The notes under the pieces are model-generated. The model was not told the origin of the DNA. It saw nothing but the letters and a program-made list of their open reading frames with translations, and made no database searches. A stretch of DNA of 55,062 nucleotides from Candidatus Dadabacteria bacterium. Its GTDB lineage: Bacteria; Desulfobacterota_D; UBA1144; Nemesobacterales; Nemesobacteraceae. Position numbers and translations under genes: made by a program. The stretch is from NCBI GenBank assembly GCA_009840385.1, contig VXNX01000011.1, positions 1 through 55,062 on the forward strand, given 5' to 3'. Below, piece by piece: positions 1 to 55,062 of this stretch (position 1 is the stretch's first letter; each line of letters opens with the position of its first letter).

Positions 1-18
1 ATTACTTTCTGAATACCT

Positions 19-162
19 TTGTCAACAACTGAAATCCTCTGCGATATAAATCGCTGCTGCGTAAGTCCTAAAACTAATGATGAAGATTCAAAAATAAAAG
101 AAATTGCTGTTAAGACTTCTGATAATTGTCAATTTTATTATAGGAGCAAGTTTTCCAAATGA
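19..162 (+). CDS. Possible short ORF or tail of an upstream gene, coupled to the methylase
   Basis: A reading frame is open from a stop at 10-12 to a TGA at 160-162. That TGA overlaps the methylase ATG as ATGA, the usual sign of translational coupling. The only candidate start is the TTG at 19, so the frame may instead be the remains of a gene beginning left of the window. The roughly 47 residues are charged and Cys-containing and I do not recognise them. The other frames here are short. Confidence 0.25.
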   Translation: MSTTEILCDINRCCVSPKTNDEDSKIKEIAVKTSDNCQFYYRSKFSK

Positions 163-2435
163 GTAACAAACAAATAGATTTCCTCCAGATCGGAGAGCAG
201 AAAGGTTATATTAAGATCTTTAACGAAGGGACAACAATTCACTATGTTGCTCCCGATAAGAAATATAAATTTACTGACCCTGAGGAACAGGTCCGAGCGC
301 GGTACTATGTTGAGTTGATTGAGCGGTATCAATATCCTGAAAATAGGATTGATCTGGAAGTGTCTGTTCCAGGGCGAACTCCGTACGTTTTCGCTGACGT
401 TGTGGTTTTCCGAGATAATGACAAGAAAGATCCGTTCATTGTCGTTGAGTGCAAAAAAGACGAAACTTCTGAAGCAGAATTCAGCCAGGCAGTTGACCAG
501 GCTTTTGGTAACTGTAACGCTTTACGTGGAGAATATACGGCTGTTATTGCAGGCAATACGCGACGTTTTTTTAATGTCAAAGATTTTGCACAAGGAGAAA
601 GGGATCAGAATGTCATCGCGGATATTCCGGTCAGATATGGTAAGATCCAGGAGTGGCGGTATAAAAAAGATGATGAAGATTGGGATATACAAGCAGTTGG
701 ACGGAGAGATCTTATCCGTGTTCTTGATAAATGCCACAATACACTTCGGAATTCAGGGCAACTTGCCCCAGCCGAGGCGTTTGATGAACTTTCTAAGATT
801 TTATTTATCAAACTTCGAGATGAAAAAAAACCGAGGCGGGCCGGTAATCCTTACAATTTCCAGATTAAAACGCATGAAACTCCGAATTCGGTTGCGGATC
901 GGATTAAAGTATTGTATCAGGAAGCAAAAGCGCAAGACCCAGAAGTCTTTACGAGAGAAATTGATATTGATGACAGAACGGTCTTTTCAGTCGTTAATCA
1001 CTTGCAAGGCATTAACCTCAACGCAACTGAGTTGGACGTGAAAGGACTTGCATTCGAGCGGTTCTTAGGAAGTTATTTCAGGGGTGATATGGGACAATAT
1101 TTCACACCACGTGAGTTAGTTGAGTTCATAATCAAAATGATTGAACCGCACCATGAGGAACGAATTCTTGACCCCGCGTGTGGATCGGGGGGTTTTTTGT
1201 TATATGCGATGGAGCACATCCAGAGACAGGCATCCGAATTTTACGATGAAGAAAGCCATGAACACCGTTCTCACTGGCACGATTTCGCCAGAGATAAGTT
1301 GTTTGGGATTGAAGTGAATGATGCAATCGCTCGCGTGGCCAAAATGAATATGATCCTCCATGATGATGGACATAGTAATGTCATTGGTAGCGATGCCCTC
1401 ATCGGCTTTAATAAAATTCATGACCAGCACAGAGATTTTGAAAAAGAGGAATTTGATATAATCCTTACCAATCCGCCCTTTGGTGCTGTGGTCAAAAAGG
1501 AAGAATCAGATTATCTTGATGATTACGAACTCGGAAAACGGAGAAATTCTCAAAAGACAGAAATTCTATTTCTTGAACGCTGCTTTGATTTTCTCAAGTG
1601 GGAAACAGGTAAACTCGCAATTATCTTGCCTGATGGGATTCTAAACAATTCGTCTTTGCAATATGTCCGGGATTATATTGAACAGCGGTTCAAAATTCTC
1701 GCTGTTGTTTCGCTGCCACGGTTTGCTTTCAAGTATTATGAGGCAGGTGTGAAACCCTCTATTCTATTGCTCCAAAAGTTTTCGGAAACGGAATATAGCC
1801 TCTATCAAGCCAATATAAACCGGATCACAGGGGAGAATGAGGCAGTTTATATCCCACGGGTTGAAGAACTTGAGGATGAGAAGAGCAAGGTTATTGGTGA
1901 GCGGGGCTGTCCCGCGCAAGTCGCAGTGACAGATCTCTATCAGCCCCAATTTCGAGGGATTTTGGATAACATTGAAGACCTGAATCGTAAATTGGGAAAA
2001 AGCCCAACACAAAAGTTTTTACGTTTGCGCGAGCGGTTTGTTCGGGACACACCACTCAAAGATTCATCAGAATTTGAACTTATCCACAAGAAATCGGCAA
2101 ATGCGCAACTTAAGACACAAAAAAAAGATCTCGATGTGCTGGAGAAGGAATACAAGACGGAATTTAAAGCGGCTGCTGACTCAGAATGGGAAAGCGAAAT
2201 CAAAGCGGAATACAAGGAAAAGATTGACACCATAAAAGAGGAGTTGGCAGATAAAAATGGGGAAGATATCCGCGAGTGGGTGCAAGAAAACGCCAATCAT
2301 CCCATCTTTATGGCAGTAGCTGAGCGTATCGGCTATGACGCAACAGGACGAAAGGACAGTGTTAACGACCTTGACATGATCTACGAGGAATATCGAAGGT
2401 TCATAAGCACGGAAGTCCTGGATTTTTTCGGGTAA
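159..2435 (+). CDS. hsdM: Nuclease-methylase subunit of a type I-like/BcgI-like restriction-modification system
   Basis: This 758-residue protein combines two activities. Residues about 35-140 resemble the HsdR N-terminal PD-(D/E)xK nuclease domain, with D80 in FADVVVF and E97-x-K99 in VVECKK as probable catalytic residues. Residues about 290-580 are an HsdM-type adenine-N6 methylase: the GQYFTP region at 312-317, the SAM-binding motif DPACGSGG at 338-345 and the catalytic NPPFG at 438-442. The C-terminus (about 650-730) is charged and probably coiled coil. It should methylate, and perhaps cut, DNA at sites chosen by the HsdS subunit encoded next. No HsdR helicase gene is visible, so the layout resembles BcgI (RM subunit plus S subunit) more than classical type I. 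GGAG lies 13 nt before the ATG. The last codons form a slippery run (see the frameshift signal). Confidence 0.88.
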   Translation: MSNKQIDFLQIGEQKGYIKIFNEGTTIHYVAPDKKYKFTDPEEQVRARYYVELIERYQYPENRIDLEVSVPGRTPYVFADVVVFRDNDKKDPFIVVECKKDETSEAEFSQAVDQAFGNCNALRGEYTAVIAGNTRRFFNVKDFAQGERDQNVIADIPVRYGKIQEWRYKKDDEDWDIQAVGRRDLIRVLDKCHNTLRNSGQLAPAEAFDELSKILFIKLRDEKKPRRAGNPYNFQIKTHETPNSVADRIKVLYQEAKAQDPEVFTREIDIDDRTVFSVVNHLQGINLNATELDVKGLAFERFLGSYFRGDMGQYFTPRELVEFIIKMIEPHHEERILDPACGSGGFLLYAMEHIQRQASEFYDEESHEHRSHWHDFARDKLFGIEVNDAIARVAKMNMILHDDGHSNVIGSDALIGFNKIHDQHRDFEKEEFDIILTNPPFGAVVKKEESDYLDDYELGKRRNSQKTEILFLERCFDFLKWETGKLAIILPDGILNNSSLQYVRDYIEQRFKILAVVSLPRFAFKYYEAGVKPSILLLQKFSETEYSLYQANINRITGENEAVYIPRVEELEDEKSKVIGERGCPAQVAVTDLYQPQFRGILDNIEDLNRKLGKSPTQKFLRLRERFVRDTPLKDSSEFELIHKKSANAQLKTQKKDLDVLEKEYKTEFKAAADSEWESEIKAEYKEKIDTIKEELADKNGEDIREWVQENANHPIFMAVAERIGYDATGRKDSVNDLDMIYEEYRRFISTEVLDFFG

Positions 2436-2476
2436 GCCCTGATAGGGAAAACCAAATTTTCCTCACCTATCGGGGC
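2423..2476 (+). promoter_or_regulatory. Candidate -1 ribosomal frameshift signal joining methylase and specificity subunit
   Basis: The heptamer T TTT TTC (2423-2429) sits in the methylase frame four nucleotides before its TAA (2433-2435), matching the X XXY YYZ slippery pattern. Six nucleotides after the heptamer begins an 11-bp stem, 2436-2446 with 2466-2476, containing one G-T wobble and a 19-nt loop. A -1 slip enters the HsdS frame at 2429 and gives a fused protein of about 1,235 residues. The HsdS frame is open from here but has no ATG, GTG or TTG before 2534. Alternatively the T-run carries an indel in a gene that is truly fused. Confidence 0.6.
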
Positions 2477-2533
2477 GAAACAATTAATCAGCGGATTGAT
2501 TCCTACTATTACCAACCAAAATTTAAGGCTATT

Positions 2534-3865
2534 ATGCAAACGGTGGGAAAGGTTCAATTTGATGTGATGAATTTGGGAACCTTAATAAGGGACCTTTCCA
2601 GTGGAGCCACACCAAAGGTTGATGAAAATTACTATACAGATGCCTCTGGTGTACCGTTTTTAAGAGTCCAAAATGTTACGGAATATGGAATTGATCTGAG
2701 TGATGCAAAATTTATCACGACAGAAGTACATAACAGTATGCTCAGACGGTCTAAACTTAAAAAGGACGATTTGGCATTTACAATAACAGGACGCATCGGA
2801 AGTGTTGCAGTTATACCTGATAACTTTGAGGGAAATATAAACCAGCATTCTGTTCGGTTTCAACTCAACTCCCAATTTGCAAACATCACTAGCCCACGTT
2901 ACATAGCTGCTTTTCTTAATTCAACTTTAGGTCGATCTTTGTCAATTCGAGAAATAACGGGTGGAACTCGCCCCGCACTTGATTATAAAGCCTTGCGTTC
3001 CCTCAAAGTTATCCTGCCAGCACTGAGCATCCAAAATGACATCATTGAGATTATGCAAGCCGCTTATACGGCAAAAAAGCAGAAGGATCAGGAGGCGGAC
3101 GCAATTTTAGATTCAATTGATGACTATATGCTGGCAGAGTTGGGCGTTGAGATACCAATCACTGAAGAAAAAAGGTGTTTTGTAGTTTATACTGGTGAAA
3201 CAGCGGGCAGGCGTATTGATTCCTTCTACTATCAAGAACACTATAAAGTTTTGCAAAATCTATTAAACGGCTTAGATAATGTAGAAAGTCTTATTGGTTT
3301 GTTGCAGTTAATAGGAAGCGGAATGCGTCCAGAAGGCGGAGTTGCCAATATAGAATCTGGCGTTTTAAGTTTCGGTGGTGAACATATAAATAATCAGTGC
3401 GAGATAGAAGTCAGCACGCCGAGATACGTTCCATGGGAATTCCATTATCTACATAACAAAACAGAAACGCAACTGAATGATCTCCTTTTAGTAAAAGATG
3501 GCGCGACTACCGGAAAAATTGGAATCGTCAGTAATCCAACACATATAGGACAGAATATAAATGAGCATCTGTTCTTACTGAGAACAAGGGATAATGTAAA
3601 CCCTGTCTACCTGCTTAACTTTTTGAATTCGTGTCTTGGTCAGTTACAAATACAAAGAGAGATAACCGGAGGTACAGTTACTGGGATAACAAAAGGTGTT
3701 GTGAGGAGATTAAAGATAATAATGCCTGACGAAGAAAAACAGACTGAAATTGTCAACCATATTACCGAAATTCGCGGCTATGCAAAACGTTTACAACAAG
3801 AAGGCGATGCCATTGTGGAAGAAGCGAAAGAGAGAGTCGAGCGGATTCTACTGTCGGAAGCGTAA
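2534..3865 (+). CDS. hsdS: Type I restriction specificity subunit
   Basis: HsdS chooses the DNA target for the methylase/nuclease complex. The protein has two half-repeats, each with a target-recognition domain starting near residues 12 and 250, containing the typical SGATPK-like turn, a 'DDLAFTITGRIGS' strand or its DLLLVKDGATTGK counterpart, and helical spacers near 165-205 and 405-440. From the ATG at 2534 it is 443 residues. However, the second half begins with FVVYTGETAGRRIDSFYYQ (216-234), and a close copy, FLTYRGETINQRIDSYYYQ, is encoded in the same frame just upstream of 2534 (about 2458-2520). The real protein therefore almost certainly begins earlier, most simply by frameshifting from the methylase. 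A shorter form could start at 2534, where AAGG lies 7 nt upstream. Confidence 0.85.
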   Translation: MQTVGKVQFDVMNLGTLIRDLSSGATPKVDENYYTDASGVPFLRVQNVTEYGIDLSDAKFITTEVHNSMLRRSKLKKDDLAFTITGRIGSVAVIPDNFEGNINQHSVRFQLNSQFANITSPRYIAAFLNSTLGRSLSIREITGGTRPALDYKALRSLKVILPALSIQNDIIEIMQAAYTAKKQKDQEADAILDSIDDYMLAELGVEIPITEEKRCFVVYTGETAGRRIDSFYYQEHYKVLQNLLNGLDNVESLIGLLQLIGSGMRPEGGVANIESGVLSFGGEHINNQCEIEVSTPRYVPWEFHYLHNKTETQLNDLLLVKDGATTGKIGIVSNPTHIGQNINEHLFLLRTRDNVNPVYLLNFLNSCLGQLQIQREITGGTVTGITKGVVRRLKIIMPDEEKQTEIVNHITEIRGYAKRLQQEGDAIVEEAKERVERILLSEA

Positions 3866-3965
3866 GGATATTTTGGATCATATCCCTTCTTGGGTGAATG
3901 GTGTATCTAAAACCGCAATTGAAGGTTTTAGCAATAGATTGATGGGACTGGTAGAAGGAGAGTAG
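3866..3965 (+). pseudogene. Possible transposase C-terminal remnant
   Basis: Directly after hsdS, another frame encodes a short stretch containing SWVNGVSKTAIEGFSNRL and then a stop at 3963-3965. The 'AIEGFSNRL' segment recalls the conserved C-terminal region of ISL3-type DDE transposases. The match is short and I would not rely on it. It fits the transposon debris that follows. Confidence 0.2.
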
Positions 3966-3979
3966 GTTGAACAGAATTT

Positions 3980-4493
3980 TTGTACTGCCACCGGAAATTC
4001 GGGCCACTCTCTAAACCAAGATTGTCGTTCTTGAGGCACTTAGCGGCGAAAGTTCACATCATCTATGTCGCTCTGCTCATGGATGTCTTCACCCGAATGA
4101 TCAAAGCCTGGAGAACCTCTGAGTTAGCACTTGAACCAATCTCTGATGCTCAAACCGCTCCAAGAAGCGTTGGGTTTCCAAAGCGTTCCAGAGATCCACC
4201 ACTCTGATCAAGGCGTGCAGTATCTTTCAAGTGCTTATATCTCGACTCTCAGGTGTCATGGGATTGAGGTTTCATTAGCACACAGAGGAGACCGTCCTTG
4301 GGAGAATGGTTATGCTGAACGCCTCATCCGAACTCTCAAGGAGGCAGAAGTTCATCTCAACGACTATCAGAACATCCATGAAGCGAGAGATCGTATCGGT
4401 CATTTTATCACACAGGTGTATCACCAAAAACGCCCGCATTCGGCGTTAGGGGATCTGACACCTATGGAATTTCAAAGACAAACCTTCTCTTAA
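3980..4493 (+). pseudogene. IS3-family transposase (OrfB) remnant with frameshift
   Basis: Two frames together encode the C-terminal integrase core of an IS3-type transposase. The first (to about 4125) contains the first catalytic Asp in YVALLMDVFTRMIKAW. The second (from about 4131) contains HHSDQGVQYLS with the second Asp, and ENGYAERLIRTLKEAEV with the Glu, followed by the family ending 'QKRPHSALGDLTPMEF'. A one-base frameshift lies near 4110-4130. The N-terminal half and OrfA are missing, so the copy is dead. It separates the restriction system from the next two genes and may have truncated the 3' end of the minus-strand gene beginning at 5115. Confidence 0.85.
3982..4012. repeat. Copy of a transposon-end-like repeat
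   Basis: The segment starting GTACTGCCACCGGAAATT is a diverged direct copy of the left arm of the hairpin at 5844-5893, including the following CACT-CTCT bases. It may be an end of a small mobile element or of the degraded IS beside it. Confidence 0.5.
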
Positions 4494-4527
4494 CTTTGCG
4501 AAATTGTGGTCTGAATAAACGTTGGCA

Positions 4528-5115
4528 CTACATGTCATTGCTTTCTGAAGATCTCATAATGGATGCCGATTCAATGTAGTGATTATCCATCAATTCTTCG
4601 TACTCTCTGCTAATAAAATAAAAACGTGCCTGCTCATCCTGAGGCATTTGTTCTACATCCTCACCAGATATATGACGAAGATCTACTGCCTGATTTCTGC
4701 ATAGCACTATAAGTCTGATTATACATAATTGTCTCCACGATAATGACTCTATTACTTTAAAATATGAAAAAGCAGTTGCTTCATCTATATTAGAATTAGA
4801 TGTACCACAAACATTTACCCAGAATTTAGCAATGTGCACACTTTTTCTTTCCTGAGAGTCGTTGATAATCTCTTTTATGGTTTTCTCCAATAATTGAAGT
4901 GGAATGTGACGATTAGATACTTCATTTTCAGCGAACCAATCATTTCTCCATGTGTCGCCTTGAGCGACTTTTTCGTCCATATATTTTGACATCAACTTCA
5001 CACTACGTTCAACACGCTCTTTTACACACCTCATAAGGTAGTTAAAAGTCAATTTAGCCGTTTGGGTAGCAATTACCTTTGGTAATTCTTCCGAAACCAA
5101 TTTTTCCATATCCAC
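4528..5115 (-). CDS. Hypothetical protein, helical, in defence island
   Basis: A 195-residue protein I do not recognise. It looks mostly helical, with a central hydrophobic stretch (LCIIRLIVLC, about residues 132-141) and a charged N-terminal half resembling stress- or defence-island proteins of unknown function. Its stop lies close to the end of the IS3 remnant and the last residues are low-complexity (SIMRSSESND), so the C-terminus may have been replaced when the transposon arrived. An AGGAG-like sequence precedes the start at 5115. It is transcribed away from the TIGR02391 gene's end, with about 80 nt between them, probably as one minus-strand unit. Confidence 0.6.
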   Translation of the reverse strand: MDMEKLVSEELPKVIATQTAKLTFNYLMRCVKERVERSVKLMSKYMDEKVAQGDTWRNDWFAENEVSNRHIPLQLLEKTIKEIINDSQERKSVHIAKFWVNVCGTSNSNIDEATAFSYFKVIESLSWRQLCIIRLIVLCRNQAVDLRHISGEDVEQMPQDEQARFYFISREYEELMDNHYIESASIMRSSESNDM

Positions 5116-5196
5116 TATTATTACTCCTTTTCAGATTTGGTTTGTGGTTCACAACTAATAATATTGTAGTGATTCATGGCAAAACCTGCATTTACG

Positions 5197-5802
5197 CTAA
5201 CTCACCTCAGGCTGATTACGGAAATCAACTATCCGAAGAAGATGTCCTGCCAAAATTATCACTTCAACTGCTTCTTCCGCGGTAAATTCTGCATTTCGGT
5301 GACTACTGGGGTTTTTATATGCCCCGATCCCACCTGCAAACAGGTCTGATCGTGCTTGTCTTTCTGTGGGGGGTTGATTTAAGTCAGTTAACTTACCTCT
5401 GTCGACATGGAACGCCTTACGCATTAGGTCAGTTCCGTAGTCTGTTGCCTCATAGCCTCCTGCCTCTCGGACGGCGATTTCAACCTGTTTGAATGCCTGA
5501 AAAACAGCAGTATCGTAATCACCTTGAAAAAAAATAGGTAAAACCTTTTGTTGTAATATAGGGTGATTAGGTATCAGCTTAGCTTCTAAAACTTTAGGAG
5601 TTTCAGTTGACGTATCACCATATGGAACAGATATTTTTTGATGAAATGACCCACCTGGAAGATTTATATGTTGCCAACGAACTGTTTCACCGTTTTTGAT
5701 GCTCCATGCAGACCACCAAAGCGATCGAATTTCATCGTCTTCTGTAGTGGAATATTTGTTTGTATGAACTTGAGCAATTATCGCTCTTTTTTCATTACTC
5801 AT
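5197..5802 (-). CDS. TIGR02391-family protein
   Basis: The 201-residue protein carries the C-terminal signature of the TIGR02391 (Ymh-type) family: AVFQAFKQVEIAVREAGG, then LMRKAF, ERQARSDLFAGGIGAYKNPSSHR and ILAGHLLRIVD (about residues 100-195). The KNPSSHR element is the most conserved part. The biochemical role of this family is not established. Members are common next to restriction systems and other defence genes, as here. The N-terminal 90 residues are not recognisable. A weak GGAAA lies before the start at 5802. It is the upstream member of a likely two-gene minus-strand operon. Confidence 0.75.
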   Translation of the reverse strand: MSNEKRAIIAQVHTNKYSTTEDDEIRSLWWSAWSIKNGETVRWQHINLPGGSFHQKISVPYGDTSTETPKVLEAKLIPNHPILQQKVLPIFFQGDYDTAVFQAFKQVEIAVREAGGYEATDYGTDLMRKAFHVDRGKLTDLNQPPTERQARSDLFAGGIGAYKNPSSHRNAEFTAEEAVEVIILAGHLLRIVDFRNQPEVS

Positions 5803-5843
5803 TTACTTTCCTCTATCATAGGGTTTGAGTTGAAAGTGTTTCT

Positions 5844-5893
5844 GTACTGCCATCGGAAATTTGGGGCACTGTCTCAATTTCCGATGGCAGTAC
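5844..5893. repeat. Perfect 18-bp inverted repeat (hairpin)
   Basis: GTACTGCCATCGGAAATT (5844-5861) and its exact reverse complement (5876-5893) flank a 14-nt loop. The left arm and loop recur, diverged, at 3982-4012. The hairpin lies just upstream of the two minus-strand defence-type genes and could be a MITE, an element end or a terminator for the gene at 5904-6128. Confidence 0.75.
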
Positions 5894-5903
5894 GTTTCCA
5901 GGG

Positions 5904-6128
5904 TTATGAATCTAAAATATTTCCCTTGTCTGTGTTCAAGAACTTGTGGCAGAAGTGTCTTGGCCACGGTTTGCCCAGTTTCTCAAAGAAAACTTTAGAT
6001 TTCCGGCCTGAGGGATGTTCTTTCTTGTAGTAAAACACCTTCTCGCCACAGTAGCGACAATGAGTCGGATAGGTTATAGATTTCGGGTCGTTAAAGCCGT
6101 TTCTTTTCTTGAATTTGTTGTAAAGCAT
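5904..6128 (-). CDS. Small zinc-binding-type protein
   Basis: The start at 6128 is chosen because GGAGG lies 5 nt upstream, giving 74 residues. It contains HCRYCGEKVFYYKKEH near residues 22-37 and a later RHFCHKF, i.e. a CxxC pair and a further Cys/His set spaced like a zinc ribbon or HNH-like knuckle. The rest is basic. It could bind nucleic acid, but I recognise no named family. A 7-bp hairpin is found in its leader. The 3' end approaches the inverted repeat at 5844-5893, which could serve as its terminator. Confidence 0.6.
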   Translation of the reverse strand: MLYNKFKKRNGFNDPKSITYPTHCRYCGEKVFYYKKEHPSGRKSKVFFEKLGKPWPRHFCHKFLNTDKGNILDS

Positions 6129-6146
6129 TGTTTCCTCCAACTTTTA

Positions 6147-6183
6147 TTGGGCAAACGACACCTCGAGTGTCCTGTCTGCCCAA
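6147..6183 (-). promoter_or_regulatory. Leader hairpin of the small zinc protein
   Basis: TTGGGCA (6147-6153) pairs with TGCCCAA (6177-6183), with a further ACAC/GTGT pairing inside. It ends about 18 nt before the start codon, so it may influence translation or mark a mobile repeat. Confidence 0.4.
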
Positions 6184-6385
6184 CTTGAGTGAAAAAGTGG
6201 TTAAAATGACCGTCAATGTTTTTTATATCTCGATAATATCACCTGATTTACAGAGTGGACCCCGCGCTAAAGCTAAAATTGATGGTTGATGGCCCACCGC
6301 GAGGTTAACCGTAGCGGGTTACGCGAATTAATCGCGGATTATATATGCACTTAACCGGTTAACTAGATCTAATTCGATTTTTAAT

Positions 6386-6414
6386 TTGACATCTAGTCGA
6401 ATTAGTGTTATAAT
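6386..6414 (+). promoter_or_regulatory. Consensus sigma70-type promoter for a non-coding RNA
   Basis: TTGACA (6386-6391) and TATAAT (6409-6414) are both perfect and separated by exactly 17 nt. The -35 box is surrounded by CTAATTCGA and its reverse complement TCGAATTAG, which could be an operator. No protein-coding gene follows on this strand for 15 kb apart from the homing endonuclease cassette. Confidence 0.8.
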
Positions 6415-6420
6415 TATTAT

Positions 6421-6745
6421 CGAGAGTAACATTAACGGTCCTGGTTAAGCTATTAAAGCTAACAAATGAGGACAGTTTAAAGTACTGCCCCCGCCAGGGG
6501 AGTAACTCTCACTATAGGAGTGCAAGCTGAGCACGTGGGCATACCTATCGGATCAGGAAGTCAGGAAGCCGATTTAGGCATTAAATCTGATACAACAATG
6601 CCCTTAGAAGCAAAAGCGCGTCGCCTTGCCTCTCCTTATTGCTTAGAACCTCTCTCATAAATACGATTCGGCAAAATCACCTATTTATGAGACGGTTTGT
6701 AGATCGTTGGTGGCGTAAGCGTTTGGAATCGCCTACGCCACCTTT
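6421..6745 (+). ncRNA. Candidate structured non-coding RNA, about 325 nt
   Basis: Transcription from the promoter at 6386 should begin near 6421 and end at the hairpin 6709-6742. The segment has no convincing ORF but many pairings: GTCCT/AGGAC 6438-6442 with 6469-6473, enclosing a 7-bp stem 6444-6463; TACT..CCCC/GGGG..AGTA 6483-6504; GTGC/GCAC 6520-6534; long-range GGGCAT/ATGCCC 6537-6542 with 6598-6603, enclosing ATCGG/CCGAT and GATTTA/TAAATC; AAGCAA/TTGCTT 6608-6644; and an 11-bp stem 6653-6663 with 6682-6692, extended by AACC/GGTT. The AGGAAGTCAGGAAG part recalls the right end (omega RNA region) of IS605-type elements, but no tnpB is present. It does not match tmRNA, RNase P RNA or SRP RNA hallmarks. 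Confidence 0.6.
6709..6745 (+). terminator. Terminator-like hairpin after the structured RNA
   Basis: GGTGGCGTA (6709-6717) pairs perfectly with TACGCCACC (6734-6742). Three more base pairs lie inside the stem, and a short T-rich stretch follows. It could equally be the terminal hairpin of a transposon end. Confidence 0.5.
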
Positions 6746-6889
6746 ATGTTACTTGCATTATAACACATTTTAAAGGCTTTGTCAAATTTTTCTTGGGGAT
6801 GCCCAGAATCACAGGCTATACGCACATTCGCATCGTGTGGTGGCCCTCCGATGTGGCAGGAAAATCTGTCCTTTTGGCTGCTAACCTTT

Positions 6890-7231
6890 TTATTTCCCGA
6901 CCAAATACCCAATAATCACGTTTCCGTTGCCATCGTCTTTCTCGTCGTTGTAAGTGAAAACGTCCGGGCGATCGTAGTTATCAAAAACATGCTGATCTAC
7001 GAGGAAGATGATACCAGGCTCTGGATCGGGTACCCCCTCGACGTGTGCAATGTCCTTGAGGATAGGGACCTGCAAACATTGGTAGGACGCGCCGAACTCG
7101 ATGTGTAGGTGGTCTCCGGTCATTTTTTGCGTCCATCGCACGATCGCAGGCTCACGCGTCGGTTCGAGGTATAGCCGTTCGGTGCCCAGTGCCAGGATGA
7201 TACCGGTGTTGGTCAAGTTTCTGATTCTCAT
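6890..7231 (-). CDS. Small hypothetical protein with PDPEPG..VDQ..F motif
   Basis: The 113-residue protein has a recognisable pattern seen in small phage and bacterial proteins of unknown function: 'VEGVPDPEPGIIFLVDQHVF' near residues 65-84, then 'RPDVFTY' and a final IIGYLV. I do not know a function. It is the last gene of the minus-strand operon that begins at the promoter near 11938. The gap to the ParB-like gene upstream is about 55 nt. Confidence 0.6.
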   Translation of the reverse strand: MRIRNLTNTGIILALGTERLYLEPTREPAIVRWTQKMTGDHLHIEFGASYQCLQVPILKDIAHVEGVPDPEPGIIFLVDQHVFDNYDRPDVFTYNDEKDDGNGNVIIGYLVGK

Positions 7232-7285
7232 GATATTCCGGGAGCGATTGCTCGCCCCCGTCTCCTTGTTAATAGTTATCGATTG

Positions 7286-8959
7286 CTAATCGGAGTTGGT
7301 GAACCGATTATCCGAATAGATGAACTGATCAGCGATTTTGATGAGTTCCGCCTGCATATCCGCGGGTATCCATTCTGCGACGGTCTCGGCATTGAATTCA
7401 GCGATACGGATTTCTCGACGGCCTCCCTCCACCTTGATAACGAGTTCTGTGATGCGTTCTGTGAGTCTGAGCGCGTCAATTATTCGCAGTGGCTCCGGCA
7501 TCGCTTGCATCCACTCGGTATCTGCGTGAATGTCTGCGGTGGCAGCCTTGAAATGACGGATGTCTGCGGTCAGGGTTTCATCGGTAATCGCGGGCGTAGG
7601 TTCGGTGAACTCGCGGGTCCTATCGCTGGGGTGACCGAACCGTTCATCAAACCGGTTGCAGAACGCAACTTCGCTGACATTGCGCGGGTATTCGGAAAGC
7701 GCAGTGAACATCTCCTTGCGGGCATCTGCCCATGCCTGTTCCAGTGCCTTGCGGTCCTGCCGGGCTTTATCGGAAAACTTCGCTTTGAAGGTCAGCACCC
7801 ACTCTTCTTTCATTTCAATATCTGCACAGATGTCGGAAAATGTCTGCTGGACGCTCATAAGCGCGTCTTCTGTCGTTGCGCTGTGTCGATCGTCGAAATC
7901 GAAGCCGTCAAACCGTTGCTTGACAACCTTTTGGAATTCCTTGAGACACGCCTTACGGGCAGGTGAGTAGGTATTGCCGGGCGTGGGACTCAGATTCTCA
8001 TCAAAGGCACGGATGACCTCATCGTGTAAGTGAGCGCACTGCTGACGGGCTCTACTGATGAGGTCGGTTTGACGCTGGAGTTCCTTACACCGAGCGATCA
8101 CCTCTGGGTCCTCGCCTGCTATCCAGTTATAGATATTTTGGAGTTGTCCCCTTTTGAGTTTATGGGGTATGTCGCTGTCTTGGATGTTATACCGTTGACA
8201 GACATACGCCCTGAAGGTTTCAAACTGGAAACCGTTCCGATCCAGGTAACGGGTGCCGTCTGAACGTTGGTCGAAGAGGGCAGCGGTTTTGATCTCCTGC
8301 CAAAGTTCAAAGCGTTCCTCGTTTGTCAGTTCCTTCGGTTTCTGACGGACAGCAACGGTTTCGCCCGCCTCGTTCTCACGATGCGGATCGGCAATGACTT
8401 CCTTCAATCGTTCAAACCGATCCGGTGAAACACCTAATTCCTGCACTGCGGACATCCCTTCGTCAATTAACGATTCCGCCTCCTTACGCCAGCGGCGGAC
8501 GGTGCCTTCAGAGACTTTCCATGAATTCGCCAATGAAACGCTGGTTTTCCGCAGGTATTTCGGCAGGAGCAGGAGTTGGGTACAGGCGGAGCGGCGCTCC
8601 TGCTCGGTGAACGCCAAGCCGATGCCGGGGTTCGAGGCAACGTCAAACTGGAAGTTGTCCAGCGACATCATCTCGATCCATTCTTCTTCGGTGCCGTCGT
8701 GGACTTCCGCGAAAATGCGGTCTATCTCTGCTGCAATTGCGGCTTTCCTGCGGTGGTGTCCACACGCCATGAGATAGGGCTTATCGGTTTCAACAGGGAT
8801 GTTCGCTGCCTTGAAAACGATGACCGGGTATTTGCGCAGGTAACCGTTTTGGCGCATGGATTCCGCGAGGCTCTCAATATGTCCAGGGTTCTCTTTCCGG
8901 TTATTGACGACCCAAACATCTTCAATCGCGGCGGGTTTGATCCACATAGTTTCCATCAT
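7286..8959 (-). CDS. ParB-like nuclease-domain protein with helix-turn-helix
   Basis: The 557-residue protein starts with a ParB/sulfiredoxin-type fold: IESLAESMRQNGYLRKYPVIVF (residues about 28-49), followed by 'ACGHHRRKAAIAAEI' (65-79), the counterpart of the GERR box of ParB. A helix-turn-helix follows at about 140-165 (SVSLANSWKVSEGTVRRWRKEA). The remaining 390 residues are charged and largely helical, without a family I can name. Phage ParB-like proteins can act in replication, partition or as CTP-dependent nucleases or clamps. Which applies here cannot be told. The protein is much longer than plain ParB (about 300 residues). It is transcribed with the small genes upstream. Confidence 0.75.
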   Translation of the reverse strand: MMETMWIKPAAIEDVWVVNNRKENPGHIESLAESMRQNGYLRKYPVIVFKAANIPVETDKPYLMACGHHRRKAAIAAEIDRIFAEVHDGTEEEWIEMMSLDNFQFDVASNPGIGLAFTEQERRSACTQLLLLPKYLRKTSVSLANSWKVSEGTVRRWRKEAESLIDEGMSAVQELGVSPDRFERLKEVIADPHRENEAGETVAVRQKPKELTNEERFELWQEIKTAALFDQRSDGTRYLDRNGFQFETFRAYVCQRYNIQDSDIPHKLKRGQLQNIYNWIAGEDPEVIARCKELQRQTDLISRARQQCAHLHDEVIRAFDENLSPTPGNTYSPARKACLKEFQKVVKQRFDGFDFDDRHSATTEDALMSVQQTFSDICADIEMKEEWVLTFKAKFSDKARQDRKALEQAWADARKEMFTALSEYPRNVSEVAFCNRFDERFGHPSDRTREFTEPTPAITDETLTADIRHFKAATADIHADTEWMQAMPEPLRIIDALRLTERITELVIKVEGGRREIRIAEFNAETVAEWIPADMQAELIKIADQFIYSDNRFTNSD

Positions 8960-8997
8960 TGCATTATAGGGGACAGTCGCCTGCCCCGTCTCCTTTT

Positions 8998-9243
8998 CTA
9001 TAAAACTACATAAGCGATCCAGCCGATAATGAAGATCGAGAGGATGCTGAGAATCTCGCCAAGAGTTTCAAGCAGGAGCGAGGTGACCTCGCCTCTACAG
9101 GTGGACGGGCGAGGCGACCTCGCCCCTACGAATGTTTGGATCGATCGGTTGGCAGGTTCAATCAAGAAACTGCTGCGTTTGACTTGAAGTTTACGCATTT
9201 TTGACTTTACGCGCCGCTTGCAGTATAATTGCAAATGGCGCAC
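8998..9243 (-). CDS. Small membrane protein with dispersed repeats inside its frame
   Basis: The 81-residue reading frame starts with GTG at 9243, although a TTG a few codons later has better spacing from GGAGG. The C-terminus (LGEILSILSIFIIGWIAYVV, about residues 61-80) is one membrane segment. The middle is encoded by two copies of the GGCGAGG-GACCTCGCC palindromic repeat (9078-9098 and 9107-9130), yet the frame stays open. Either the repeats were inserted in frame, or the real gene is shorter. Function unknown. Confidence 0.4.
   Translation of the reverse strand: MRHLQLYCKRRVKSKMRKLQVKRSSFLIEPANRSIQTFVGARSPRPSTCRGEVTSLLLETLGEILSILSIFIIGWIAYVVL
9078..9130. repeat. Two tandem copies of palindromic repeat family A
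   Basis: Two copies of GCGAGGYGACCTCGCCYCTAC in direct orientation, separated by 8-9 nt, within the frame of the small membrane protein. Other copies lie at 18262, 30736, 31293, 44798, 45051, 45961 and 52685. Confidence 0.9.
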
Positions 9244-9354
9244 TCCTCCTTAATTGGCGTTAGGGTTGGTTTGTTGTCATGGGCGGTGTTGGCGCACTGC
9301 CCTTTCTCTGTACGGGTTGGGAAACTTAGGGGAAATACCCTATCAAAAACACCC

Positions 9355-9768
9355 CTACTGTCTCGGTTCGCCTTCGTGGTTGCCGGTCTGTAGAGCGGAC
9401 TCCCACTGGTAGCGTTTCGCCCAGGTATTGATACGACGACGGTTGAGTTCCAGTGCGTTGACGACTTCGGTGACGGCTTTTTTCGGGGTGTGTCCGTCCG
9501 TGCGCGCTGTCTTGTATATCTCGAACGCTTGTTCGACTAACCCACCGGCATCGCGGATAATATCGCGAGTCGGTTTGCGAGCGAAAGCGCGCGTCCCTGT
9601 GAAATGGAGGGCATCAAGTGCGGCGTGCCATTCGGGGCGTCGCACCCATCCATAAACGGTTTTGATTTTCACGTCCGTCACGTGCGCTAACACCTGTGCT
9701 GTGCAGTCGGGTGTCTTCGCGAAGTGGAACGCCGCGACGTGAAGTCTAATGAGGTTTGCGAGTTTCAA
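9355..9768 (-). CDS. Helix-turn-helix protein
   Basis: The TTG at 9768 is preferred as start because AAAGGAG lies 5 nt upstream; an upstream GTG gives 148 residues. The protein (137 residues from TTG) appears to hold two helix-turn-helix units: about residues 15-47 (TAQVLAHVTDVKIKTVYGWV) and 97-125 (KKAVTEVVNALELNRRRINTW). Both end in a W-containing recognition-helix pattern. This resembles phage DNA-binding or small-terminase-like proteins, but the probable small terminase is at 21537, so a regulatory or replication role seems likelier. Confidence 0.6.
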   Translation of the reverse strand: MKLANLIRLHVAAFHFAKTPDCTAQVLAHVTDVKIKTVYGWVRRPEWHAALDALHFTGTRAFARKPTRDIIRDAGGLVEQAFEIYKTARTDGHTPKKAVTEVVNALELNRRRINTWAKRYQWESALQTGNHEGEPRQ

Positions 9769-9828
9769 AATGTCTCCTTTCTTGGATTGTGCCGCGGACA
9801 CTGGGGACCGCGGCGGTTAGATTACGGG

Positions 9829-9927
9829 TTAATATCGGTGGTTCTTTGGATACTTTTTGAAGATGGTGATCAATGTCCTAATGATAAACGCTACCATCTT
9901 GAGAATGAAAATGAGAAACCTTTTCAT
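9829..9927 (-). CDS. 32-residue hydrophobic peptide
   Basis: An ATG at 9927 overlaps the stop of the preceding gene (ATGA, 9924-9927). The frame encodes MKRFLIFILKMVAFIIRTLI and then a short basic tail to a TAA at 9829-9831. It is almost entirely one membrane helix with positive ends. The coupling supports real translation. It could be a small lysis, toxin or membrane-anchor peptide; nothing in the sequence decides this. Confidence 0.5.
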   Translation of the reverse strand: MKRFLIFILKMVAFIIRTLITIFKKYPKNHRY

Positions 9928-10214
9928 GCGTTTTTCCTTTCAGCGATGAGATTTGCCGCTCTCGTTATCGAGATGTAGTCATCTATTTCTTCAATGCCGA
10001 GGACGGTTTCGAGTTCAGCGGATTTGACCATCCACCGCCTATTCACAAGCCCGTGCGGGATTCCGTTGCTATTGAGAACCCGGACAGCTTTTAGAAAGTG
10101 TTCGCCTTCCGCTTCGCTTTCAAAAACGGCTACGATATACCCATCCAGCGTCACACCGTACCAGTGCCGGAGCAGATGAAATTTAAGTTTATCGTTCCAG
10201 ACCTGCTTAATCAT
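9924..10214 (-). CDS. Hypothetical protein of phage operon
   Basis: A 96-residue protein with aromatic-rich N-terminus (KLKFHLLRHWYGVTLDGYIV) and a C-terminal part that could be a short helix-turn-helix (ELETVLGIEEIDDYISITRA). No family recognised. It is coupled by ATGA overlap to the 32-residue peptide downstream and lies 3 nt from the stop of the gene upstream. Confidence 0.55.
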   Translation of the reverse strand: MIKQVWNDKLKFHLLRHWYGVTLDGYIVAVFESEAEGEHFLKAVRVLNSNGIPHGLVNRRWMVKSAELETVLGIEEIDDYISITRAANLIAERKNA

Positions 10215-10217
10215 ATT

Positions 10218-10415
10218 TCAATGTCTTTCTCCTTCTGCTGCTATTCGTTTCGCAAGCGTTTGGATCGCTTCGTGGTAGTCCAATCTGCTGACGTTTGGCA
10301 CGCCCCGCTTTTTGAGCAAGGCGCGCACGTTCGCAAGGTTCTGTTTTTCCACGGTGCGCATTGCCCCTTTCGGTGGGTGTTTGCGCAGGTAAAAGTTGAG
10401 TATCACGATGTTCAC
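10218..10415 (-). CDS. Small basic hypothetical protein
   Basis: The start is taken as the GTG at 10415, which overlaps the upstream gene's TGA as GTGA (10412-10415). This gives 65 residues: MNIVILNFYLRKHPP at the start, then a helical basic part with ALLKKRGV. Unknown function. A longer form beginning at 10445 is possible but less likely given the overlap. Confidence 0.5.
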   Translation of the reverse strand: MNIVILNFYLRKHPPKGAMRTVEKQNLANVRALLKKRGVPNVSRLDYHEAIQTLAKRIAAEGERH

Positions 10416-10972
10416 CCTCTCCACACCGAATTCTGATAGACCCAAGCCACTGCATCACCGAGGTCGGTGATAGCGGCGGGGATCGGACGCGTCAGTTTGA
10501 AAGCACTGTGAACGACGTTGACGGAATAGCGACCCTGATTGTAGTTGAGCCACGCGACGACGGGGGCGCGTTGGGAGCGGTAGGTTCTGTGTCGATCGTC
10601 GAGGAACATACCGGTGTTAACGCGTGTCGATTGCCACCCCAACCCCTGAATCTTACCGTCGGTGTTTGCTGCTTCGCGTGCTTCCGGTGCAGCGTGGTTG
10701 GCTTCAAACGCCTGTTTCGCGGCACGACTCACGAAAACGACCCAGACGGGTTTTTTACCGGGCAGTCCGAGTTGGTCAGCGGGGTATTTTGCGGGGGCGT
10801 ATTGCTTACAAAGTGTCCGGCTCTTGTCGACGCGCCACGCGTCCCAGAATTCTGGCGTGGCGATGGCGTAGTGCTGGTCATTGAATTTGAGGTTGAACGC
10901 GGTTCTGATCTGGTGTTCCCGTTCACGCTGTCTGTGCCGGTACCACATGAACATCGGTGGTTTCCTTCTCAT
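10412..10972 (-). CDS. Hypothetical phage protein
   Basis: A 186-residue protein, basic at the N-terminus (YRHRQREREHQIR). I do not recognise a domain. Its ATG at 10972 overlaps the stop of the gene upstream (ATGA), and its stop overlaps the next start (GTGA), so it is translated as the middle of a tightly coupled set. Confidence 0.6.
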   Translation of the reverse strand: MRRKPPMFMWYRHRQREREHQIRTAFNLKFNDQHYAIATPEFWDAWRVDKSRTLCKQYAPAKYPADQLGLPGKKPVWVVFVSRAAKQAFEANHAAPEAREAANTDGKIQGLGWQSTRVNTGMFLDDRHRTYRSQRAPVVAWLNYNQGRYSVNVVHSAFKLTRPIPAAITDLGDAVAWVYQNSVWRG

Positions 10973-11493
10973 GCGACACCGCCTTTCCCCATCAGCGTGT
11001 CCACTTCAGCGAGTAGCATTTTCAGGGAGGGTTCCTGATTTTCGATCAGTTGGAAGGTGTGTTGATCGAAGCCGTTCAGCCGGTATGCTAACCCGCCTTG
11101 CGTGTAGAGTTCCCGCAGGGCATCAAGCAGGGTTTGCTGATTGAATTTCATTTTGTAGTGGGTCGTCGCGACGAAAAGGATTTCGTCGAGAATCAGCCAA
11201 CCGCTGTGGTTGTCCGAGGCGTGCATGAACCGGATGACTTCCAAGAGCGTGGGCGGTGCTTCCGCAGGAGAGGGAACACTGCTTTTCTCGGTCGTGGACG
11301 TTGGCGGCGTATCGGGTTTGGGTGTCCGATCGGCAGCAGGGGAAACCTCTTGCGGGGTTTCCGGTTCAAAGAGGGACGGAGACCCGGTTTCACGGGGTGC
11401 TTTGACGTGCCGAGTTGGGAATCCGCCGCGCGGTGTGATTTCAAGGGTGCGGGTGCCTGTTGCACCGAAAAGCGTGATTGTCAATTTTTTCAT
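10969..11493 (-). CDS. Hypothetical protein with Pro/Thr-rich linker
   Basis: The ATG at 11493 follows GGGGAAACC and is preferred over the upstream in-frame ATG at 11547. The 174 residues start with a short beta-type segment (MKKLTITLFGATGTRTLEIT). A linker rich in Pro, Thr and Ser follows (about 25-80), then a helical C-terminal domain (about 85-165) containing LLEVIRFMHASDNHSGWLIL and LLDALRELYTQGGLAYR, a pattern compatible with a winged helix. Likely an operon-specific DNA-binding or adaptor protein. Confidence 0.55.
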   Translation of the reverse strand: MKKLTITLFGATGTRTLEITPRGGFPTRHVKAPRETGSPSLFEPETPQEVSPAADRTPKPDTPPTSTTEKSSVPSPAEAPPTLLEVIRFMHASDNHSGWLILDEILFVATTHYKMKFNQQTLLDALRELYTQGGLAYRLNGFDQHTFQLIENQEPSLKMLLAEVDTLMGKGGVA

Positions 11494-11504
11494 CGGTTTC
11501 CCCT

Positions 11505-11792
11505 TTACCACGTGTTGTTGTAGGTGCTGATGCTTTTGCTTCCACATCCGCCCCAGGGTTTGATTGCGTTACACACTTTGCACCGTGACCAGCGCAACTG
11601 GTGATACGGCTTTATCTTGTCGGGTGCTGGTGGCGGGACCGGTGAACCGCATCGGGAATAGCCGTTGCCGTTTGGGGAGAGCCATACCCACTGTCCATCG
11701 TGCCAATGCCATGTGCCGAAGGCGTAATGCTTTCGCCATGCGTCTGCAAGCATTTCAGCGGTTGGGGTATTAGGGGAATTCTGATCTTTCAT
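11505..11792 (-). CDS. Small zinc-finger-type protein
   Basis: The start at 11792 has AAGAGG 7 nt upstream, giving 95 residues. The sequence has FGTWHWHDGQWVWLSPNG and then Cys pairs: CGSP, RCKVCNAIKPWGGCG. It may bind zinc. It appears to be the first gene of the minus-strand operon, about 120 nt downstream of a consensus promoter. Confidence 0.6.
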   Translation of the reverse strand: MKDQNSPNTPTAEMLADAWRKHYAFGTWHWHDGQWVWLSPNGNGYSRCGSPVPPPAPDKIKPYHQLRWSRCKVCNAIKPWGGCGSKSISTYNNTW

Positions 11793-11909
11793 GAGAAACC
11801 TCTTGATTTTATGGCGAGGCTTCTGATAAAATAAAAAAGCCAAGCCAAAGTTGGTTCTTAGGTTTTTGGTTCGGGGGGCGCTGCAACGCCCCTCACACTG
11901 TTACTTAAT

Positions 11910-11938
11910 ATTATACCAGGTTTTTAGGGAAATGTCAA
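11910..11938 (-). promoter_or_regulatory. Consensus sigma70-type promoter for the 11.8-6.9 kb operon
   Basis: On the minus strand TTGACA (11938-11933) and TATAAT (11915-11910) are perfect and 17 nt apart. The nearest downstream gene is the zinc-finger-type protein at 11792. Confidence 0.8.
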
Positions 11939-12439
11939 ATTAAAATGCATAATTTTTTAGGAAAAATCGCCAAATTCACCGATTTTTGATGTTTTTTTAC
12001 AAAAAAAGCGTGAAGAACGACTCTTTTTATTCTGTGATATGATGTAAATTGAGAGGAATTAGCGGCAAAATCGCGAGAAAACGCGCGCCGCGGTAAGCAG
12101 CGCAGGATTACAGGTGTTGACGTATTTCTGACGTTTTTTCTTTTTTCCGTGCCAGATTCCCAAACCCAGTCGCGAGTGAACCGAAAACCTGCCCGCAACA
12201 ACGGCGCGGGCAGTCCAGAGGCCCATGCAAGCGAACGCGACCCACCGCAAATGCCCCAGACCCCGCCCAATCTGAACCGAAAACCGCCACAAACTACACA
12301 CTTACTTGACCAACGCTTTTTGAAAACCGCCCCCACAGGCGACAGACACAGTGCCGAGAGACAATGCTTGATATGGCTCTGCCAACACGATTCAGCGAAC
12401 GCTGACCCGAACCAATCCCTTGAATCGGAGCGAAAACGG
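11939..12439. other. Gene-free region upstream of the operon promoter
   Basis: About 500 nt. The first 120 nt are AT-rich with runs of T and A; the rest is GC-rich with only antisense-like open frames of poor composition. I see no convincing gene, tRNA or origin repeats. Confidence 0.4.
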
Positions 12440-12784
12440 TTAAGCGACCGATGGCGTTGGGGTGAGTAGGTGGCAGGTGTGGGTATCTACGAACGTGCGG
12501 GGCGGATAGACGCGGGTGGCTTCTCTGGAGAGATATGTGAGCAGCGCGGGGCATTGGCGCATGGCAAACGCTTCTGTGCGGGCTTTGCTATTGGCACGGG
12601 ATGCGAAGAAACGCAAGAATAGCGGGAGGTGTGGGGAACTTTGCTATTGACACTCCCCGCCTTGCGGTTCTATTTTGCCACAGTGCCAGTGAAACGCCTG
12701 CGGTGAAATCAAACGGATCGTCGCTGAGAGAAAAAGCAGTCCCGCTGCCGACCGTTCCTGCACCTGACAGGGCGTGTGGGTGGG
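12440..12784 (-). pseudogene. Protein-like but broken minus-strand frames
   Basis: Two minus-strand frames look protein-like but are not joined. The upstream one (about 12785 to 12590) includes SLSDDPFDFTAGVSLALW. The downstream one (from a TTG at 12616 to a TAA at 12440) includes ANSKARTEAFAMRQCPALL. Neither has a good start or ribosome-binding site. They could be a single gene disrupted by a frameshift near 12600, or chance. No family recognised. Confidence 0.3.
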
Positions 12785-13036
12785 TTATTCCAAGAGGGGT
12801 TCGAGAATAAGGGTGCTGCGTTCTCCGGTGGCGGTGCTTCTGTGTGAGCGTTTGTGAGTGCCGTTGGGGAGGCAGGTCCAGTTACCACCGGTGCCCTGGA
12901 GTCGAAATCTTTTCACGAGGGTGAGCTTGATGGATTTCAGAGTATACCCCTCAAGCGTACCGGTGTCGTGCGCGATGACTCCGCCCTCGCGATTGTAACA
13001 TGTGTGCGTGTATCGGAAGTGGAGGGGATTTTTCAT
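12785..13036 (-). CDS. Small hypothetical protein
   Basis: The ATG at 13036 overlaps the stop of the coiled-coil gene (ATGA, 13033-13036), giving 83 residues. It begins MKNPLHFRYTHTCYN and is rich in basic and Thr/Gly residues. No recognised domain. Coupling to the upstream gene supports translation. Confidence 0.5.
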   Translation of the reverse strand: MKNPLHFRYTHTCYNREGGVIAHDTGTLEGYTLKSIKLTLVKRFRLQGTGGNWTCLPNGTHKRSHRSTATGERSTLILEPLLE

Positions 13037-13653
13037 GCTATCCACGGCAGTTTATTCCAGAGACGGGCCCACCAGTTGCGCATCAGGAGGCGCGTGAGTT
13101 TCTCTTCACAGGTGTCGAATTTGGATTTCACTTCTTCCGCCTGTGCTTTGAAGCGATTGCGTTCATTTTTCAGCGATTCGGCGCGTTCATAGCATTTATT
13201 GTATGCATCTGTTTCGGCGTGTAGGAGCCTCTCGAATTCGTCACGCTGTTCGGTGCGTTCGGTTTTCTCGCGTTCCAGCTGCTCACATTTCTCGTTGAGT
13301 TCGGCAATGCGTTGCTTGATGTGCCCGATCGTGTCGGGGACACCGAGGGCGGAGGCGATCTCTTTGATGCGATCGGTGTGTTTGACGGTGAGTTGCTCTT
13401 TCTCGGATGCCAAGCCGTCGCGCTGCTCTTTGAGTTTGGCGGCGCGCTGTTCTTCGGCGAAGATGTCCCGTTCTGCCTGGGCGTGTGCCTGCGTGAGTCG
13501 CTTGTTCTCTTTGTGGACGTTGAAGCCTTCAATTTTGTCTTCCACGGCGGTCTCAATGAATTTCGCTCTGGAGATACCGTTTTCCTGGGCGTGTGCGTCG
13601 AGATGTTGACGCACTTTCAGAGCCACATCACAAGATATTCTCACTTTCTTCAT
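13033..13653 (-). CDS. Ribbon-helix-helix protein with long coiled coil
   Basis: Residues 1-45 (VRISCDVALKVRQHLDAHAQ ... ISRAKFIETAVEDKI) fit a ribbon-helix-helix DNA-binding domain. Residues about 50-185 are a continuous heptad-rich coiled coil (EQRAAKLKEQRDGLASEKEQ, ERAESLKNERNRFKAQAEE). The C-terminus ends in a Trp-rich amphipathic tail (MRNWWARLWNKLPW). The layout suggests a DNA-binding protein that oligomerises and perhaps touches the membrane. A GGAGC lies 5 nt before the ATG. It heads a coupled pair with the 83-residue protein. Confidence 0.65.
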   Translation of the reverse strand: MKKVRISCDVALKVRQHLDAHAQENGISRAKFIETAVEDKIEGFNVHKENKRLTQAHAQAERDIFAEEQRAAKLKEQRDGLASEKEQLTVKHTDRIKEIASALGVPDTIGHIKQRIAELNEKCEQLEREKTERTEQRDEFERLLHAETDAYNKCYERAESLKNERNRFKAQAEEVKSKFDTCEEKLTRLLMRNWWARLWNKLPWIA

Positions 13654-13692
13654 TTGGGTTGCTCCTTTCGTTAATTAACGATGCCTAATAGA

Positions 13693-13721
13693 AGGCACAA
13701 ACTGGAAAGTTTGTGCTACAA
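13693..13721. repeat. Palindromic repeat family B
   Basis: GGCACAAACTGGAAAGTTTG followed by TGCTACAA, a palindrome with a non-palindromic CTAC tail. Related copies are at 17035, 18455, 18501, 20803, 38751, 45100 and 45840. Confidence 0.85.
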
Positions 13722-13761
13722 AGAGATACTACGGTCGACCGACGGTCGATGTGTGTTATCC

Positions 13762-13974
13762 TCAGTCGCCACGGTTGCACGATTCAATCAGAGAGGGTGA
13801 TGTACCCTGGAGTGGATACGGTGAATTTTGATGCTTATGCTGCTGACGGACTTCATCTTCACACCGCGGGCAGTACAGGGTTATCACCTCACCGCCAGGA
13901 TCGGAGGTTGCGGTGTAGGGGACTTTGCCGTGCTTGGGGCATCTGATAGTAATATCGTGAAAAGTAACTTTCAT
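13762..13974 (-). CDS. Zinc-ribbon protein
   Basis: The start at 13974 has GGAGG upstream, giving 70 residues. RCPKHGKVPYTATSDPGGEV and LYCPRCEDEV give a C-x2-H ... C-x2-C set with the spacing of a zinc ribbon. The C-terminus is polar. Probably a small nucleic-acid-binding phage protein. Confidence 0.6.
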   Translation of the reverse strand: MKVTFHDITIRCPKHGKVPYTATSDPGGEVITLYCPRCEDEVRQQHKHQNSPYPLQGTSPSLIESCNRGD

Positions 13975-13991
13975 TTGCCTCCGTTTTTTAC

Positions 13992-14020
13992 TTGATAAAA
14001 AACTCATAAAATGTTATACT
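13992..14020 (+). promoter_or_regulatory. Promoter of the first GIY-YIG cassette
   Basis: TTGATA (13992-13997) and TATACT (14015-14020) are 17 nt apart. The expected start, near 14027, coincides with the first base of the outer leader stem. Confidence 0.65.
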
Positions 14021-14026
14021 AATTAA

Positions 14027-14113
14027 ATCTCACTGGTGGACACGCTAAGACCTACCGCATGGTAGGTTGTCCACCACCTACTTAGCGGGGGTTAAAAAGT
14101 GAGACAGTGAGAT
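14027..14113 (+). promoter_or_regulatory. Pseudoknotted RNA leader of the homing endonuclease gene
   Basis: Pairings seen: outer stem 14027-14035 with 14105-14113 (9 bp). Inside it, GGTGGACA 14035-14042 pairs with 14068-14075, and ACCTACC 14050-14056 pairs with 14061-14067 around a GCAT loop. The 7-nt bulge CGCTAAG (14043-14049) is fully complementary to 14081-14087, making a nested pseudoknot. The 3' arm of the outer stem holds the only purine-rich sequence (GTGAGA) before the ATG at 14120, so folding should hide the ribosome site. Confidence 0.65.
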
Positions 14114-14119
14114 ACTCCA

Positions 14120-14872
14120 ATGGGCTACATCTATAAAATCACCAATACTATCAACGATAAATCTTACATTGGCATCTCCATCCATCCGCCTGGAAAAGGT
14201 AGAATAAGAAACCATCTTTCGGGGTATGGCAACTGTATCATTTCCAACGCTGTGAAAAAGTATGGTAGAGACGCATTCACGTATGAAATCCTTGAGAACA
14301 ATATCTTCCCTGAACTCTTGCCTGATCTTGAGATAGCGTATATCAAGAAGTATCAAACCATTACCCCTTTGGGTTATAACCTGACACATGGGGGTGAGGG
14401 CACACTTGGCTATAGATTTTCTGCTGAACAACGACGCAGACTTTCTGAAACCCGTAAGGGAGAAAAAAATAGTTTTTTTGGTAAAAAGCACTCTCCTGAA
14501 ACTCGCCTCAAAATCGGAGAAGCCGGTAAAGGGAGAAAGCATACCACTGAAACCCGCCTCAAAATCGGAGAAGCCGGTAAAGGGAGAAAGCATACCACTG
14601 AAACTCGTCGGCGAATATCTGAAGCACAAAAAGGGAAATCCTCACCCAATAAAGGGAAAACACGTTCTGCCAAAACATGTGGGAAAATATCCAAAACAAA
14701 AGGGAAGGCATTTGAAAAACGTTTGGGAATGCCTCTCCTTGCCTTTCATATCAGAATAAATTTGTTCTTGCGAGCGCGGTGGTCATTTCGCCGTATTGCA
14801 AAAGGGCTTAGAATACCTTCCTCGACTGTTCACAAATACAAAGACATCGCCTCACTTCTTAAAAAGACCTAA
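14120..14872 (+). CDS. GIY-YIG homing endonuclease with NUMOD3 repeats
   Basis: The 250-residue protein opens with the GIY-YIG nuclease domain: GYIYKITNTINDKSYIG (residues 2-18), a probable catalytic Arg in GKGRIRNHL and Glu in FTYEIL near 55-60. Residues about 95-200 hold NUMOD3-type DNA-binding repeats (SAEQRRRLSETRKGEKNSFF, HSPETRLKIGEAGKGRKH), two of them almost identical at the DNA level. A helix-turn-helix-like end follows (WSFRRIAKGLRIPSSTVHKY). Such enzymes cut allelic sites so that their own gene is copied in. It lies alone on the plus strand in a minus-strand region with its own promoter, leader and terminator. Confidence 0.88.
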   Translation: MGYIYKITNTINDKSYIGISIHPPGKGRIRNHLSGYGNCIISNAVKKYGRDAFTYEILENNIFPELLPDLEIAYIKKYQTITPLGYNLTHGGEGTLGYRFSAEQRRRLSETRKGEKNSFFGKKHSPETRLKIGEAGKGRKHTTETRLKIGEAGKGRKHTTETRRRISEAQKGKSSPNKGKTRSAKTCGKISKTKGKAFEKRLGMPLLAFHIRINLFLRARWSFRRIAKGLRIPSSTVHKYKDIASLLKKT

Positions 14873-14908
14873 GATACCATTCTCCTATGTATACTTTTTC
14901 CGAATTTT

Positions 14909-14940
14909 TATACATATCGTGCTGGATATGTATATTTTCT
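14909..14940. terminator. Hairpin terminator after the homing endonuclease gene
   Basis: TATACATAT (14909-14917) pairs perfectly with ATATGTATA (14926-14934), followed by TTTTCTTT. It lies between convergent genes and may work in both directions. Confidence 0.6.
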
Positions 14941-14958
14941 TTATATGAACGGTGCCTT

Positions 14959-15069
14959 TCATGATCTTTTATCCTGTAATTTCCAGAGAAACTCCATAAA
15001 AAGCCGGAACCACTGCTGGATATCAATCTCCCAATTGCGTTGCTGGGCGCGTTTATATCTATAGTTCAT
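14959..15069 (-). CDS. 36-residue small protein
   Basis: The frame starts with an ATG at 15069 that overlaps the end of the 49-residue membrane protein by 11 nt. It encodes an aromatic amphipathic peptide (EIDIQQWFRLFMEFLWKLQD). It could sit on the membrane surface. Function unknown; the overlap suggests coupling. Confidence 0.4.
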   Translation of the reverse strand: MNYRYKRAQQRNWEIDIQQWFRLFMEFLWKLQDKRS

Positions 15070-15208
15070 TGTCATCATCCTTGGAAAAATAGACGTAAAC
15101 ACACAAGCAGATAAGACCGATCCCGAGGACGAGGTAGATGCCATAGTGTTCCGCCATGAATGCGAGTTTCGCTTTTTCGAGCTGCCACCAGTCGTTGAAA
15201 AGTTTCAT
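15059..15208 (-). CDS. 49-residue single-span membrane protein
   Basis: The ATG at 15208 overlaps the stop of the preceding frame as ATGA. Residues 1-20 are amphipathic (MKLFNDWWQLEKAKLAFMAE), about 23-41 form a membrane segment (GIYLVLGIGLICLCVYVYF), and the end is acidic. Small proteins of this shape in phage operons are often lysis or host-membrane proteins; no direct evidence here. Confidence 0.55.
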   Translation of the reverse strand: MKLFNDWWQLEKAKLAFMAEHYGIYLVLGIGLICLCVYVYFSKDDDNEL

Positions 15209-15477
15209 AGTAACAGGAAACCTTGTTGTGCGGCGTACATACCGCTTCGGTTGATGATAATCTTATCGTTCTGCGGTTCGATGGTGAGGAGCGAGAGTTC
15301 GGAACCCTCGTAGGCGAGGAGTGCTGCGACCTTTCTTTCACCCCTTTTAGTCTTGCTTGACGATCTGTAAAAAGCCTTCCAGTCCTCGGGTTCTCCAATC
15401 TTTGAGTCGATAGGCTTCGCGTTTCGCGACGACAGCGAAGTAGTATTTTGCGTTACGTTTAGGTCGCCAGTAATCAA
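15205..15477 (-). CDS. Hypothetical protein, start uncertain
   Basis: The C-terminal part (ERKVAALLAYEGSELSLLTI ... IIINRSGMYAAQQGFLLL) looks genuine and its TGA overlaps the next start as ATGA. The N-terminal part overlaps the gene at 15347-15988 by about 130 nt in another frame and there is no good start inside the non-overlapping part. The two may be one gene split by a frameshift near 15340. Confidence 0.4.
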   Translation of the reverse strand: MITGDLNVTQNTTSLSSRNAKPIDSKIGEPEDWKAFYRSSSKTKRGERKVAALLAYEGSELSLLTIEPQNDKIIINRSGMYAAQQGFLLL

Positions 15478-15988
15478 ACCGGAAGTCGACGGTTATATCT
15501 CCGTTCCCGGCACCGTACCCGCCTTGTCCGGGTGCGAAATCAACGATAACATCGTCTGTATTCTCCATAATTTGACGGAGTTGGACTTCGAGGGTTCTGG
15601 TTTCCGCTTCGCCTTGAAGGGTGATATCGAAATGCAGGTCGATGTTGTAGAGTCCATCCGGGAATTGAATCACTTCATTCTCGGTGCGTTGTGTGTTGGC
15701 AACTGCGGTGATGTCGCTGTTGGTTTCGTCAACGATGTCGGTGAATATGAGTGGGATGCTATTGCCGCCGAACTCGTGTTCATCAATCTGACCAGAGAAG
15801 CCGATGGCGTAAGCCTGCCCCTTCGTAACGAACGGATGGTGAACACCGCCGCCCATGAATCTGTCATCTTGATTCTTCAAGATTCCTATCGTAATAGGAT
15901 TCCCGATGTTTGTTCGACCTTTGAGGTACACAAAAGCGACAGATGCGCTGCTGCCGTAATACCCGCTGACAATTCCACCCTGTATCAT
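15347..15988 (-). CDS. Probable virion or receptor-type protein
   Basis: The 213-residue protein is beta-rich and glycine-rich (MIQGGIVSGYYGSSASVAFV, GQGGYGAGNGDITVDFRFDY) with no membrane segment. The composition is like phage head-fibre, decoration or tail-fibre domains, but I recognise no family. It sits directly downstream of another small beta protein (16001-16303) on the minus strand, away from the main virion module. It may be truncated by a frameshift at its 3' end. Confidence 0.5.
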   Translation of the reverse strand: MIQGGIVSGYYGSSASVAFVYLKGRTNIGNPITIGILKNQDDRFMGGGVHHPFVTKGQAYAIGFSGQIDEHEFGGNSIPLIFTDIVDETNSDITAVANTQRTENEVIQFPDGLYNIDLHFDITLQGEAETRTLEVQLRQIMENTDDVIVDFAPGQGGYGAGNGDITVDFRFDYWRPKRNAKYYFAVVAKREAYRLKDWRTRGLEGFLQIVKQD

Positions 15989-16000
15989 CTGTTTTTCCTT

Positions 16001-16303
16001 CTATCCGTGAACGTCATGTTTTGCGATGACGACTTCCGCCCCAGCGTTTGCGGTCATGAGCCGGTACTCGTAGTCTCTGACGAGCCTGACATCAAGGACA
16101 TCCCCTGCTGCGGTGAGTTTGATCTCTCGACCGTTGAATTTGGCGGTGTTCCAGGTCGTCGTGCCGCAGGGTCGTACTTGCAGGACGACTGCGTCTGAAG
16201 CATAGGTTGTGCAGAGGAGTTGGTATTCGCCCGCCCAGTCTTTGCCGAGGATTTGGGTATCAGGCGTCCGCGTTTCTGTGCTGAGTAGGATCGTATGTGC
16301 CAT
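16001..16303 (-). CDS. Small beta-rich phage protein
   Basis: Starting at the ATG at 16303 (MAHTILLSTETRTPDTQILG), the 100 residues contain 'GEYQLLCTTYASDAVVLQVR' and a TTTWNTAKF segment, a pattern I associate with small phage structural or decoration proteins of unknown detail. The ribosome-binding purines (AAGGAAAA) come from the reverse strand of a family D repeat. It probably works with the beta-rich protein encoded next. Confidence 0.5.
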   Translation of the reverse strand: MAHTILLSTETRTPDTQILGKDWAGEYQLLCTTYASDAVVLQVRPCGTTTWNTAKFNGREIKLTAAGDVLDVRLVRDYEYRLMTANAGAEVVIAKHDVHG

Positions 16304-16314
16304 TTTTTTAATTT

Positions 16315-16343
16315 TCCTTGCGGTTCGGTCAGGAGGGTTGGGA
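16315..16343. repeat. Repeat family D
   Basis: CCTTGCGGTTCGGTCAGGAG and GGTTGG, related to copies at 44950, 51113, 51312 and 51544. Here it lies antisense to the operon and supplies purines upstream of the start at 16303. Confidence 0.75.
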
Positions 16344-16550
16344 TATTCTCGTTCCATTCCGTATGTCTGCGGATTGTTGCAGGCTACGGTCTATGCATAT
16401 AAGTATACTTGATGCGATCGTCCGCGCTGGCGTGAATTCAGCAGGACATGATGCCGATTTACAATAAGAAAACAATATATTTCAAGAGAAAGCGTCTGAA
16501 CTGTGATTGACTGTGGTGAGTTATGATAGACTGTGAGGGGAGACTGTGAT

Positions 16551-16928
16551 TTAGCGGTAGGTTTCCGGCGCGTCAACTTCATAAACGAGGAGTGTGACGA
16601 TCCATTTGAAAACGCCGACGAGGAAGGGATGGCTGCTGCAGGAATGGATCTGCGTTTCGCCTTCGGGTTCGATGGGATCTGTCCAGTCGTGCCACTCCAG
16701 GATTTTGAATGGCACAAAGTAGAAGTCGAGGCATTCTGTGAATTCGGGGATGCTTGGGTTCTCGACGAGATGGATGGCGCGCTGGCGTGCTTCGGTGATG
16801 TCGGCTGCTGGAAAGCTTTCACGGTGAAGGCAGGTTGAGAATCGGACGTTTGGATGGTCGGGCGGTATTTTCGGTGCGGTCGTGATGCCGACACGTCGGA
16901 CGGAGATGTCTGCTTTATAGTGTTTCAT
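16551..16928 (-). CDS. Hypothetical protein with possible membrane segment
   Basis: 125 residues. The N-terminal half is polar; the C-terminal part includes HPFLVGVFKWIVTLLVYEVD, which could be a membrane segment or buried strand pair. A Trp/Phe-rich centre (YFVPFKILEWHDWTDPIEPE) is notable. No family recognised. AAGGAAA lies 9 nt upstream of the ATG. Confidence 0.55.
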   Translation of the reverse strand: MKHYKADISVRRVGITTAPKIPPDHPNVRFSTCLHRESFPAADITEARQRAIHLVENPSIPEFTECLDFYFVPFKILEWHDWTDPIEPEGETQIHSCSSHPFLVGVFKWIVTLLVYEVDAPETYR

Positions 16929-17003
16929 CTTTTAAACTTTCCTTAACGTGCAATGAATCGCACGACTACGAACAGGAGACTTGTGATTTCCTATGCTACA
17001 AGA

Positions 17004-17063
17004 TGCACAACCTAACAGGTTATGCTACGAAAGAGGCACGCAAACTGGAAAGTTTGCGCTACG
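17004..17063. repeat. Adjacent copies of repeat families C and B
   Basis: A family C copy (CAACCTAACAGGTTATGCTAC) is followed within 8 nt by a family B copy (ACGCAAACTGGAAAGTTTGC and GCTAC). Both are palindromes with a CTAC tail. Confidence 0.8.
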
Positions 17064-17094
17064 AGTCAGTTTTCAGTTAAGTTTCTGAATCCTG

Positions 17095-17511
17095 CTATTT
17101 TTCGCCCCAAACGGTTTTATTGGCGTGGATGTATTCCTCGTCAGGAATACCGAGTGCCTCGCGTTCTTTCTCGGAGAGGACGAAGGTTGTTTGATGCTTT
17201 TTGTAAAACTCCGCGAAATGTGTCGTGATGAGATGCGAGAAGTCGTAGGGCAGCCCAGTGATAATCTCACGGGTATCCCACATCCCGATGAGGTGTCCTA
17301 TGTTCTGGAATTGGAACCCGCAGTATCGAGACCCCTGTCTGAACACCGCATCCTTTTGAAAATCGAACCATTTCCAGGTCCAGTAGACTTGGACGTTGCC
17401 TTCGGGGTAAAGCGCGCCGACGCAGGTGGTCGTGCCTTGGAAGTTGCGTCCGTAGATGGGAGTGCGGAATTTGTTTTCGTTTCGGAGTTTGATTTCGTTC
17501 ATGTGGGCCAT
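17095..17511 (-). CDS. Hypothetical protein
   Basis: The ATG at 17511 gives 138 residues and avoids overlap; an ATG at 17592 would overlap the upstream gene by about 50 nt. Aromatic-rich (NVQVYWTWKWFDFQKDAVF) with possible zinc-free alpha/beta fold. The C-terminus has a helical segment (THFAEFYKKHQTTFVLSEKE). No recognised domain. Confidence 0.5.
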   Translation of the reverse strand: MAHMNEIKLRNENKFRTPIYGRNFQGTTTCVGALYPEGNVQVYWTWKWFDFQKDAVFRQGSRYCGFQFQNIGHLIGMWDTREIITGLPYDFSHLITTHFAEFYKKHQTTFVLSEKEREALGIPDEEYIHANKTVWGEK

Positions 17512-17542
17512 CCAATTTCTGCGTGTCGTGCGCGTTTGGTTT

Positions 17543-18202
17543 CTATGTCCTCGTTTGCCATCCTGTCCGATCCTTTCGTTGGTATCCTTCATTTTCGATG
17601 TAGATAATTTTTTGAGAATCCCGAAGTTGGCGAAGCGCAATTTTTGTCTCTTGAAACTTTGATCGAATCGCTTGTGCAATCACACGCGTGCCCTTCGGTG
17701 TCGTTTCTGTGCTGAGATACGCTAAGATCCTCTCTTTAATATCTGGAGCGTTCATCTTCTGCTTCGGTTTCGGTTTTTGTTTCGATGCAAATTGATTCTC
17801 ACTTTTAGAGGGGTTATCTATGTGTATCATGATGTCATTGAGTAGCAGCTCAAGCGTTGATGTTCTGCGTTCGAGACGTTCCACTTTTCGCGCCAGTGCA
17901 TCGGGAGTCTCACACTCAGGATTTTCCTCGATAGGTGCTGCCTCGTTGCTAAGCGTATCGGGGGATTGCGTTTGGTGATTTGACATGTTGTTTGGTTTCC
18001 CTTCAAAGATGTGTTTTGGCAACTCGTATCCTGTGTCCTGCGTGCTTTTAACGATGTTAGCGATCTCATCGCCCCAAATGCCCTGAATCACATAGATGAC
18101 CCCATCGGGATGCCCGGCATTCTGTCTGAGTAATTTCGCATATCGGAAACCAGCGTCGTGTAATCGGACGTGTAGGATTTGCTGAGGTGTTAAATCTATC
18201 AT
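17543..18202 (-). CDS. Winged-helix regulatory-type protein
   Basis: 219 residues. An N-terminal alpha/beta part (LTPQQILHVRLHDAGFRYAK) is followed by a polar linker, a short coiled coil (ALARKVERLERRTSTLELLL, about 103-122) and a C-terminal winged-helix-like domain (about 150-208: IKERILAYLSTETTPKGTRV, IAQAIRSKFQETKIALRQLR, IIYIENEGYQRK). It probably binds DNA as a dimer and could regulate the minus-strand operon. Not assignable to a named family. Confidence 0.55.
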   Translation of the reverse strand: MIDLTPQQILHVRLHDAGFRYAKLLRQNAGHPDGVIYVIQGIWGDEIANIVKSTQDTGYELPKHIFEGKPNNMSNHQTQSPDTLSNEAAPIEENPECETPDALARKVERLERRTSTLELLLNDIMIHIDNPSKSENQFASKQKPKPKQKMNAPDIKERILAYLSTETTPKGTRVIAQAIRSKFQETKIALRQLRDSQKIIYIENEGYQRKDRTGWQTRT

Positions 18203-18531
18203 AAAATGTGGGTCCAGCGGTTTTATAGCGTTCTCCTCATAAGTAGACGGGGTTAGTGTACGGGCGAGGTGACCTCGCCTCTACCCTTTAAACTACCTAT
18301 GATTTCTCACATGCATACGCGCTCAAGGCACCGCTGGGGGAGCCGAACCTTCTTTCTTTTAGGCGGGAATTTAACCCCTGCTTCTACAATCCGTAGCACC
18401 CACTAAACTACGATTGAGAGTTCTATAAATGCGCAAATAGGTTGGGCGACCTAGAGGACGCAAACTAAAAGTTTGCGCTACAAGGAACCTCCCTTATCAG
18501 AGGACGCAAACTGGAAAGTTTGCGCTACAGT
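18203..18531. repeat. Gene-free spacer with three dispersed repeats
   Basis: Holds family A at 18262-18284 and family B at 18455-18483 and 18501-18529. Between them (about 18318-18420) is a stretch that resembles a tRNA on the minus strand but lacks a closing acceptor stem. No ORF or terminator beyond this. Confidence 0.7.
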
Positions 18532-19515
18532 TCAATTCATCGCGATATTGAGCTGCGCGGCCATCAATTCCTGCATGGCGTAGTTGAATTGCTCTATACT
18601 GGAGAACTGCATGTTGCAGAGTCTGGGGTATTCTTTGCGAGCATAACTGGACTCTATCATGACAGAATCCGCGAGGTTATGGGCGTGTTGTTGGGTCTTG
18701 AGCAACCAGAGCGCGATGAGTGCATCAGTGCTGAGGTGTTTCCATTCAAGTGCCCATTCCGTGAAGTAGTTATTCACTTCGGAGGCACTATATTTCAGGA
18801 TAGAGGCATCGAGGTGCCAGTTGGATTCGGTTTCATTGAAGAAATAGGCGGCGACGTTTGTGTTCCGCTTTTTATAGTCTTCGCCATAGACGGCGGTGTT
18901 GGCAGTGTGTAAATAGTGTGCGCGTTTAGAAGCCTCTATGAGTGCACCTGCGATGCGTTTCCGTTGCTTTGGGGAATCGCCACCGGTGAGATGCACGGGT
19001 TTTGACATACCGACCCAGGTATCTTTTAAATAGATATTGTTTGCGGAATTGAAGCTGTAGTTTGCGGCTGCCCAGTTCCATGTGTGTCGTAGGACGTGTC
19101 CGAAGGGGAGTTTGATGTCGGCTTCATGGCGTTTACCGATACCACGGAACGCCCAATAGTTAACATCAAGGAGACAGACGGAATCGTACCTGTGTCCGTA
19201 ATTTCCAAAGAGGATGAGCGGTTGATTGCTTTCGGGGTCTTTCGTGATGAGGGTGCCGGGTGGCAGATCGATCTTCTTGAGTGCGGTTCTGATGCGTTCC
19301 TGGGTGCCGTCCTCACAAGCGATATAGAGATGCACGCCTTTCATCACGATGTCGGTGTTATTGATAAGCCCGGCGAGTGTCCAGGGAAGCATCTTCTCTT
19401 GCCACTCGATGTCGGCGGCGTTGATCTCAATCACGAGTGCGGTGTGTGAAGCCGGAATGTGCGGGACCTGGTATTCAAGCGGGCACTCCGGGAGTCGTGT
19501 ACGTAGGTCATTCAT
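18532..19515 (-). CDS. Hypothetical protein, possible glycosyltransferase-like fold
   Basis: 327 residues. The first half alternates strands and helices, with LYIACEDGTQERIRTALKKI (about 62-81) and a region YDSVCLLDVNYWAFRGIGKR (about 111-130) that recalls the acidic metal-binding strand of glycosyltransferases, though a true DxD is not present. The second half is helical and Trp-rich. I cannot assign a family. Its stop abuts a family B repeat, and the ATG at 19515 lies in a leader with AAGGAAT. Confidence 0.55.
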   Translation of the reverse strand: MNDLRTRLPECPLEYQVPHIPASHTALVIEINAADIEWQEKMLPWTLAGLINNTDIVMKGVHLYIACEDGTQERIRTALKKIDLPPGTLITKDPESNQPLILFGNYGHRYDSVCLLDVNYWAFRGIGKRHEADIKLPFGHVLRHTWNWAAANYSFNSANNIYLKDTWVGMSKPVHLTGGDSPKQRKRIAGALIEASKRAHYLHTANTAVYGEDYKKRNTNVAAYFFNETESNWHLDASILKYSASEVNNYFTEWALEWKHLSTDALIALWLLKTQQHAHNLADSVMIESSYARKEYPRLCNMQFSSIEQFNYAMQELMAAQLNIAMN

Positions 19516-19551
19516 ATTTTAATTATTCCTTAAGCAAGTCGGGTAAAATGT

Positions 19552-19685
19552 GCGTAAGCAGGAAAAAGTTTGCGAGTGTACTAAAGTTTGCAAGTTCGGA
19601 AGTTCGAATTTATGTTTGGAACATCCAAGTGCCTCTTGCAACTTTACAGACTTTAGGCACTTTAGGAGACTTTGAAACTTTCTTT
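19552..19685. repeat. 130-bp ACTTTA-type repeat, copy 1
   Basis: This block (AAGTTCGGAAGTTCGAATTT ... ACTTTAGGCACTTTAGGAGA) is nearly identical to 29098-29228 and related to 28362-28450 and 29240-29330. The left half is largely the reverse complement of the right half, so a long imperfect hairpin is possible. Confidence 0.85.
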
Positions 19686-19688
19686 CCT

Positions 19689-19901
19689 CTATCCCTCCTC
19701 GAAAAGCAGTTGACGCAGTGATTCCAGGGCTTTTTCTGAGCGTTGATGTGTGTCCCCGATAATCTCTTTCAGTTTATTGCGGTCTATTCGCTCGCCCAAC
19801 GTCTCTAATGCGCCATTGATGCCTTTGAGGGTCCCCACCGTGAATGCGAGTTCAGAGAGCACGCAGGCGAACGTGTGTTTATCAATTGTGATTTTGTCCA
19901 T
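19689..19901 (-). CDS. Small helical hypothetical protein
   Basis: 70 residues, almost entirely helical (LSELAFTVGTLKGINGALET, HQRSEKALESLRQLLFEEG). It resembles small phage proteins of unknown role. A CAACTGATG context precedes the start without a strong ribosome site. Confidence 0.5.
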   Translation of the reverse strand: MDKITIDKHTFACVLSELAFTVGTLKGINGALETLGERIDRNKLKEIIGDTHQRSEKALESLRQLLFEEG

Positions 19902-20003
19902 CAGTTGCCTCGGTTTGGTAGCATGGTGCCGTCCTGGATGGTAAAGGTGGCTTCCTGTTGGAAGGGTATCATCAGCGCGCCTTCGTTTTCTGGATCTGAT
20001 GAT

Positions 20004-20108
20004 ATGACTCTCAAAGAAATACGAAAAAAACTCTATGCTGAATTTTCAGAAGTTGACAAAAGCACTATCCGACGTTGGGTGCGACAATGGGAAACCGAGA
20101 AAACTTAA
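20004..20108 (+). CDS. 34-residue helix-turn-helix fragment on the opposite strand
   Basis: The plus-strand frame from ATG 20004 encodes MTLKEIRKKLYAEF and KSTIRRWVRQWETEK, a clean helix-turn-helix. It has no ribosome site, is very short, and lies in an otherwise minus-strand operon. It may be the end of a degraded transposase or regulator. Confidence 0.35.
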   Translation: MTLKEIRKKLYAEFSEVDKSTIRRWVRQWETEKT

Positions 20109-20134
20109 TCCATCCTGTCTTTTTCGGGGGTCTA

Positions 20135-20413
20135 TCACTCTATTATCTCTTCCTCTATGCCGGGAATAAGGTGTGCAAGGTGGTTCACACATGCGGATTT
20201 AAGTTGCCGGAGTTGCTCGGGTGTGAGGTTATCGACAACGAACCGGTTGGGGTTTGGCGAGTCCTGTAGCATTGCGATGACTTTCCCGACTGCGATCACA
20301 GTCTGTGTGAGAAGTGAGTTATCCGTTTTTGCTTGCTTCTTTGCCAGATGTGCTTTGACTTTCCCTGGTAGCACGGGTTCATATTCTTCAGCGACATCCA
20401 TTCTATTTTTCAT
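20135..20413 (-). CDS. Small helical hypothetical protein
   Basis: 92 residues, helical (LLTQTVIAVGKVIAMLQDSP, LTPEQLRQLKSACVNHLAHL). No recognised domain. AAGGAAGGAAT lies upstream. It lies 14 nt after the Acb2/Tad1-like gene and is probably co-translated with it. Confidence 0.55.
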   Translation of the reverse strand: MKNRMDVAEEYEPVLPGKVKAHLAKKQAKTDNSLLTQTVIAVGKVIAMLQDSPNPNRFVVDNLTPEQLRQLKSACVNHLAHLIPGIEEEIIE

Positions 20414-20427
20414 TCCGATTCCTTCCT

Positions 20428-20775
20428 TTAGGCAATATCCTTGCCTTCAACACCGCGTGCTTTGCGTTCTGTTGTTCGCATTTCCAAGGTAGACCGCGCG
20501 AAATCCACACCGTGCTGTGCTTTCACACTCCAATGTGATGGGAAGGGACCGGACTGAAAACATTCAAGCCGATGCCCAACGATTGCCAAATACGCCTCGT
20601 TTGTGGATCCGTTCACGCCATTGTCAGCGATGGGCCCCTTCTGAAAAGAAACAGTATTCAACACTTCGCCAGTCTCTCTGTTGAGAATCTCGTATGTGTG
20701 GTGTGCACCACCGGCACCTTTTTCGTCTGTTACGATAACTGTGATGTAATCGTCGTGATAAATCTCTTCTCGCAT
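20428..20775 (-). CDS. Acb2/Tad1-like cyclic-nucleotide sponge
   Basis: The 115-residue protein matches my memory of the Acb2/Tad1 hairpin-domain family: an N-terminal beta part with 'DEKGAGGAHHTYEI' (18-31), then FQKGPIADNGVNGSTNE (about 44-60), LAIVGHRLECFQSGPF and the ending RTTERKARGVEG. Acb2 and Tad1 proteins are phage counter-defence proteins that bind cyclic oligonucleotides or cyclic ADP-ribose isomers and so block CBASS or Thoeris signalling. Which ligand would be bound here cannot be read from the sequence. It is the second gene of the minus-strand operon, after the RHH regulator. A GGAGATTTTACAGAA leader precedes the ATG at 20775. Confidence 0.75.
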   Translation of the reverse strand: MREEIYHDDYITVIVTDEKGAGGAHHTYEILNRETGEVLNTVSFQKGPIADNGVNGSTNEAYLAIVGHRLECFQSGPFPSHWSVKAQHGVDFARSTLEMRTTERKARGVEGKDIA

Positions 20776-20802
20776 TTCTGTAAAATCTCCTTTTTTGGGG
20801 AA

Positions 20803-20829
20803 TGCACAAACTAAAAGTTTGTGCTACAG
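20803..20829. repeat. Palindromic repeat family B
   Basis: TGCACAAACTAAAAGTTTGT followed by GCTACAGG, sitting in the short gap between the RHH gene and the Acb2/Tad1-like gene. Confidence 0.85.
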
Positions 20830-20844
20830 GTGAGTATCTCCGAA

Positions 20845-21123
20845 TTAGTATCTCCGAAAAAATCTATTTAACTCGCGGTCAATGGCTCTGCGGATAACAG
20901 AGAGTTCTGAAACACCTTTCGCCCGTGCGATCTCTTTGATATCTCTCCGCTGCTCGGGTGTAAAAAACTGGCGTTCCTCTTTCGCTTCTTCCTGTTCTGC
21001 GTACTGGTCGACTGCGCGTCGCATGATTTCAGCTTTGAGGAGTCCGGTTTTCTTACTCTGTTCGTCGATCCATTCGTTCTGCTGTTGGGTGAGTGTAAAG
21101 GTAGTGCGTTCGAGTTTAGGCAT
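20845..21123 (-). CDS. Tandem ribbon-helix-helix regulator
   Basis: 92 residues with two ribbon-helix-helix-like units: TTFTLTQQQNEWIDEQSKKT ... AEIMRRAVDQY (about 7-40), and FTPEQRRDIKEIARAKGVSE ... IRRAIDREL (about 54-86). Such proteins bind palindromic operators as dimers. As the first gene of the minus-strand operon, it could control its own promoter (21179-21207) and the terminase operon that diverges from it. No GGAGG; the start has GCACACACTGA upstream. Confidence 0.7.
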   Translation of the reverse strand: MPKLERTTFTLTQQQNEWIDEQSKKTGLLKAEIMRRAVDQYAEQEEAKEERQFFTPEQRRDIKEIARAKGVSELSVIRRAIDRELNRFFRRY

Positions 21124-21178
21124 TCAGTGTGTGTGCTCCATGGGCAGGCGATGACAATTAGTCTTTTTATAGTGTATT

Positions 21179-21207
21179 ATTTTATCATAAGCAATATAGA
21201 TTTTCAA
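21179..21207 (-). promoter_or_regulatory. Probable promoter of the 21-15 kb minus-strand operon
   Basis: On the minus strand TTGAAA (21207-21202) and TAAAAT (21184-21179) are 17 nt apart. The first gene starts 56 nt further on. Confidence 0.55.
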
Positions 21208-21460
21208 GTGTTTAATAGTTTTCAGTTATCAGTTACAAGAGATTTTTGGTAACAATCGACGGATTTCCCTGCCTCTGACCACTTTTTTCCTATTTTATTG
21301 TGTATGTATTGTAAATCAGCATATCGGGATGTTGAATGTAGTTTCAGGGGTTAGGTTTAGCAGCGTATACTATTCATCAAGTTCCGATTGCCATCTGCGT
21401 GTCCATCGTTGAATAGTCCCTCAACAGATGTTTGGAAACTGAACTGAGTCAAATATAGAG

Positions 21461-21503
21461 TGATGTTTTTGTGGGACATAGGTGGTGTTTTCGTGGTACG
21501 TAG
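21461..21503. repeat. Two 21-nt direct repeats before the terminase operon
   Basis: TGATGTTTTTGTGGGACATA and TGGTGTTTTCGTGGTACGTA repeat with a 22-nt period and 17 of 21 identical positions. They end 33 nt before the small-terminase start. Two helical turns apart, they look like operator sites. The rest of the 21124-21536 gap holds the minus-strand promoter and AT-rich sequence. Confidence 0.6.
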
Positions 21504-21536
21504 ATGTTACTTACGCGTCTATAGGAGTCGTTCCTG

Positions 21537-22112
21537 ATGCACAAACAACTTAACAAAATTCTCGAAATTCTGAATTCGGGCGAAAGATCGATGGAAGAGA
21601 TTCGTGAAAACCTCGGTGTTTCTATAAACACAGCACGAAAATATGTCAACCTTCTCATTGCAGAGGAGAAGGTTGTAAGCGCGCGGAAAGGGAAATACGA
21701 TCTCCATGAAGACTACAGACCCTTAACACCTTTAGAGAATAGGAAAATCATCAAGGATCTTATCCTTTTTCAAAGAGACACCCTCTCCATTTATCGCAAA
21801 CGTTTAAACATCCTCCTCGGTCAGGAAAACCCGGATCCAGACGAAACACAAATGCTCTTAGACTGTATCAAAACATTAGCACTCTCAATAGATAGACTCC
21901 TAAAACGCTGGAATGTATTGACCCAAGGGTATGATAGCAACACACAACAAGCTTCGGAGGACGCAAAGCACAAGACCGTAGAACGTGAAAAACAAGACCT
22001 TGAAAATGCGCCGCCTGAGGATCAGCTCATAGAGGTTGGACACTTTCATTCGGAACTGAAAACGTTGTGGGACGCGTTACCGGAGGCAGAGAAAACATCT
22101 AAAACGGTGTGA
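21537..22112 (+). CDS. Probable small terminase subunit with helix-turn-helix
   Basis: 191 residues. Residues 1-45 form a winged helix (ILEILNSGERSMEEIRENLG, VSINTARKYVNLLIAEEKVV). The middle is helical (about 75-130) and the end is acidic and flexible. It directly precedes the large terminase, 3 nt away, the usual place for the small subunit, which recognises the packaging site. The family itself is not recognisable, so a regulator is the alternative. GGAG lies 11 nt upstream of the ATG. Confidence 0.6.
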   Translation: MHKQLNKILEILNSGERSMEEIRENLGVSINTARKYVNLLIAEEKVVSARKGKYDLHEDYRPLTPLENRKIIKDLILFQRDTLSIYRKRLNILLGQENPDPDETQMLLDCIKTLALSIDRLLKRWNVLTQGYDSNTQQASEDAKHKTVEREKQDLENAPPEDQLIEVGHFHSELKTLWDALPEAEKTSKTV

Positions 22113-22115
22113 TGG

Positions 22116-23588
22116 ATGCAGAGACAGCGAGTAATCTCTTGGGGACAGAATGATCAGCATTATTATCCCTACGGGGAGATGCTGAAACTCTTTACCACCT
22201 CATTAGATGTGAGTGTAAAGATAGCGGGCGGGACGTATGACGCGGGGAAAACATACGGACTCCTTGCTTACATGCACATGCTGGCATTGAAGTATGCGGG
22301 TGCGCGGATGACATTCGTGCATCGGAGTTTGAACCGTGTGTATCGGAACATCGTCCCGACGTATATAAAGTTTCTGGGGTATACGCCTCCGAGTCGTGAT
22401 GATAATCCGATGGGTCGGGAAGTCACACGGTTTGGGGGGGAGCGTCCAGAGTTTTTCGAGTATGGAAATGGTACTCGGATCTACATGAACGGGTTAGACA
22501 AGCCGCAGAACCTGTTATCCGATTTCTTTGATGCGGGCTTTGTCAATCAAGCCGAGCTTTTACCTTTCGCGGCGTGGGACGAATTGACGGCGCGTGTTTC
22601 CGAACGCGCGGGAATCATGCCGGTTGCGTATCTGTTTGGCGATTGTAACCCAAGCGTGCCGAATCACTGGATCCGCCAGCAAGCGAAGGAAGGGAAACTT
22701 AAGTTTTATCGGATGTCGTTCTTAGACAACCCTGAGATTATCGAGCAAGGTTCACCAGAATTATCCGAGTTCAAAATAGAATTTAGAAACAACCCGGATC
22801 CGAAACTTCTCAAGAAGATCGAACACTTGTTCACCCGATCGGGCGAACGGCGTGTAGAGAAGCTCAAGAATCTCGAAGGATTGCGTTTCAAACGGGGGTT
22901 CCTCGGACTCTGGGCATCGGGTGAGGATTTAGTCTTTGAAGGGTTTGACCCTGAGGTCCACATCCTCGATAAAACGATTGCATCGATCATGCCGAATTGG
23001 CCGCGCTATCTGAGTGTCGATTGGGGGTATCGGGATGCGGCGAGCGTGATTTGGTGGGCGCACGCTCCGGATGATAGACTCTATGCCTATAAGGAGATAT
23101 ACAAAACGGGACTGATAAAACCCGACTTGATCCAGTTGATAACAGACAACTGTGATAGAGAAGAGAAGAAGAAGATTCGGTATGCCGCGGTAGACTCTGC
23201 CGACCAGGACGGCGTGGCGCAGTTGGAGCTCGCTGGCTTTCGGGTGAACGAACCGCCCAAAGACAGAGTTGCCCAGATTCAATCCGTGCAGAAACGGTTG
23301 AAAATTGACGAGACCGGTCAACCGGCGATTTTTTTCTTACGGGATCGGCTGGTGCATCCCCCAGATGAAAACCTGAAAGAAAAATATCTACCTGTTGAGG
23401 TCACTGATGAGTTTTTGAGTTTGAGTTACAGCGAGAAACGGACGGGTAACCCGCAAAAGGACGATGCCGACACAGACGGCGAAAAGCATGGCATCGATGG
23501 CACAAGTTATCTGGTGCGGACCCTGCAAAAAGGCCCCCGTAGCATCGGCAGCGGGCGAGTTATCCATGGTAGCGTGAAGATGCGATAA
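22116..23588 (+). CDS. Terminase large subunit
   Basis: This 490-residue protein should pump phage DNA into the prohead and cut it. The ATPase part has a variant Walker A, GGTYDAGKT (38-46), and a Walker B-like FFDAGFVNQAELLP near 138-151. The RNase H-type nuclease starts at SVDWGYRD (D302) and continues with AAVDSADQDG (D360) and a further acidic cluster near the end (KDDADTDGEKHGID). All features fit a TerL of the terminase_6 type. The gene begins the virion module on the plus strand. Confidence 0.88.
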   Translation: MQRQRVISWGQNDQHYYPYGEMLKLFTTSLDVSVKIAGGTYDAGKTYGLLAYMHMLALKYAGARMTFVHRSLNRVYRNIVPTYIKFLGYTPPSRDDNPMGREVTRFGGERPEFFEYGNGTRIYMNGLDKPQNLLSDFFDAGFVNQAELLPFAAWDELTARVSERAGIMPVAYLFGDCNPSVPNHWIRQQAKEGKLKFYRMSFLDNPEIIEQGSPELSEFKIEFRNNPDPKLLKKIEHLFTRSGERRVEKLKNLEGLRFKRGFLGLWASGEDLVFEGFDPEVHILDKTIASIMPNWPRYLSVDWGYRDAASVIWWAHAPDDRLYAYKEIYKTGLIKPDLIQLITDNCDREEKKKIRYAAVDSADQDGVAQLELAGFRVNEPPKDRVAQIQSVQKRLKIDETGQPAIFFLRDRLVHPPDENLKEKYLPVEVTDEFLSLSYSEKRTGNPQKDDADTDGEKHGIDGTSYLVRTLQKGPRSIGSGRVIHGSVKMR

Positions 23589-23601
23589 AGGAGGTAAGTC
23601 A

Positions 23602-24189
23602 ATGAGTAGGCTTTTGTATTCAATCTTATGGGGAGTTGTGTTCCTGTTGATGGCGTTCACGTTGGTGTTGTGCCATCAATGTGTATTTGGTGAGAGTCCA
23701 CTTTTTATAGATGCATACAACTGTATTCTCTCGGATGCCGACGTGCAGGTCTACGATGGCGACACGATCAAAGATGTTCGGGTGTTATTGCTGGAGCAGG
23801 ACTTTGAGAAATGGCAACTCGGTGAGTATTGGCCCGGGGTGCATATCACCGAGCGAGGGGTTGAGATCCAAACAGACATCCGTATTGCTGGCATCGATAC
23901 CCCCGAGAAACGAACATCCACAAAAAACGCGGATGGGAGTCCCCGATCGCAAGCAAGTCGCCAGCGAGAAAAAGCCGCAGCGGCTGCGAGTCGTCAGGCA
24001 CTGATACTTATGTTGAAATCCAATGGTAACCACTTTTCCATCTCCGATCCGATACATGGGAAATATGCGGGTCGGACGGTTGCAGATGTTCACGTCAATG
24101 AGGTAGACGTTGCCACTTACCTGATTCAAAAAGGGCACGCCAAATTTTACGACGGTGGGACGAAACCGGAGTGGAACTGGGGGGACTAA
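23602..24189 (+). CDS. Secreted or membrane-anchored SNase-type nuclease
   Basis: 195 residues. Residues 8-30 form a signal or anchor segment (ILWGVVFLLMAFTLVLCH). The staphylococcal-nuclease fold follows: VYDGDTIKDV (50-59), IRIAGIDTPEKR (93-104) with R94, D99 and E102 as the expected catalytic residues, and the second Arg in GKYAGRTVADVHV (R158). SNase enzymes degrade DNA and RNA with calcium. GGAGG lies 7 nt before the ATG. It is unusual between terminase and portal genes. It might attack host or competitor DNA outside the cytoplasm, but this is only inference. Confidence 0.82.
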   Translation: MSRLLYSILWGVVFLLMAFTLVLCHQCVFGESPLFIDAYNCILSDADVQVYDGDTIKDVRVLLLEQDFEKWQLGEYWPGVHITERGVEIQTDIRIAGIDTPEKRTSTKNADGSPRSQASRQREKAAAAASRQALILMLKSNGNHFSISDPIHGKYAGRTVADVHVNEVDVATYLIQKGHAKFYDGGTKPEWNWGD

Positions 24190-24190
24190 C

Positions 24191-24352
24191 ATGTTTGGAG
24201 ATACACCGACGTGGGCAGTGCTTTTAGACCTGCTCTTATTTGTAAATGCGTTGCTGATTTCTTGCTTGTTGACACCTCGATATAGAAATGAAGACCGAAA
24301 TCGAGGGCATGAAGCACGAGCGCCGAGAGCATATCCGGGAGGAACGCGAAAA
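24191..24352 (+). CDS. Short membrane protein frame, possibly frameshifted
   Basis: The ATG at 24191 opens MFGDTPTWAVLLDLLLFVNA and a further hydrophobic run (LLISCLL), a clear membrane segment. The same frame continues into the next gene, but the residues after it (RNEDRNRGHEARAPRAYPG) look out of frame. Another frame encodes KTEIEGMKHERREHIREERE and stops at 24354 with an ATGA overlap of the next start. The simplest reading is a membrane/coiled-coil protein of about 50 residues with one frameshift near 24275. Alternatively it is the N-terminus of the lamin-tail protein. Confidence 0.4.
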
Positions 24353-25450
24353 ATGAAATACCTCTTTATATCCTGCTACATCCTTGTCTTAAACACTTTT
24401 GCTTTTGGACATACCATCACGCCGCCTGCCGAGATAATTCCCAAGTCCCCTCGCTTAGAGGAACATGGTGAACGCGAAAACGAGGATGGCGAAAATCTCC
24501 ACTTTCATGCTTGGTGTTACGACACCATACAAGGCAACGGGAATCAAGCGGGTTGGTGGCCGGCATGGTACCCGGTAGAATACGGGCAACCGCCTCATAG
24601 CGTCGCTGTGGATCCACCCGTTGTTGTCGTTGAACCGCCTGTTGTCGTTGAACCGCCTGTTGTTGTCGAACCGCCGGAAACCGAAACGCACACGGTTTCC
24701 CCACAGACCCCGGATCCCGTCGTCTCTGTATCTCCGAAAAGTCAAGCAGATACCGGCGTCGGGTCATCTCGGTTACCGGTAGCGTCTTCACGTGTGGTAG
24801 AGGTCTCCGATGTCCCTGGGGAGGGCGCGGTCCCTGGTGTCGGTATCGTCCGAGAAAGCGATATTGTTTTGACGCAGGTGATGTTTCATGACTGGACATC
24901 TGCGGGTGGCGGTGGACTTCCGCAGTGGTTTGAACTCCACAATCGCGGGGGTGATGGGACTGTGAAAGGCTTTCAGTTGACATTCTTCCCCAAAGGTGGG
25001 GGCAAAGTCATAATTGTACTCAAAGACTGCCCATTGGCATCCGGCGAGACGATGATTGTCGCGCGTCAGCGTGTCGGGCATCGCCTGGGGCATTTGTGGG
25101 GTCATTCTGAAGGTGTTGAAAAGGTGTATATCGATGCGGATATACTGAACTTAAAAAATAACTGGGTGCTCACGGATCCCGCTGGCAAAGAAATCTATAG
25201 ACGGACTGCGCATTGGAATCACGGCTGGGGAAAACATGAGCGGGGTCCTTTTGGGAAAGGTGCGTATCGCAAAGCCGTTGATGTGATACCGAGTGAGCCT
25301 TATACCGGAGATGCGCCTATCTACTACGGCAATCGTTGGGATGCGGGCAATCCGCCTGGCTATCATGTCGATGTCGCGCCGAAAGCACCGCATCTCGTGA
25401 GACCGAAACGGGTACTGCTTTGGGGGGCATTGAAAAAGTCGGAAAAATAG
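24353..25450 (+). CDS. Secreted lamin-tail-domain-like protein with proline-rich repeat
   Basis: Starting at 24353 (GGAGG 10 nt upstream), the 365-residue protein has a signal peptide (KYLFISCYILVLNTFAFG), a Pro/Val tract built from tandem CCGCCTGTTGTCGTTGAA units (VVVEPPVVVEPP, about 80-105), and a C-terminal domain (about 165-290) resembling the lamin-tail fold: IVLTQVMFHDW, QWFELHNRGGDGTVKGFQLT, LASGETMIVARQ and NNWVLTDPAGKEI. It ends in a basic tail after DAGNPPGYHV. The fold is common in exported bacterial proteins, often with nucleases. Its role in a phage operon is unknown. Next to the SNase it may form an exported pair. Confidence 0.65.
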   Translation: MKYLFISCYILVLNTFAFGHTITPPAEIIPKSPRLEEHGERENEDGENLHFHAWCYDTIQGNGNQAGWWPAWYPVEYGQPPHSVAVDPPVVVVEPPVVVEPPVVVEPPETETHTVSPQTPDPVVSVSPKSQADTGVGSSRLPVASSRVVEVSDVPGEGAVPGVGIVRESDIVLTQVMFHDWTSAGGGGLPQWFELHNRGGDGTVKGFQLTFFPKGGGKVIIVLKDCPLASGETMIVARQRVGHRLGHLWGHSEGVEKVYIDADILNLKNNWVLTDPAGKEIYRRTAHWNHGWGKHERGPFGKGAYRKAVDVIPSEPYTGDAPIYYGNRWDAGNPPGYHVDVAPKAPHLVRPKRVLLWGALKKSEK

Positions 25451-25453
25451 CGA

Positions 25454-26869
25454 ATGAACCTACAACGCACTTTAAAGACCTTCAACAAACGGGTTTTCGG
25501 TAGGGACCCAAAAGCGATTGCGAAGCACCGTAACACACGGGCATTGAGTGGCGGTCGCGTCTCGATGCAGGATCCGCATCGGCAGCACACGATGTATCAT
25601 GTTGCGCCGCCGGAACGGTCGCGAAGTGTATGGCAGCTGAAAAACTGGACAGAAGAAGAACTGCTACATCTACCGGTCGATCAGTTCATGAAACTCGTCA
25701 CGAGCATCAGCCCGGAGGTCAAAAAAGCATACGATGATTTCTTGCGGAACGCGAACGAATCTTGGGGTTACCAAGTAAAGCCGAAGGGTGCCACCCCGGT
25801 TATCGATGCTTTCTTTGACAGGCTTGCGGCGAAACATCATGACCCGGACGTGTTGATTGACAGAGTGTTTGCCGGCATCTACAAAGGCGGTGCTATTTTT
25901 TGGGAGTTAGAACTCAACGAAGCGGCGGACATGGCGATGGACATTGCGGTGATGGATCCATACGTAGCGCGTTTCAACCGTCACGGAAACCACGACTGGG
26001 AGCTCGGTCAATGGCAGCAGGGGAAATGGGTATCCCTACAGGACGATCCGACGGTGATGTATGTGCCGTTCAATGCGGGCCCGAATGAACCCTTCGGCAG
26101 GTCTATGTTGGAATCGGCACCGTTAGACGTGATTCGGATGTTAGGGGTGATGCACGATTTTCGGAGGGTCTTGGAATCACAAGGCTGGGCACGCGCAGGG
26201 TTTAAGGTGGATTCGGAAAAGTTGCGAGACTTCATGCCAGCGGATGTTAGGGGTGATGTTGATAAGGAAGACGAATTCATCCAGGACTTCCTTGCGGGTA
26301 TCAACCAGCGGTACTCAAGTTTAAAGCCGAACGAAGGGTATGCGTATTTAGACATCGTGGAAGTCGAAATGCCGAAGGGCGGGCAGATGCAGACGTCGTT
26401 CTTCGGGCTGGTCGATGGACTGATGCGGTTATATGACCGTCGGGTTGGGAGAGCAACAGGTTCAACCCCGATTAAGCAACACAGTAACGAATCCGTCGCG
26501 GAATCTCACGCGACAGAACAAAGAAAAGATTACCGGATCAATATATCCAGTATTCAATCTACGGTAGCGGGGGTTTTTTCAACCCTTTTGGGATATGTGC
26601 TACGGGCTGAGGGTCGGCAAGGGAAAGTCATGTTCTATTTTGAGAATACTCCTGATCCCATGGATATCCGACAGATAGCAGAAGCGGAGGGTGTCAAGAT
26701 CGATAACCTCAAGAAACTTAAGGAGCTGCAGGATATAGAGGGTATTGACGACAAGGACTATCAAGACGCTCTTGAGAAGTTCAAATCGGAAAAAAACAGG
26801 CACTCGGCGGGACTCCGGACGTATGGAAGTTTAGACTGGATGCAAGTCAGAGAGGGCATCGTCAATTAA
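25454..26869 (+). CDS. Phage portal protein
   Basis: 471 residues in the portal position between terminase and protease. Typical features are an N-terminal basic segment, FAGIYKGGAIFWELELNE (about 137-154), 'YVPFNAGPNEPFGRSMLESA' (about 196-215), the long central helix region with YDRRVGRATGSTP (about 325-338) and HSNESVAESHATEQRKDY. It resembles the DUF935/Mu gp29-like portals. Portals form the dodecameric ring through which DNA is packaged. The gene follows the lamin-tail gene by 3 nt. Confidence 0.82.
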   Translation: MNLQRTLKTFNKRVFGRDPKAIAKHRNTRALSGGRVSMQDPHRQHTMYHVAPPERSRSVWQLKNWTEEELLHLPVDQFMKLVTSISPEVKKAYDDFLRNANESWGYQVKPKGATPVIDAFFDRLAAKHHDPDVLIDRVFAGIYKGGAIFWELELNEAADMAMDIAVMDPYVARFNRHGNHDWELGQWQQGKWVSLQDDPTVMYVPFNAGPNEPFGRSMLESAPLDVIRMLGVMHDFRRVLESQGWARAGFKVDSEKLRDFMPADVRGDVDKEDEFIQDFLAGINQRYSSLKPNEGYAYLDIVEVEMPKGGQMQTSFFGLVDGLMRLYDRRVGRATGSTPIKQHSNESVAESHATEQRKDYRINISSIQSTVAGVFSTLLGYVLRAEGRQGKVMFYFENTPDPMDIRQIAEAEGVKIDNLKKLKELQDIEGIDDKDYQDALEKFKSEKNRHSAGLRTYGSLDWMQVREGIVN

Positions 26870-26892
26870 CGATGCGGCATCGCAGGTCTGAT

Positions 26893-26925
26893 TGTCAAAC
26901 AGGTATTCCTGTTCGGCGTTTGACA
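26893..26925. repeat. Short inverted repeat, copy 1
   Basis: TGTCAAAC (26893-26900) and GTTTGACA (26918-26925), with ACAGG/CCTGT inside. A diverged copy lies at 32264-32300, also between phage genes. Confidence 0.6.
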
Positions 26926-26986
26926 GCATCCGTCAAAAAAAGAGGGCGTGGACAGAGTTAAATCAACGATTGAAAGGAGGTTAATT

Positions 26987-28348
26987 ATGGAAGATATAAG
27001 GCTGTTCCCTGTTACGATTGGCACCCGTGCGATGCATGCGGATTTGCCCGAAGAGGATGATGATCGATATTGGGTTCGCATCACGGCAAGTAATGACAAA
27101 TTGGACCGCCACAACTCGATTATGGATCCCAAGACCACTCTCAAAAACTTTGAGAAAGATGCGAAAACGAAGCCTGGGATTGCTCTCAAAGATCATCATG
27201 CGTGGCGATCGTTCGGGTATGGACGGTCGGCAAATGCGATGTTGAATGACAAGAACGAGTTGCTGATCGATTTCTTCATTCTCAAGAACATGGAATACGA
27301 CGGCGGCAGTCGTGAGTTCCGAACTTCTGAGAAATTGATCAGGGCAATTGAACACGAGTTAATCAACCAGGTCTCTATCGGATTCTACGATGCCCGTGAG
27401 ATCTGTAATTTATGTAACCTTCCCATCCGCCGGTACTCTTATTGGGATTGGGAACCCGAACGTGAGGGGCAATGCACTCACAAGATGGGTAAGAAGTACG
27501 AAAACAAAGATGGCAAAATGGAGACTGCCACCTATACTATTTTTGATGCTCGGCTCAAGGAGGTCTCCCTCGTTGAGTTTGGGTCTAACCGACACACTTC
27601 CATCGAGAAACAGCGATTCCTCATGTACGGGTGGGGTGACCCCACCACTTACGGGTTAGGTAACCCAATGCCTACCGACATGCCTGATGAGGCTGCTGCT
27701 CAGATGCGAAGATTTATGGAGGAATTTACAGTGACAGATCATGAGTGGATTGAGAAGTTGCGCGATGCGCTAAAAGTCCCGGGTATCCGTTCGACGGACG
27801 AACCCGATGACGTTGTGAAGGCACTGGAGACCGAGGTATCGACCCTTCGCACGACCGTTTCAACCCAGAAAGACGAGATCGCGGATCTCACGAACGCCTC
27901 ACAGGATGTGGACACGGCGCGTCAGCAGCTCGTCACGACGTTGCGAGAGGATTTGGATCTCAAGGACGTGCGTTCGACAGATGAGCCGGAGACGGTCTTA
28001 GAAAAAGTGACCAGTGAGGTGACGAGTCTCCGCGAGAAGGTCGAAACGCAGAAAGACGAGATCGCGGATCTGACGAAAGCTGCCGAGGACGGCGAGGCGT
28101 ATCGCGAAGCGCGTGTTGAAGAGGCGATCAAGCAGGGTAACCGTGCGTATGGTGACGAATTCGATGAGGAGTATCACCGCGAGTATTACGGCGACATGCC
28201 GTTAGAGAAACTCGAAGATCATATCGCACACAACAAGAAGAAAGGGGATGCGGCGTTACCGGCGGGCAGAAGATCGACCGACGCCCATGAACCGCCCCCA
28301 GAGCGAACGAAACGGACCCCGCGTCAACGGAAGCGGAAATGGCGGTAA
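26987..28348 (+). CDS. Prohead protease with fused scaffold and zinc insertion
   Basis: The ATG at 26987 has AGGAGG 6 nt upstream, giving 453 residues. Residues 25-215 fit a HK97-type prohead protease: GIALKDHHAWRSFGYG with catalytic His at 70 or 71, and QVSIGFYDA with Ser 130. Between these and the third motif is an insertion with CNLC (140-143) and CTH (163-165), a likely zinc site that standard proteases lack. Residues about 240-380 form a scaffold-type coiled coil with an internal duplication (RSTDEPDDVVKALETEVSTL and RSTDEPETVLEKVTSEVTSL). The C-terminus is basic. It processes and shapes the capsid together with the major capsid protein. Confidence 0.75.
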   Translation: MEDIRLFPVTIGTRAMHADLPEEDDDRYWVRITASNDKLDRHNSIMDPKTTLKNFEKDAKTKPGIALKDHHAWRSFGYGRSANAMLNDKNELLIDFFILKNMEYDGGSREFRTSEKLIRAIEHELINQVSIGFYDAREICNLCNLPIRRYSYWDWEPEREGQCTHKMGKKYENKDGKMETATYTIFDARLKEVSLVEFGSNRHTSIEKQRFLMYGWGDPTTYGLGNPMPTDMPDEAAAQMRRFMEEFTVTDHEWIEKLRDALKVPGIRSTDEPDDVVKALETEVSTLRTTVSTQKDEIADLTNASQDVDTARQQLVTTLREDLDLKDVRSTDEPETVLEKVTSEVTSLREKVETQKDEIADLTKAAEDGEAYREARVEEAIKQGNRAYGDEFDEEYHREYYGDMPLEKLEDHIAHNKKKGDAALPAGRRSTDAHEPPPERTKRTPRQRKRKWR

Positions 28349-28361
28349 GAGGAAGAAAGTT

Positions 28362-28450
28362 TTGAAGTGTACTAAAGTTTGATAGTTGCGAAGTTGAAAG
28401 CATCTCTTGAAACTTTAGGCACTTACGAACACTTTACCCGACTTTACAAA
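28362..28450. repeat. ACTTTA-type repeat, partial copy
   Basis: GAAGTGTACTAAAGTTTGAT and later ACTTTAGGCACTTACGAACA, matching parts of 19552-19685 and 29000-29337. It fills the gap before the decoration-protein gene. Confidence 0.7.
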
Positions 28451-28465
28451 GGAGGAATTTCAACG

Positions 28466-28999
28466 ATGGCTTTAAAGGAACACCCGCATGTAGTGGCGAC
28501 GAGTATCCTGCATGATAAGAAGACGATCACATACGACATAACCGCCAAGCACCGTAGCACGGCAGTTGGCAAAGTCTATAAGATCAATGCCGAGGGCAGA
28601 GCCGAATTACCCGCGGATGGCGAAGCGTTCGATGGCGTTATCATCGCTGTTGACGGCACACAGATCACCGGTGCGTACCTGTTCGGTGGGTTGCGTGTCC
28701 CGCTTGCGAATAACGCGACCGTCAAGCGTGGCGATAAATTGGTTGCAGGACTTGGGCCGAGCAGTGCGAAGGGCTTCGTGAAAGCCGTGAGTGCACCTGC
28801 GGCGTTACCGGCGGACTTAACCGGTGTTACCGCTGGGGATGTTGGCAATGCTGCGGATATCACAACGGCTGAAAATGCAGGACGCACCCAGATTAACAGC
28901 GTCTCGGCAACGGTTGCAGATCTCATTGACGCTTTAAAGGGCAAAGGCTCGGTGCTGGAATTTGACACGACACACGCCCTGATCACAATGCCGGGCTAA
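28466..28999 (+). CDS. Capsid decoration or head protein
   Basis: The start at 28466 has AGGAGG 10 nt upstream, giving 177 residues. The segment FDGVIIAVDGTQITGAYLFG and the later VKRGDKLVAG have the pattern of the DUF2190-like/gpD-like head decoration proteins, which bind the capsid surface. Its place between protease and major capsid protein fits. Confidence 0.65.
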   Translation: MALKEHPHVVATSILHDKKTITYDITAKHRSTAVGKVYKINAEGRAELPADGEAFDGVIIAVDGTQITGAYLFGGLRVPLANNATVKRGDKLVAGLGPSSAKGFVKAVSAPAALPADLTGVTAGDVGNAADITTAENAGRTQINSVSATVADLIDALKGKGSVLEFDTTHALITMPG

Positions 29000-29337
29000 A
29001 GAAGTTTCGAAGTGTACTAAAGCAGGAAAAAGTTTTGAAGTGTACTAAAGTTTGCAAGTTCGGAAGTTCGAAGAAACGGGAGAAGTTTCGAAGTGTACTA
29101 AAGCAGGAAAAGTTTTGAAGTGTACTAAAGTTTGCAAGTTCGGAAGTTCGAACTTATGTTTGGAACATCCAAGTGCCTCTTGCAACTTTACAGACTTTAG
29201 GCACTTTAGGAGACTTTGAAACTTTCTTTTTCTCTTGCAACTTTACAGACTTTACAACCTTAGAACACTTTAGGAGACTTTCTTAACTTACGAACACTTT
29301 ACCAGACTTTACACAGTTTACACAGGAGGAAGAACGA
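29000..29337. repeat. Long ACTTTA-type repeat array before the capsid gene
   Basis: The gap holds at least two copies of GAAGTGTACTAAAG-(CAGGAAAA), one full 130-bp unit (29098-29228) nearly identical to 19552-19685, and extra ACTTTAxxACACTTTA units to 29330. The forward half and the reverse-complement half could fold into a long hairpin. The ribosome site ACAGGAGGAAGAACGA is at its end. Confidence 0.85.
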
Positions 29338-30699
29338 ATGTCTTTAATGACGACACGAGAAATCGTAGAAAGGTATGGGAATCCATCGCAGCGTGCTGGG
29401 CTTGTCGAGCAAGCGGCGGATGCGGGCATGCCGTTTTCTGCGTATATTGATTCCCAATATGACCCGGAGAAAGACGGCGAGTTGGGTGCGGATGACGAAC
29501 GGCTTTCAGCGTTTGAGGTTGTGCTTGACGACTTGGAGATGACCACTGTCTGTAATCCTGCTGCGGGTGTCTGGCCGACTCGCTGTGAGGACGTGATTGG
29601 GGATCCTGGGAAAGAGTTAGCACTCAAAGAGATGTGTTTGAACGCGTATCGGAGTACGGTGTATCGTCCGCAGATCGAAGCGGCGGCACGGAAAGCCGAA
29701 AGACGTGCGCGTTGGGAACGCGCTGGCACTTTCCAAGATGTGCATGATACCCCGCCTGGCTCAACGATCACCCCTTACTACGATGCGGCGGCACACTGGG
29801 ACGAAGACGTGGAAGTGGATATCGCGCTTGAAGAATTGACGACGCGCATGGCAGAGACGAGCAAGAAAGACTACCGTGCCACGATCCTTGAGTATGATGA
29901 AAACGCCTTCCGTGAAGAGCAGCGGACCCCTGGTGCGGATCCTCCGATGGCGACCTTTGATACCTCTGAGCGCCCCATCCAGCCGAAAAAACGGATGTTA
30001 GCGATTCCGTTCACATACGAACACCTCCGGGAAGTCGAGTTCATTGACAAAGCGATGGAGCACGTTGAGGAGATCGCTGTCCAGCGGATCATGGCGAAAG
30101 TGGATGAAGGGCTTGAGACGATGTTTCATGGTGCGGGTGGTGACGACCTCGGTGGCACGCTGATTCGGCTGCAGGAGTTGGACAAAGAGGCGACGGATAC
30201 GATGACCCCGAAAGCGTGGCTCTCGATCCAGAAGAAGTTCAAACGTTCCTATATGTTGACTTCAGCGATCGGGTATGACCCGGATATCACGGATCTCCAG
30301 TTGGCAAAAGTTGCTGGCACGAATGTGATGCTGGTGAACATGAACGAGCGTCCCAACGCTGTCATGAGCGGGTATGGCGGAAGTTTCTCCGTGATGAACC
30401 AGTTGGCACAGGGGGTTCGTGTCGGGTGGCACGACTACCTTCAGAATCGGATTCAGGCTGGGTCTGGGGGCGCTGCTACGAAGCACAATGCGTTTGTTGT
30501 GTATGACAAGCGGAAAGCGGTCGAGTACGTTTCCCAAATGAACACAGACATCATCGAGACGACGCGGGACATGCTCAAGCAGGTCGAATACATCGTCTGC
30601 TCCGAGATCTGGGGCTGGATTTCGTATCAGCCGAAGAAAGCGATCTACATCGTCGTGTTGGGCGAAACAGGTGCCAAGGCACTGAAGGTTTTAGAATAG
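29338..30699 (+). CDS. Major capsid protein
   Basis: 453 residues, preceded by AGGAGG at 8 nt. The region from about 145 on has the HK97-fold order of motifs: an extended arm, the E-loop-like part (YYDAAAHWDEDVEV), P-domain helix (FIDKAMEHVEEIAVQRIMAK, about 235-254), and A-domain (GYDPDITDLQLAKVAGTNVM, about 310-329). The last part (VEYIVCSEIWGWISYQPKKA) also fits. Position after protease and decoration protein supports the call. No typical protease cut site can be read with confidence. Confidence 0.8.
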   Translation: MSLMTTREIVERYGNPSQRAGLVEQAADAGMPFSAYIDSQYDPEKDGELGADDERLSAFEVVLDDLEMTTVCNPAAGVWPTRCEDVIGDPGKELALKEMCLNAYRSTVYRPQIEAAARKAERRARWERAGTFQDVHDTPPGSTITPYYDAAAHWDEDVEVDIALEELTTRMAETSKKDYRATILEYDENAFREEQRTPGADPPMATFDTSERPIQPKKRMLAIPFTYEHLREVEFIDKAMEHVEEIAVQRIMAKVDEGLETMFHGAGGDDLGGTLIRLQELDKEATDTMTPKAWLSIQKKFKRSYMLTSAIGYDPDITDLQLAKVAGTNVMLVNMNERPNAVMSGYGGSFSVMNQLAQGVRVGWHDYLQNRIQAGSGGAATKHNAFVVYDKRKAVEYVSQMNTDIIETTRDMLKQVEYIVCSEIWGWISYQPKKAIYIVVLGETGAKALKVLE

Positions 30700-30735
30700 T
30701 TACCAGTTTTCAGTTACCAGTTGTCAGTCAGTAAA

Positions 30736-30759
30736 GGGCGAGGTGATCTCGCCCCTACG
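30736..30759. repeat. Palindromic repeat family A upstream of connector gene
   Basis: GGGCGAGGTGATCTCGCCCC and TACG, following a run of CAGTTxTCAGTTACCAG units (30704-30728). It ends 28 nt before the start of the next gene. Confidence 0.85.
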
Positions 30760-30787
30760 ACACCTGACGAGGCTTATGGAGTTCTTT

Positions 30788-31288
30788 ATGCCGGCGACGA
30801 TACTGACTTCCCAACATTACGATGCGGTGCGTGGGCTGATTGCCCCGGATGTCACTGCGGATCATATCTCCGATGCGTATCTATCGCAGCAGCCCTTCGC
30901 GCCGGACGCTGAACGCGAGGTGCGTAAACGCTTACGATCGGAGAACATTGATGCCGACGCATTGACAGGTGAGGCGTTAGCGGTGGCTCGGTTAGCGATG
31001 ATACACCAGGCCGCTTCGGAGTTATGCGTCGTCGCTGCCCAAATCCTTCAGTCAGACCAGATTGAAATTGGCACGCGTGTCCAAGAAATTAACTGGAAAG
31101 AGAAGCGTGCGTTTCATCAGGCGAAGGTCACCGAGAAGGTTTCGGATGTCGTTATAGAAGTGCAAGCGGCGTCTCCAGTGGTCTCTCAAACAAAACGGCG
31201 GCTTCCGTTTGGTGCGGCCGGGCGGGAGCGGCGCGAGGTCGGGGAACCGAGGTATCCGTATCGGCGCGTTCCTACCTACAATGATTAG
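30788..31288 (+). CDS. Head-tail connector protein
   Basis: The ATG at 30788 follows GGAG at 6 nt spacing, giving 166 residues. It is mainly helical in the first half (DAVRGLIAPDVTADHISDAY, LAVARLAMIHQAASELCVVA). It occupies the gp6-like adaptor position after the capsid gene. The C-terminus is basic. Assignment rests on order rather than motif. Confidence 0.5.
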   Translation: MPATILTSQHYDAVRGLIAPDVTADHISDAYLSQQPFAPDAEREVRKRLRSENIDADALTGEALAVARLAMIHQAASELCVVAAQILQSDQIEIGTRVQEINWKEKRAFHQAKVTEKVSDVVIEVQAASPVVSQTKRRLPFGAAGRERREVGEPRYPYRRVPTYND

Positions 31289-31292
31289 ATAC

Positions 31293-31316
31293 GGGCGAGG
31301 CGACCTCGCCCCTACG
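31293..31316. repeat. Palindromic repeat family A
   Basis: GGGCGAGGCGACCTCGCCCC and TACG fill the 38-nt gap between two connector genes. Confidence 0.9.
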
Positions 31317-31326
31317 GGATATATAG

Positions 31327-31665
31327 ATGCGTTTTCGGATTCCCCCACACCATAGGGAAATGGTGACAATCGTGCGAAAATCGGCGTATGAAGCCACGGA
31401 TGAGACGCCGGTTGCAGAGGATGTGACCTGCATGATCCAACCGCTTACTTCTGGGATTCCGCAACGGGAGGCGACGCAGCTCCGGTCGAATGTGGCAGTG
31501 CAACAAACGGAGGCAATCGCGTTGCTCTCGAAACCGAACCCGGATATTGCGAAAGGCGATTTCTTGGTGCGTTCTGATGCGAGTGAGTTCCGTGTGGTGG
31601 ACGTTTTGCAGGTGAAAGGCAGCTTTGTCCAAAGATTATATCTCAGAGGGCAGGGAGTCTTGTAG
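31327..31665 (+). CDS. Head-closure-type protein
   Basis: 112 residues, predicted as a small beta barrel: VTIVRKSAYEATDETPVAED and FLVRSDASEFRVVDVLQVKG match the pattern of phage head-closure (gp16/gpFII-like) proteins. These plug the connector before tail joining. Called mainly from gene order and the short beta pattern. Confidence 0.5.
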   Translation: MRFRIPPHHREMVTIVRKSAYEATDETPVAEDVTCMIQPLTSGIPQREATQLRSNVAVQQTEAIALLSKPNPDIAKGDFLVRSDASEFRVVDVLQVKGSFVQRLYLRGQGVL

Positions 31666-31727
31666 AGCCGCTAAAACAGGTCTTGCTGTCAGAAACCTTA
31701 GAGAAAAAGAAAAAGAGGACGCTGAAC

Positions 31728-32243
31728 ATGATTCACATTCATTTTGACGCACTCCTGAGAACAGAGGCTTTCGTTGAGAGGGTCGAAACGCGGTTGACAG
31801 ATGCGACGCGGTTCTGGACAGATTTCCTTGCGCCCTTTATTTGGGACGAGATCGACGATATTTTCGACAGTGAAGGTAATGGTCGATGGGCGGGACTGGA
31901 TCCGTTGTATGCGGCACGGAAAGGCGTTACGCATCCGGGGAAAGGGATTTTGGAGCGTGAAGGCAGCTATCGGGATGCGGCGACACATCCGAATCGTCCG
32001 GGTTCTATTGCGGAATACAGTGCGCAGGAATTGGTCCTGGGTGTGAGTGGCGGATATTTCGAGTCGCGGTTCGGTGCGAATTACCCTGCGTTGCATGAGG
32101 AAGGGAATGACGAAACGAATCTATCGGCGCGTCCTGTTTACGAACTCATTGCGGCGGGTGAACGATTTGAGGAACGGGTTGGTCAACTCGGCGATAAGTA
32201 TCTCCAAGAGGAAATCGCCGCTGCAGAGAGAGGCAACCGATGA
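31728..32243 (+). CDS. Virion morphogenesis (gpG-like) tail-completion protein
   Basis: The ATG at 31728 follows GAGGACG; 171 residues. The segments 'RWAGLDPLYAARKG' and 'PGKGILEREGSYRDAAT' (about 63-95) are typical of phage virion morphogenesis proteins of the Mu gpG/HK97 gp10 type (WxPLxxxTxxxK...ILxxTG..). These act at the head-tail joint. Confidence 0.7.
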   Translation: MIHIHFDALLRTEAFVERVETRLTDATRFWTDFLAPFIWDEIDDIFDSEGNGRWAGLDPLYAARKGVTHPGKGILEREGSYRDAATHPNRPGSIAEYSAQELVLGVSGGYFESRFGANYPALHEEGNDETNLSARPVYELIAAGERFEERVGQLGDKYLQEEIAAAERGNR

Positions 32244-32263
32244 AGGTTTCCTGAAATTAATGC

Positions 32264-32300
32264 GTCACTCAAACAAATATTCTTGTTCGGCGTTCGACAT
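32264..32300. repeat. Short inverted repeat, copy 2
   Basis: Diverged copy of the element at 26893-26925 (shared CTTGTTCGGCGTTCGACATA-like core). Confidence 0.5.
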
Positions 32301-32351
32301 ATTGGGAATGTCTCTACAGAGGAATTCAGAGCGACGTTTGAGGGTATAATC

Positions 32352-32552
32352 GTGAATTTCATACCAAAACCGAGACAGAGCAATGATATAGCACCATTCG
32401 GCTTTTTGCCGTTTGCGTTTGCGGGCGTGGCTTGGGTTGTTCTCGCCGAGGAAATGATGCGTTCCGTCCTTAAGTCGTTTTTTGTTAGTCGCATCCCGTT
32501 TTATTTTCGCACGCCGCTGAACTTCACTAAATTAGAAAGGAGTTTGAGATGA
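32352..32552 (+). CDS. Small hydrophobic protein, tentative
   Basis: A GTG at 32352 would open a 66-residue frame with a membrane segment (FLPFAFAGVAWVVLAEEMM). Its TGA overlaps the next ATG as ATGA at 32549-32552, which suggests real translation. No ribosome site. The overlapping minus-strand frame is a weaker candidate. Confidence 0.35.
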   Translation: MNFIPKPRQSNDIAPFGFLPFAFAGVAWVVLAEEMMRSVLKSFFVSRIPFYFRTPLNFTKLERSLR

Positions 32553-32890
32553 ATGAAATGGAACATCAACTTGTGGATAAAACGCTTGAGAGTATCCATG
32601 CCCTTGATGTCAAGATCGTTGAGCTGCAAGGTGAAATTCGTGCGATGCGTGAGCATAATGACGACCAGCACAAGGCACTTGCTGAGAAGTTAGACCGCTC
32701 CATCGAGACGGATACGAAGCGATTAGATGCCCATTCAAAAGAACTGGATAGCCACCGAGAGGAACTCGCGGCACTCAAGGAATGGAAAAAGGCTTTTGAA
32801 GAAAGCGTGCGAAACAGATTTGCGCTCTTCCAAAGTATTTCGGCAATCGGCTCGGTTATCGTCGCATACCTATTAAGTAAGTTTTTTTAA
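32549..32890 (+). CDS. Coiled-coil protein with C-terminal membrane anchor
   Basis: 113 residues: a coiled coil (about 8-85, ESIHALDVKIVELQGEIRAM) and a C-terminal membrane segment (SISAIGSVIVAYLLSKFF). The shape is that of phage XhlA-like/holin-associated proteins in lysis cassettes. It lies just before a two-span protein and an endolysin. AAAGGAG lies 7 nt upstream of the ATG. Confidence 0.65.
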   Translation: MNEMEHQLVDKTLESIHALDVKIVELQGEIRAMREHNDDQHKALAEKLDRSIETDTKRLDAHSKELDSHREELAALKEWKKAFEESVRNRFALFQSISAIGSVIVAYLLSKFF

Positions 32891-32903
32891 GGGAAACCCG
32901 CTC

Positions 32904-33140
32904 ATGGCAAGAAAAACAGACGAACTTGATTCAACGGTAACGAATATTGGGATATTTGTATATGCAACGTTGCTGACCGGGGCGTTATTTGTTGGTGATT
33001 TTTGGTTTGAAAAAATCTACCTTACCCCAACGCTTGTTGGTATTCTGATCGGTGCGCCACTTGGCTGGATCGGGAGCAGTGTTACCTATTTCTTTCAGCG
33101 AAAACAACAACCGAATGGAGGTAAGCAAAGTGAGAGCTAA
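32904..33140 (+). CDS. Probable holin
   Basis: 78 residues with two membrane segments (about 13-32, NIGIFVYATLLTGALFVGD, and 41-63, TPTLVGILIGAPLGWIGSSV) and a polar, basic tail. Size, topology and its position before the endolysin fit a class II holin, which lets the endolysin reach the wall. Its stop overlaps the endolysin start region. Confidence 0.65.
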   Translation: MARKTDELDSTVTNIGIFVYATLLTGALFVGDFWFEKIYLTPTLVGILIGAPLGWIGSSVTYFFQRKQQPNGGKQSES

Positions 33141-33717
33141 TGAATTCCAGATAAAGCAACTGAAGTTTCTTGAAAGCATTGATATGCGGCTCAAGGAGAT
33201 CGTGGAAAAGACTTCTGTTGGTCCGACAATCGCCCTTGCTGGTGAAAACTCGTTCGCGGAGGACGCGGACCTGATTCAAGTCTCTGGCATGGAAGCCCCG
33301 TGGGTATTGAAAATGCTTCAATGGGACGGTAAAAGCGAAGTCTATGATGAGGAGGAGCTGAAAGGTTTTCTCGGCTTCAACCCGAATGATGATGACCCCG
33401 ACGGCTTGTCTTGGTGTGCCGGGTTTCTGAAACGGATTCTTGAGGAATGCGGGATCGACACACAAGGTCTTGATTTATCTGCGATGTCTTTCGCGAACTT
33501 CGGATCCGACTGCGAGGAAGTCAACGGTGCGATCTTGGTGTTCCAGCCGAAACAGGGGTCAAGATACCGTGTCAGTCACGTTGGTGTGAAAGTGGACGAC
33601 GACAAGCTTTTTGGCGGGAATCAAGGCGACAGCGTGAAAAGAAGCAATCTCGCGTGGTATAAACAGAACGCTGAATTGGTAGCCTGTCGGTGTCCGAAGG
33701 GTTACGAGTTGGTTTAA
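33130..33717 (+). CDS. Endolysin, TIGR02594/CHAP-type hydrolase
   Basis: The GTG at 33130 is preferred (GGAGG 9 nt upstream), giving 195 residues. From residue about 60 the sequence fits the TIGR02594 NlpC/P60-like family: SWCAGFLKRILEECGI with the catalytic Cys, VSHVGVKVDD with the His, and the hallmark LFGGNQGDSVKRSN. These enzymes cleave peptidoglycan peptides. The lysis set (anchor protein, holin, endolysin) sits between head-joining and tail genes, which is unusual but not unknown. Confidence 0.75.
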   Translation: MRANEFQIKQLKFLESIDMRLKEIVEKTSVGPTIALAGENSFAEDADLIQVSGMEAPWVLKMLQWDGKSEVYDEEELKGFLGFNPNDDDPDGLSWCAGFLKRILEECGIDTQGLDLSAMSFANFGSDCEEVNGAILVFQPKQGSRYRVSHVGVKVDDDKLFGGNQGDSVKRSNLAWYKQNAELVACRCPKGYELV

Positions 33718-33774
33718 ATTAAATGAAAAAGTTCAGTTGATTTATGGCACTGCGATCCATGCCGGAGGCACAAA

Positions 33775-34302
33775 ATGGCGGCACATAAACACCGACGGGC
33801 GCAGATCATTGATGCCTTATATGATCTCTGTGAACCGCTGCGTGCGGATTCAGACGCGTCTTATGGTGACGCGTTTCCGCTTCAGGTCAAGACGGTTCAG
33901 AAACGGTATCGGCATTGGACAGTTTTGGAGCAGCAGGGCGCGATTCCGGCTTTACTCTTGAATTTTGATGAGGTGCTCCGCAAACGCGATGGGGGTGCGA
34001 ATACAGAATTTGCGGCATTGGGAGAGACAGAAGAGTATCTCCCGATCGCGCTTGATGTAGTGTTGAAGGAGTCGCCGGTCACGCCGAGGGCACTGACAGA
34101 TCAGGTATCGGATGCGATTTATACGATTGAAAGCCTCATCAACGGCACACCGGATTTAGATGTCGAGGGTGTCTATCGGACCCGCATTGCGGAAGTGCAC
34201 ACAAGTGCAGGACGGATAACTGCGCTTCAGGGCACACCTTTCGAAATTGCGAGGTTCCGGATAATTGTGACGCATATCTATCCGTCAAATCAGAGCGTAT
34301 AG
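33775..34302 (+). CDS. Tail terminator-type protein
   Basis: 175 residues, preceded by GGAGG. Alternating helices and strands (HRRAQIIDALYDLCEPLRAD; LPIALDVVLKESPV; ARFRIIVTHIYPSN) match the general pattern of tail terminators (gpU-like). It directly precedes the tail tube gene, as expected. Assignment by order and pattern. Confidence 0.55.
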   Translation: MAAHKHRRAQIIDALYDLCEPLRADSDASYGDAFPLQVKTVQKRYRHWTVLEQQGAIPALLLNFDEVLRKRDGGANTEFAALGETEEYLPIALDVVLKESPVTPRALTDQVSDAIYTIESLINGTPDLDVEGVYRTRIAEVHTSAGRITALQGTPFEIARFRIIVTHIYPSNQSV

Positions 34303-34382
34303 TTTTATCAATTTGGGTTGGGGTATGAGGTTTATTCAATTCTTCATCTTCAGTCCCCACCCTCTACAGGAGGAGAAAGACA

Positions 34383-36422
34383 ATGGCAGTTGAAAGGCGC
34401 CAGGCCGAGAGAACGTCATTTATCATTGCGCGTGAAAATGAAAGCACAGGTAGCCCTGTTACGGATCGGACCCAAGCCGTGCAGCGCCGGTATGTCATCA
34501 CGGCGTGGAACCACGACGAGGATTCAGAGAAGCAATCGAGCGATGCGCTGCGTGCGGGGCGTGCAGATGTCTTCGGAGAGGATGGCTACCTCTGGGGCTC
34601 GGGCAACGTAGAGATAGAGATACCTTCAGAATCGGGGTTTTTGGATATTATTCAAGGCGTGCTGGCGGATCCGAACCCTGTGAGTGTTAAGATTCCCGAC
34701 AAAACCCTGGTCCCGAAGAAGACGAATCTGAGTGATGTCGTCGCAGATAATTATTTCACGAATGCTGCGGATATTACGGTAAAGGCTGTAGATGAAGATG
34801 ATTTAGCAGTCAAGACGGTAAACGTCGTTGACGGTCAAAACCTATCTGGAGCAGGTGCCAAGACGATAGTGGACAACTTAAGCGGCTACGCGGAAGCGTT
34901 GACGCTGACGGTTACGCCGAACGGTTCTGCGGCGTTGACGGATACCAACACGCCGGGGACGGTCGTAATCACGTATACCGATGCCGATGATCAGACGGGG
35001 ATGTTGTCGTTATCCTTCGCGAATGCCGCGAAAACCGATCCGCAGACGACGGAACTCCCTGCGGGAGCGACGATTACAAAGGTGACCACGACCGGCTGGA
35101 ATGCCGGTACTTTTGACATCACAACCCGCGTCGTAAAGAAAATGATTGCGAATGGCTTGAGTGGATATTCACGAGCGTTGACGTTGACGGTTACGCCGAA
35201 CGGTTCTGCGGCGTTGACGGATGACAACACGCCGGGGACGGTCGTAATCACGTATACCGATGCCGATGATCAGACGGGGATGTTGTCGTTGAGTTTCGCG
35301 AATGCCGCGAAAACCGATCCACAGACGACGGAACTCCCTGCGGGAGCGACGATTACAGAGGTGACCACAACCGGCTGGAAGGCAGGGAAATTCTCCATCA
35401 CGATGCCGTCGATTGCTGCGAATTTAGCGCGGAATCCTGAACCGAATCGTCCGGGTCGGCTTCGCGTGAAATACACAGGGGGTCTCACCGACCATACACT
35501 TCTGATCAGAGGGGTGCGGCGTGTGGGACTCGCTTCCAACGACACACTTCCGTTGAGAGAAGAAATCTCACTGGGTTCGGATGTCCTCTCTGAGAAGCAT
35601 TTCCACAAGATCAGTAAGGTTATCATCAAGGATGCGAACGGTGCTGTTGTTGGTAGTCCCTCCGGGAAGATAGAGATGATAGCGGAACCGGGGGGTTATG
35701 AGACGACGTTAAAGACGGTGAATGACGAGTTCCCAGGGTGGACATTGGAGCCTGAAGTTGGCGGTGAGCCGTGGTTGGTCACGAGAGGGGTCCCGATCGG
35801 GGCTGAAATTGAGGTCGGTGAAAGTATCGGCGCGACGATTGATATACTCTCCAACCGTGTGGACAAACGCCGGACGATCGAAGGTGGCGATGAGGAGCAG
35901 TTTATCCCAACGGCAGTACAACATCCGGACGAGTTTCCGTTTGTGGGGCGGCGGTTCTTTTCGGGGTATGGCAGATTTTTGGAGATTGACGGTGAGCCCG
36001 TTATTTGTGATAGTGCGCCGATTTCCATCGCTCATAATTATGATTTTGCGCAAGGCAAGCTACCGGGACGTTTCCGACGGAGTACCGAACCGACAGCGCG
36101 GCGGAATGTAACCTCGAGTGTCCAGACGAAGTATGAATCGGGGACCGCGGAAGAGGACATCTTCGTGAGATGGGACGAGAAATTTAGGAACAACGAATCG
36201 GTATCTGTGCGGATCGTGACGTATCAGTGGCTCGGAAACGGAAAACAACTCGCGATAATTTATGAAATGCCGAATTGTGAGATCACAAGTCCGGTACGTG
36301 TCCCCGTGACGGGGCCTGGATCCATCGACGTAAATATTGAATTAAAAGCCGTGCCCCTGGACGGTGCAACAGATGGGGAATTGGTGGTCACAATAATTTC
36401 TGATGACCAATGGATGGGTTAA
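34383..36422 (+). CDS. Major tail tube protein with duplicated Ig-like insert
   Basis: 679 residues, AGGAGG upstream. The N-terminal part (about 1-110) and the C-terminal part (about 370-679) give the tail-tube fold, with VEIEIPSESGFLDIIQGV, GVPIGAEIEVGESIGATIDI and SNRVDKRRTIEG. Between them (about 167-340) lie two nearly identical 93-residue Ig-like units: LTLTVTPNGSAALTD ... VVITYTDADDQTGMLSLSFA. Typical tube proteins are 150-350 residues, so about half is decoration projecting from the tail surface. The unit probably binds cell-surface or matrix sugars, by analogy with other phage Ig domains. Confidence 0.72.
   Translation: MAVERRQAERTSFIIARENESTGSPVTDRTQAVQRRYVITAWNHDEDSEKQSSDALRAGRADVFGEDGYLWGSGNVEIEIPSESGFLDIIQGVLADPNPVSVKIPDKTLVPKKTNLSDVVADNYFTNAADITVKAVDEDDLAVKTVNVVDGQNLSGAGAKTIVDNLSGYAEALTLTVTPNGSAALTDTNTPGTVVITYTDADDQTGMLSLSFANAAKTDPQTTELPAGATITKVTTTGWNAGTFDITTRVVKKMIANGLSGYSRALTLTVTPNGSAALTDDNTPGTVVITYTDADDQTGMLSLSFANAAKTDPQTTELPAGATITEVTTTGWKAGKFSITMPSIAANLARNPEPNRPGRLRVKYTGGLTDHTLLIRGVRRVGLASNDTLPLREEISLGSDVLSEKHFHKISKVIIKDANGAVVGSPSGKIEMIAEPGGYETTLKTVNDEFPGWTLEPEVGGEPWLVTRGVPIGAEIEVGESIGATIDILSNRVDKRRTIEGGDEEQFIPTAVQHPDEFPFVGRRFFSGYGRFLEIDGEPVICDSAPISIAHNYDFAQGKLPGRFRRSTEPTARRNVTSSVQTKYESGTAEEDIFVRWDEKFRNNESVSVRIVTYQWLGNGKQLAIIYEMPNCEITSPVRVPVTGPGSIDVNIELKAVPLDGATDGELVVTIISDDQWMG
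34881..35395 (+). repeat. Two 279-bp in-frame tandem repeats in the tail tube gene
   Basis: Copy 1 runs about 34881-35159 and copy 2 from 35160. Long stretches are identical at the DNA level (for example CGTATACCGATGCCGATGAT in both), so the duplication is recent or kept alike by recombination. Confidence 0.9.
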
Positions 36423-36437
36423 GTATCTTGTGTCCAG

Positions 36438-37388
36438 TCACTTGGAAACGTGAGGGGCATATTTTCGGATTGTATTTTGGCTTTTCCGAAGTTCACGCGT
36501 TATCTTGGTTTTAGACCAGCCGGCGCGCAACAACCAGTCGATAAGGATTGTGAGTGCCTCTGGGCTCATGCCAAGTTTGACTTTAGAGTTTTTCCGACGG
36601 GTTTCTTCTGAATGTTTTCTGCCTTTATTGGCTCTTGATATTTTCTGTTTGGTTTCTTCTGAATGAGGTTTACCTTTATTCCACGCAGGGTTGCCTTTGA
36701 GTGCCTCAGACATCTTCTGTTTGGCTTCCTCTGAATGAGGTTTACCTTTATTCCATGCGGGTTTGCCCTTCAGTGCCTTAGATATTTTCTGACGAACTTC
36801 AGGGCGTTTTGTTGGGCTGTTTTCACCAGATATTTTCTGACGAACTTCAGGGCGTTTCATTGCGTTGTTTTCTGAAATTCTCCGGAGAGTTTCTTCTGAA
36901 TGGGATTTGCCATAGTTAGGATTTTTTTTACCTGCGGTGACTTCAGATATTTTCTGACGAGTTTCTTCTGAATGCGTTTTGCCTATGTTTGCTTCAGAAA
37001 GTTTCCGACGGGTTCCTTCTGAATGGGGTTTACCTTTATTCCATGCGGGTTTGCCCTTCAGTGCCTCAGACATCTTCTGACGAGTTTCTTCTGAATGCGA
37101 ACAGACACCGCCACCGCCTCTGTTCTGATTATAGCCATATGGTTTCATGGTATTGTGTTTCGCAATCTCTTCCCGCTCAAGGGTATCCAAGAATTCAGGG
37201 ATGATACCATCATGGAGGATCTCAAACGTAAAAACATCTTCTCCGTATTTGTCAATATCGTCCTTAAGGGGTTTATTGCCCCTGCCACTCAGATGATTGC
37301 GTTTTCGAGTTTTCTCGGCATCATGGACAGTTTTACCGATGTATGCCATACCGCTGAGAGTGTTCGTAATTTTATAGATGGATCCCAT
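36438..37388 (-). CDS. Second GIY-YIG homing endonuclease with many NUMOD3 repeats
   Basis: 316 residues. The GIY-YIG domain is at 1-95 (GSIYKITNTLSGMAYIGKTV, and FEILHDGIIPEFLDTLEREE). At least eight NUMOD3-type repeats follow (HSEETRQKMSEALKGKPAWN and variants), several identical at DNA level. The C-terminus is helix-turn-helix-like (LLRAGWSKTKITRELRKSQN). It lies antisense between tail tube and tail chaperone genes, a classic site for an invading homing gene. It shares its N-terminus with the copy at 14120 but is clearly diverged. Confidence 0.87.
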   Translation of the reverse strand: MGSIYKITNTLSGMAYIGKTVHDAEKTRKRNHLSGRGNKPLKDDIDKYGEDVFTFEILHDGIIPEFLDTLEREEIAKHNTMKPYGYNQNRGGGGVCSHSEETRQKMSEALKGKPAWNKGKPHSEGTRRKLSEANIGKTHSEETRQKISEVTAGKKNPNYGKSHSEETLRRISENNAMKRPEVRQKISGENSPTKRPEVRQKISKALKGKPAWNKGKPHSEEAKQKMSEALKGNPAWNKGKPHSEETKQKISRANKGRKHSEETRRKNSKVKLGMSPEALTILIDWLLRAGWSKTKITRELRKSQNTIRKYAPHVSK

Positions 37389-37391
37389 ACT

Positions 37392-37453
37392 ATGTCAAGC
37401 TCCTGTAGGTTTGGGGGCCTCGCTTGACATTTCAAAAGGAAGTGTGTTAAAAT
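37392..37453. promoter_or_regulatory. Divergent control region: endonuclease leader hairpin and tail-gene promoter
   Basis: ATGTCAAGC (37392-37400) pairs with GCTTGACAT (37422-37430). On the minus strand this hairpin ends 3 nt before the endonuclease ATG and overlaps its AGGAG. On the plus strand TTGACA (37424-37429) with TAAAAT (37448-37453, 18 nt) or TTAAAA (17 nt) forms a promoter for the tail genes. Either use of the element would affect the other. The remaining sequence to 37659 holds a family C repeat at 37624-37652 and no gene. Confidence 0.55.
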
Positions 37454-37659
37454 GAGAGTGCCAAAGCAAGATTCCGATGTTTGCGCAAAAGTTGATTGTT
37501 TCTGGCAGCGGGGAGGGGTTACGTCCCCTTTCCACTACCTTCCTATAGTATACCATTTTCCCCACTATTTTGCAAGAGAAAAAATCACGAAGGCGCGGCG
37601 CACTTTAGCAGGTGATGCCTTATGCTGCACAGGCTAACAGCCTATGCTACAAGGAATCT

Positions 37660-38649
37660 ATGAACAAAGATATTCAATCCCAATTAGATGCTCGAATCTC
37701 ATCGCGAAGGGCTGCCCAGGTGGTAGAGGCCTCGGATTTGCCCACCTTTACGCCCGATATTTTTGACCACGACGAGCGGGAAACGGCTCTCGTAGAAGTG
37801 AATTTTCGTGAGATGTCGGCAAGGGTGGTAGAGGCCTCGGATGCCCCGAAAATCACGCGAGACGTTTTAGAGACGCTGGGGAAGCCCATCAAAACAGTAG
37901 AGCTTTTTTTTGAGGATTCATTCTTCCAAGTGTCAGTCCGTGATGGAATTCCGTTAGAACTCGAAATTCAGCAATTGCGCTTAATGACGGAGTACGCGGA
38001 TAGGGAAAAGGATCCGGTCGTGAAAGAGGAACGGAATATAGAGCTCTCACGGTTGCTGCTCTCCGGCATGATAGTAGATCCCCAGTTTTCGTATCGAGGG
38101 CGGGGTGAAGGGATTCCGATTGAGACGCGGTCTCGCGTGATGCTGGATTCGTTTGCTGAGGCGTTTTCTGTGGTGAATCAACTCGAAACCGATGCGATCT
38201 ATCAAGTGACCGTCCGTCGCGGGGTGCCTGCGGATGCCTTTGCGATCACGGGCGGAGAAACGTTTGAATTCTACCCGGTCGGGAAACAGAAGAAGTATTT
38301 AGAGATGTCGAGTGAAGAGTTGTCTGCGGAGATGGTACGGAATACGGCGAGGCGTCGTGCGTTAGTACCAGCGATGATTGTGGATCCGCAACTCTCGTAT
38401 ACGGAGGACATCGGGGTTGAAAACCCCTCCCATGGGTCGGATGAGAATGTGCCGTATCCCGTTGGCTTACTCTCTGAGAGATTCCTGCGCACATTCTTTG
38501 AGGCGCATCGTGTTGTCAATGTCCCAGCCGCGGGGGTGGCATCTCTTCGACGATTTCTACGAGCTTCTGGAGACACATCCACAAGCGAGAATTCGGATGG
38601 CGAACCAGTTCGCAATGTTCAAGGAACTGGGGACAACGCCCGCGGATGA
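37660..38649 (+). CDS. Tail assembly chaperone (short form)
   Basis: The ATG at 37660 gives 329 residues. It contains two related halves, seen in the repeats RRAAQVVEASDLPTF/SARVVEASDAPKI and SGMIVDPQFSY/PAMIVDPQLSY. Position before the tape measure and the frameshift at the end make this the gpG-type chaperone that coats the tape measure during tail assembly. The last 35 residues of this frame (RRFLRASGDTSTSENSDGEP) look unnatural, because the conserved continuation is in another frame. A family C repeat lies just upstream of the start. Confidence 0.65.
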   Translation: MNKDIQSQLDARISSRRAAQVVEASDLPTFTPDIFDHDERETALVEVNFREMSARVVEASDAPKITRDVLETLGKPIKTVELFFEDSFFQVSVRDGIPLELEIQQLRLMTEYADREKDPVVKEERNIELSRLLLSGMIVDPQFSYRGRGEGIPIETRSRVMLDSFAEAFSVVNQLETDAIYQVTVRRGVPADAFAITGGETFEFYPVGKQKKYLEMSSEELSAEMVRNTARRRALVPAMIVDPQLSYTEDIGVENPSHGSDENVPYPVGLLSERFLRTFFEAHRVVNVPAAGVASLRRFLRASGDTSTSENSDGEPVRNVQGTGDNARG

Positions 38650-38746
38650 AATGTGTCCGGGGCGTGATATAAATTACAAGCTTTCGTATAATAACTTGTT
38701 TTTTAGCGCATATTGTCAGGAAATCAACAAAAAACGGAAGAAATAG
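38530..38746 (+). CDS. Frameshifted extension of the tail chaperone (gpGT-type)
   Basis: At GCG GGG GTG (38530-38538), a +1 or -2 shift on the five-G run (38532-38536) moves from the chaperone frame to one that encodes WHLFDDFYELLETHPQARIR, a well-formed helical domain, and stops at 38746. The long product would be about 361 residues. A conserved frameshift in this gene pair is established for lambda (-1) and Mu (-2). A simple indel is the alternative. Confidence 0.6.
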
Positions 38747-38750
38747 AAAG

Positions 38751-38780
38751 TGCCACAAACTGGAAAGTTTGTGCTACACG
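38751..38780. repeat. Palindromic repeat family B before the tape measure gene
   Basis: TGCCACAAACTGGAAAGTTT and GTGCTACACG. The frame is open through it, but the tape measure ATG is placed after it, at 38825. Confidence 0.85.
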
Positions 38781-38824
38781 TAACCCCCGGGGCAGATGAC
38801 CCGTCCACGCTACAAGGATTTACT

Positions 38825-41800
38825 ATGCCTGCTGATGTACAAATTCGCTTCAGGGTCGACTCAAGGAAAGCCCGCAACGAGATCGAGCAACTCCAGGGTG
38901 AGGTGCGTGAACTGCGTCAACAATTGGGTCAGACGCAGGGTGCTGCGACGAACGCGGCGACGGGCGTTGACAAGCTGGGCGACGAGGCGCGTGAAACGGC
39001 GCGTGAAGTCGGGAGTCTTGGGAATCAGGTTCGGCGCACGGGCAGAGGTGCAACAGAACTCACGGGTGCGATCGGATTCGCGAACCGGGGGGTTGGTGTA
39101 TTTACGCGTTCGCTGAGTGGCGCGGGGAGCGTGCTGGGGGCGTTAGGGTTTGCGGTGGCGACGCAGCAGATCGGTCGTTTCGGGATTGAAAGCATTCAAG
39201 CCGCGGGTCGGTTAGAGCAATACACACGGGCGATCACACAGATTGAAGGGAGTTCGGAAGCAGCAGAGAAACGGCTTGAGTCTCTGATTGAGATTGCGAA
39301 TTTGCCGGGGTTGAACTTTGAATCGTTAACGCGTTACTCCAATAGACTCCGTGCGGCGGGGTTAGGTGCGGAGGACACGGACAAGATCCTGTTGACGGTC
39401 GGTCAGACGATTGTGTCGTTAGGTGGCAATGCGTCGACGGCTTCTCTGGCGATGGAGCAGCTGATCCAAGCAGTGCAACTGGGAAAAGTCGATTTCAGAG
39501 ACTTTCGCACCATCGTGCAACAAATTCCTTCGTTTCTCGAAACATTGGCGGATGTTCACGGTGTAGAAGCGAACATCGAGGGCTTGCATGCGGCGTATCG
39601 GAGAGTTGGCGGGAGCATCCGGGATCTGTTGATCCCGACGTTTGACGAGTTATCAAGACGTTTTGAGGCACCACCCGCGGACAGTTATATCGTTGTAATG
39701 GACACACTCCAGAACTCGATACTGCTGACCCAAGCGGCAATTGGGGACCTGTTCCTCCCGACCGTTACGAATGCTGCGCGTGTGTTATCGGAATTCTTGG
39801 ATGTGGTTCGTGTTGGCACGAAAGACGTTTCGACGTTGCCGGAACCGATACAGGAGATCGTTGCGGGTGCGCAGTCCTTGTTTGAGGCGTTGCTGGAGCT
39901 CGGGGGTGCGTTGACTCGGATACTGGGACCCCCTGTTGGTGCATTAGCGGGTTCACTTGGCGGATTGTTAGCCGAAGTCTTAGAACTTACGGGTGCGCTG
40001 GTGAATCTCTTGAATCCTTTGATACAGGGGACAGCGTATGCCGTAGGCGTGCTTGGGGCAGGAATAGCACAACTTTCGGAGCATCTGGCGGCTTTCATCA
40101 GCGGGGTAGCAGAGACTGTAGAGTTCATAAGTTTCTGGCGCGACGAGGGGGACCAAGCGTCCGAGTCGACGGATCGGTTGACGCAATCGGTGGCATCAGC
40201 GACGGCGGCACTCGGAGAGCATGCGACTGCAGGCGATGTGGGGCGTGCGAGACTCAAGGACTTACGAACTGAACTGGAGCAGACGACTGCGAATATCGCG
40301 AGGTATGAGGAAGAGCTGCGGAAAGCATCGGCAGCTGGTATCTCGAATCAGTCAACGGAACAGTTTGCGCGGCTGCTTGAAACGGCACGTGCGCGTGTCC
40401 CGGAATTGACAGCAGAGATCGAGAAACTGGAGATGGCGTTCGGGGGTGCATCGGCGGCGTTAGGTGAAAATGCGACGTTAGCACAGGAGCAGCAGGCGCG
40501 GCTTTCGGACTTACAGACAGAGCTTCGGAGTGCGAATGCGGAGATCGAACGGTATGAAGGGCTGCTCCAGAATGCGAAAGACACGGCAGTCGGTGAGACG
40601 AACCCTGCGATTCAGCAATATGAGCGTCAATTGGGTGCTGCGAAAGATCGCCAATCTGAACTCAACACGGAGATCGACAAGGCGACATCCCGGTTAGGCA
40701 CACTGAAAGACGGGACGGATGCAACGACAGCCGCGACAGAAGAACAGGGAACAGCCGTCAAGACTGCCGCGGTTGCGTTCACAGAATATTTGGGTGTGAT
40801 TTCAGCGGCGCAGCGGCATATCCAGGAATTTGAGAATCTCAACCAAGAATTAGAAGGTTTCGACGATTTCTGGCGAGTTGCGGCGGGTGAAGTCGGTGAA
40901 TACACGACAGCGGTCGACTTAGCGACGGTTTCGGTGGTCGACCATCAAGCCGAGTTAGAAGCGTTGCACACGGCTGGGTTCTTTGATGGGTTAGACGATC
41001 CGCTTGCGGCGTATGTTGCTGAGTTGGAAGCGACATCGGTTGCGGCGGACGCCGCGCTTGGTCCTTTAAACCAAGTCAGCGAGACCGTCAAGACAGGGAC
41101 TGCGGATTTTCGGCAAGCGGAGGCACGGCTTTACGATTACAGTGATGCCCTGGATACGTCAAAAAGAAGTCATATCGACTTTACGGATATCGTAGACAGA
41201 GAGACAACCCCTGCTGTTGAGGACTTGACGACTGCGCTGGATGAAACGAAACAGGGTGCGGAACTCACCGAGCGTGCTTTTGAGAGTTTAGATACAGTCG
41301 TGGCTGAAGTTGCAGACGGCACGGCGGATGCGGGTGACAAGTTCCGAGATTTAGAAGACCCGATCGGAGAGGCGATTGATGCGTTAGGTAAACTTGCGAC
41401 GGCGTTTGCGGATGTTGCGTTTGATTCCGGGAGTGCGTTATCGGATGTTGCGGAGAACGTCGAGAGTCTCGCAAAGTTTGCGCAAGGCGACATTTCCCAA
41501 GCCGTGCTACTCCCCTACAACATTTTCAGACAAGGCGAAGAAGCGAGGCAGGCGCGCAGAGACTTTGAAGCGAGCAACCGGGACGCTTTCGAGGACAATC
41601 AGGCAGAATTGGCGAACGTCAGGCATTTTGCGCGGGGGGTTCGATCGGCGCAAGAGACGGCTGGCGGGACTACGAACTTCGATGGACAGATTATCCAGTC
41701 GCTTTTGGAGCAACTGATCGGCATTACGGATATAGATGTCATCGAAACACATCTTCGGAACATCTTTGACCCGATCGCCACGCAATTGCAGCAAGCGATG

Positions 41801-44800
41801 AACGCCGCGGTATCGGATTATGAAGACGCGCTTGCCACGGGTGAGAATGTCGACCATTTCAGGAACAGGGCACTGCATGCGACGAACCAATTTTTCGATG
41901 CGCAGCAGGAAGCGATGAACATCTTCAATGCGCTGTTCGGCACCCAACAATTTGATGTCATCCAGGAGCTCAACGACGCGCGGAACGAGCAACTAAACAC
42001 CATCCGTCAGCTCCAAAGCGAGGGACAAAGCGGTGAGTTGACTGCGCGTCAGATCGCTGAAGCCACTGGCACGGACAGACAAGCGATAGAAGATGTCGCT
42101 CGTGCGCAGTATGGTGAAACGGCGTATGAGGCGGAAGTCGCAGCAGCCCAAGGGACGGGCGTTGCGGATGTTGTTGCGGATGTTGTTGCGGATGTCGGCG
42201 CGGTGGTTGAAGAGACAGTAGCATCGGCGACCGAGGCACTCGAAAACATTTTCAGGCTTTCACCGGAGCAGCGGCAGGTGTTAGCACCCCTTGAGGAAAC
42301 CGTCGCGATCGCCCAAGGCGTTGTGGATGACCTCGATGCCACCAGCACGCCCCAAGAGATTACCGATGCCTACACGGATTTAGCGACTGCGCAGGCGGCA
42401 GTCCAGACGCAAATCGTTGCTTTCATCACGAACGCGACGCACATCACGGAAGACGCGAGACAACGGGCGTTGACCCTATCAGGTCAGCAGTTCGGGAACG
42501 AGATTGAAGATGCCAACGGCGAACTCTTAGATGCTTTGGAAGCCGTTGGATTCCAGTTAGTGACGGCGATCCGAAACATGTCGGGCATCCTTTCAGGGGC
42601 GGCACTCCAGGTGCAACGGATTCCTGAAGAGATTGTTGACGTTCAGGCACCTGAGCAGGCGGTTGTGGAGTCGATTGGAGACGGGTTTCCAACGGAAACA
42701 CCCCAAGTTCTCGAACAGGAACCCCCGACAGAGGTTTTCCGATTCTCGGCACAACAGCGAGACATCCTTCGCACATTGCAAGGCGATATTACGTCCGCAG
42801 AGAACGCCATCCGTTTATTAGGCGAAGACAGCACGGCGGAAACCATCACATCGGCGTATACGCGACTCGGTGCGGCAGAAACCGCGTATCGGGATCAGCA
42901 GTTAGCGTTCATAGAAGCGGGTGTGGGTATCTTTACGGAGGATGCGTTAGCGAATGCGCGGACAAGGTATACCAACGAGTTCACCGATCGACTTTTTGAT
43001 GCGAATCTGCGGTTGGTTTCCAATCTCGAGGATATCGGTTTTGCGTTAGAGAACGCATTTACAGAGGCTTCAGGATTTCTACAAGGCACGGCATTAGCCG
43101 TCCGTCGAATCCCGGTCCCTGAAGTCCCGACGGAAGACCCCACAGAAGACCCCACATCAACAGAAACCCCTACAGCAGAGGTCGCACCGCCACGCACGCG
43201 TCTTGAAGATACCCCTGAATCGAATCTATTGGAAAACGCGGTTGCCCGGGCGCGTTTCAATCTGACAGGTGCGACGACGGAACGAGGCTTTGAAGATGCG
43301 AGGCGTTCACTGATCCGTGCGATCGATGCTTTCTATGACAATGAGCTGAAACGTATCAATGAATTAGCGTTATCAGAGACAGAACTGGAAAACTTACGCC
43401 AAGACAACCAGTTGCTGCGTGAACAAGCGTTGCGTAGAGCGACGACTGCCCAGAACCAGTTTACGCGGGATCGGCTCCGGGACGAAGAGAGTGCGCAAGC
43501 CGAGATAGAGCGACTCCGCGAGGATGCGATCGCACGTGAGGCACGTCGGCAAGATGAGATTGAAGAGGTGCGCGACGCGCAGATAGAGAACGAGGCAGAC
43601 CGTTTAGACGCGATTGAGAAATTGAACGAAGATCACAAGGACCGTCTTCTTGCGTTGGAAGAACAGTTCCATGAAGACCTTGACGACTTACAACGGGATC
43701 GGAATCAGACGGCAGAGGACATCCACCGGGAATATCAGCGCGATCTCCAAGATTTACAAACAGAGACGGCGCGGCGGTTGTTCGATACGGAGTTCGGTGA
43801 GTTGTCAGGGGCGCAACAGCAGCAAGTGGAGTCAGATAGCACGTATCAGCGGGAACTTTTTGATTTGAACCGTCAGCTGCATCGGGATGTCCAGGACTTC
43901 CAAACGGAGTTCGGTATCCTGACCCCGGGGAGTTCAGGATACGACTTCTATCGGCAAGAGTTAGAAAGCGGTGCGTTGACGGATGAGAACTTTATTGAAC
44001 GGGTGTTTGGACGGCGCGGACTGGATGAGTATCTACAGAACCAGCGATCGGTCGCGGATTTGGAAGAACAGACGGCTGAACGGACTGCGGACATCGAAGC
44101 AGAGGCACAAGCGACGGCGATGGCACTGCGCGAGGCACTCGCGCCGCTCTTGCAACCTGAATCGGAGACGGTGCGGATATCTTCAGATGCCGCGGTTGCG
44201 TCAAAAGATGCAGCGACAGCCGCAAACGATGCGGCGATTGCGTCAAGAGATGCAGCGACGGCAGCAAACGCAGCCGTTGGGACGTTGCCGGATATTGTTG
44301 AACCCTTGGGGCGTATTGAGACGGTCTCGGAGACATTCAGTAATATTGTAGATGCGATCGGGGCACCTGCGGCGGATTTAAGGGCAACGGTGGAAGGGCT
44401 GTCTGATCTGGATTTGGCGGAACTGACGCGTGCGGTCGGCAATTTCAATCTGCTCAGCGAAGGGTTGAAAGAGACGTTTGAATTCGTGTTTAGTCTGGCA
44501 AGTGAGGGTGTAGGGTTGGGACCGGATGGGGCAGCCCTCAAGGATGTGCTTGCGAATGCGTTGGACGGCGACACGTTAGGCATCACGCTTTCACCGGAAA
44601 CGGAATCGACGCTCGCCGCAGCGGTTTCGCAAGGCACTGCGGAAGGAAACCTGGATATGGGAGACCTAACGGTAGACCCGTCAGAATTGACAGCGAAAAT
44701 CGAAGACGCGGTATCTATGTTTTCGGAGCCCGCGCCTCCGTCGGGGTTGACTGCGGATACGATCAGTGTGTCGGGGAACACGGTGCATGTGTCGGGGGGG

Positions 44801-44944
44801 CGAGGGGACCTCGCCTCTACGGGTGGGCCTGCCGCTGCGTCCCCGCAAACGATTGAGATTACGGTGCCTGTGACGTTGAACGACAATATTCTGTTGGAGC
44901 AACAGTCTCGGACGGAGCAGTTGACGGCTCGCGTTAATATTTAA
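38825..44944 (+). CDS. Tape measure protein
   Basis: 2,039 residues from the ATG at 38825 (AAGGA 6 nt upstream). An earlier in-frame GTG is inside a repeat and is not used here. The first 330 residues show the tape measure N-terminal domain (GIESIQAAGRLEQYTRAITQ, GNASTASLAMEQLIQAVQLG, FRDFRTIVQQIPSFLETLAD). Hydrophobic segments follow near 380-460. Long helical and coiled-coil parts make up the rest, including EIERLREDAIAREARRQDEI near 1,550. The length sets the tail length: at about 1.5 angstrom per residue the tail would be near 300 nm. A family A repeat is built in near residue 1,992 (GGRGDLASTGG). Confidence 0.85.
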   Translation: MPADVQIRFRVDSRKARNEIEQLQGEVRELRQQLGQTQGAATNAATGVDKLGDEARETAREVGSLGNQVRRTGRGATELTGAIGFANRGVGVFTRSLSGAGSVLGALGFAVATQQIGRFGIESIQAAGRLEQYTRAITQIEGSSEAAEKRLESLIEIANLPGLNFESLTRYSNRLRAAGLGAEDTDKILLTVGQTIVSLGGNASTASLAMEQLIQAVQLGKVDFRDFRTIVQQIPSFLETLADVHGVEANIEGLHAAYRRVGGSIRDLLIPTFDELSRRFEAPPADSYIVVMDTLQNSILLTQAAIGDLFLPTVTNAARVLSEFLDVVRVGTKDVSTLPEPIQEIVAGAQSLFEALLELGGALTRILGPPVGALAGSLGGLLAEVLELTGALVNLLNPLIQGTAYAVGVLGAGIAQLSEHLAAFISGVAETVEFISFWRDEGDQASESTDRLTQSVASATAALGEHATAGDVGRARLKDLRTELEQTTANIARYEEELRKASAAGISNQSTEQFARLLETARARVPELTAEIEKLEMAFGGASAALGENATLAQEQQARLSDLQTELRSANAEIERYEGLLQNAKDTAVGETNPAIQQYERQLGAAKDRQSELNTEIDKATSRLGTLKDGTDATTAATEEQGTAVKTAAVAFTEYLGVISAAQRHIQEFENLNQELEGFDDFWRVAAGEVGEYTTAVDLATVSVVDHQAELEALHTAGFFDGLDDPLAAYVAELEATSVAADAALGPLNQVSETVKTGTADFRQAEARLYDYSDALDTSKRSHIDFTDIVDRETTPAVEDLTTALDETKQGAELTERAFESLDTVVAEVADGTADAGDKFRDLEDPIGEAIDALGKLATAFADVAFDSGSALSDVAENVESLAKFAQGDISQAVLLPYNIFRQGEEARQARRDFEASNRDAFEDNQAELANVRHFARGVRSAQETAGGTTNFDGQIIQSLLEQLIGITDIDVIETHLRNIFDPIATQLQQAMNAAVSDYEDALATGENVDHFRNRALHATNQFFDAQQEAMNIFNALFGTQQFDVIQELNDARNEQLNTIRQLQSEGQSGELTARQIAEATGTDRQAIEDVARAQYGETAYEAEVAAAQGTGVADVVADVVADVGAVVEETVASATEALENIFRLSPEQRQVLAPLEETVAIAQGVVDDLDATSTPQEITDAYTDLATAQAAVQTQIVAFITNATHITEDARQRALTLSGQQFGNEIEDANGELLDALEAVGFQLVTAIRNMSGILSGAALQVQRIPEEIVDVQAPEQAVVESIGDGFPTETPQVLEQEPPTEVFRFSAQQRDILRTLQGDITSAENAIRLLGEDSTAETITSAYTRLGAAETAYRDQQLAFIEAGVGIFTEDALANARTRYTNEFTDRLFDANLRLVSNLEDIGFALENAFTEASGFLQGTALAVRRIPVPEVPTEDPTEDPTSTETPTAEVAPPRTRLEDTPESNLLENAVARARFNLTGATTERGFEDARRSLIRAIDAFYDNELKRINELALSETELENLRQDNQLLREQALRRATTAQNQFTRDRLRDEESAQAEIERLREDAIAREARRQDEIEEVRDAQIENEADRLDAIEKLNEDHKDRLLALEEQFHEDLDDLQRDRNQTAEDIHREYQRDLQDLQTETARRLFDTEFGELSGAQQQQVESDSTYQRELFDLNRQLHRDVQDFQTEFGILTPGSSGYDFYRQELESGALTDENFIERVFGRRGLDEYLQNQRSVADLEEQTAERTADIEAEAQATAMALREALAPLLQPESETVRISSDAAVASKDAATAANDAAIASRDAATAANAAVGTLPDIVEPLGRIETVSETFSNIVDAIGAPAADLRATVEGLSDLDLAELTRAVGNFNLLSEGLKETFEFVFSLASEGVGLGPDGAALKDVLANALDGDTLGITLSPETESTLAAAVSQGTAEGNLDMGDLTVDPSELTAKIEDAVSMFSEPAPPSGLTADTISVSGNTVHVSGGRGDLASTGGPAAASPQTIEITVPVTLNDNILLEQQSRTEQLTARVNI
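44798..44822 (+). repeat. Family A repeat inside the tape measure coding sequence
   Basis: GGGCGAGGGGACCTCGCCTC and TACG keep the reading frame open and are translated as GRGDLAST. Confidence 0.85.
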
Positions 44945-44949
44945 TTTTA

Positions 44950-45128
44950 CCTTGCGGTTCGTTCAGGAGGGTTTGATAGATGAAGTGCCTCTCCGTAGAT
45001 CCGCTCTCCATTACATTACGAGCTACGCGCTTTGGTTATTCTCAGGAAACGGGCGAGGCGACCTCGCCCCTACGAGAACAGGAGACTTACAGTCAAGAAA
45101 GGACGCAAACTATAAAGTTTGCGCTACG
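44950..45128 (+). repeat. Repeats D, A and B in series before the next tail gene
   Basis: Family D (44950-44985, carrying AGGAGG and ATGAAG), family A (45051-45074) and family B (45100-45128) follow one another. The frame from ATG 44980 stays open through all of them into the next gene, so translation could start at either 44980 or 45145. Confidence 0.8.
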
Positions 45129-45144
45129 AAGAGAGGGGGATACA

Positions 45145-45708
45145 ATGAGTCAGCAAAGACCGCTAAAAGATGAACCGACGCTTTCTGATAGTGAATTTGC
45201 GAAAGCGATTCTGGGTGCGATCTCCGATGGGACGGCGGGCGGCAGGGCGCGGCAGTTAGGGATCGCACTGTTGCATCAGGCACTGCAAGCGGTGAACCCG
45301 TTGCAAATCACGGTTGAAGATGTGGTGCTATATGAACGGACAACTTCAGGCGATCTGCCTGCCGTCAGTCTAAGCACGCCTGTTCAGTTGGATATCAAGA
45401 CAGGCGTAACCCGCCACAATTTCAATGATGGGTATTTTGGGTTTACGTTCTTTCTAGGACGATCCCGGTTTACCAGCCCCAATCCGGATCGGTTTTACCA
45501 TCAATACCAGCAGTTCGTCACAAAAGGGAAATGGTTTGCCACACAAAAAGCAGGGGGTGAGATCATTCGGATCGGTTCCGCAACTTCAACGCGTCAGCTT
45601 TGGAAAGCGTCTGACACAAGTTTTTTGGTCTATGGTCCACCTAGGGGCAATACTTATACCTACAAGGTGGTTGGACATAAACTTGAGCTGCGCTTGAAAA
45701 CGCCGTAG
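45145..45708 (+). CDS. Distal tail-type hypothetical protein
   Basis: From the ATG at 45145 the protein has 187 residues. The N-terminal third is helical (FAKAILGAISDGTAGGRARQ); the rest is beta-rich with FGFTFFLGRSRFTSPNPDRF. Its position after the tape measure suggests a tail-tip component. No family recognised. A 5' extension of 55 residues, encoded by repeats, is possible from 44980. Confidence 0.5.
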   Translation: MSQQRPLKDEPTLSDSEFAKAILGAISDGTAGGRARQLGIALLHQALQAVNPLQITVEDVVLYERTTSGDLPAVSLSTPVQLDIKTGVTRHNFNDGYFGFTFFLGRSRFTSPNPDRFYHQYQQFVTKGKWFATQKAGGEIIRIGSATSTRQLWKASDTSFLVYGPPRGNTYTYKVVGHKLELRLKTP

Positions 45709-45993
45709 GGGGGAAGAAGGGGAGGGGGTCGGGGTTGGAAACTCCTCCCACAGGGGAAACCCCCTTTATCCCCCCCCGCAAGCGGTGGGGAGGGACGCAA
45801 GCGGTGGGGAGGGACGCAAAAGGAACACAAGCGTTCTTAGAACACAAACTGAAGTTTGTGCTACAAAGAGGCATGCACAGACTAACAGTCTATGCTACGG
45901 GGGCAAGAGGCACAGACTAAAGTTTATGCGACAGGTTTAACATGCACAGGGTATAGGGAACGGGCGGGGGGACCCCGCCCCTACGGGGGCAAT
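45709..45993. repeat. Repeat-filled intergenic region
   Basis: Contains a tandem GCAAGCGGTGGGGAGGGAC pair (about 45777-45816), a family B copy (45840-45866), family C (45872-45898), a diverged B (45901-45928), and a family A variant (45961-45985) with GCGGGGGGACCCCGC. The start codon of the next gene is 9 nt after the last repeat. No gene seen. Confidence 0.8.
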
Positions 45994-48900
45994 ATGGAAA
46001 CCACGACACTGCAAATTCTTACACTTCCACTGCCGAGGGCACCGAGGGACCTAAGCCTTCCCAGATTGTATCTGACGGAGGTGGATCTGCGCGCGGATCC
46101 GCCCGACCCGTTAGAGAAAAACGATATTCCGGTGCTGTTCGTGTTTGAGGCGAATGTGACAGACTTCTCGCTGACGACTGTGACGTTGGCGGCTGAAGAT
46201 GCCCGGGGCAACGACATCTCGGAGGAGGTGTCGTTTGTGGGTGGGCTGACGGGCAAGGGCTGCGTCTACGGGGCGACCTTGCGGTTTCCGGGGTCTGGCG
46301 GTGCGGGGCAGGTGACGGTGCGGGTGCTTGCGGATAGCGTCGCGGAAGGTAACCCTGAAACAGTGGCGACGGTCGGCTACAGCGATGATTTTCCGGTATC
46401 GGAGTGGGGGACGCTGTTTCGCGCGGATGCTGCCCCTGACACCGGTGGCCTGCAAACATACCACCAGATCGTGTCCATCGATAACGAGCATATCTACTTA
46501 CGGTATCGTCAGAATATCCATGTCTACGATTGGGGTGGGACCCGGATCGCAGCACGCGAGACAAGCCTAGCAACAGCCACCGGAGAAAACACCCTGGCAC
46601 TCCGGTTAGATGCGGAGACGTTTCTCGTCGCTTTACACCGGAAACTCATCCTCTACAAGGATCACACACCGATCTGGCACTCCGCGGACATCCTGCGAAA
46701 CACAGGTACCACTCGGTCATGGACGTTGACAGAAGATGGGCGGCTCCTCATTGTCCGACGCTCGGCGACGGCTGAAGACACGACTCAAATCACGGAACTC
46801 CCGATAGAAAGCGTCCATGTCGGGATCGCGAAGAACCTGGATTTAGAAGCGACCCCGTTGGCATCGGTATCACTTTCCGAGGAGGAACAGGCGGAGCCCC
46901 TGGGGGATAAGGCGTTATGGCATCTGGCGAGTGGTCCCGATGCAGTGTTTATTGAAAGTCGGAGGACCGGGGACCATTACATCCGTGTCTACGATGATGC
47001 GTATCAATCCGTGCCGAGTCGGTGGATACCGATGCCGAGCAAATTCATCACCCCTGCGCCGCTGTCTCTGTTTTATTTTCGAGGGTTGCTGTTTCGGTAT
47101 AACGCGCGTGGCGATCTACAGTATCTTGATGTCTCGGTATGGACGTTGCCGCAGCCTATTGGTGCGATCTATCCACAGGAAGTTGTCCCCGGAGAACGGT
47201 TAGACCTATTCAAATTCATGCACAACGCGACAGACGTGGTCTTCGATGTCGGTTCCGAGAAACCGGACTGGTTATCCATAGAAGGGAACCGATATTTGGT
47301 GATTTCGGAAGACGCGCCTATTGACGGGGCGGGGTATGTGCAATTACGGGGCATCAACAGCGTCGGGAGTAGCGAGTTGAACGCCTGTAGCTTCTATGTG
47401 AGCGTCACGGGGGCAGAGGTCCCTGTCTGGAAAGAAATATCTACAATGACGCTCGCTGCTACGCAAGCAGTCAACCTTTTGGAGTATGTAGAGGGCGCGG
47501 ATTTCGTAGAATGGGTGTATGGGTCGAGGGTGCCTGAAGGTTTGGAATTGGTAGACGACAGTGTGCTACGGGTCGCATCGGGATCAGACATCACCGGGAC
47601 CCATCAAGTATCGTTGCGTGCAGGAACGCGACGCGGGTTCTTTGCGGACGCAGCATTTGGGGTAACCGTGCTATCGGAACCGGAATCGGTATCCATAACG
47701 GACGTTCAGGGGTATGAAGTCTTTATCGAGGGGATAGACGTAACGGCACACCTCGATGGCGAGAACCTCCCGGAGATAAGCAACAACTTAGACTGGGTGC
47801 GGCTGAACCAGTTCACGCGTGGACGGTGCGTGGTGACACTGCGTAGCGATTCCGAGAACGGCGGGTATTTCAATGAAACGAACCCGGACTCGTTTTGGAA
47901 GACGCATTCGCTCAACGAGAGCGGGTATCTCAACGAGGTGCAAGTGTTTGTGAATCTCCGGTTACCCGATGGGAGCGTCCAGTCGAAAGAAATTTTTAAA
48001 GGCGTTATCTTCGAAGTGGATGACCGGTTAGGCGTAGGTAGTGTCGGTTTACAGTGCATAGATTCGAGTTATGTTTTGAAGAACCTCCAGGTCTCCGATA
48101 CGGTTGCGGGTGTGCCGAAGCTACTGGCGCTCACCGCTGCCGATGAAGAGACGCAGGAGGTTTCCGTTGCGGAGGGACGCTATACGGTGGAAGACACGTT
48201 TGGAGCGATGATCCCGAAGGGGTCGGCTGCAGACGTTCACACAACGGGATTGACCCTGAAAGCGATCCAGAACGCGCCCGAAGGCGTAACGGAAGACGAC
48301 ACGGCATTTATGACCGAGTCGGAGGTGCGAACCCAGGGCGGGTATCTATCGGTATCAGAAGACAGGACCCCGATCCCCGTATTGGTGAAAACGCAAAGCC
48401 CGCATCGGTATCTCTCCCCGCAGGCAGCCGTAGAGAAACTCGTCAAACAGGAACCCATCTTACTGACGGTGCACGCCACGGAACCCGAAGCGACAGGCGC
48501 GGCGCATATCCGTTCAAACGGGAACCTCGCCTTCCCAGTAGAACGGGGTAGATTGCTGCGGTATCCAGTAGATTGGATCGTAGACGCTGAGAACGAGGCA
48601 TTTTATTACCTGCTCTCGAACCCTGTCAATTATATATCGGATGCGTTGGTGTGCTACGACGTAAAAAAGGAGACGCACCAGGTTCTATATGAATTCGATC
48701 CGGAACTCGCAGTCGTGAGTTTCGCGAGTTCAGATTTTGACACCTTCGCGGTAATCGTAACGGATGCGACGGACTTCGATCGGAGCGTGGACCCTGCGCC
48801 GAAAACTCCACAATCGGTGGTTCTGGGGTATGACGCGAGTGTATCCGAGAACACGCAGATCGTCTCATACCAGCAGAGCGTGCATCGCTATAAGACGCTT

Positions 48901-51108
48901 ATCGAGAAAGAGACAGACTTCCGTCCACAGATGGGATTACATTACTGGGTCGGTGTGAGCGGTCTGGATTACACATGGCGCGGGATCACGCATGGCGTGC
49001 GCGGCGGGTTTCGGTCTCAAGGGACAGATGGGAGTTTCGTGTATCGGTATGCGAAGGGGACAGAATTCGGTCTGGCGCGTCGGGAACCGGACGGGCGTGT
49101 ATCGGCACTCTTCACACACAATAAAGATGCGTATCAGAACCACCTGAATTTCGCTTTCGATGTGACGGATGCTGGGGAGGTCTTCTTTGCGTCGGTAGAA
49201 GGGACGGACACGACCAGCACATTGACGATCGAGAAATGGACAGACGGGACAACAGAGACGGTTTTCGAGCGGACAGCACTGCTGTATCAGTTCGGGGCGT
49301 TTAACGACGAAGACGGTGCGTGGCTTGGGGTGCATGAAGTGCTTGTGGATGGGCATAACATCTACCTGATCGTGCCGGTGAGTCGTAACGGTCGGGACAT
49401 CAGCACGGATGCGGGTGTGATACTGTATCGGTATAATCAGGTGACGTTGCAGCTCCAGGTATTAGCGAAGTATGATTTCGTGCAGTATGGACCGTGTATG
49501 CTCACGAAACACGACGGGTATATCTATTTCGTAGAGTCGCCTGCGGTGTCTTATCTGTTTGCGGCGCGCAATCGCGATGTTGCGTTTGATGCGTCCGAGG
49601 CGAAAGGCTTTTTGAAACGTATCCACGCGACAGGCGAGATCGAAACACTTGGGAACGTCTATTTTGACAACGATCGTGCCTACCGCGAACATCTCCCGAT
49701 GCGGGGCTTGAGTTTCGACGACGATTTACATTTCGTGATGGGATACGGGGATCCTGCCTCGATAGGGCAGCCCGAAAGCGATGCGTCTCGACCTGAGAAT
49801 TGGCAATGGTTCTCGTTTGGGAAGAAATACCGTTACAAAGTGCCGGTGCTCCCTACATCGGGTGCTATCTCGGAGGTCTTGACATCGCTGGCGACGACCG
49901 TTGGTGCGACGGTCTCCATTGACAAGAATATCTTAAGTTTACAGAACCGGCGTGCCCGCGGCGCGTTCGTGGCGGCGGATGTAGGGAAAGCCGACACAGA
50001 AATAGCGTATGCGTTTGCGAATCATGCGTTCCCGACGACGGGGTATCTGCTCATCGGTTCGGAATTGGTGCGGTATACGGGTCGAACAGCGACGCATTTC
50101 ACGGGTATCTCGCGCGGTGAACTGGCGACACGTATCGCCACACATGCGGAGGATTCGCTGATTACGTTTGTCCATAGACCGATTGAGGCGCGGAACACGA
50201 TTCGGTCGTCCGAACCGTATTTGGAGGTAACCGTCTCTTTGGATTCCGATCACCTGTATAACTCGATTGAAGAGGGCTCGCCTGTGCGGAGTCGAGTGTT
50301 AGACGCAGCGAGTCAGTCGCAATTCGGGTCGAACCCGTTGCAGTTGGCGTTAAGCACAACGGAACACGAGCTGCCCTGGGTCGAGTTTATCTCTAAGCAG
50401 TATCTGGAGCGTTTCAAGGATTTAGCGTATCTCATCAATGTCCGGGTGCGTGCGTTTTATGCCGTGAACTTAGGCGAGATTGTCTGTTTTAAGTATCTCG
50501 CGGATGCCCCGGAAGTTGACGGGTATCTCATCGCGATGCAGGTGATGTCGGTGCGGACGGGTAGCGAATTCACGACGATTCGGGGGCGGCAGGTGACACC
50601 TGTGGTTACGCCGGAAGTCGTGCGGATGGCGGACCTGACACGGCATTATCTGACGACGGATGGTGCGGGGACCCCGCTTTTGGTGGACGGTGCAGGGAAT
50701 CCGCCGCTCTATTTCGGGGATGCACTCTATTTCGATGTGGCTCCGACTTTTGAGGTGTCTCAACTCCCGAAACTGACGCTGGTGCAGTATGCGGAGATGA
50801 CGCCTGTCGTGCTGCCTGCGGGGATGAGTCCGATCGGGAACCCGTTTACCTATGCCTTTTCACCGGCGCTCGGGAAAGGGTTGCGGTTTGATCCGAGGAC
50901 CCGGACGCTCGGCGGGACGCCGGTTGCGGTGATGCCGGAGACGGATTACGTTTATACGGCGATGGATGCTGAGGGGCAGGTGATCACGTTGCCGTTGGCA
51001 CTCGAAGTGAAACCCGCCGTGCAAGCACCCCGTCGGACGACGGATGGTGCGGGGACTTCGTTTTTCGCGGATGGCGCAGGTACCCTTATCCGCTGGCACG
51101 GTTTTTAA
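45994..51108 (+). CDS. Large tail-tip or receptor-binding protein with Ig-like domains
   Basis: 1,704 residues from the ATG at 45994. Residues about 15-130 form an Ig-like domain (VFEANVTDFSLTTVTLAAED). Residues about 150-430 look like a repeated beta-propeller-type part (DNEHIYLRYRQNIHVYDWGG). There are putative-Ig (He_PIG-like) domains near 390-570 (GLELVDDSVLRVASGSDITG) and at the C-terminus near 1,590-1,685 (FSPALGKGLRFDPRTRTLGG). Residues about 1,285-1,540 carry a hub-like segment with IEARNTIRSSEPYLEVTVSL. It is likely the tail-tip hub plus cell-binding parts. It ends in two similar short units (TDGAGTPLLVDGAG and TDGAGTSFFADGAG), a possible tip repeat. Confidence 0.6.
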   Translation: METTTLQILTLPLPRAPRDLSLPRLYLTEVDLRADPPDPLEKNDIPVLFVFEANVTDFSLTTVTLAAEDARGNDISEEVSFVGGLTGKGCVYGATLRFPGSGGAGQVTVRVLADSVAEGNPETVATVGYSDDFPVSEWGTLFRADAAPDTGGLQTYHQIVSIDNEHIYLRYRQNIHVYDWGGTRIAARETSLATATGENTLALRLDAETFLVALHRKLILYKDHTPIWHSADILRNTGTTRSWTLTEDGRLLIVRRSATAEDTTQITELPIESVHVGIAKNLDLEATPLASVSLSEEEQAEPLGDKALWHLASGPDAVFIESRRTGDHYIRVYDDAYQSVPSRWIPMPSKFITPAPLSLFYFRGLLFRYNARGDLQYLDVSVWTLPQPIGAIYPQEVVPGERLDLFKFMHNATDVVFDVGSEKPDWLSIEGNRYLVISEDAPIDGAGYVQLRGINSVGSSELNACSFYVSVTGAEVPVWKEISTMTLAATQAVNLLEYVEGADFVEWVYGSRVPEGLELVDDSVLRVASGSDITGTHQVSLRAGTRRGFFADAAFGVTVLSEPESVSITDVQGYEVFIEGIDVTAHLDGENLPEISNNLDWVRLNQFTRGRCVVTLRSDSENGGYFNETNPDSFWKTHSLNESGYLNEVQVFVNLRLPDGSVQSKEIFKGVIFEVDDRLGVGSVGLQCIDSSYVLKNLQVSDTVAGVPKLLALTAADEETQEVSVAEGRYTVEDTFGAMIPKGSAADVHTTGLTLKAIQNAPEGVTEDDTAFMTESEVRTQGGYLSVSEDRTPIPVLVKTQSPHRYLSPQAAVEKLVKQEPILLTVHATEPEATGAAHIRSNGNLAFPVERGRLLRYPVDWIVDAENEAFYYLLSNPVNYISDALVCYDVKKETHQVLYEFDPELAVVSFASSDFDTFAVIVTDATDFDRSVDPAPKTPQSVVLGYDASVSENTQIVSYQQSVHRYKTLIEKETDFRPQMGLHYWVGVSGLDYTWRGITHGVRGGFRSQGTDGSFVYRYAKGTEFGLARREPDGRVSALFTHNKDAYQNHLNFAFDVTDAGEVFFASVEGTDTTSTLTIEKWTDGTTETVFERTALLYQFGAFNDEDGAWLGVHEVLVDGHNIYLIVPVSRNGRDISTDAGVILYRYNQVTLQLQVLAKYDFVQYGPCMLTKHDGYIYFVESPAVSYLFAARNRDVAFDASEAKGFLKRIHATGEIETLGNVYFDNDRAYREHLPMRGLSFDDDLHFVMGYGDPASIGQPESDASRPENWQWFSFGKKYRYKVPVLPTSGAISEVLTSLATTVGATVSIDKNILSLQNRRARGAFVAADVGKADTEIAYAFANHAFPTTGYLLIGSELVRYTGRTATHFTGISRGELATRIATHAEDSLITFVHRPIEARNTIRSSEPYLEVTVSLDSDHLYNSIEEGSPVRSRVLDAASQSQFGSNPLQLALSTTEHELPWVEFISKQYLERFKDLAYLINVRVRAFYAVNLGEIVCFKYLADAPEVDGYLIAMQVMSVRTGSEFTTIRGRQVTPVVTPEVVRMADLTRHYLTTDGAGTPLLVDGAGNPPLYFGDALYFDVAPTFEVSQLPKLTLVQYAEMTPVVLPAGMSPIGNPFTYAFSPALGKGLRFDPRTRTLGGTPVAVMPETDYVYTAMDAEGQVITLPLALEVKPAVQAPRRTTDGAGTSFFADGAGTLIRWHGF

Positions 51109-51572
51109 ACTTTCCTTGCGGTTCGGTGAGGTAGGTTAATAATTTTTATGTCCCTTTGCGTATATCCGCCTGCGCCGTTGTTGCAGGCTACGCGCTTTGG
51201 TTTTTATAGTAAAGTTTAGAATTAATAGGACATCCTGTGCCGGTTCGGTTAGGAAACCGAACCTACCGGGGGCGGAAAGTGTCCATTTATTTTTCGGATC
51301 CACTATAAACTTTCCTTGCGGTTCGGTTTTTTAATTATGTGCGTCTGGGCGGCGTTTCCGTTGTCAACGCCGATCTAAAATTGGTTTTTAAACTATGTGC
51401 GTCTGGGCATCGTTCCACTTCGTTCCACGATGGTTTTCGGTTAAGTTAAGAAACCTACTTTAGGTTATGAAAGGTCTGTTCGCAATTGGGACTCTGCAAG
51501 GACAACGGACGCAGCAGCCCAAGAGCAATCGTTAAAAAAATGCCCTGCGGTTCGGTCAGGAGGGGTTGATAG
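51109..51572. repeat. Repeat-rich intergenic region with a MITE-like element
   Basis: Contains family D copies at 51113, 51312 and 51544, and a MITE-like element at 51204-51308 with ends TTATAGT and ACTATAA around GGTTCGGTTAGGAAACCGAA. No gene seen. Confidence 0.75.
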
Positions 51573-52385
51573 ATGAAGGGTTTCTCTTTACACAATGCGT
51601 TGTTCTTTAAGGAATGCGTCAGCTATTTGGATGACGGGGTGCGGGTCAGTGAGCATGGGAACGCAGCGAATATCATCCGTGCGGTTTCGGACAACGATTA
51701 CAGGACGTTTTCGACGGAAACGGATTACGACATCAACATCGCAGTGAACGGGAACCCGACGCGGGTGGACGCTGTCTTCGTGAAGGGGATCGGGATTGAA
51801 GGGCACAGTGCGACGCCTACCGGTGGCTCTGGATCGGGGTATAGCAATCGCAGGATGCCGGCAACAGTGAAAAATTGGGAAGGCACGGATGTCAACACCC
51901 TCGTGAACGGGTTCCAGCACGACTTGTATCTGTTGGATGCGCATTTCACGGCGACATCGGTGCGGCTGACGTTCACGGGGACGGACGTCAAGATCGCTGA
52001 GGTGATGCTCCTGGAGTTCGGGATTTCCATAGATGCGAACGGTGACTTTACGGAGATCAACGCCGACTTTGTGGATCGGAGTGGCGAGATTCATTCAGCA
52101 CCCGGGGGCAGTCTCGGTTACGGGACTCTGCTGGGGGCGGGGCGCGATAAATGGGAGATAGAATACGCCGTGAAGGTCGTGCCTGGGAAAACGCTTTTGG
52201 AAACGCCCAAAGAGTTTTTGTATTGGCGGTCGGAGAACCGGAATCATGTACATGCACAGGAGCCGTCGCGATTCCCCTGGCGGATTTTCCCAGCGACGTT
52301 CGTAGGGGAACGGGTGCCGGTTCGCTACAGAACAGACGATAAAACAGGTGGGGAGATATTGAACTTCAGCATCTCCGAACAATGA
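51573..52385 (+). CDS. Tail protein, beta-sandwich type
   Basis: 270 residues starting at the ATG inside a family D repeat (AGGAGG 9 nt upstream). The first 150 residues resemble a discoidin/galactose-binding beta sandwich (NAANIIRAVSDNDYRTFSTE; VDAVFVKGIGIEG; VKIAEVMLLEFGI). The second part (about 160-270) is a tail-type beta domain with WEIEYAVKVVPGKTLLETPK. Placed after the tail-tip gene, it probably belongs to the tip or a side fibre. Confidence 0.55.
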   Translation: MKGFSLHNALFFKECVSYLDDGVRVSEHGNAANIIRAVSDNDYRTFSTETDYDINIAVNGNPTRVDAVFVKGIGIEGHSATPTGGSGSGYSNRRMPATVKNWEGTDVNTLVNGFQHDLYLLDAHFTATSVRLTFTGTDVKIAEVMLLEFGISIDANGDFTEINADFVDRSGEIHSAPGGSLGYGTLLGAGRDKWEIEYAVKVVPGKTLLETPKEFLYWRSENRNHVHAQEPSRFPWRIFPATFVGERVPVRYRTDDKTGGEILNFSISEQ

Positions 52386-52829
52386 AACGGCGGAAGTTAT
52401 ACCATTTCTAATTGATGATTTCTCTTATAGTAGATCCCATAATTACTTACACACTCACATCGTTACCTGAACTTGTAAACGGGCATCTCACGGATGCACA
52501 GGCTAACAGCCTATGCTACAAGTGTAAACTTATTTTTAGAATCTACTATAAAAGGGTTTCCTACCGTTTTTGGTTATGTTCCGTGCGGTTAGATGAAGTT
52601 TCAGAAAATAAATCGGTAATAGACGGGCATTGTCCCGCAAGTCCACACGCGACTTGCGCAGGGTTGCCCTACTACAAACGGGGACGGGCGGGGGGACCCC
52701 GCCCCTACGATAATTACCGAATTAATAAATTAATCTTCATGAAACCGCACCTACCGGGTCTGGATGAATATCTCGGTTAATGCGATATAAACTTTTAGAG
52801 GTGGTATAAAATCTGGAGGTAAAAAAACA
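52386..52829. repeat. Repeat-filled gap with a second MITE-like element
   Basis: A MITE-like element at 52425-52551 has ends TTATAGTAGAT and ATCTACTATAA and carries a family C repeat inside. A family A variant lies at 52685-52709. No convincing gene. Confidence 0.75.
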
Positions 52830-53921
52830 ATGGAATTAAAAATACCGACAAAAGAATTTGTAGAAGCGCGGATGAAAATCGTCTTACCTGAACCTAACAG
52901 GGTGGATGTGGACATCCCGAAGGCGTTGACGGATACAGGTAACAACTGGCGTTCCGACCTTTACGGAAACAAGGTTATTAAGCGTCCAGCGAAAGGCGAA
53001 CCGTGGCCGAGGCCGGAACTCAATGATAAATATGAAATGGCACCGCTATGGAATTTGCGTCCACGTCGATACGCGAATATAGAAGCATTGCTTACAGAGA
53101 TTGCTGAGCTCCCGTTGGATATAGGGTTACCTCGCAAGTTTTGGAGTGTTGGACGGCGCGGGGAAAAACGAGAATATCATATCCCGCAAGTCATAAGTGA
53201 AACAACGAAGCCGTATAAATGCTATTGGCTGAAACCCGACAAGGACGACAGCATAATCCTTGAAGGGAAAATTGCAGGTAAGGGGAGCAGCGAACCCTTT
53301 GTGTACCGGGGTCGGAAAATAACGCCTATAGGGAATCGATGGAAAATAGAGTGTGTGAGTCCAGAAGGTATGAAATTTGAGTGGTCTCTCCTTTTCAGCG
53401 ATTCACACCCGACGATTGATTATCAGTTGCAAGGGACGCTTTGGACGAGACACCAAGAATACAACGATTCATGGAGTGGTGGCACTTCAAGGCATCCTGA
53501 CATAGACGCTTGGGGAGATCCAAATACACCGAATTGGGAGCGTCCGCTTGAGTTTACTTCTGTTTATTTGACAGGTGCGGCGGTCTACGGCACGGCTTAC
53601 ATAGGACTCAAGCAATTGGGATTTTGGGGTGCATTGGACACGGCTATCAACTTCATAGAAGGCGTAGAATGGGCGTATGATTTATCGACAAGACCTGCGT
53701 ATCTTGATGAGAGTGATGCACTGATGGATCCCCCTGATATGCGTGAGGCGGAAGCGTCGGAAGCCGACCCGATAGTTGTGGCAGTTTCTGCAATTAAGCA
53801 ACGGAACAATCCAAAAGAGTTCATCAAGTCAGGGAAGCCGTCAGTTCGGGCGACTTCAAGAGAAGCAGAGCAGCGGGTGTCAGCAAAAGAACGGGACACC
53901 GCTTGGAAACAAGTCAAGTGA
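52830..53921 (+). CDS. Hypothetical phage protein
   Basis: 363 residues, preceded by GGAGGTAAAAAAACA. N-terminal part polar and proline-rich. A central beta part (YHIPQVISETTKPYKCYWLK; FVYRGRKITPIGNRWKIECV) is followed by a helical segment (YGTAYIGLKQLGFWGALDTA). It has a basic C-terminal tail with SREAEQRVSAKERD. No recognised domain; likely a virion or tail accessory protein by position. Confidence 0.55.
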   Translation: MELKIPTKEFVEARMKIVLPEPNRVDVDIPKALTDTGNNWRSDLYGNKVIKRPAKGEPWPRPELNDKYEMAPLWNLRPRRYANIEALLTEIAELPLDIGLPRKFWSVGRRGEKREYHIPQVISETTKPYKCYWLKPDKDDSIILEGKIAGKGSSEPFVYRGRKITPIGNRWKIECVSPEGMKFEWSLLFSDSHPTIDYQLQGTLWTRHQEYNDSWSGGTSRHPDIDAWGDPNTPNWERPLEFTSVYLTGAAVYGTAYIGLKQLGFWGALDTAINFIEGVEWAYDLSTRPAYLDESDALMDPPDMREAEASEADPIVVAVSAIKQRNNPKEFIKSGKPSVRATSREAEQRVSAKERDTAWKQVK

Positions 53922-53961
53922 TTTAACCCTTCTGTTTTGTTGAGCGTAAGGGAAACAGCAA

Positions 53962-55062
53962 ATGGCAAGCTTTTCATTTAGCAGCAGCACCCCGAGAGCA
54001 GGTCAGCGGGGCTTTCTCGTCAGAATAGTTTGGGATCAAGTCGTAACAGGGGTGACCCAGTCGGATATTACCGTCAAAGGCGGAACGATCTCCGCGTTGG
54101 TTTCTTTATCGAACACTACGTTTCTTTGGGTAAACGTCGACTCGGGCGAGCTGGGATTAAAGATAACGGTCGCCAAGGATGCCGCCACTCAAGGGAACAA
54201 AGAAGGGTCGGTGCAATGGGGGACTTTCGGGATAGCCGTCACCCTTACTGCAAGCAAGACGCTTTCCGAGCCTGGCACGAAGGTCACCCTCACCGCTGAT
54301 TTTGAAAGCGATGTGACAGGGGTGACGGCTGCCGATTTTTCCGCCACCGATGCCGATGGCACTGCCGTAACGCTTGAAAATTTTCAGGCGGATTCCACAG
54401 ATGCATCGCGCTATACGATCGACGCCGTGATGCCGTCATCGGGGAGCGGCACCGTCACCGTTAAGCTTGCCGAGAACGCCGCGACGGAAGGCAATACCGA
54501 AGAAACCGTCGACATCACGTATTCGCCTGTGAGCGTAGTATTCACCGATGACGACGCAGACGATATCATAGATTATAGCGGCACTGTGAAACTCACAGCG
54601 ACGTTTAACCGGGCGGTCACGGGAATAAATGCGGCAGATTTCACCGCAACTGTCGGCACGCTGTCGGGGTTCAAGAAAGTCTCCGACCTTATTTATGAAA
54701 TCACATGGACGGCCCCCGCGTCCGGGAGTGGCACGGCGACGATCACATTAGCGGAAGACGCTGCCACCCAAGGCAACCCCGAAGCCACGCTCAGCCTCAC
54801 CTATCCGACACCCGCAACGGTCACACTCACAGCAGTGCCGACCTTGGTGAATATAGCTCGTGACGCAACCGTCACAGCAACGTTCAACAAAGATGTTACG
54901 GGGATCGCCCTCGATGATTTCACCGCAGATGTCGGCACACTGTCAGGTTTGAAGAAAGTCTCTGCGAAGGTATATCGGATCACGTGGACTGCCCCCGCGT
55001 CCGGGAGTGGCACGGCGAAGATCACGTTAGCCGAAGACGCCGCCACCCAAGGCAACCCCGAA
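53962..55062 (+). CDS. Ig-like repeat protein, partial at the right edge
   Basis: The frame from the ATG at 53962 is open to the end of the window (367 codons). It consists of tandem Ig-like units of about 90 residues, each with the pattern VTLTA...VTGVTAADFSATDADG and ASGSGTATITLAEDAATQGN. The units after 54550 are highly alike at the DNA level (CCCCCGCGTCCGGGAGTGGC repeated). Such domains occur in phage tail and capsid surface proteins and in bacterial adhesins. A tail or fibre role is likely. The 3' end lies outside the window. Confidence 0.75.
   Translation, partial: MASFSFSSSTPRAGQRGFLVRIVWDQVVTGVTQSDITVKGGTISALVSLSNTTFLWVNVDSGELGLKITVAKDAATQGNKEGSVQWGTFGIAVTLTASKTLSEPGTKVTLTADFESDVTGVTAADFSATDADGTAVTLENFQADSTDASRYTIDAVMPSSGSGTVTVKLAENAATEGNTEETVDITYSPVSVVFTDDDADDIIDYSGTVKLTATFNRAVTGINAADFTATVGTLSGFKKVSDLIYEITWTAPASGSGTATITLAEDAATQGNPEATLSLTYPTPATVTLTAVPTLVNIARDATVTATFNKDVTGIALDDFTADVGTLSGLKKVSAKVYRITWTAPASGSGTAKITLAEDAATQGNPE

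What the first reader, a model, noticed from the sequence alone, without database searches (positions are those of the whole stretch)
2423..2476. Programmed -1 frameshift may fuse methylase-nuclease and specificity subunit
A perfect T TTT TTC heptamer in the right phase lies 4 nt before the methylase stop. An 11-bp stem begins 6 nt after it. The HsdS frame has no usual start codon before a conserved half-repeat segment, and that segment is demonstrably part of HsdS because a near copy lies in the second half of the protein. A slip would make one 1,235-residue nuclease-methylase-specificity protein alongside the free nuclease-methylase. This would set the ratio of free RM subunit to fused RMS, a control I do not know in restriction systems.
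Basis: partly seen in the sequence, partly recalled or inferred. Interest (0 to 1): 0.78.

Follow-up and report, generated by a model that had tools for sequence, protein, structure and literature searches.

The report
Ribosomal frameshift fuses restriction enzyme subunits
A short RNA signal (slippery T-run plus hairpin) at the end of a restriction enzyme's nuclease-methylase gene very probably makes some ribosomes slip back one base and add the DNA-recognition subunit, and this signal is conserved in relatives of the enzyme from at least 16 bacterial phyla, although no report of it was found.

Summary
Window 2423-2429 is a canonical in-phase heptamer (T TTT TTC), 3 nt before the RM stop. A GC-rich hairpin (11 outer bp) starts exactly 6 nt after it. 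The HsdS frame is -1, with no ATG/GTG/TTG before a conserved half-repeat.

Homologues support it strongly. Of about 90 related loci, 56 have a canonical heptamer in phase with S in -1, and in the 55 examined in detail the stem begins 6 nt downstream. They come from at least 16 named phyla. The stem covaries (49 two-sided changes; shuffles 18.8 +/- 2.9). The wobble base before the Phe codons is T in 54 of 56 loci, across five amino acids (about 11 expected). Hairpin z averages -4.2, against 0.0 in 16 homologues with an ordinary S start. One relative (L006) is fused in frame 0 and keeps heptamer and stem; there a -1 slip would end translation at once.

Best explanation: programmed -1 ribosomal frameshifting makes free RM plus an RM-S fusion, fitting the (RM)2S build of BsaXI and BcgI and the need of a laboratory EcoKI M-S fusion for extra free M. 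Frameshifting itself is inferred; the 2:1 assembly idea is less certain. No earlier report was found in the library searched.

The parts
159..2435 (+). RM gene (758 aa): N-terminal HSDR_N nuclease domain and N6 adenine methyltransferase, ending ...DFFG*; zero-frame product
   Evidence: Pfam HSDR_N_2 (residues 41-157) and N6_Mtase (293-544); D80, E97, K99 and methylase motifs DPACGSGG and NPPFG invariant in four homologues
2423..2429 (+). Slippery heptamer T TTT TTC in the X XXY YYZ phase of the RM frame
   Evidence: Sequence; canonical in-phase heptamer in 56 loci
2430..2435 (+). 6-nt spacer GGG TAA holding the zero-frame stop (2433-2435)
   Evidence: Stem starts 6 nt after the heptamer in all 55 detailed loci; stop 3 nt after the heptamer in 52 of them
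2436..2476 (+). Stimulatory hairpin: outer stem 2436-2446/2466-2476, inner stem 2447-2451/2457-2461
   Evidence: Fold and z-score; covariation of the outer 8 bp; covariance model R1 61.7 bits
2375..3865 (+). HsdS frame (-1 relative to RM), two specificity half-repeats; reached by slippage at 2423-2429, with no usual start before the conserved segment
   Evidence: Stop-to-stop ORF; Methylase_S; half-repeat alignment

Best explanation
The junction is a programmed -1 ribosomal frameshift signal. Ribosomes reading the RM gene pause at the hairpin with TTT TTC in their P and A sites. A fraction slip back one base and continue in the S frame, making a single RM-S protein (1,235 aa here); the others stop one codon later and release free RM. 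Shown: heptamer, phase, fixed 6-nt spacer, covarying hairpin, missing S start and broad conservation. Inferred from the known physics of such signals: slippage by the ribosome. Inferred with less certainty (about 55%): the purpose is to make RM and RM-S from one message so that they assemble as RM + RM-S, equivalent to the (RM)2S trimer of Type IIB enzymes, with S never made in excess or alone.
For: 55 loci folded from the heptamer (plus L063, recognised later) have an in-phase heptamer with S in -1 and a GC stem exactly 6 nt on; counting L006 in place of L063 the heptamers are 45 TTTTTTC, 8 TTTTTTT, 2 CCCTTTT, 1 TTTTTTA. The outer stem is 94.2% paired against 82.5% in shuffles, with 49 two-sided changes against 18.8; pair 1 is GC in 32, CG in 19 and unpaired in 1, its 3' base being a synonymous Gly wobble position. 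The wobble base before TTT TTY is T in 54 of 56 loci across D, P, R, S and L codons, about 11 expected; the two exceptions are canonical C CCT TTT. Hairpin z mean is -4.2 against 0.0 in 16 start-codon homologues. 19 of 55 loci have no ATG/GTG/TTG in the S frame before the conserved motif. Model R1 hits only junctions: 3 of 387 genomes and, apart from one antisense hit at E=0.84, only junctions among 91 loci. L006 is fused in frame 0 but keeps heptamer, spacer and stem, its -1 frame stopping at CGT TAA. Stoichiometry: the nearest solved structure is RM.BsaXI, an (RM)2S enzyme (PMC11997821, PMC9159934); an EcoKI M-S fusion needed added HsdM in vitro (PMC3510504).
Against: No protein or ribosome data. 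No strong internal Shine-Dalgarno upstream (mean duplex energy -4.4 against -3.3 kcal/mol in control stretches). Some Clostridia-related loci have an ATG or GTG overlapping the RM stop in the S frame (L056, L061, L064, L066, L069, L071, L082, L114), so S could also be started there. The 3' arm encodes a conserved Arg-Gly-Glu motif, so part of its conservation is protein constraint.
Confidence: 0.88

Rival explanations
1. Programmed transcriptional realignment: RNA polymerase slips on the T-run and adds one base, so a fraction of mRNAs encode the fusion in frame.
For: A homopolymer is present, and -1 translation equals a one-base insertion in the message.
Against: Runs are six Ts in most loci and only four or five in the two CCCTTTT loci; longer runs are usually needed (PMC3711429 cites Tn, n>8). 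The fixed 6-nt spacer and covarying stem are ribosomal-frameshift geometry. CCCTTTT keeps the X XXY YYZ pattern rather than a long run.
Confidence: 0.05
2. Ordinary translational coupling: S is started separately at or near the RM stop, as in EcoKI, and heptamer and stem only help reinitiation.
For: EcoKI hsdM and hsdS overlap and are coupled (PMC3510504). Some Clostridia-related loci have ATGA or GTGA at the stop.
Against: In the window and in 19 of 55 loci there is no ATG/GTG/TTG in the S frame before the conserved N-terminal motif (the window is one of those loci). Homologues that do use a start codon lack heptamer and hairpin. Coupling does not explain wobble constraint on the heptamer.
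Confidence: 0.05
3. Phase variation, decayed gene or sequencing error at the T-run.
For: Homopolymers at restriction genes are known phase-variation sites.
Against: The run does not vary towards in-frame lengths among homologues. Complete and isolate genomes (Balneolaceae CP030887, Spirosoma terrae, Novosphingobium mangrovi, Chlorogloea CCALA 695, Ciceribacter sichuanensis) carry the same junction. Both domains stay open and conserved, and the hairpin covaries.
Confidence: 0.02

Closest known systems
Canonical -1 programmed ribosomal frameshift signals (HIV-1 gag-pol U UUU UUA, dnaX, insertion-sequence transposases)
   Same: X XXY YYZ heptamer, short spacer, downstream stem-loop, two proteins sharing an N-terminus.
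   Different: Host gene is a restriction-modification enzyme; spacer fixed at 6 nt with the zero-frame stop inside it; no strong internal Shine-Dalgarno; frameshift not yet shown by experiment.
Type IIB restriction enzymes BsaXI and BcgI, (RM)2S
   Same: RM subunit with N-terminal PD-(D/E)xK-like nuclease and N6 methylase, plus a two-TRD S subunit; RM.BsaXI is the best PDB match.
   Different: BsaXI RM and S were cloned and expressed as separate genes (PMC9159934); here S is in the -1 frame with no start and would be made as an RM-S fusion.
EcoKI HsdM-HsdS laboratory fusion (PMC3510504)
   Same: M joined to S at the gene border; needs extra free M to be active in vitro.
   Different: Made by removing the reading-frame break; here one gene pair would supply both fusion and free RM by frameshifting.
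CR.NsoJS138I C-REase fusion (PMC3850674)
   Same: A -1 frameshift at a fusion junction was considered there for a restriction system.
   Different: The authors tested for it and saw no frameshift product in E. coli; a different gene pair (regulator and nuclease).
MADS defence proteins MAD2 and MAD5
   Same: NCBIfam relatives of the RM (E 3e-91) and S (E 1e-26).
   Different: Both far below the curated cut-offs (306.6 of 720 bits; 93.6 of 400 bits).

Membership tests
-1 programmed ribosomal frameshift signal | X XXY YYZ heptamer in the zero-frame phase | tested here: met
   T TTT TTC at 2423-2429; in-phase canonical heptamer in 56 loci
-1 programmed ribosomal frameshift signal | Stable RNA structure about 5-9 nt downstream, conserved by covariation | tested here: met
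   6 nt spacer; z -3.6 in window; covariation
-1 programmed ribosomal frameshift signal | -1 frame stays open and encodes a conserved domain with no independent start | tested here: met
   S frame with Methylase_S; first start at 2534, after the half-repeat
-1 programmed ribosomal frameshift signal | Frameshift product observed | not testable with these tools
   Needs a reporter, mass spectrometry or ribosome profiling
Type IIB restriction-modification enzyme (BcgI/BsaXI) | One RM polypeptide with nuclease and N6 methylase, plus a two-TRD S subunit | tested here: met
   Pfam HSDR_N_2, N6_Mtase; Methylase_S with two stretches; D80, E97, K99 invariant in four homologues
Type IIB restriction-modification enzyme (BcgI/BsaXI) | No separate ATP-dependent HsdR | tested here: inconclusive
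   No HsdR recognised among the ORFs near the window locus (by eye) or among 10 flanking ORFs scanned in 10 homologous loci; whole genomes not searched for it
Type IIB restriction-modification enzyme (BcgI/BsaXI) | (RM)2S assembly and cleavage on both sides of the site | not testable with these tools
   Biochemistry needed
MADS (MAD2/MAD5) | NCBIfam equivalog cut-offs for MAD2 and MAD5 | tested here: not met
   306.6 of 720 bits and 93.6 of 400 bits
Phase-variable restriction gene | Homopolymer whose length varies so that the frame opens and closes | tested here: not met
   T6-T7 with the S frame always -1 across the frameshift loci; variation within one population not tested

The most novel reading that the evidence does not exclude
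A widespread class of restriction enzymes uses a frameshift signal to build an asymmetric RM + RM-S enzyme: one RM is covalently joined to S and the other is free, giving the 2:1 (RM)2S ratio from one message and preventing free S. If slippage depends on physiology, restriction activity would be set at translation. The inverse wiring in L006 (frame 0 makes the fusion, the slip makes RM) would show selection on keeping both products.
Probability: 0.45. Interest if true: 0.88.

Novelty: new variant of a known kind. Interest (0 to 1): 0.82.

Why it matters
It would be a deeply conserved cellular use of -1 frameshifting, in a defence enzyme, across at least 16 bacterial phyla. It gives a simple, testable account of how a (RM)2S enzyme can be made at a fixed ratio, and of how single-chain RM-S enzymes and split Type I/IIB systems can interconvert in evolution. 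It also means gene finders may truncate S by missing its N-terminus, or call the pair broken, so the number of working systems may be underestimated.

Tried and rejected
Viral-contig scan with the window protein alone: no relative. Plasmids and phages: only distant relatives, under 60% identity. E. coli genomes by DNA: no match. Rfam on window 1-6000: nothing credible. Internal Shine-Dalgarno as stimulator: mean duplex energy slightly lower than control, but no excess of strong sites. GeneTack 2013 (PMC3711429): no restriction, methylase or specificity cluster named in the main text; its supplements were not available. Sharma et al. 2011 not held. PRFect (PMC10885494): no mention of restriction. 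Structure prediction not used: the fusion exceeds the length limit and the half-repeat alignment already answered the question.

Full report
Observation. The RM ORF (159-2435) ends GAT TTT TTC GGG TAA. The heptamer T TTT TTC (2423-2429) is in the phase needed for a -1 slip. The S frame is -1, open from 2375 to 3865, with its first ATG/GTG/TTG at 2534. The hairpin 2436-2476 starts 6 nt after the heptamer (MFE -21.0 kcal/mol, z -3.6). The S segment before 2534 is real protein: it aligns with the second half-repeat of S (score 83, shuffle maximum 43).

Relatives. A search of 195 genomes gave the first comparisons: L004, from another phylum at about 53% identity, has CCTTTTTTCGTCTAAGCCC with a matching stem; L005 has C CCT TTT TAG with a stem; L006 is fused in one frame yet keeps heptamer and stem; L007 has an ordinary ATG for S. 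A scan of GTDB contigs with the four-protein alignment gave 80 loci, and IMG/VR gave 7. A junction table over these loci shows the same arrangement in Poribacteria, Bacillota, Pseudomonadota, Bacteroidota, Cyanobacteriota, Chloroflexota, Thermodesulfobacteriota, Spirochaetota, Thermotogota, Armatimonadota, Myxococcota, Chlorobiota, Lentisphaerota, Balneolota, Acidobacteriota and Planctomycetota.

Structure. In all 55 frameshift loci folded from the heptamer, a GC-rich stem begins exactly 6 nt after it; in 52 the zero-frame stop lies inside that spacer, 3 nt after the heptamer. A further locus, L063, was recognised later. The 3' arm was anchored by protein alignment, independently of pairing: complementarity to the own 5' arm is 0.83, against 0.70 +/- 0.014 when arms are shuffled between loci, none of 2000 shuffles as high. 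On a MAFFT alignment of 52 loci the 8 outer pairs are 94.2% paired (shuffles 82.5%), with 49 two-sided changes (shuffles 18.8 +/- 2.9) and covariation score 0.392 (shuffles 0.204); sliding the partner by 1 to 3 columns destroys it. RNAalifold finds the same helix on its own. The alignment includes close relatives, so shuffles overstate significance, but the G-C/C-G swap at pair 1 occurs in separate clades of the tree.

Codon-level constraint. In 54 of 56 loci the codon before the Phe codons ends in T and the first Phe is TTT, whatever the amino acid (Pro, Asp, Arg, Ser, Leu), including genes with GC3 up to 0.80; codon usage predicts about 11. The two exceptions are C CCT TTT, another canonical heptamer. 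In 13 loci (12 Poribacteria plus the window) synonymous divergence is 0.15 in the first 18 S codons, against 0.34 upstream and 0.38 in the next 12.

Controls. Sixteen homologues with S from an ordinary start lack a slippery T or C/T heptamer next to the RM stop; their mean hairpin z at the same place is 0.0 against -4.2 in frameshift loci. On a maximum-likelihood tree frameshift and start types need only 3 changes. The covariance model R1 hit 3 of 387 genomes of the broad sample, each at an RM/S junction, and in 91 loci it hit only junctions apart from one antisense hit at E=0.84.

Inverse case. In L006 the zero frame runs straight from RM into S (GAT TTT TTC GTT AAG GCC CCG...), while the -1 frame reads TTT TTT CGT TAA. 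Heptamer, 6-nt spacer and stem are kept. A base-calling error in the loop could not recreate the usual arrangement, because the -1 frame closes right after the heptamer. If both products are made there, slippage would make the free RM. This is one metagenomic contig; no second case was found in 43 genomes of the order.

Mechanism and purpose. Ribosomal slippage follows from the anatomy. RM-S as the functional partner of free RM is inference from known relatives: the best solved match is RM.BsaXI, a Type IIB enzyme built as (RM)2S (PMC11997821; PMC9159934), and an engineered EcoKI M-S fusion needed extra HsdM to cut DNA in vitro (PMC3510504). A frameshift near 50% would supply RM and RM-S in equal amounts, the same stoichiometry. 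Catalytic residues D80, E97, K99 and the methylase motifs are invariant in the four first homologues, so the enzyme looks active.

Novelty. Frameshift signals, Type IIB-like enzymes and M-S fusions are each known. Ten full-text searches of the held library found no report of programmed frameshifting at an RM/S or M/S junction; subscription papers, GeneTack supplements and Sharma et al. 2011 could not be read. One paper considered frameshifting at a C-REase fusion and saw no product (PMC3850674).

Limits. No expression data. Taxonomic breadth comes partly from metagenome bins. Clostridia-related loci with ATG or GTG at the stop may use both routes. The window's own contig may be in the wrong bin (see passing notes), which does not affect the junction.

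Noticed in passing
L150:4509, L133:1963, L139:2135 and about three dozen other IMG/VR contigs among L126-L173: The same cassette (TTTTTTC + one codon + stop + GCCC hairpin) joins a Mu-type portal gene to a MuF-like gene in the -1 frame; Pfam Portal_Mu confirmed in three and Phage_Mu_F in two. It looks like a second, unrelated user of the signal, in phage head genes.
   Followed up: partly
L006:3090-3135: Relative in which RM and S are fused in frame 0 while heptamer and hairpin are kept and a -1 slip meets a stop at once: an inverted version of the switch.
   Followed up: partly
Downstream of S in L054, L058, L064, L066, L069, L085, L091, L092, L094, L096, L112: A conserved gene of about 500-560 aa overlapping or next to the S end, with weak DGQHR/DndB similarity in the N-terminal half and weak nucleoside-deoxyribosyltransferase or TIR-like similarity; no family above cut-off, no PDB match.
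   Followed up: partly
window 1-55062: The contig may be mis-binned: tetranucleotide profile of 1-15 kb correlates 0.92 with Poribacteria loci and 0.59 with another contig of the same assembly, and the RM's nearest relatives are all Poribacteria. It also carries phage genes: terminase, portal, major head protein, tape measure.
   Followed up: partly
window 4131-4493: Transposase fragment (phrog_157) just downstream of the S gene.
   Followed up: no
window 14120-14872 (+) and 36438-37388 (-): Two ORFs beginning MGYIYKITN / MGSIYKITN with repeated HSEETRQKISEA-type segments, resembling GIY-YIG homing endonucleases (by eye only).
   Followed up: no
L056, L061, L069, L071, L114 (ATGA) and L064, L066, L082 (GTGA): Clostridia-related loci whose S frame has a start codon overlapping the RM stop while heptamer and stem are kept, so S might be made both ways.
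   Followed up: no
L178:3680-3720 (Winogradskyella phage Peternella_1): Portal/MuF junction with an A-run instead of a T-run; the annotated MuF start leaves out about 30 codons that look like its N-terminus.
   Followed up: no
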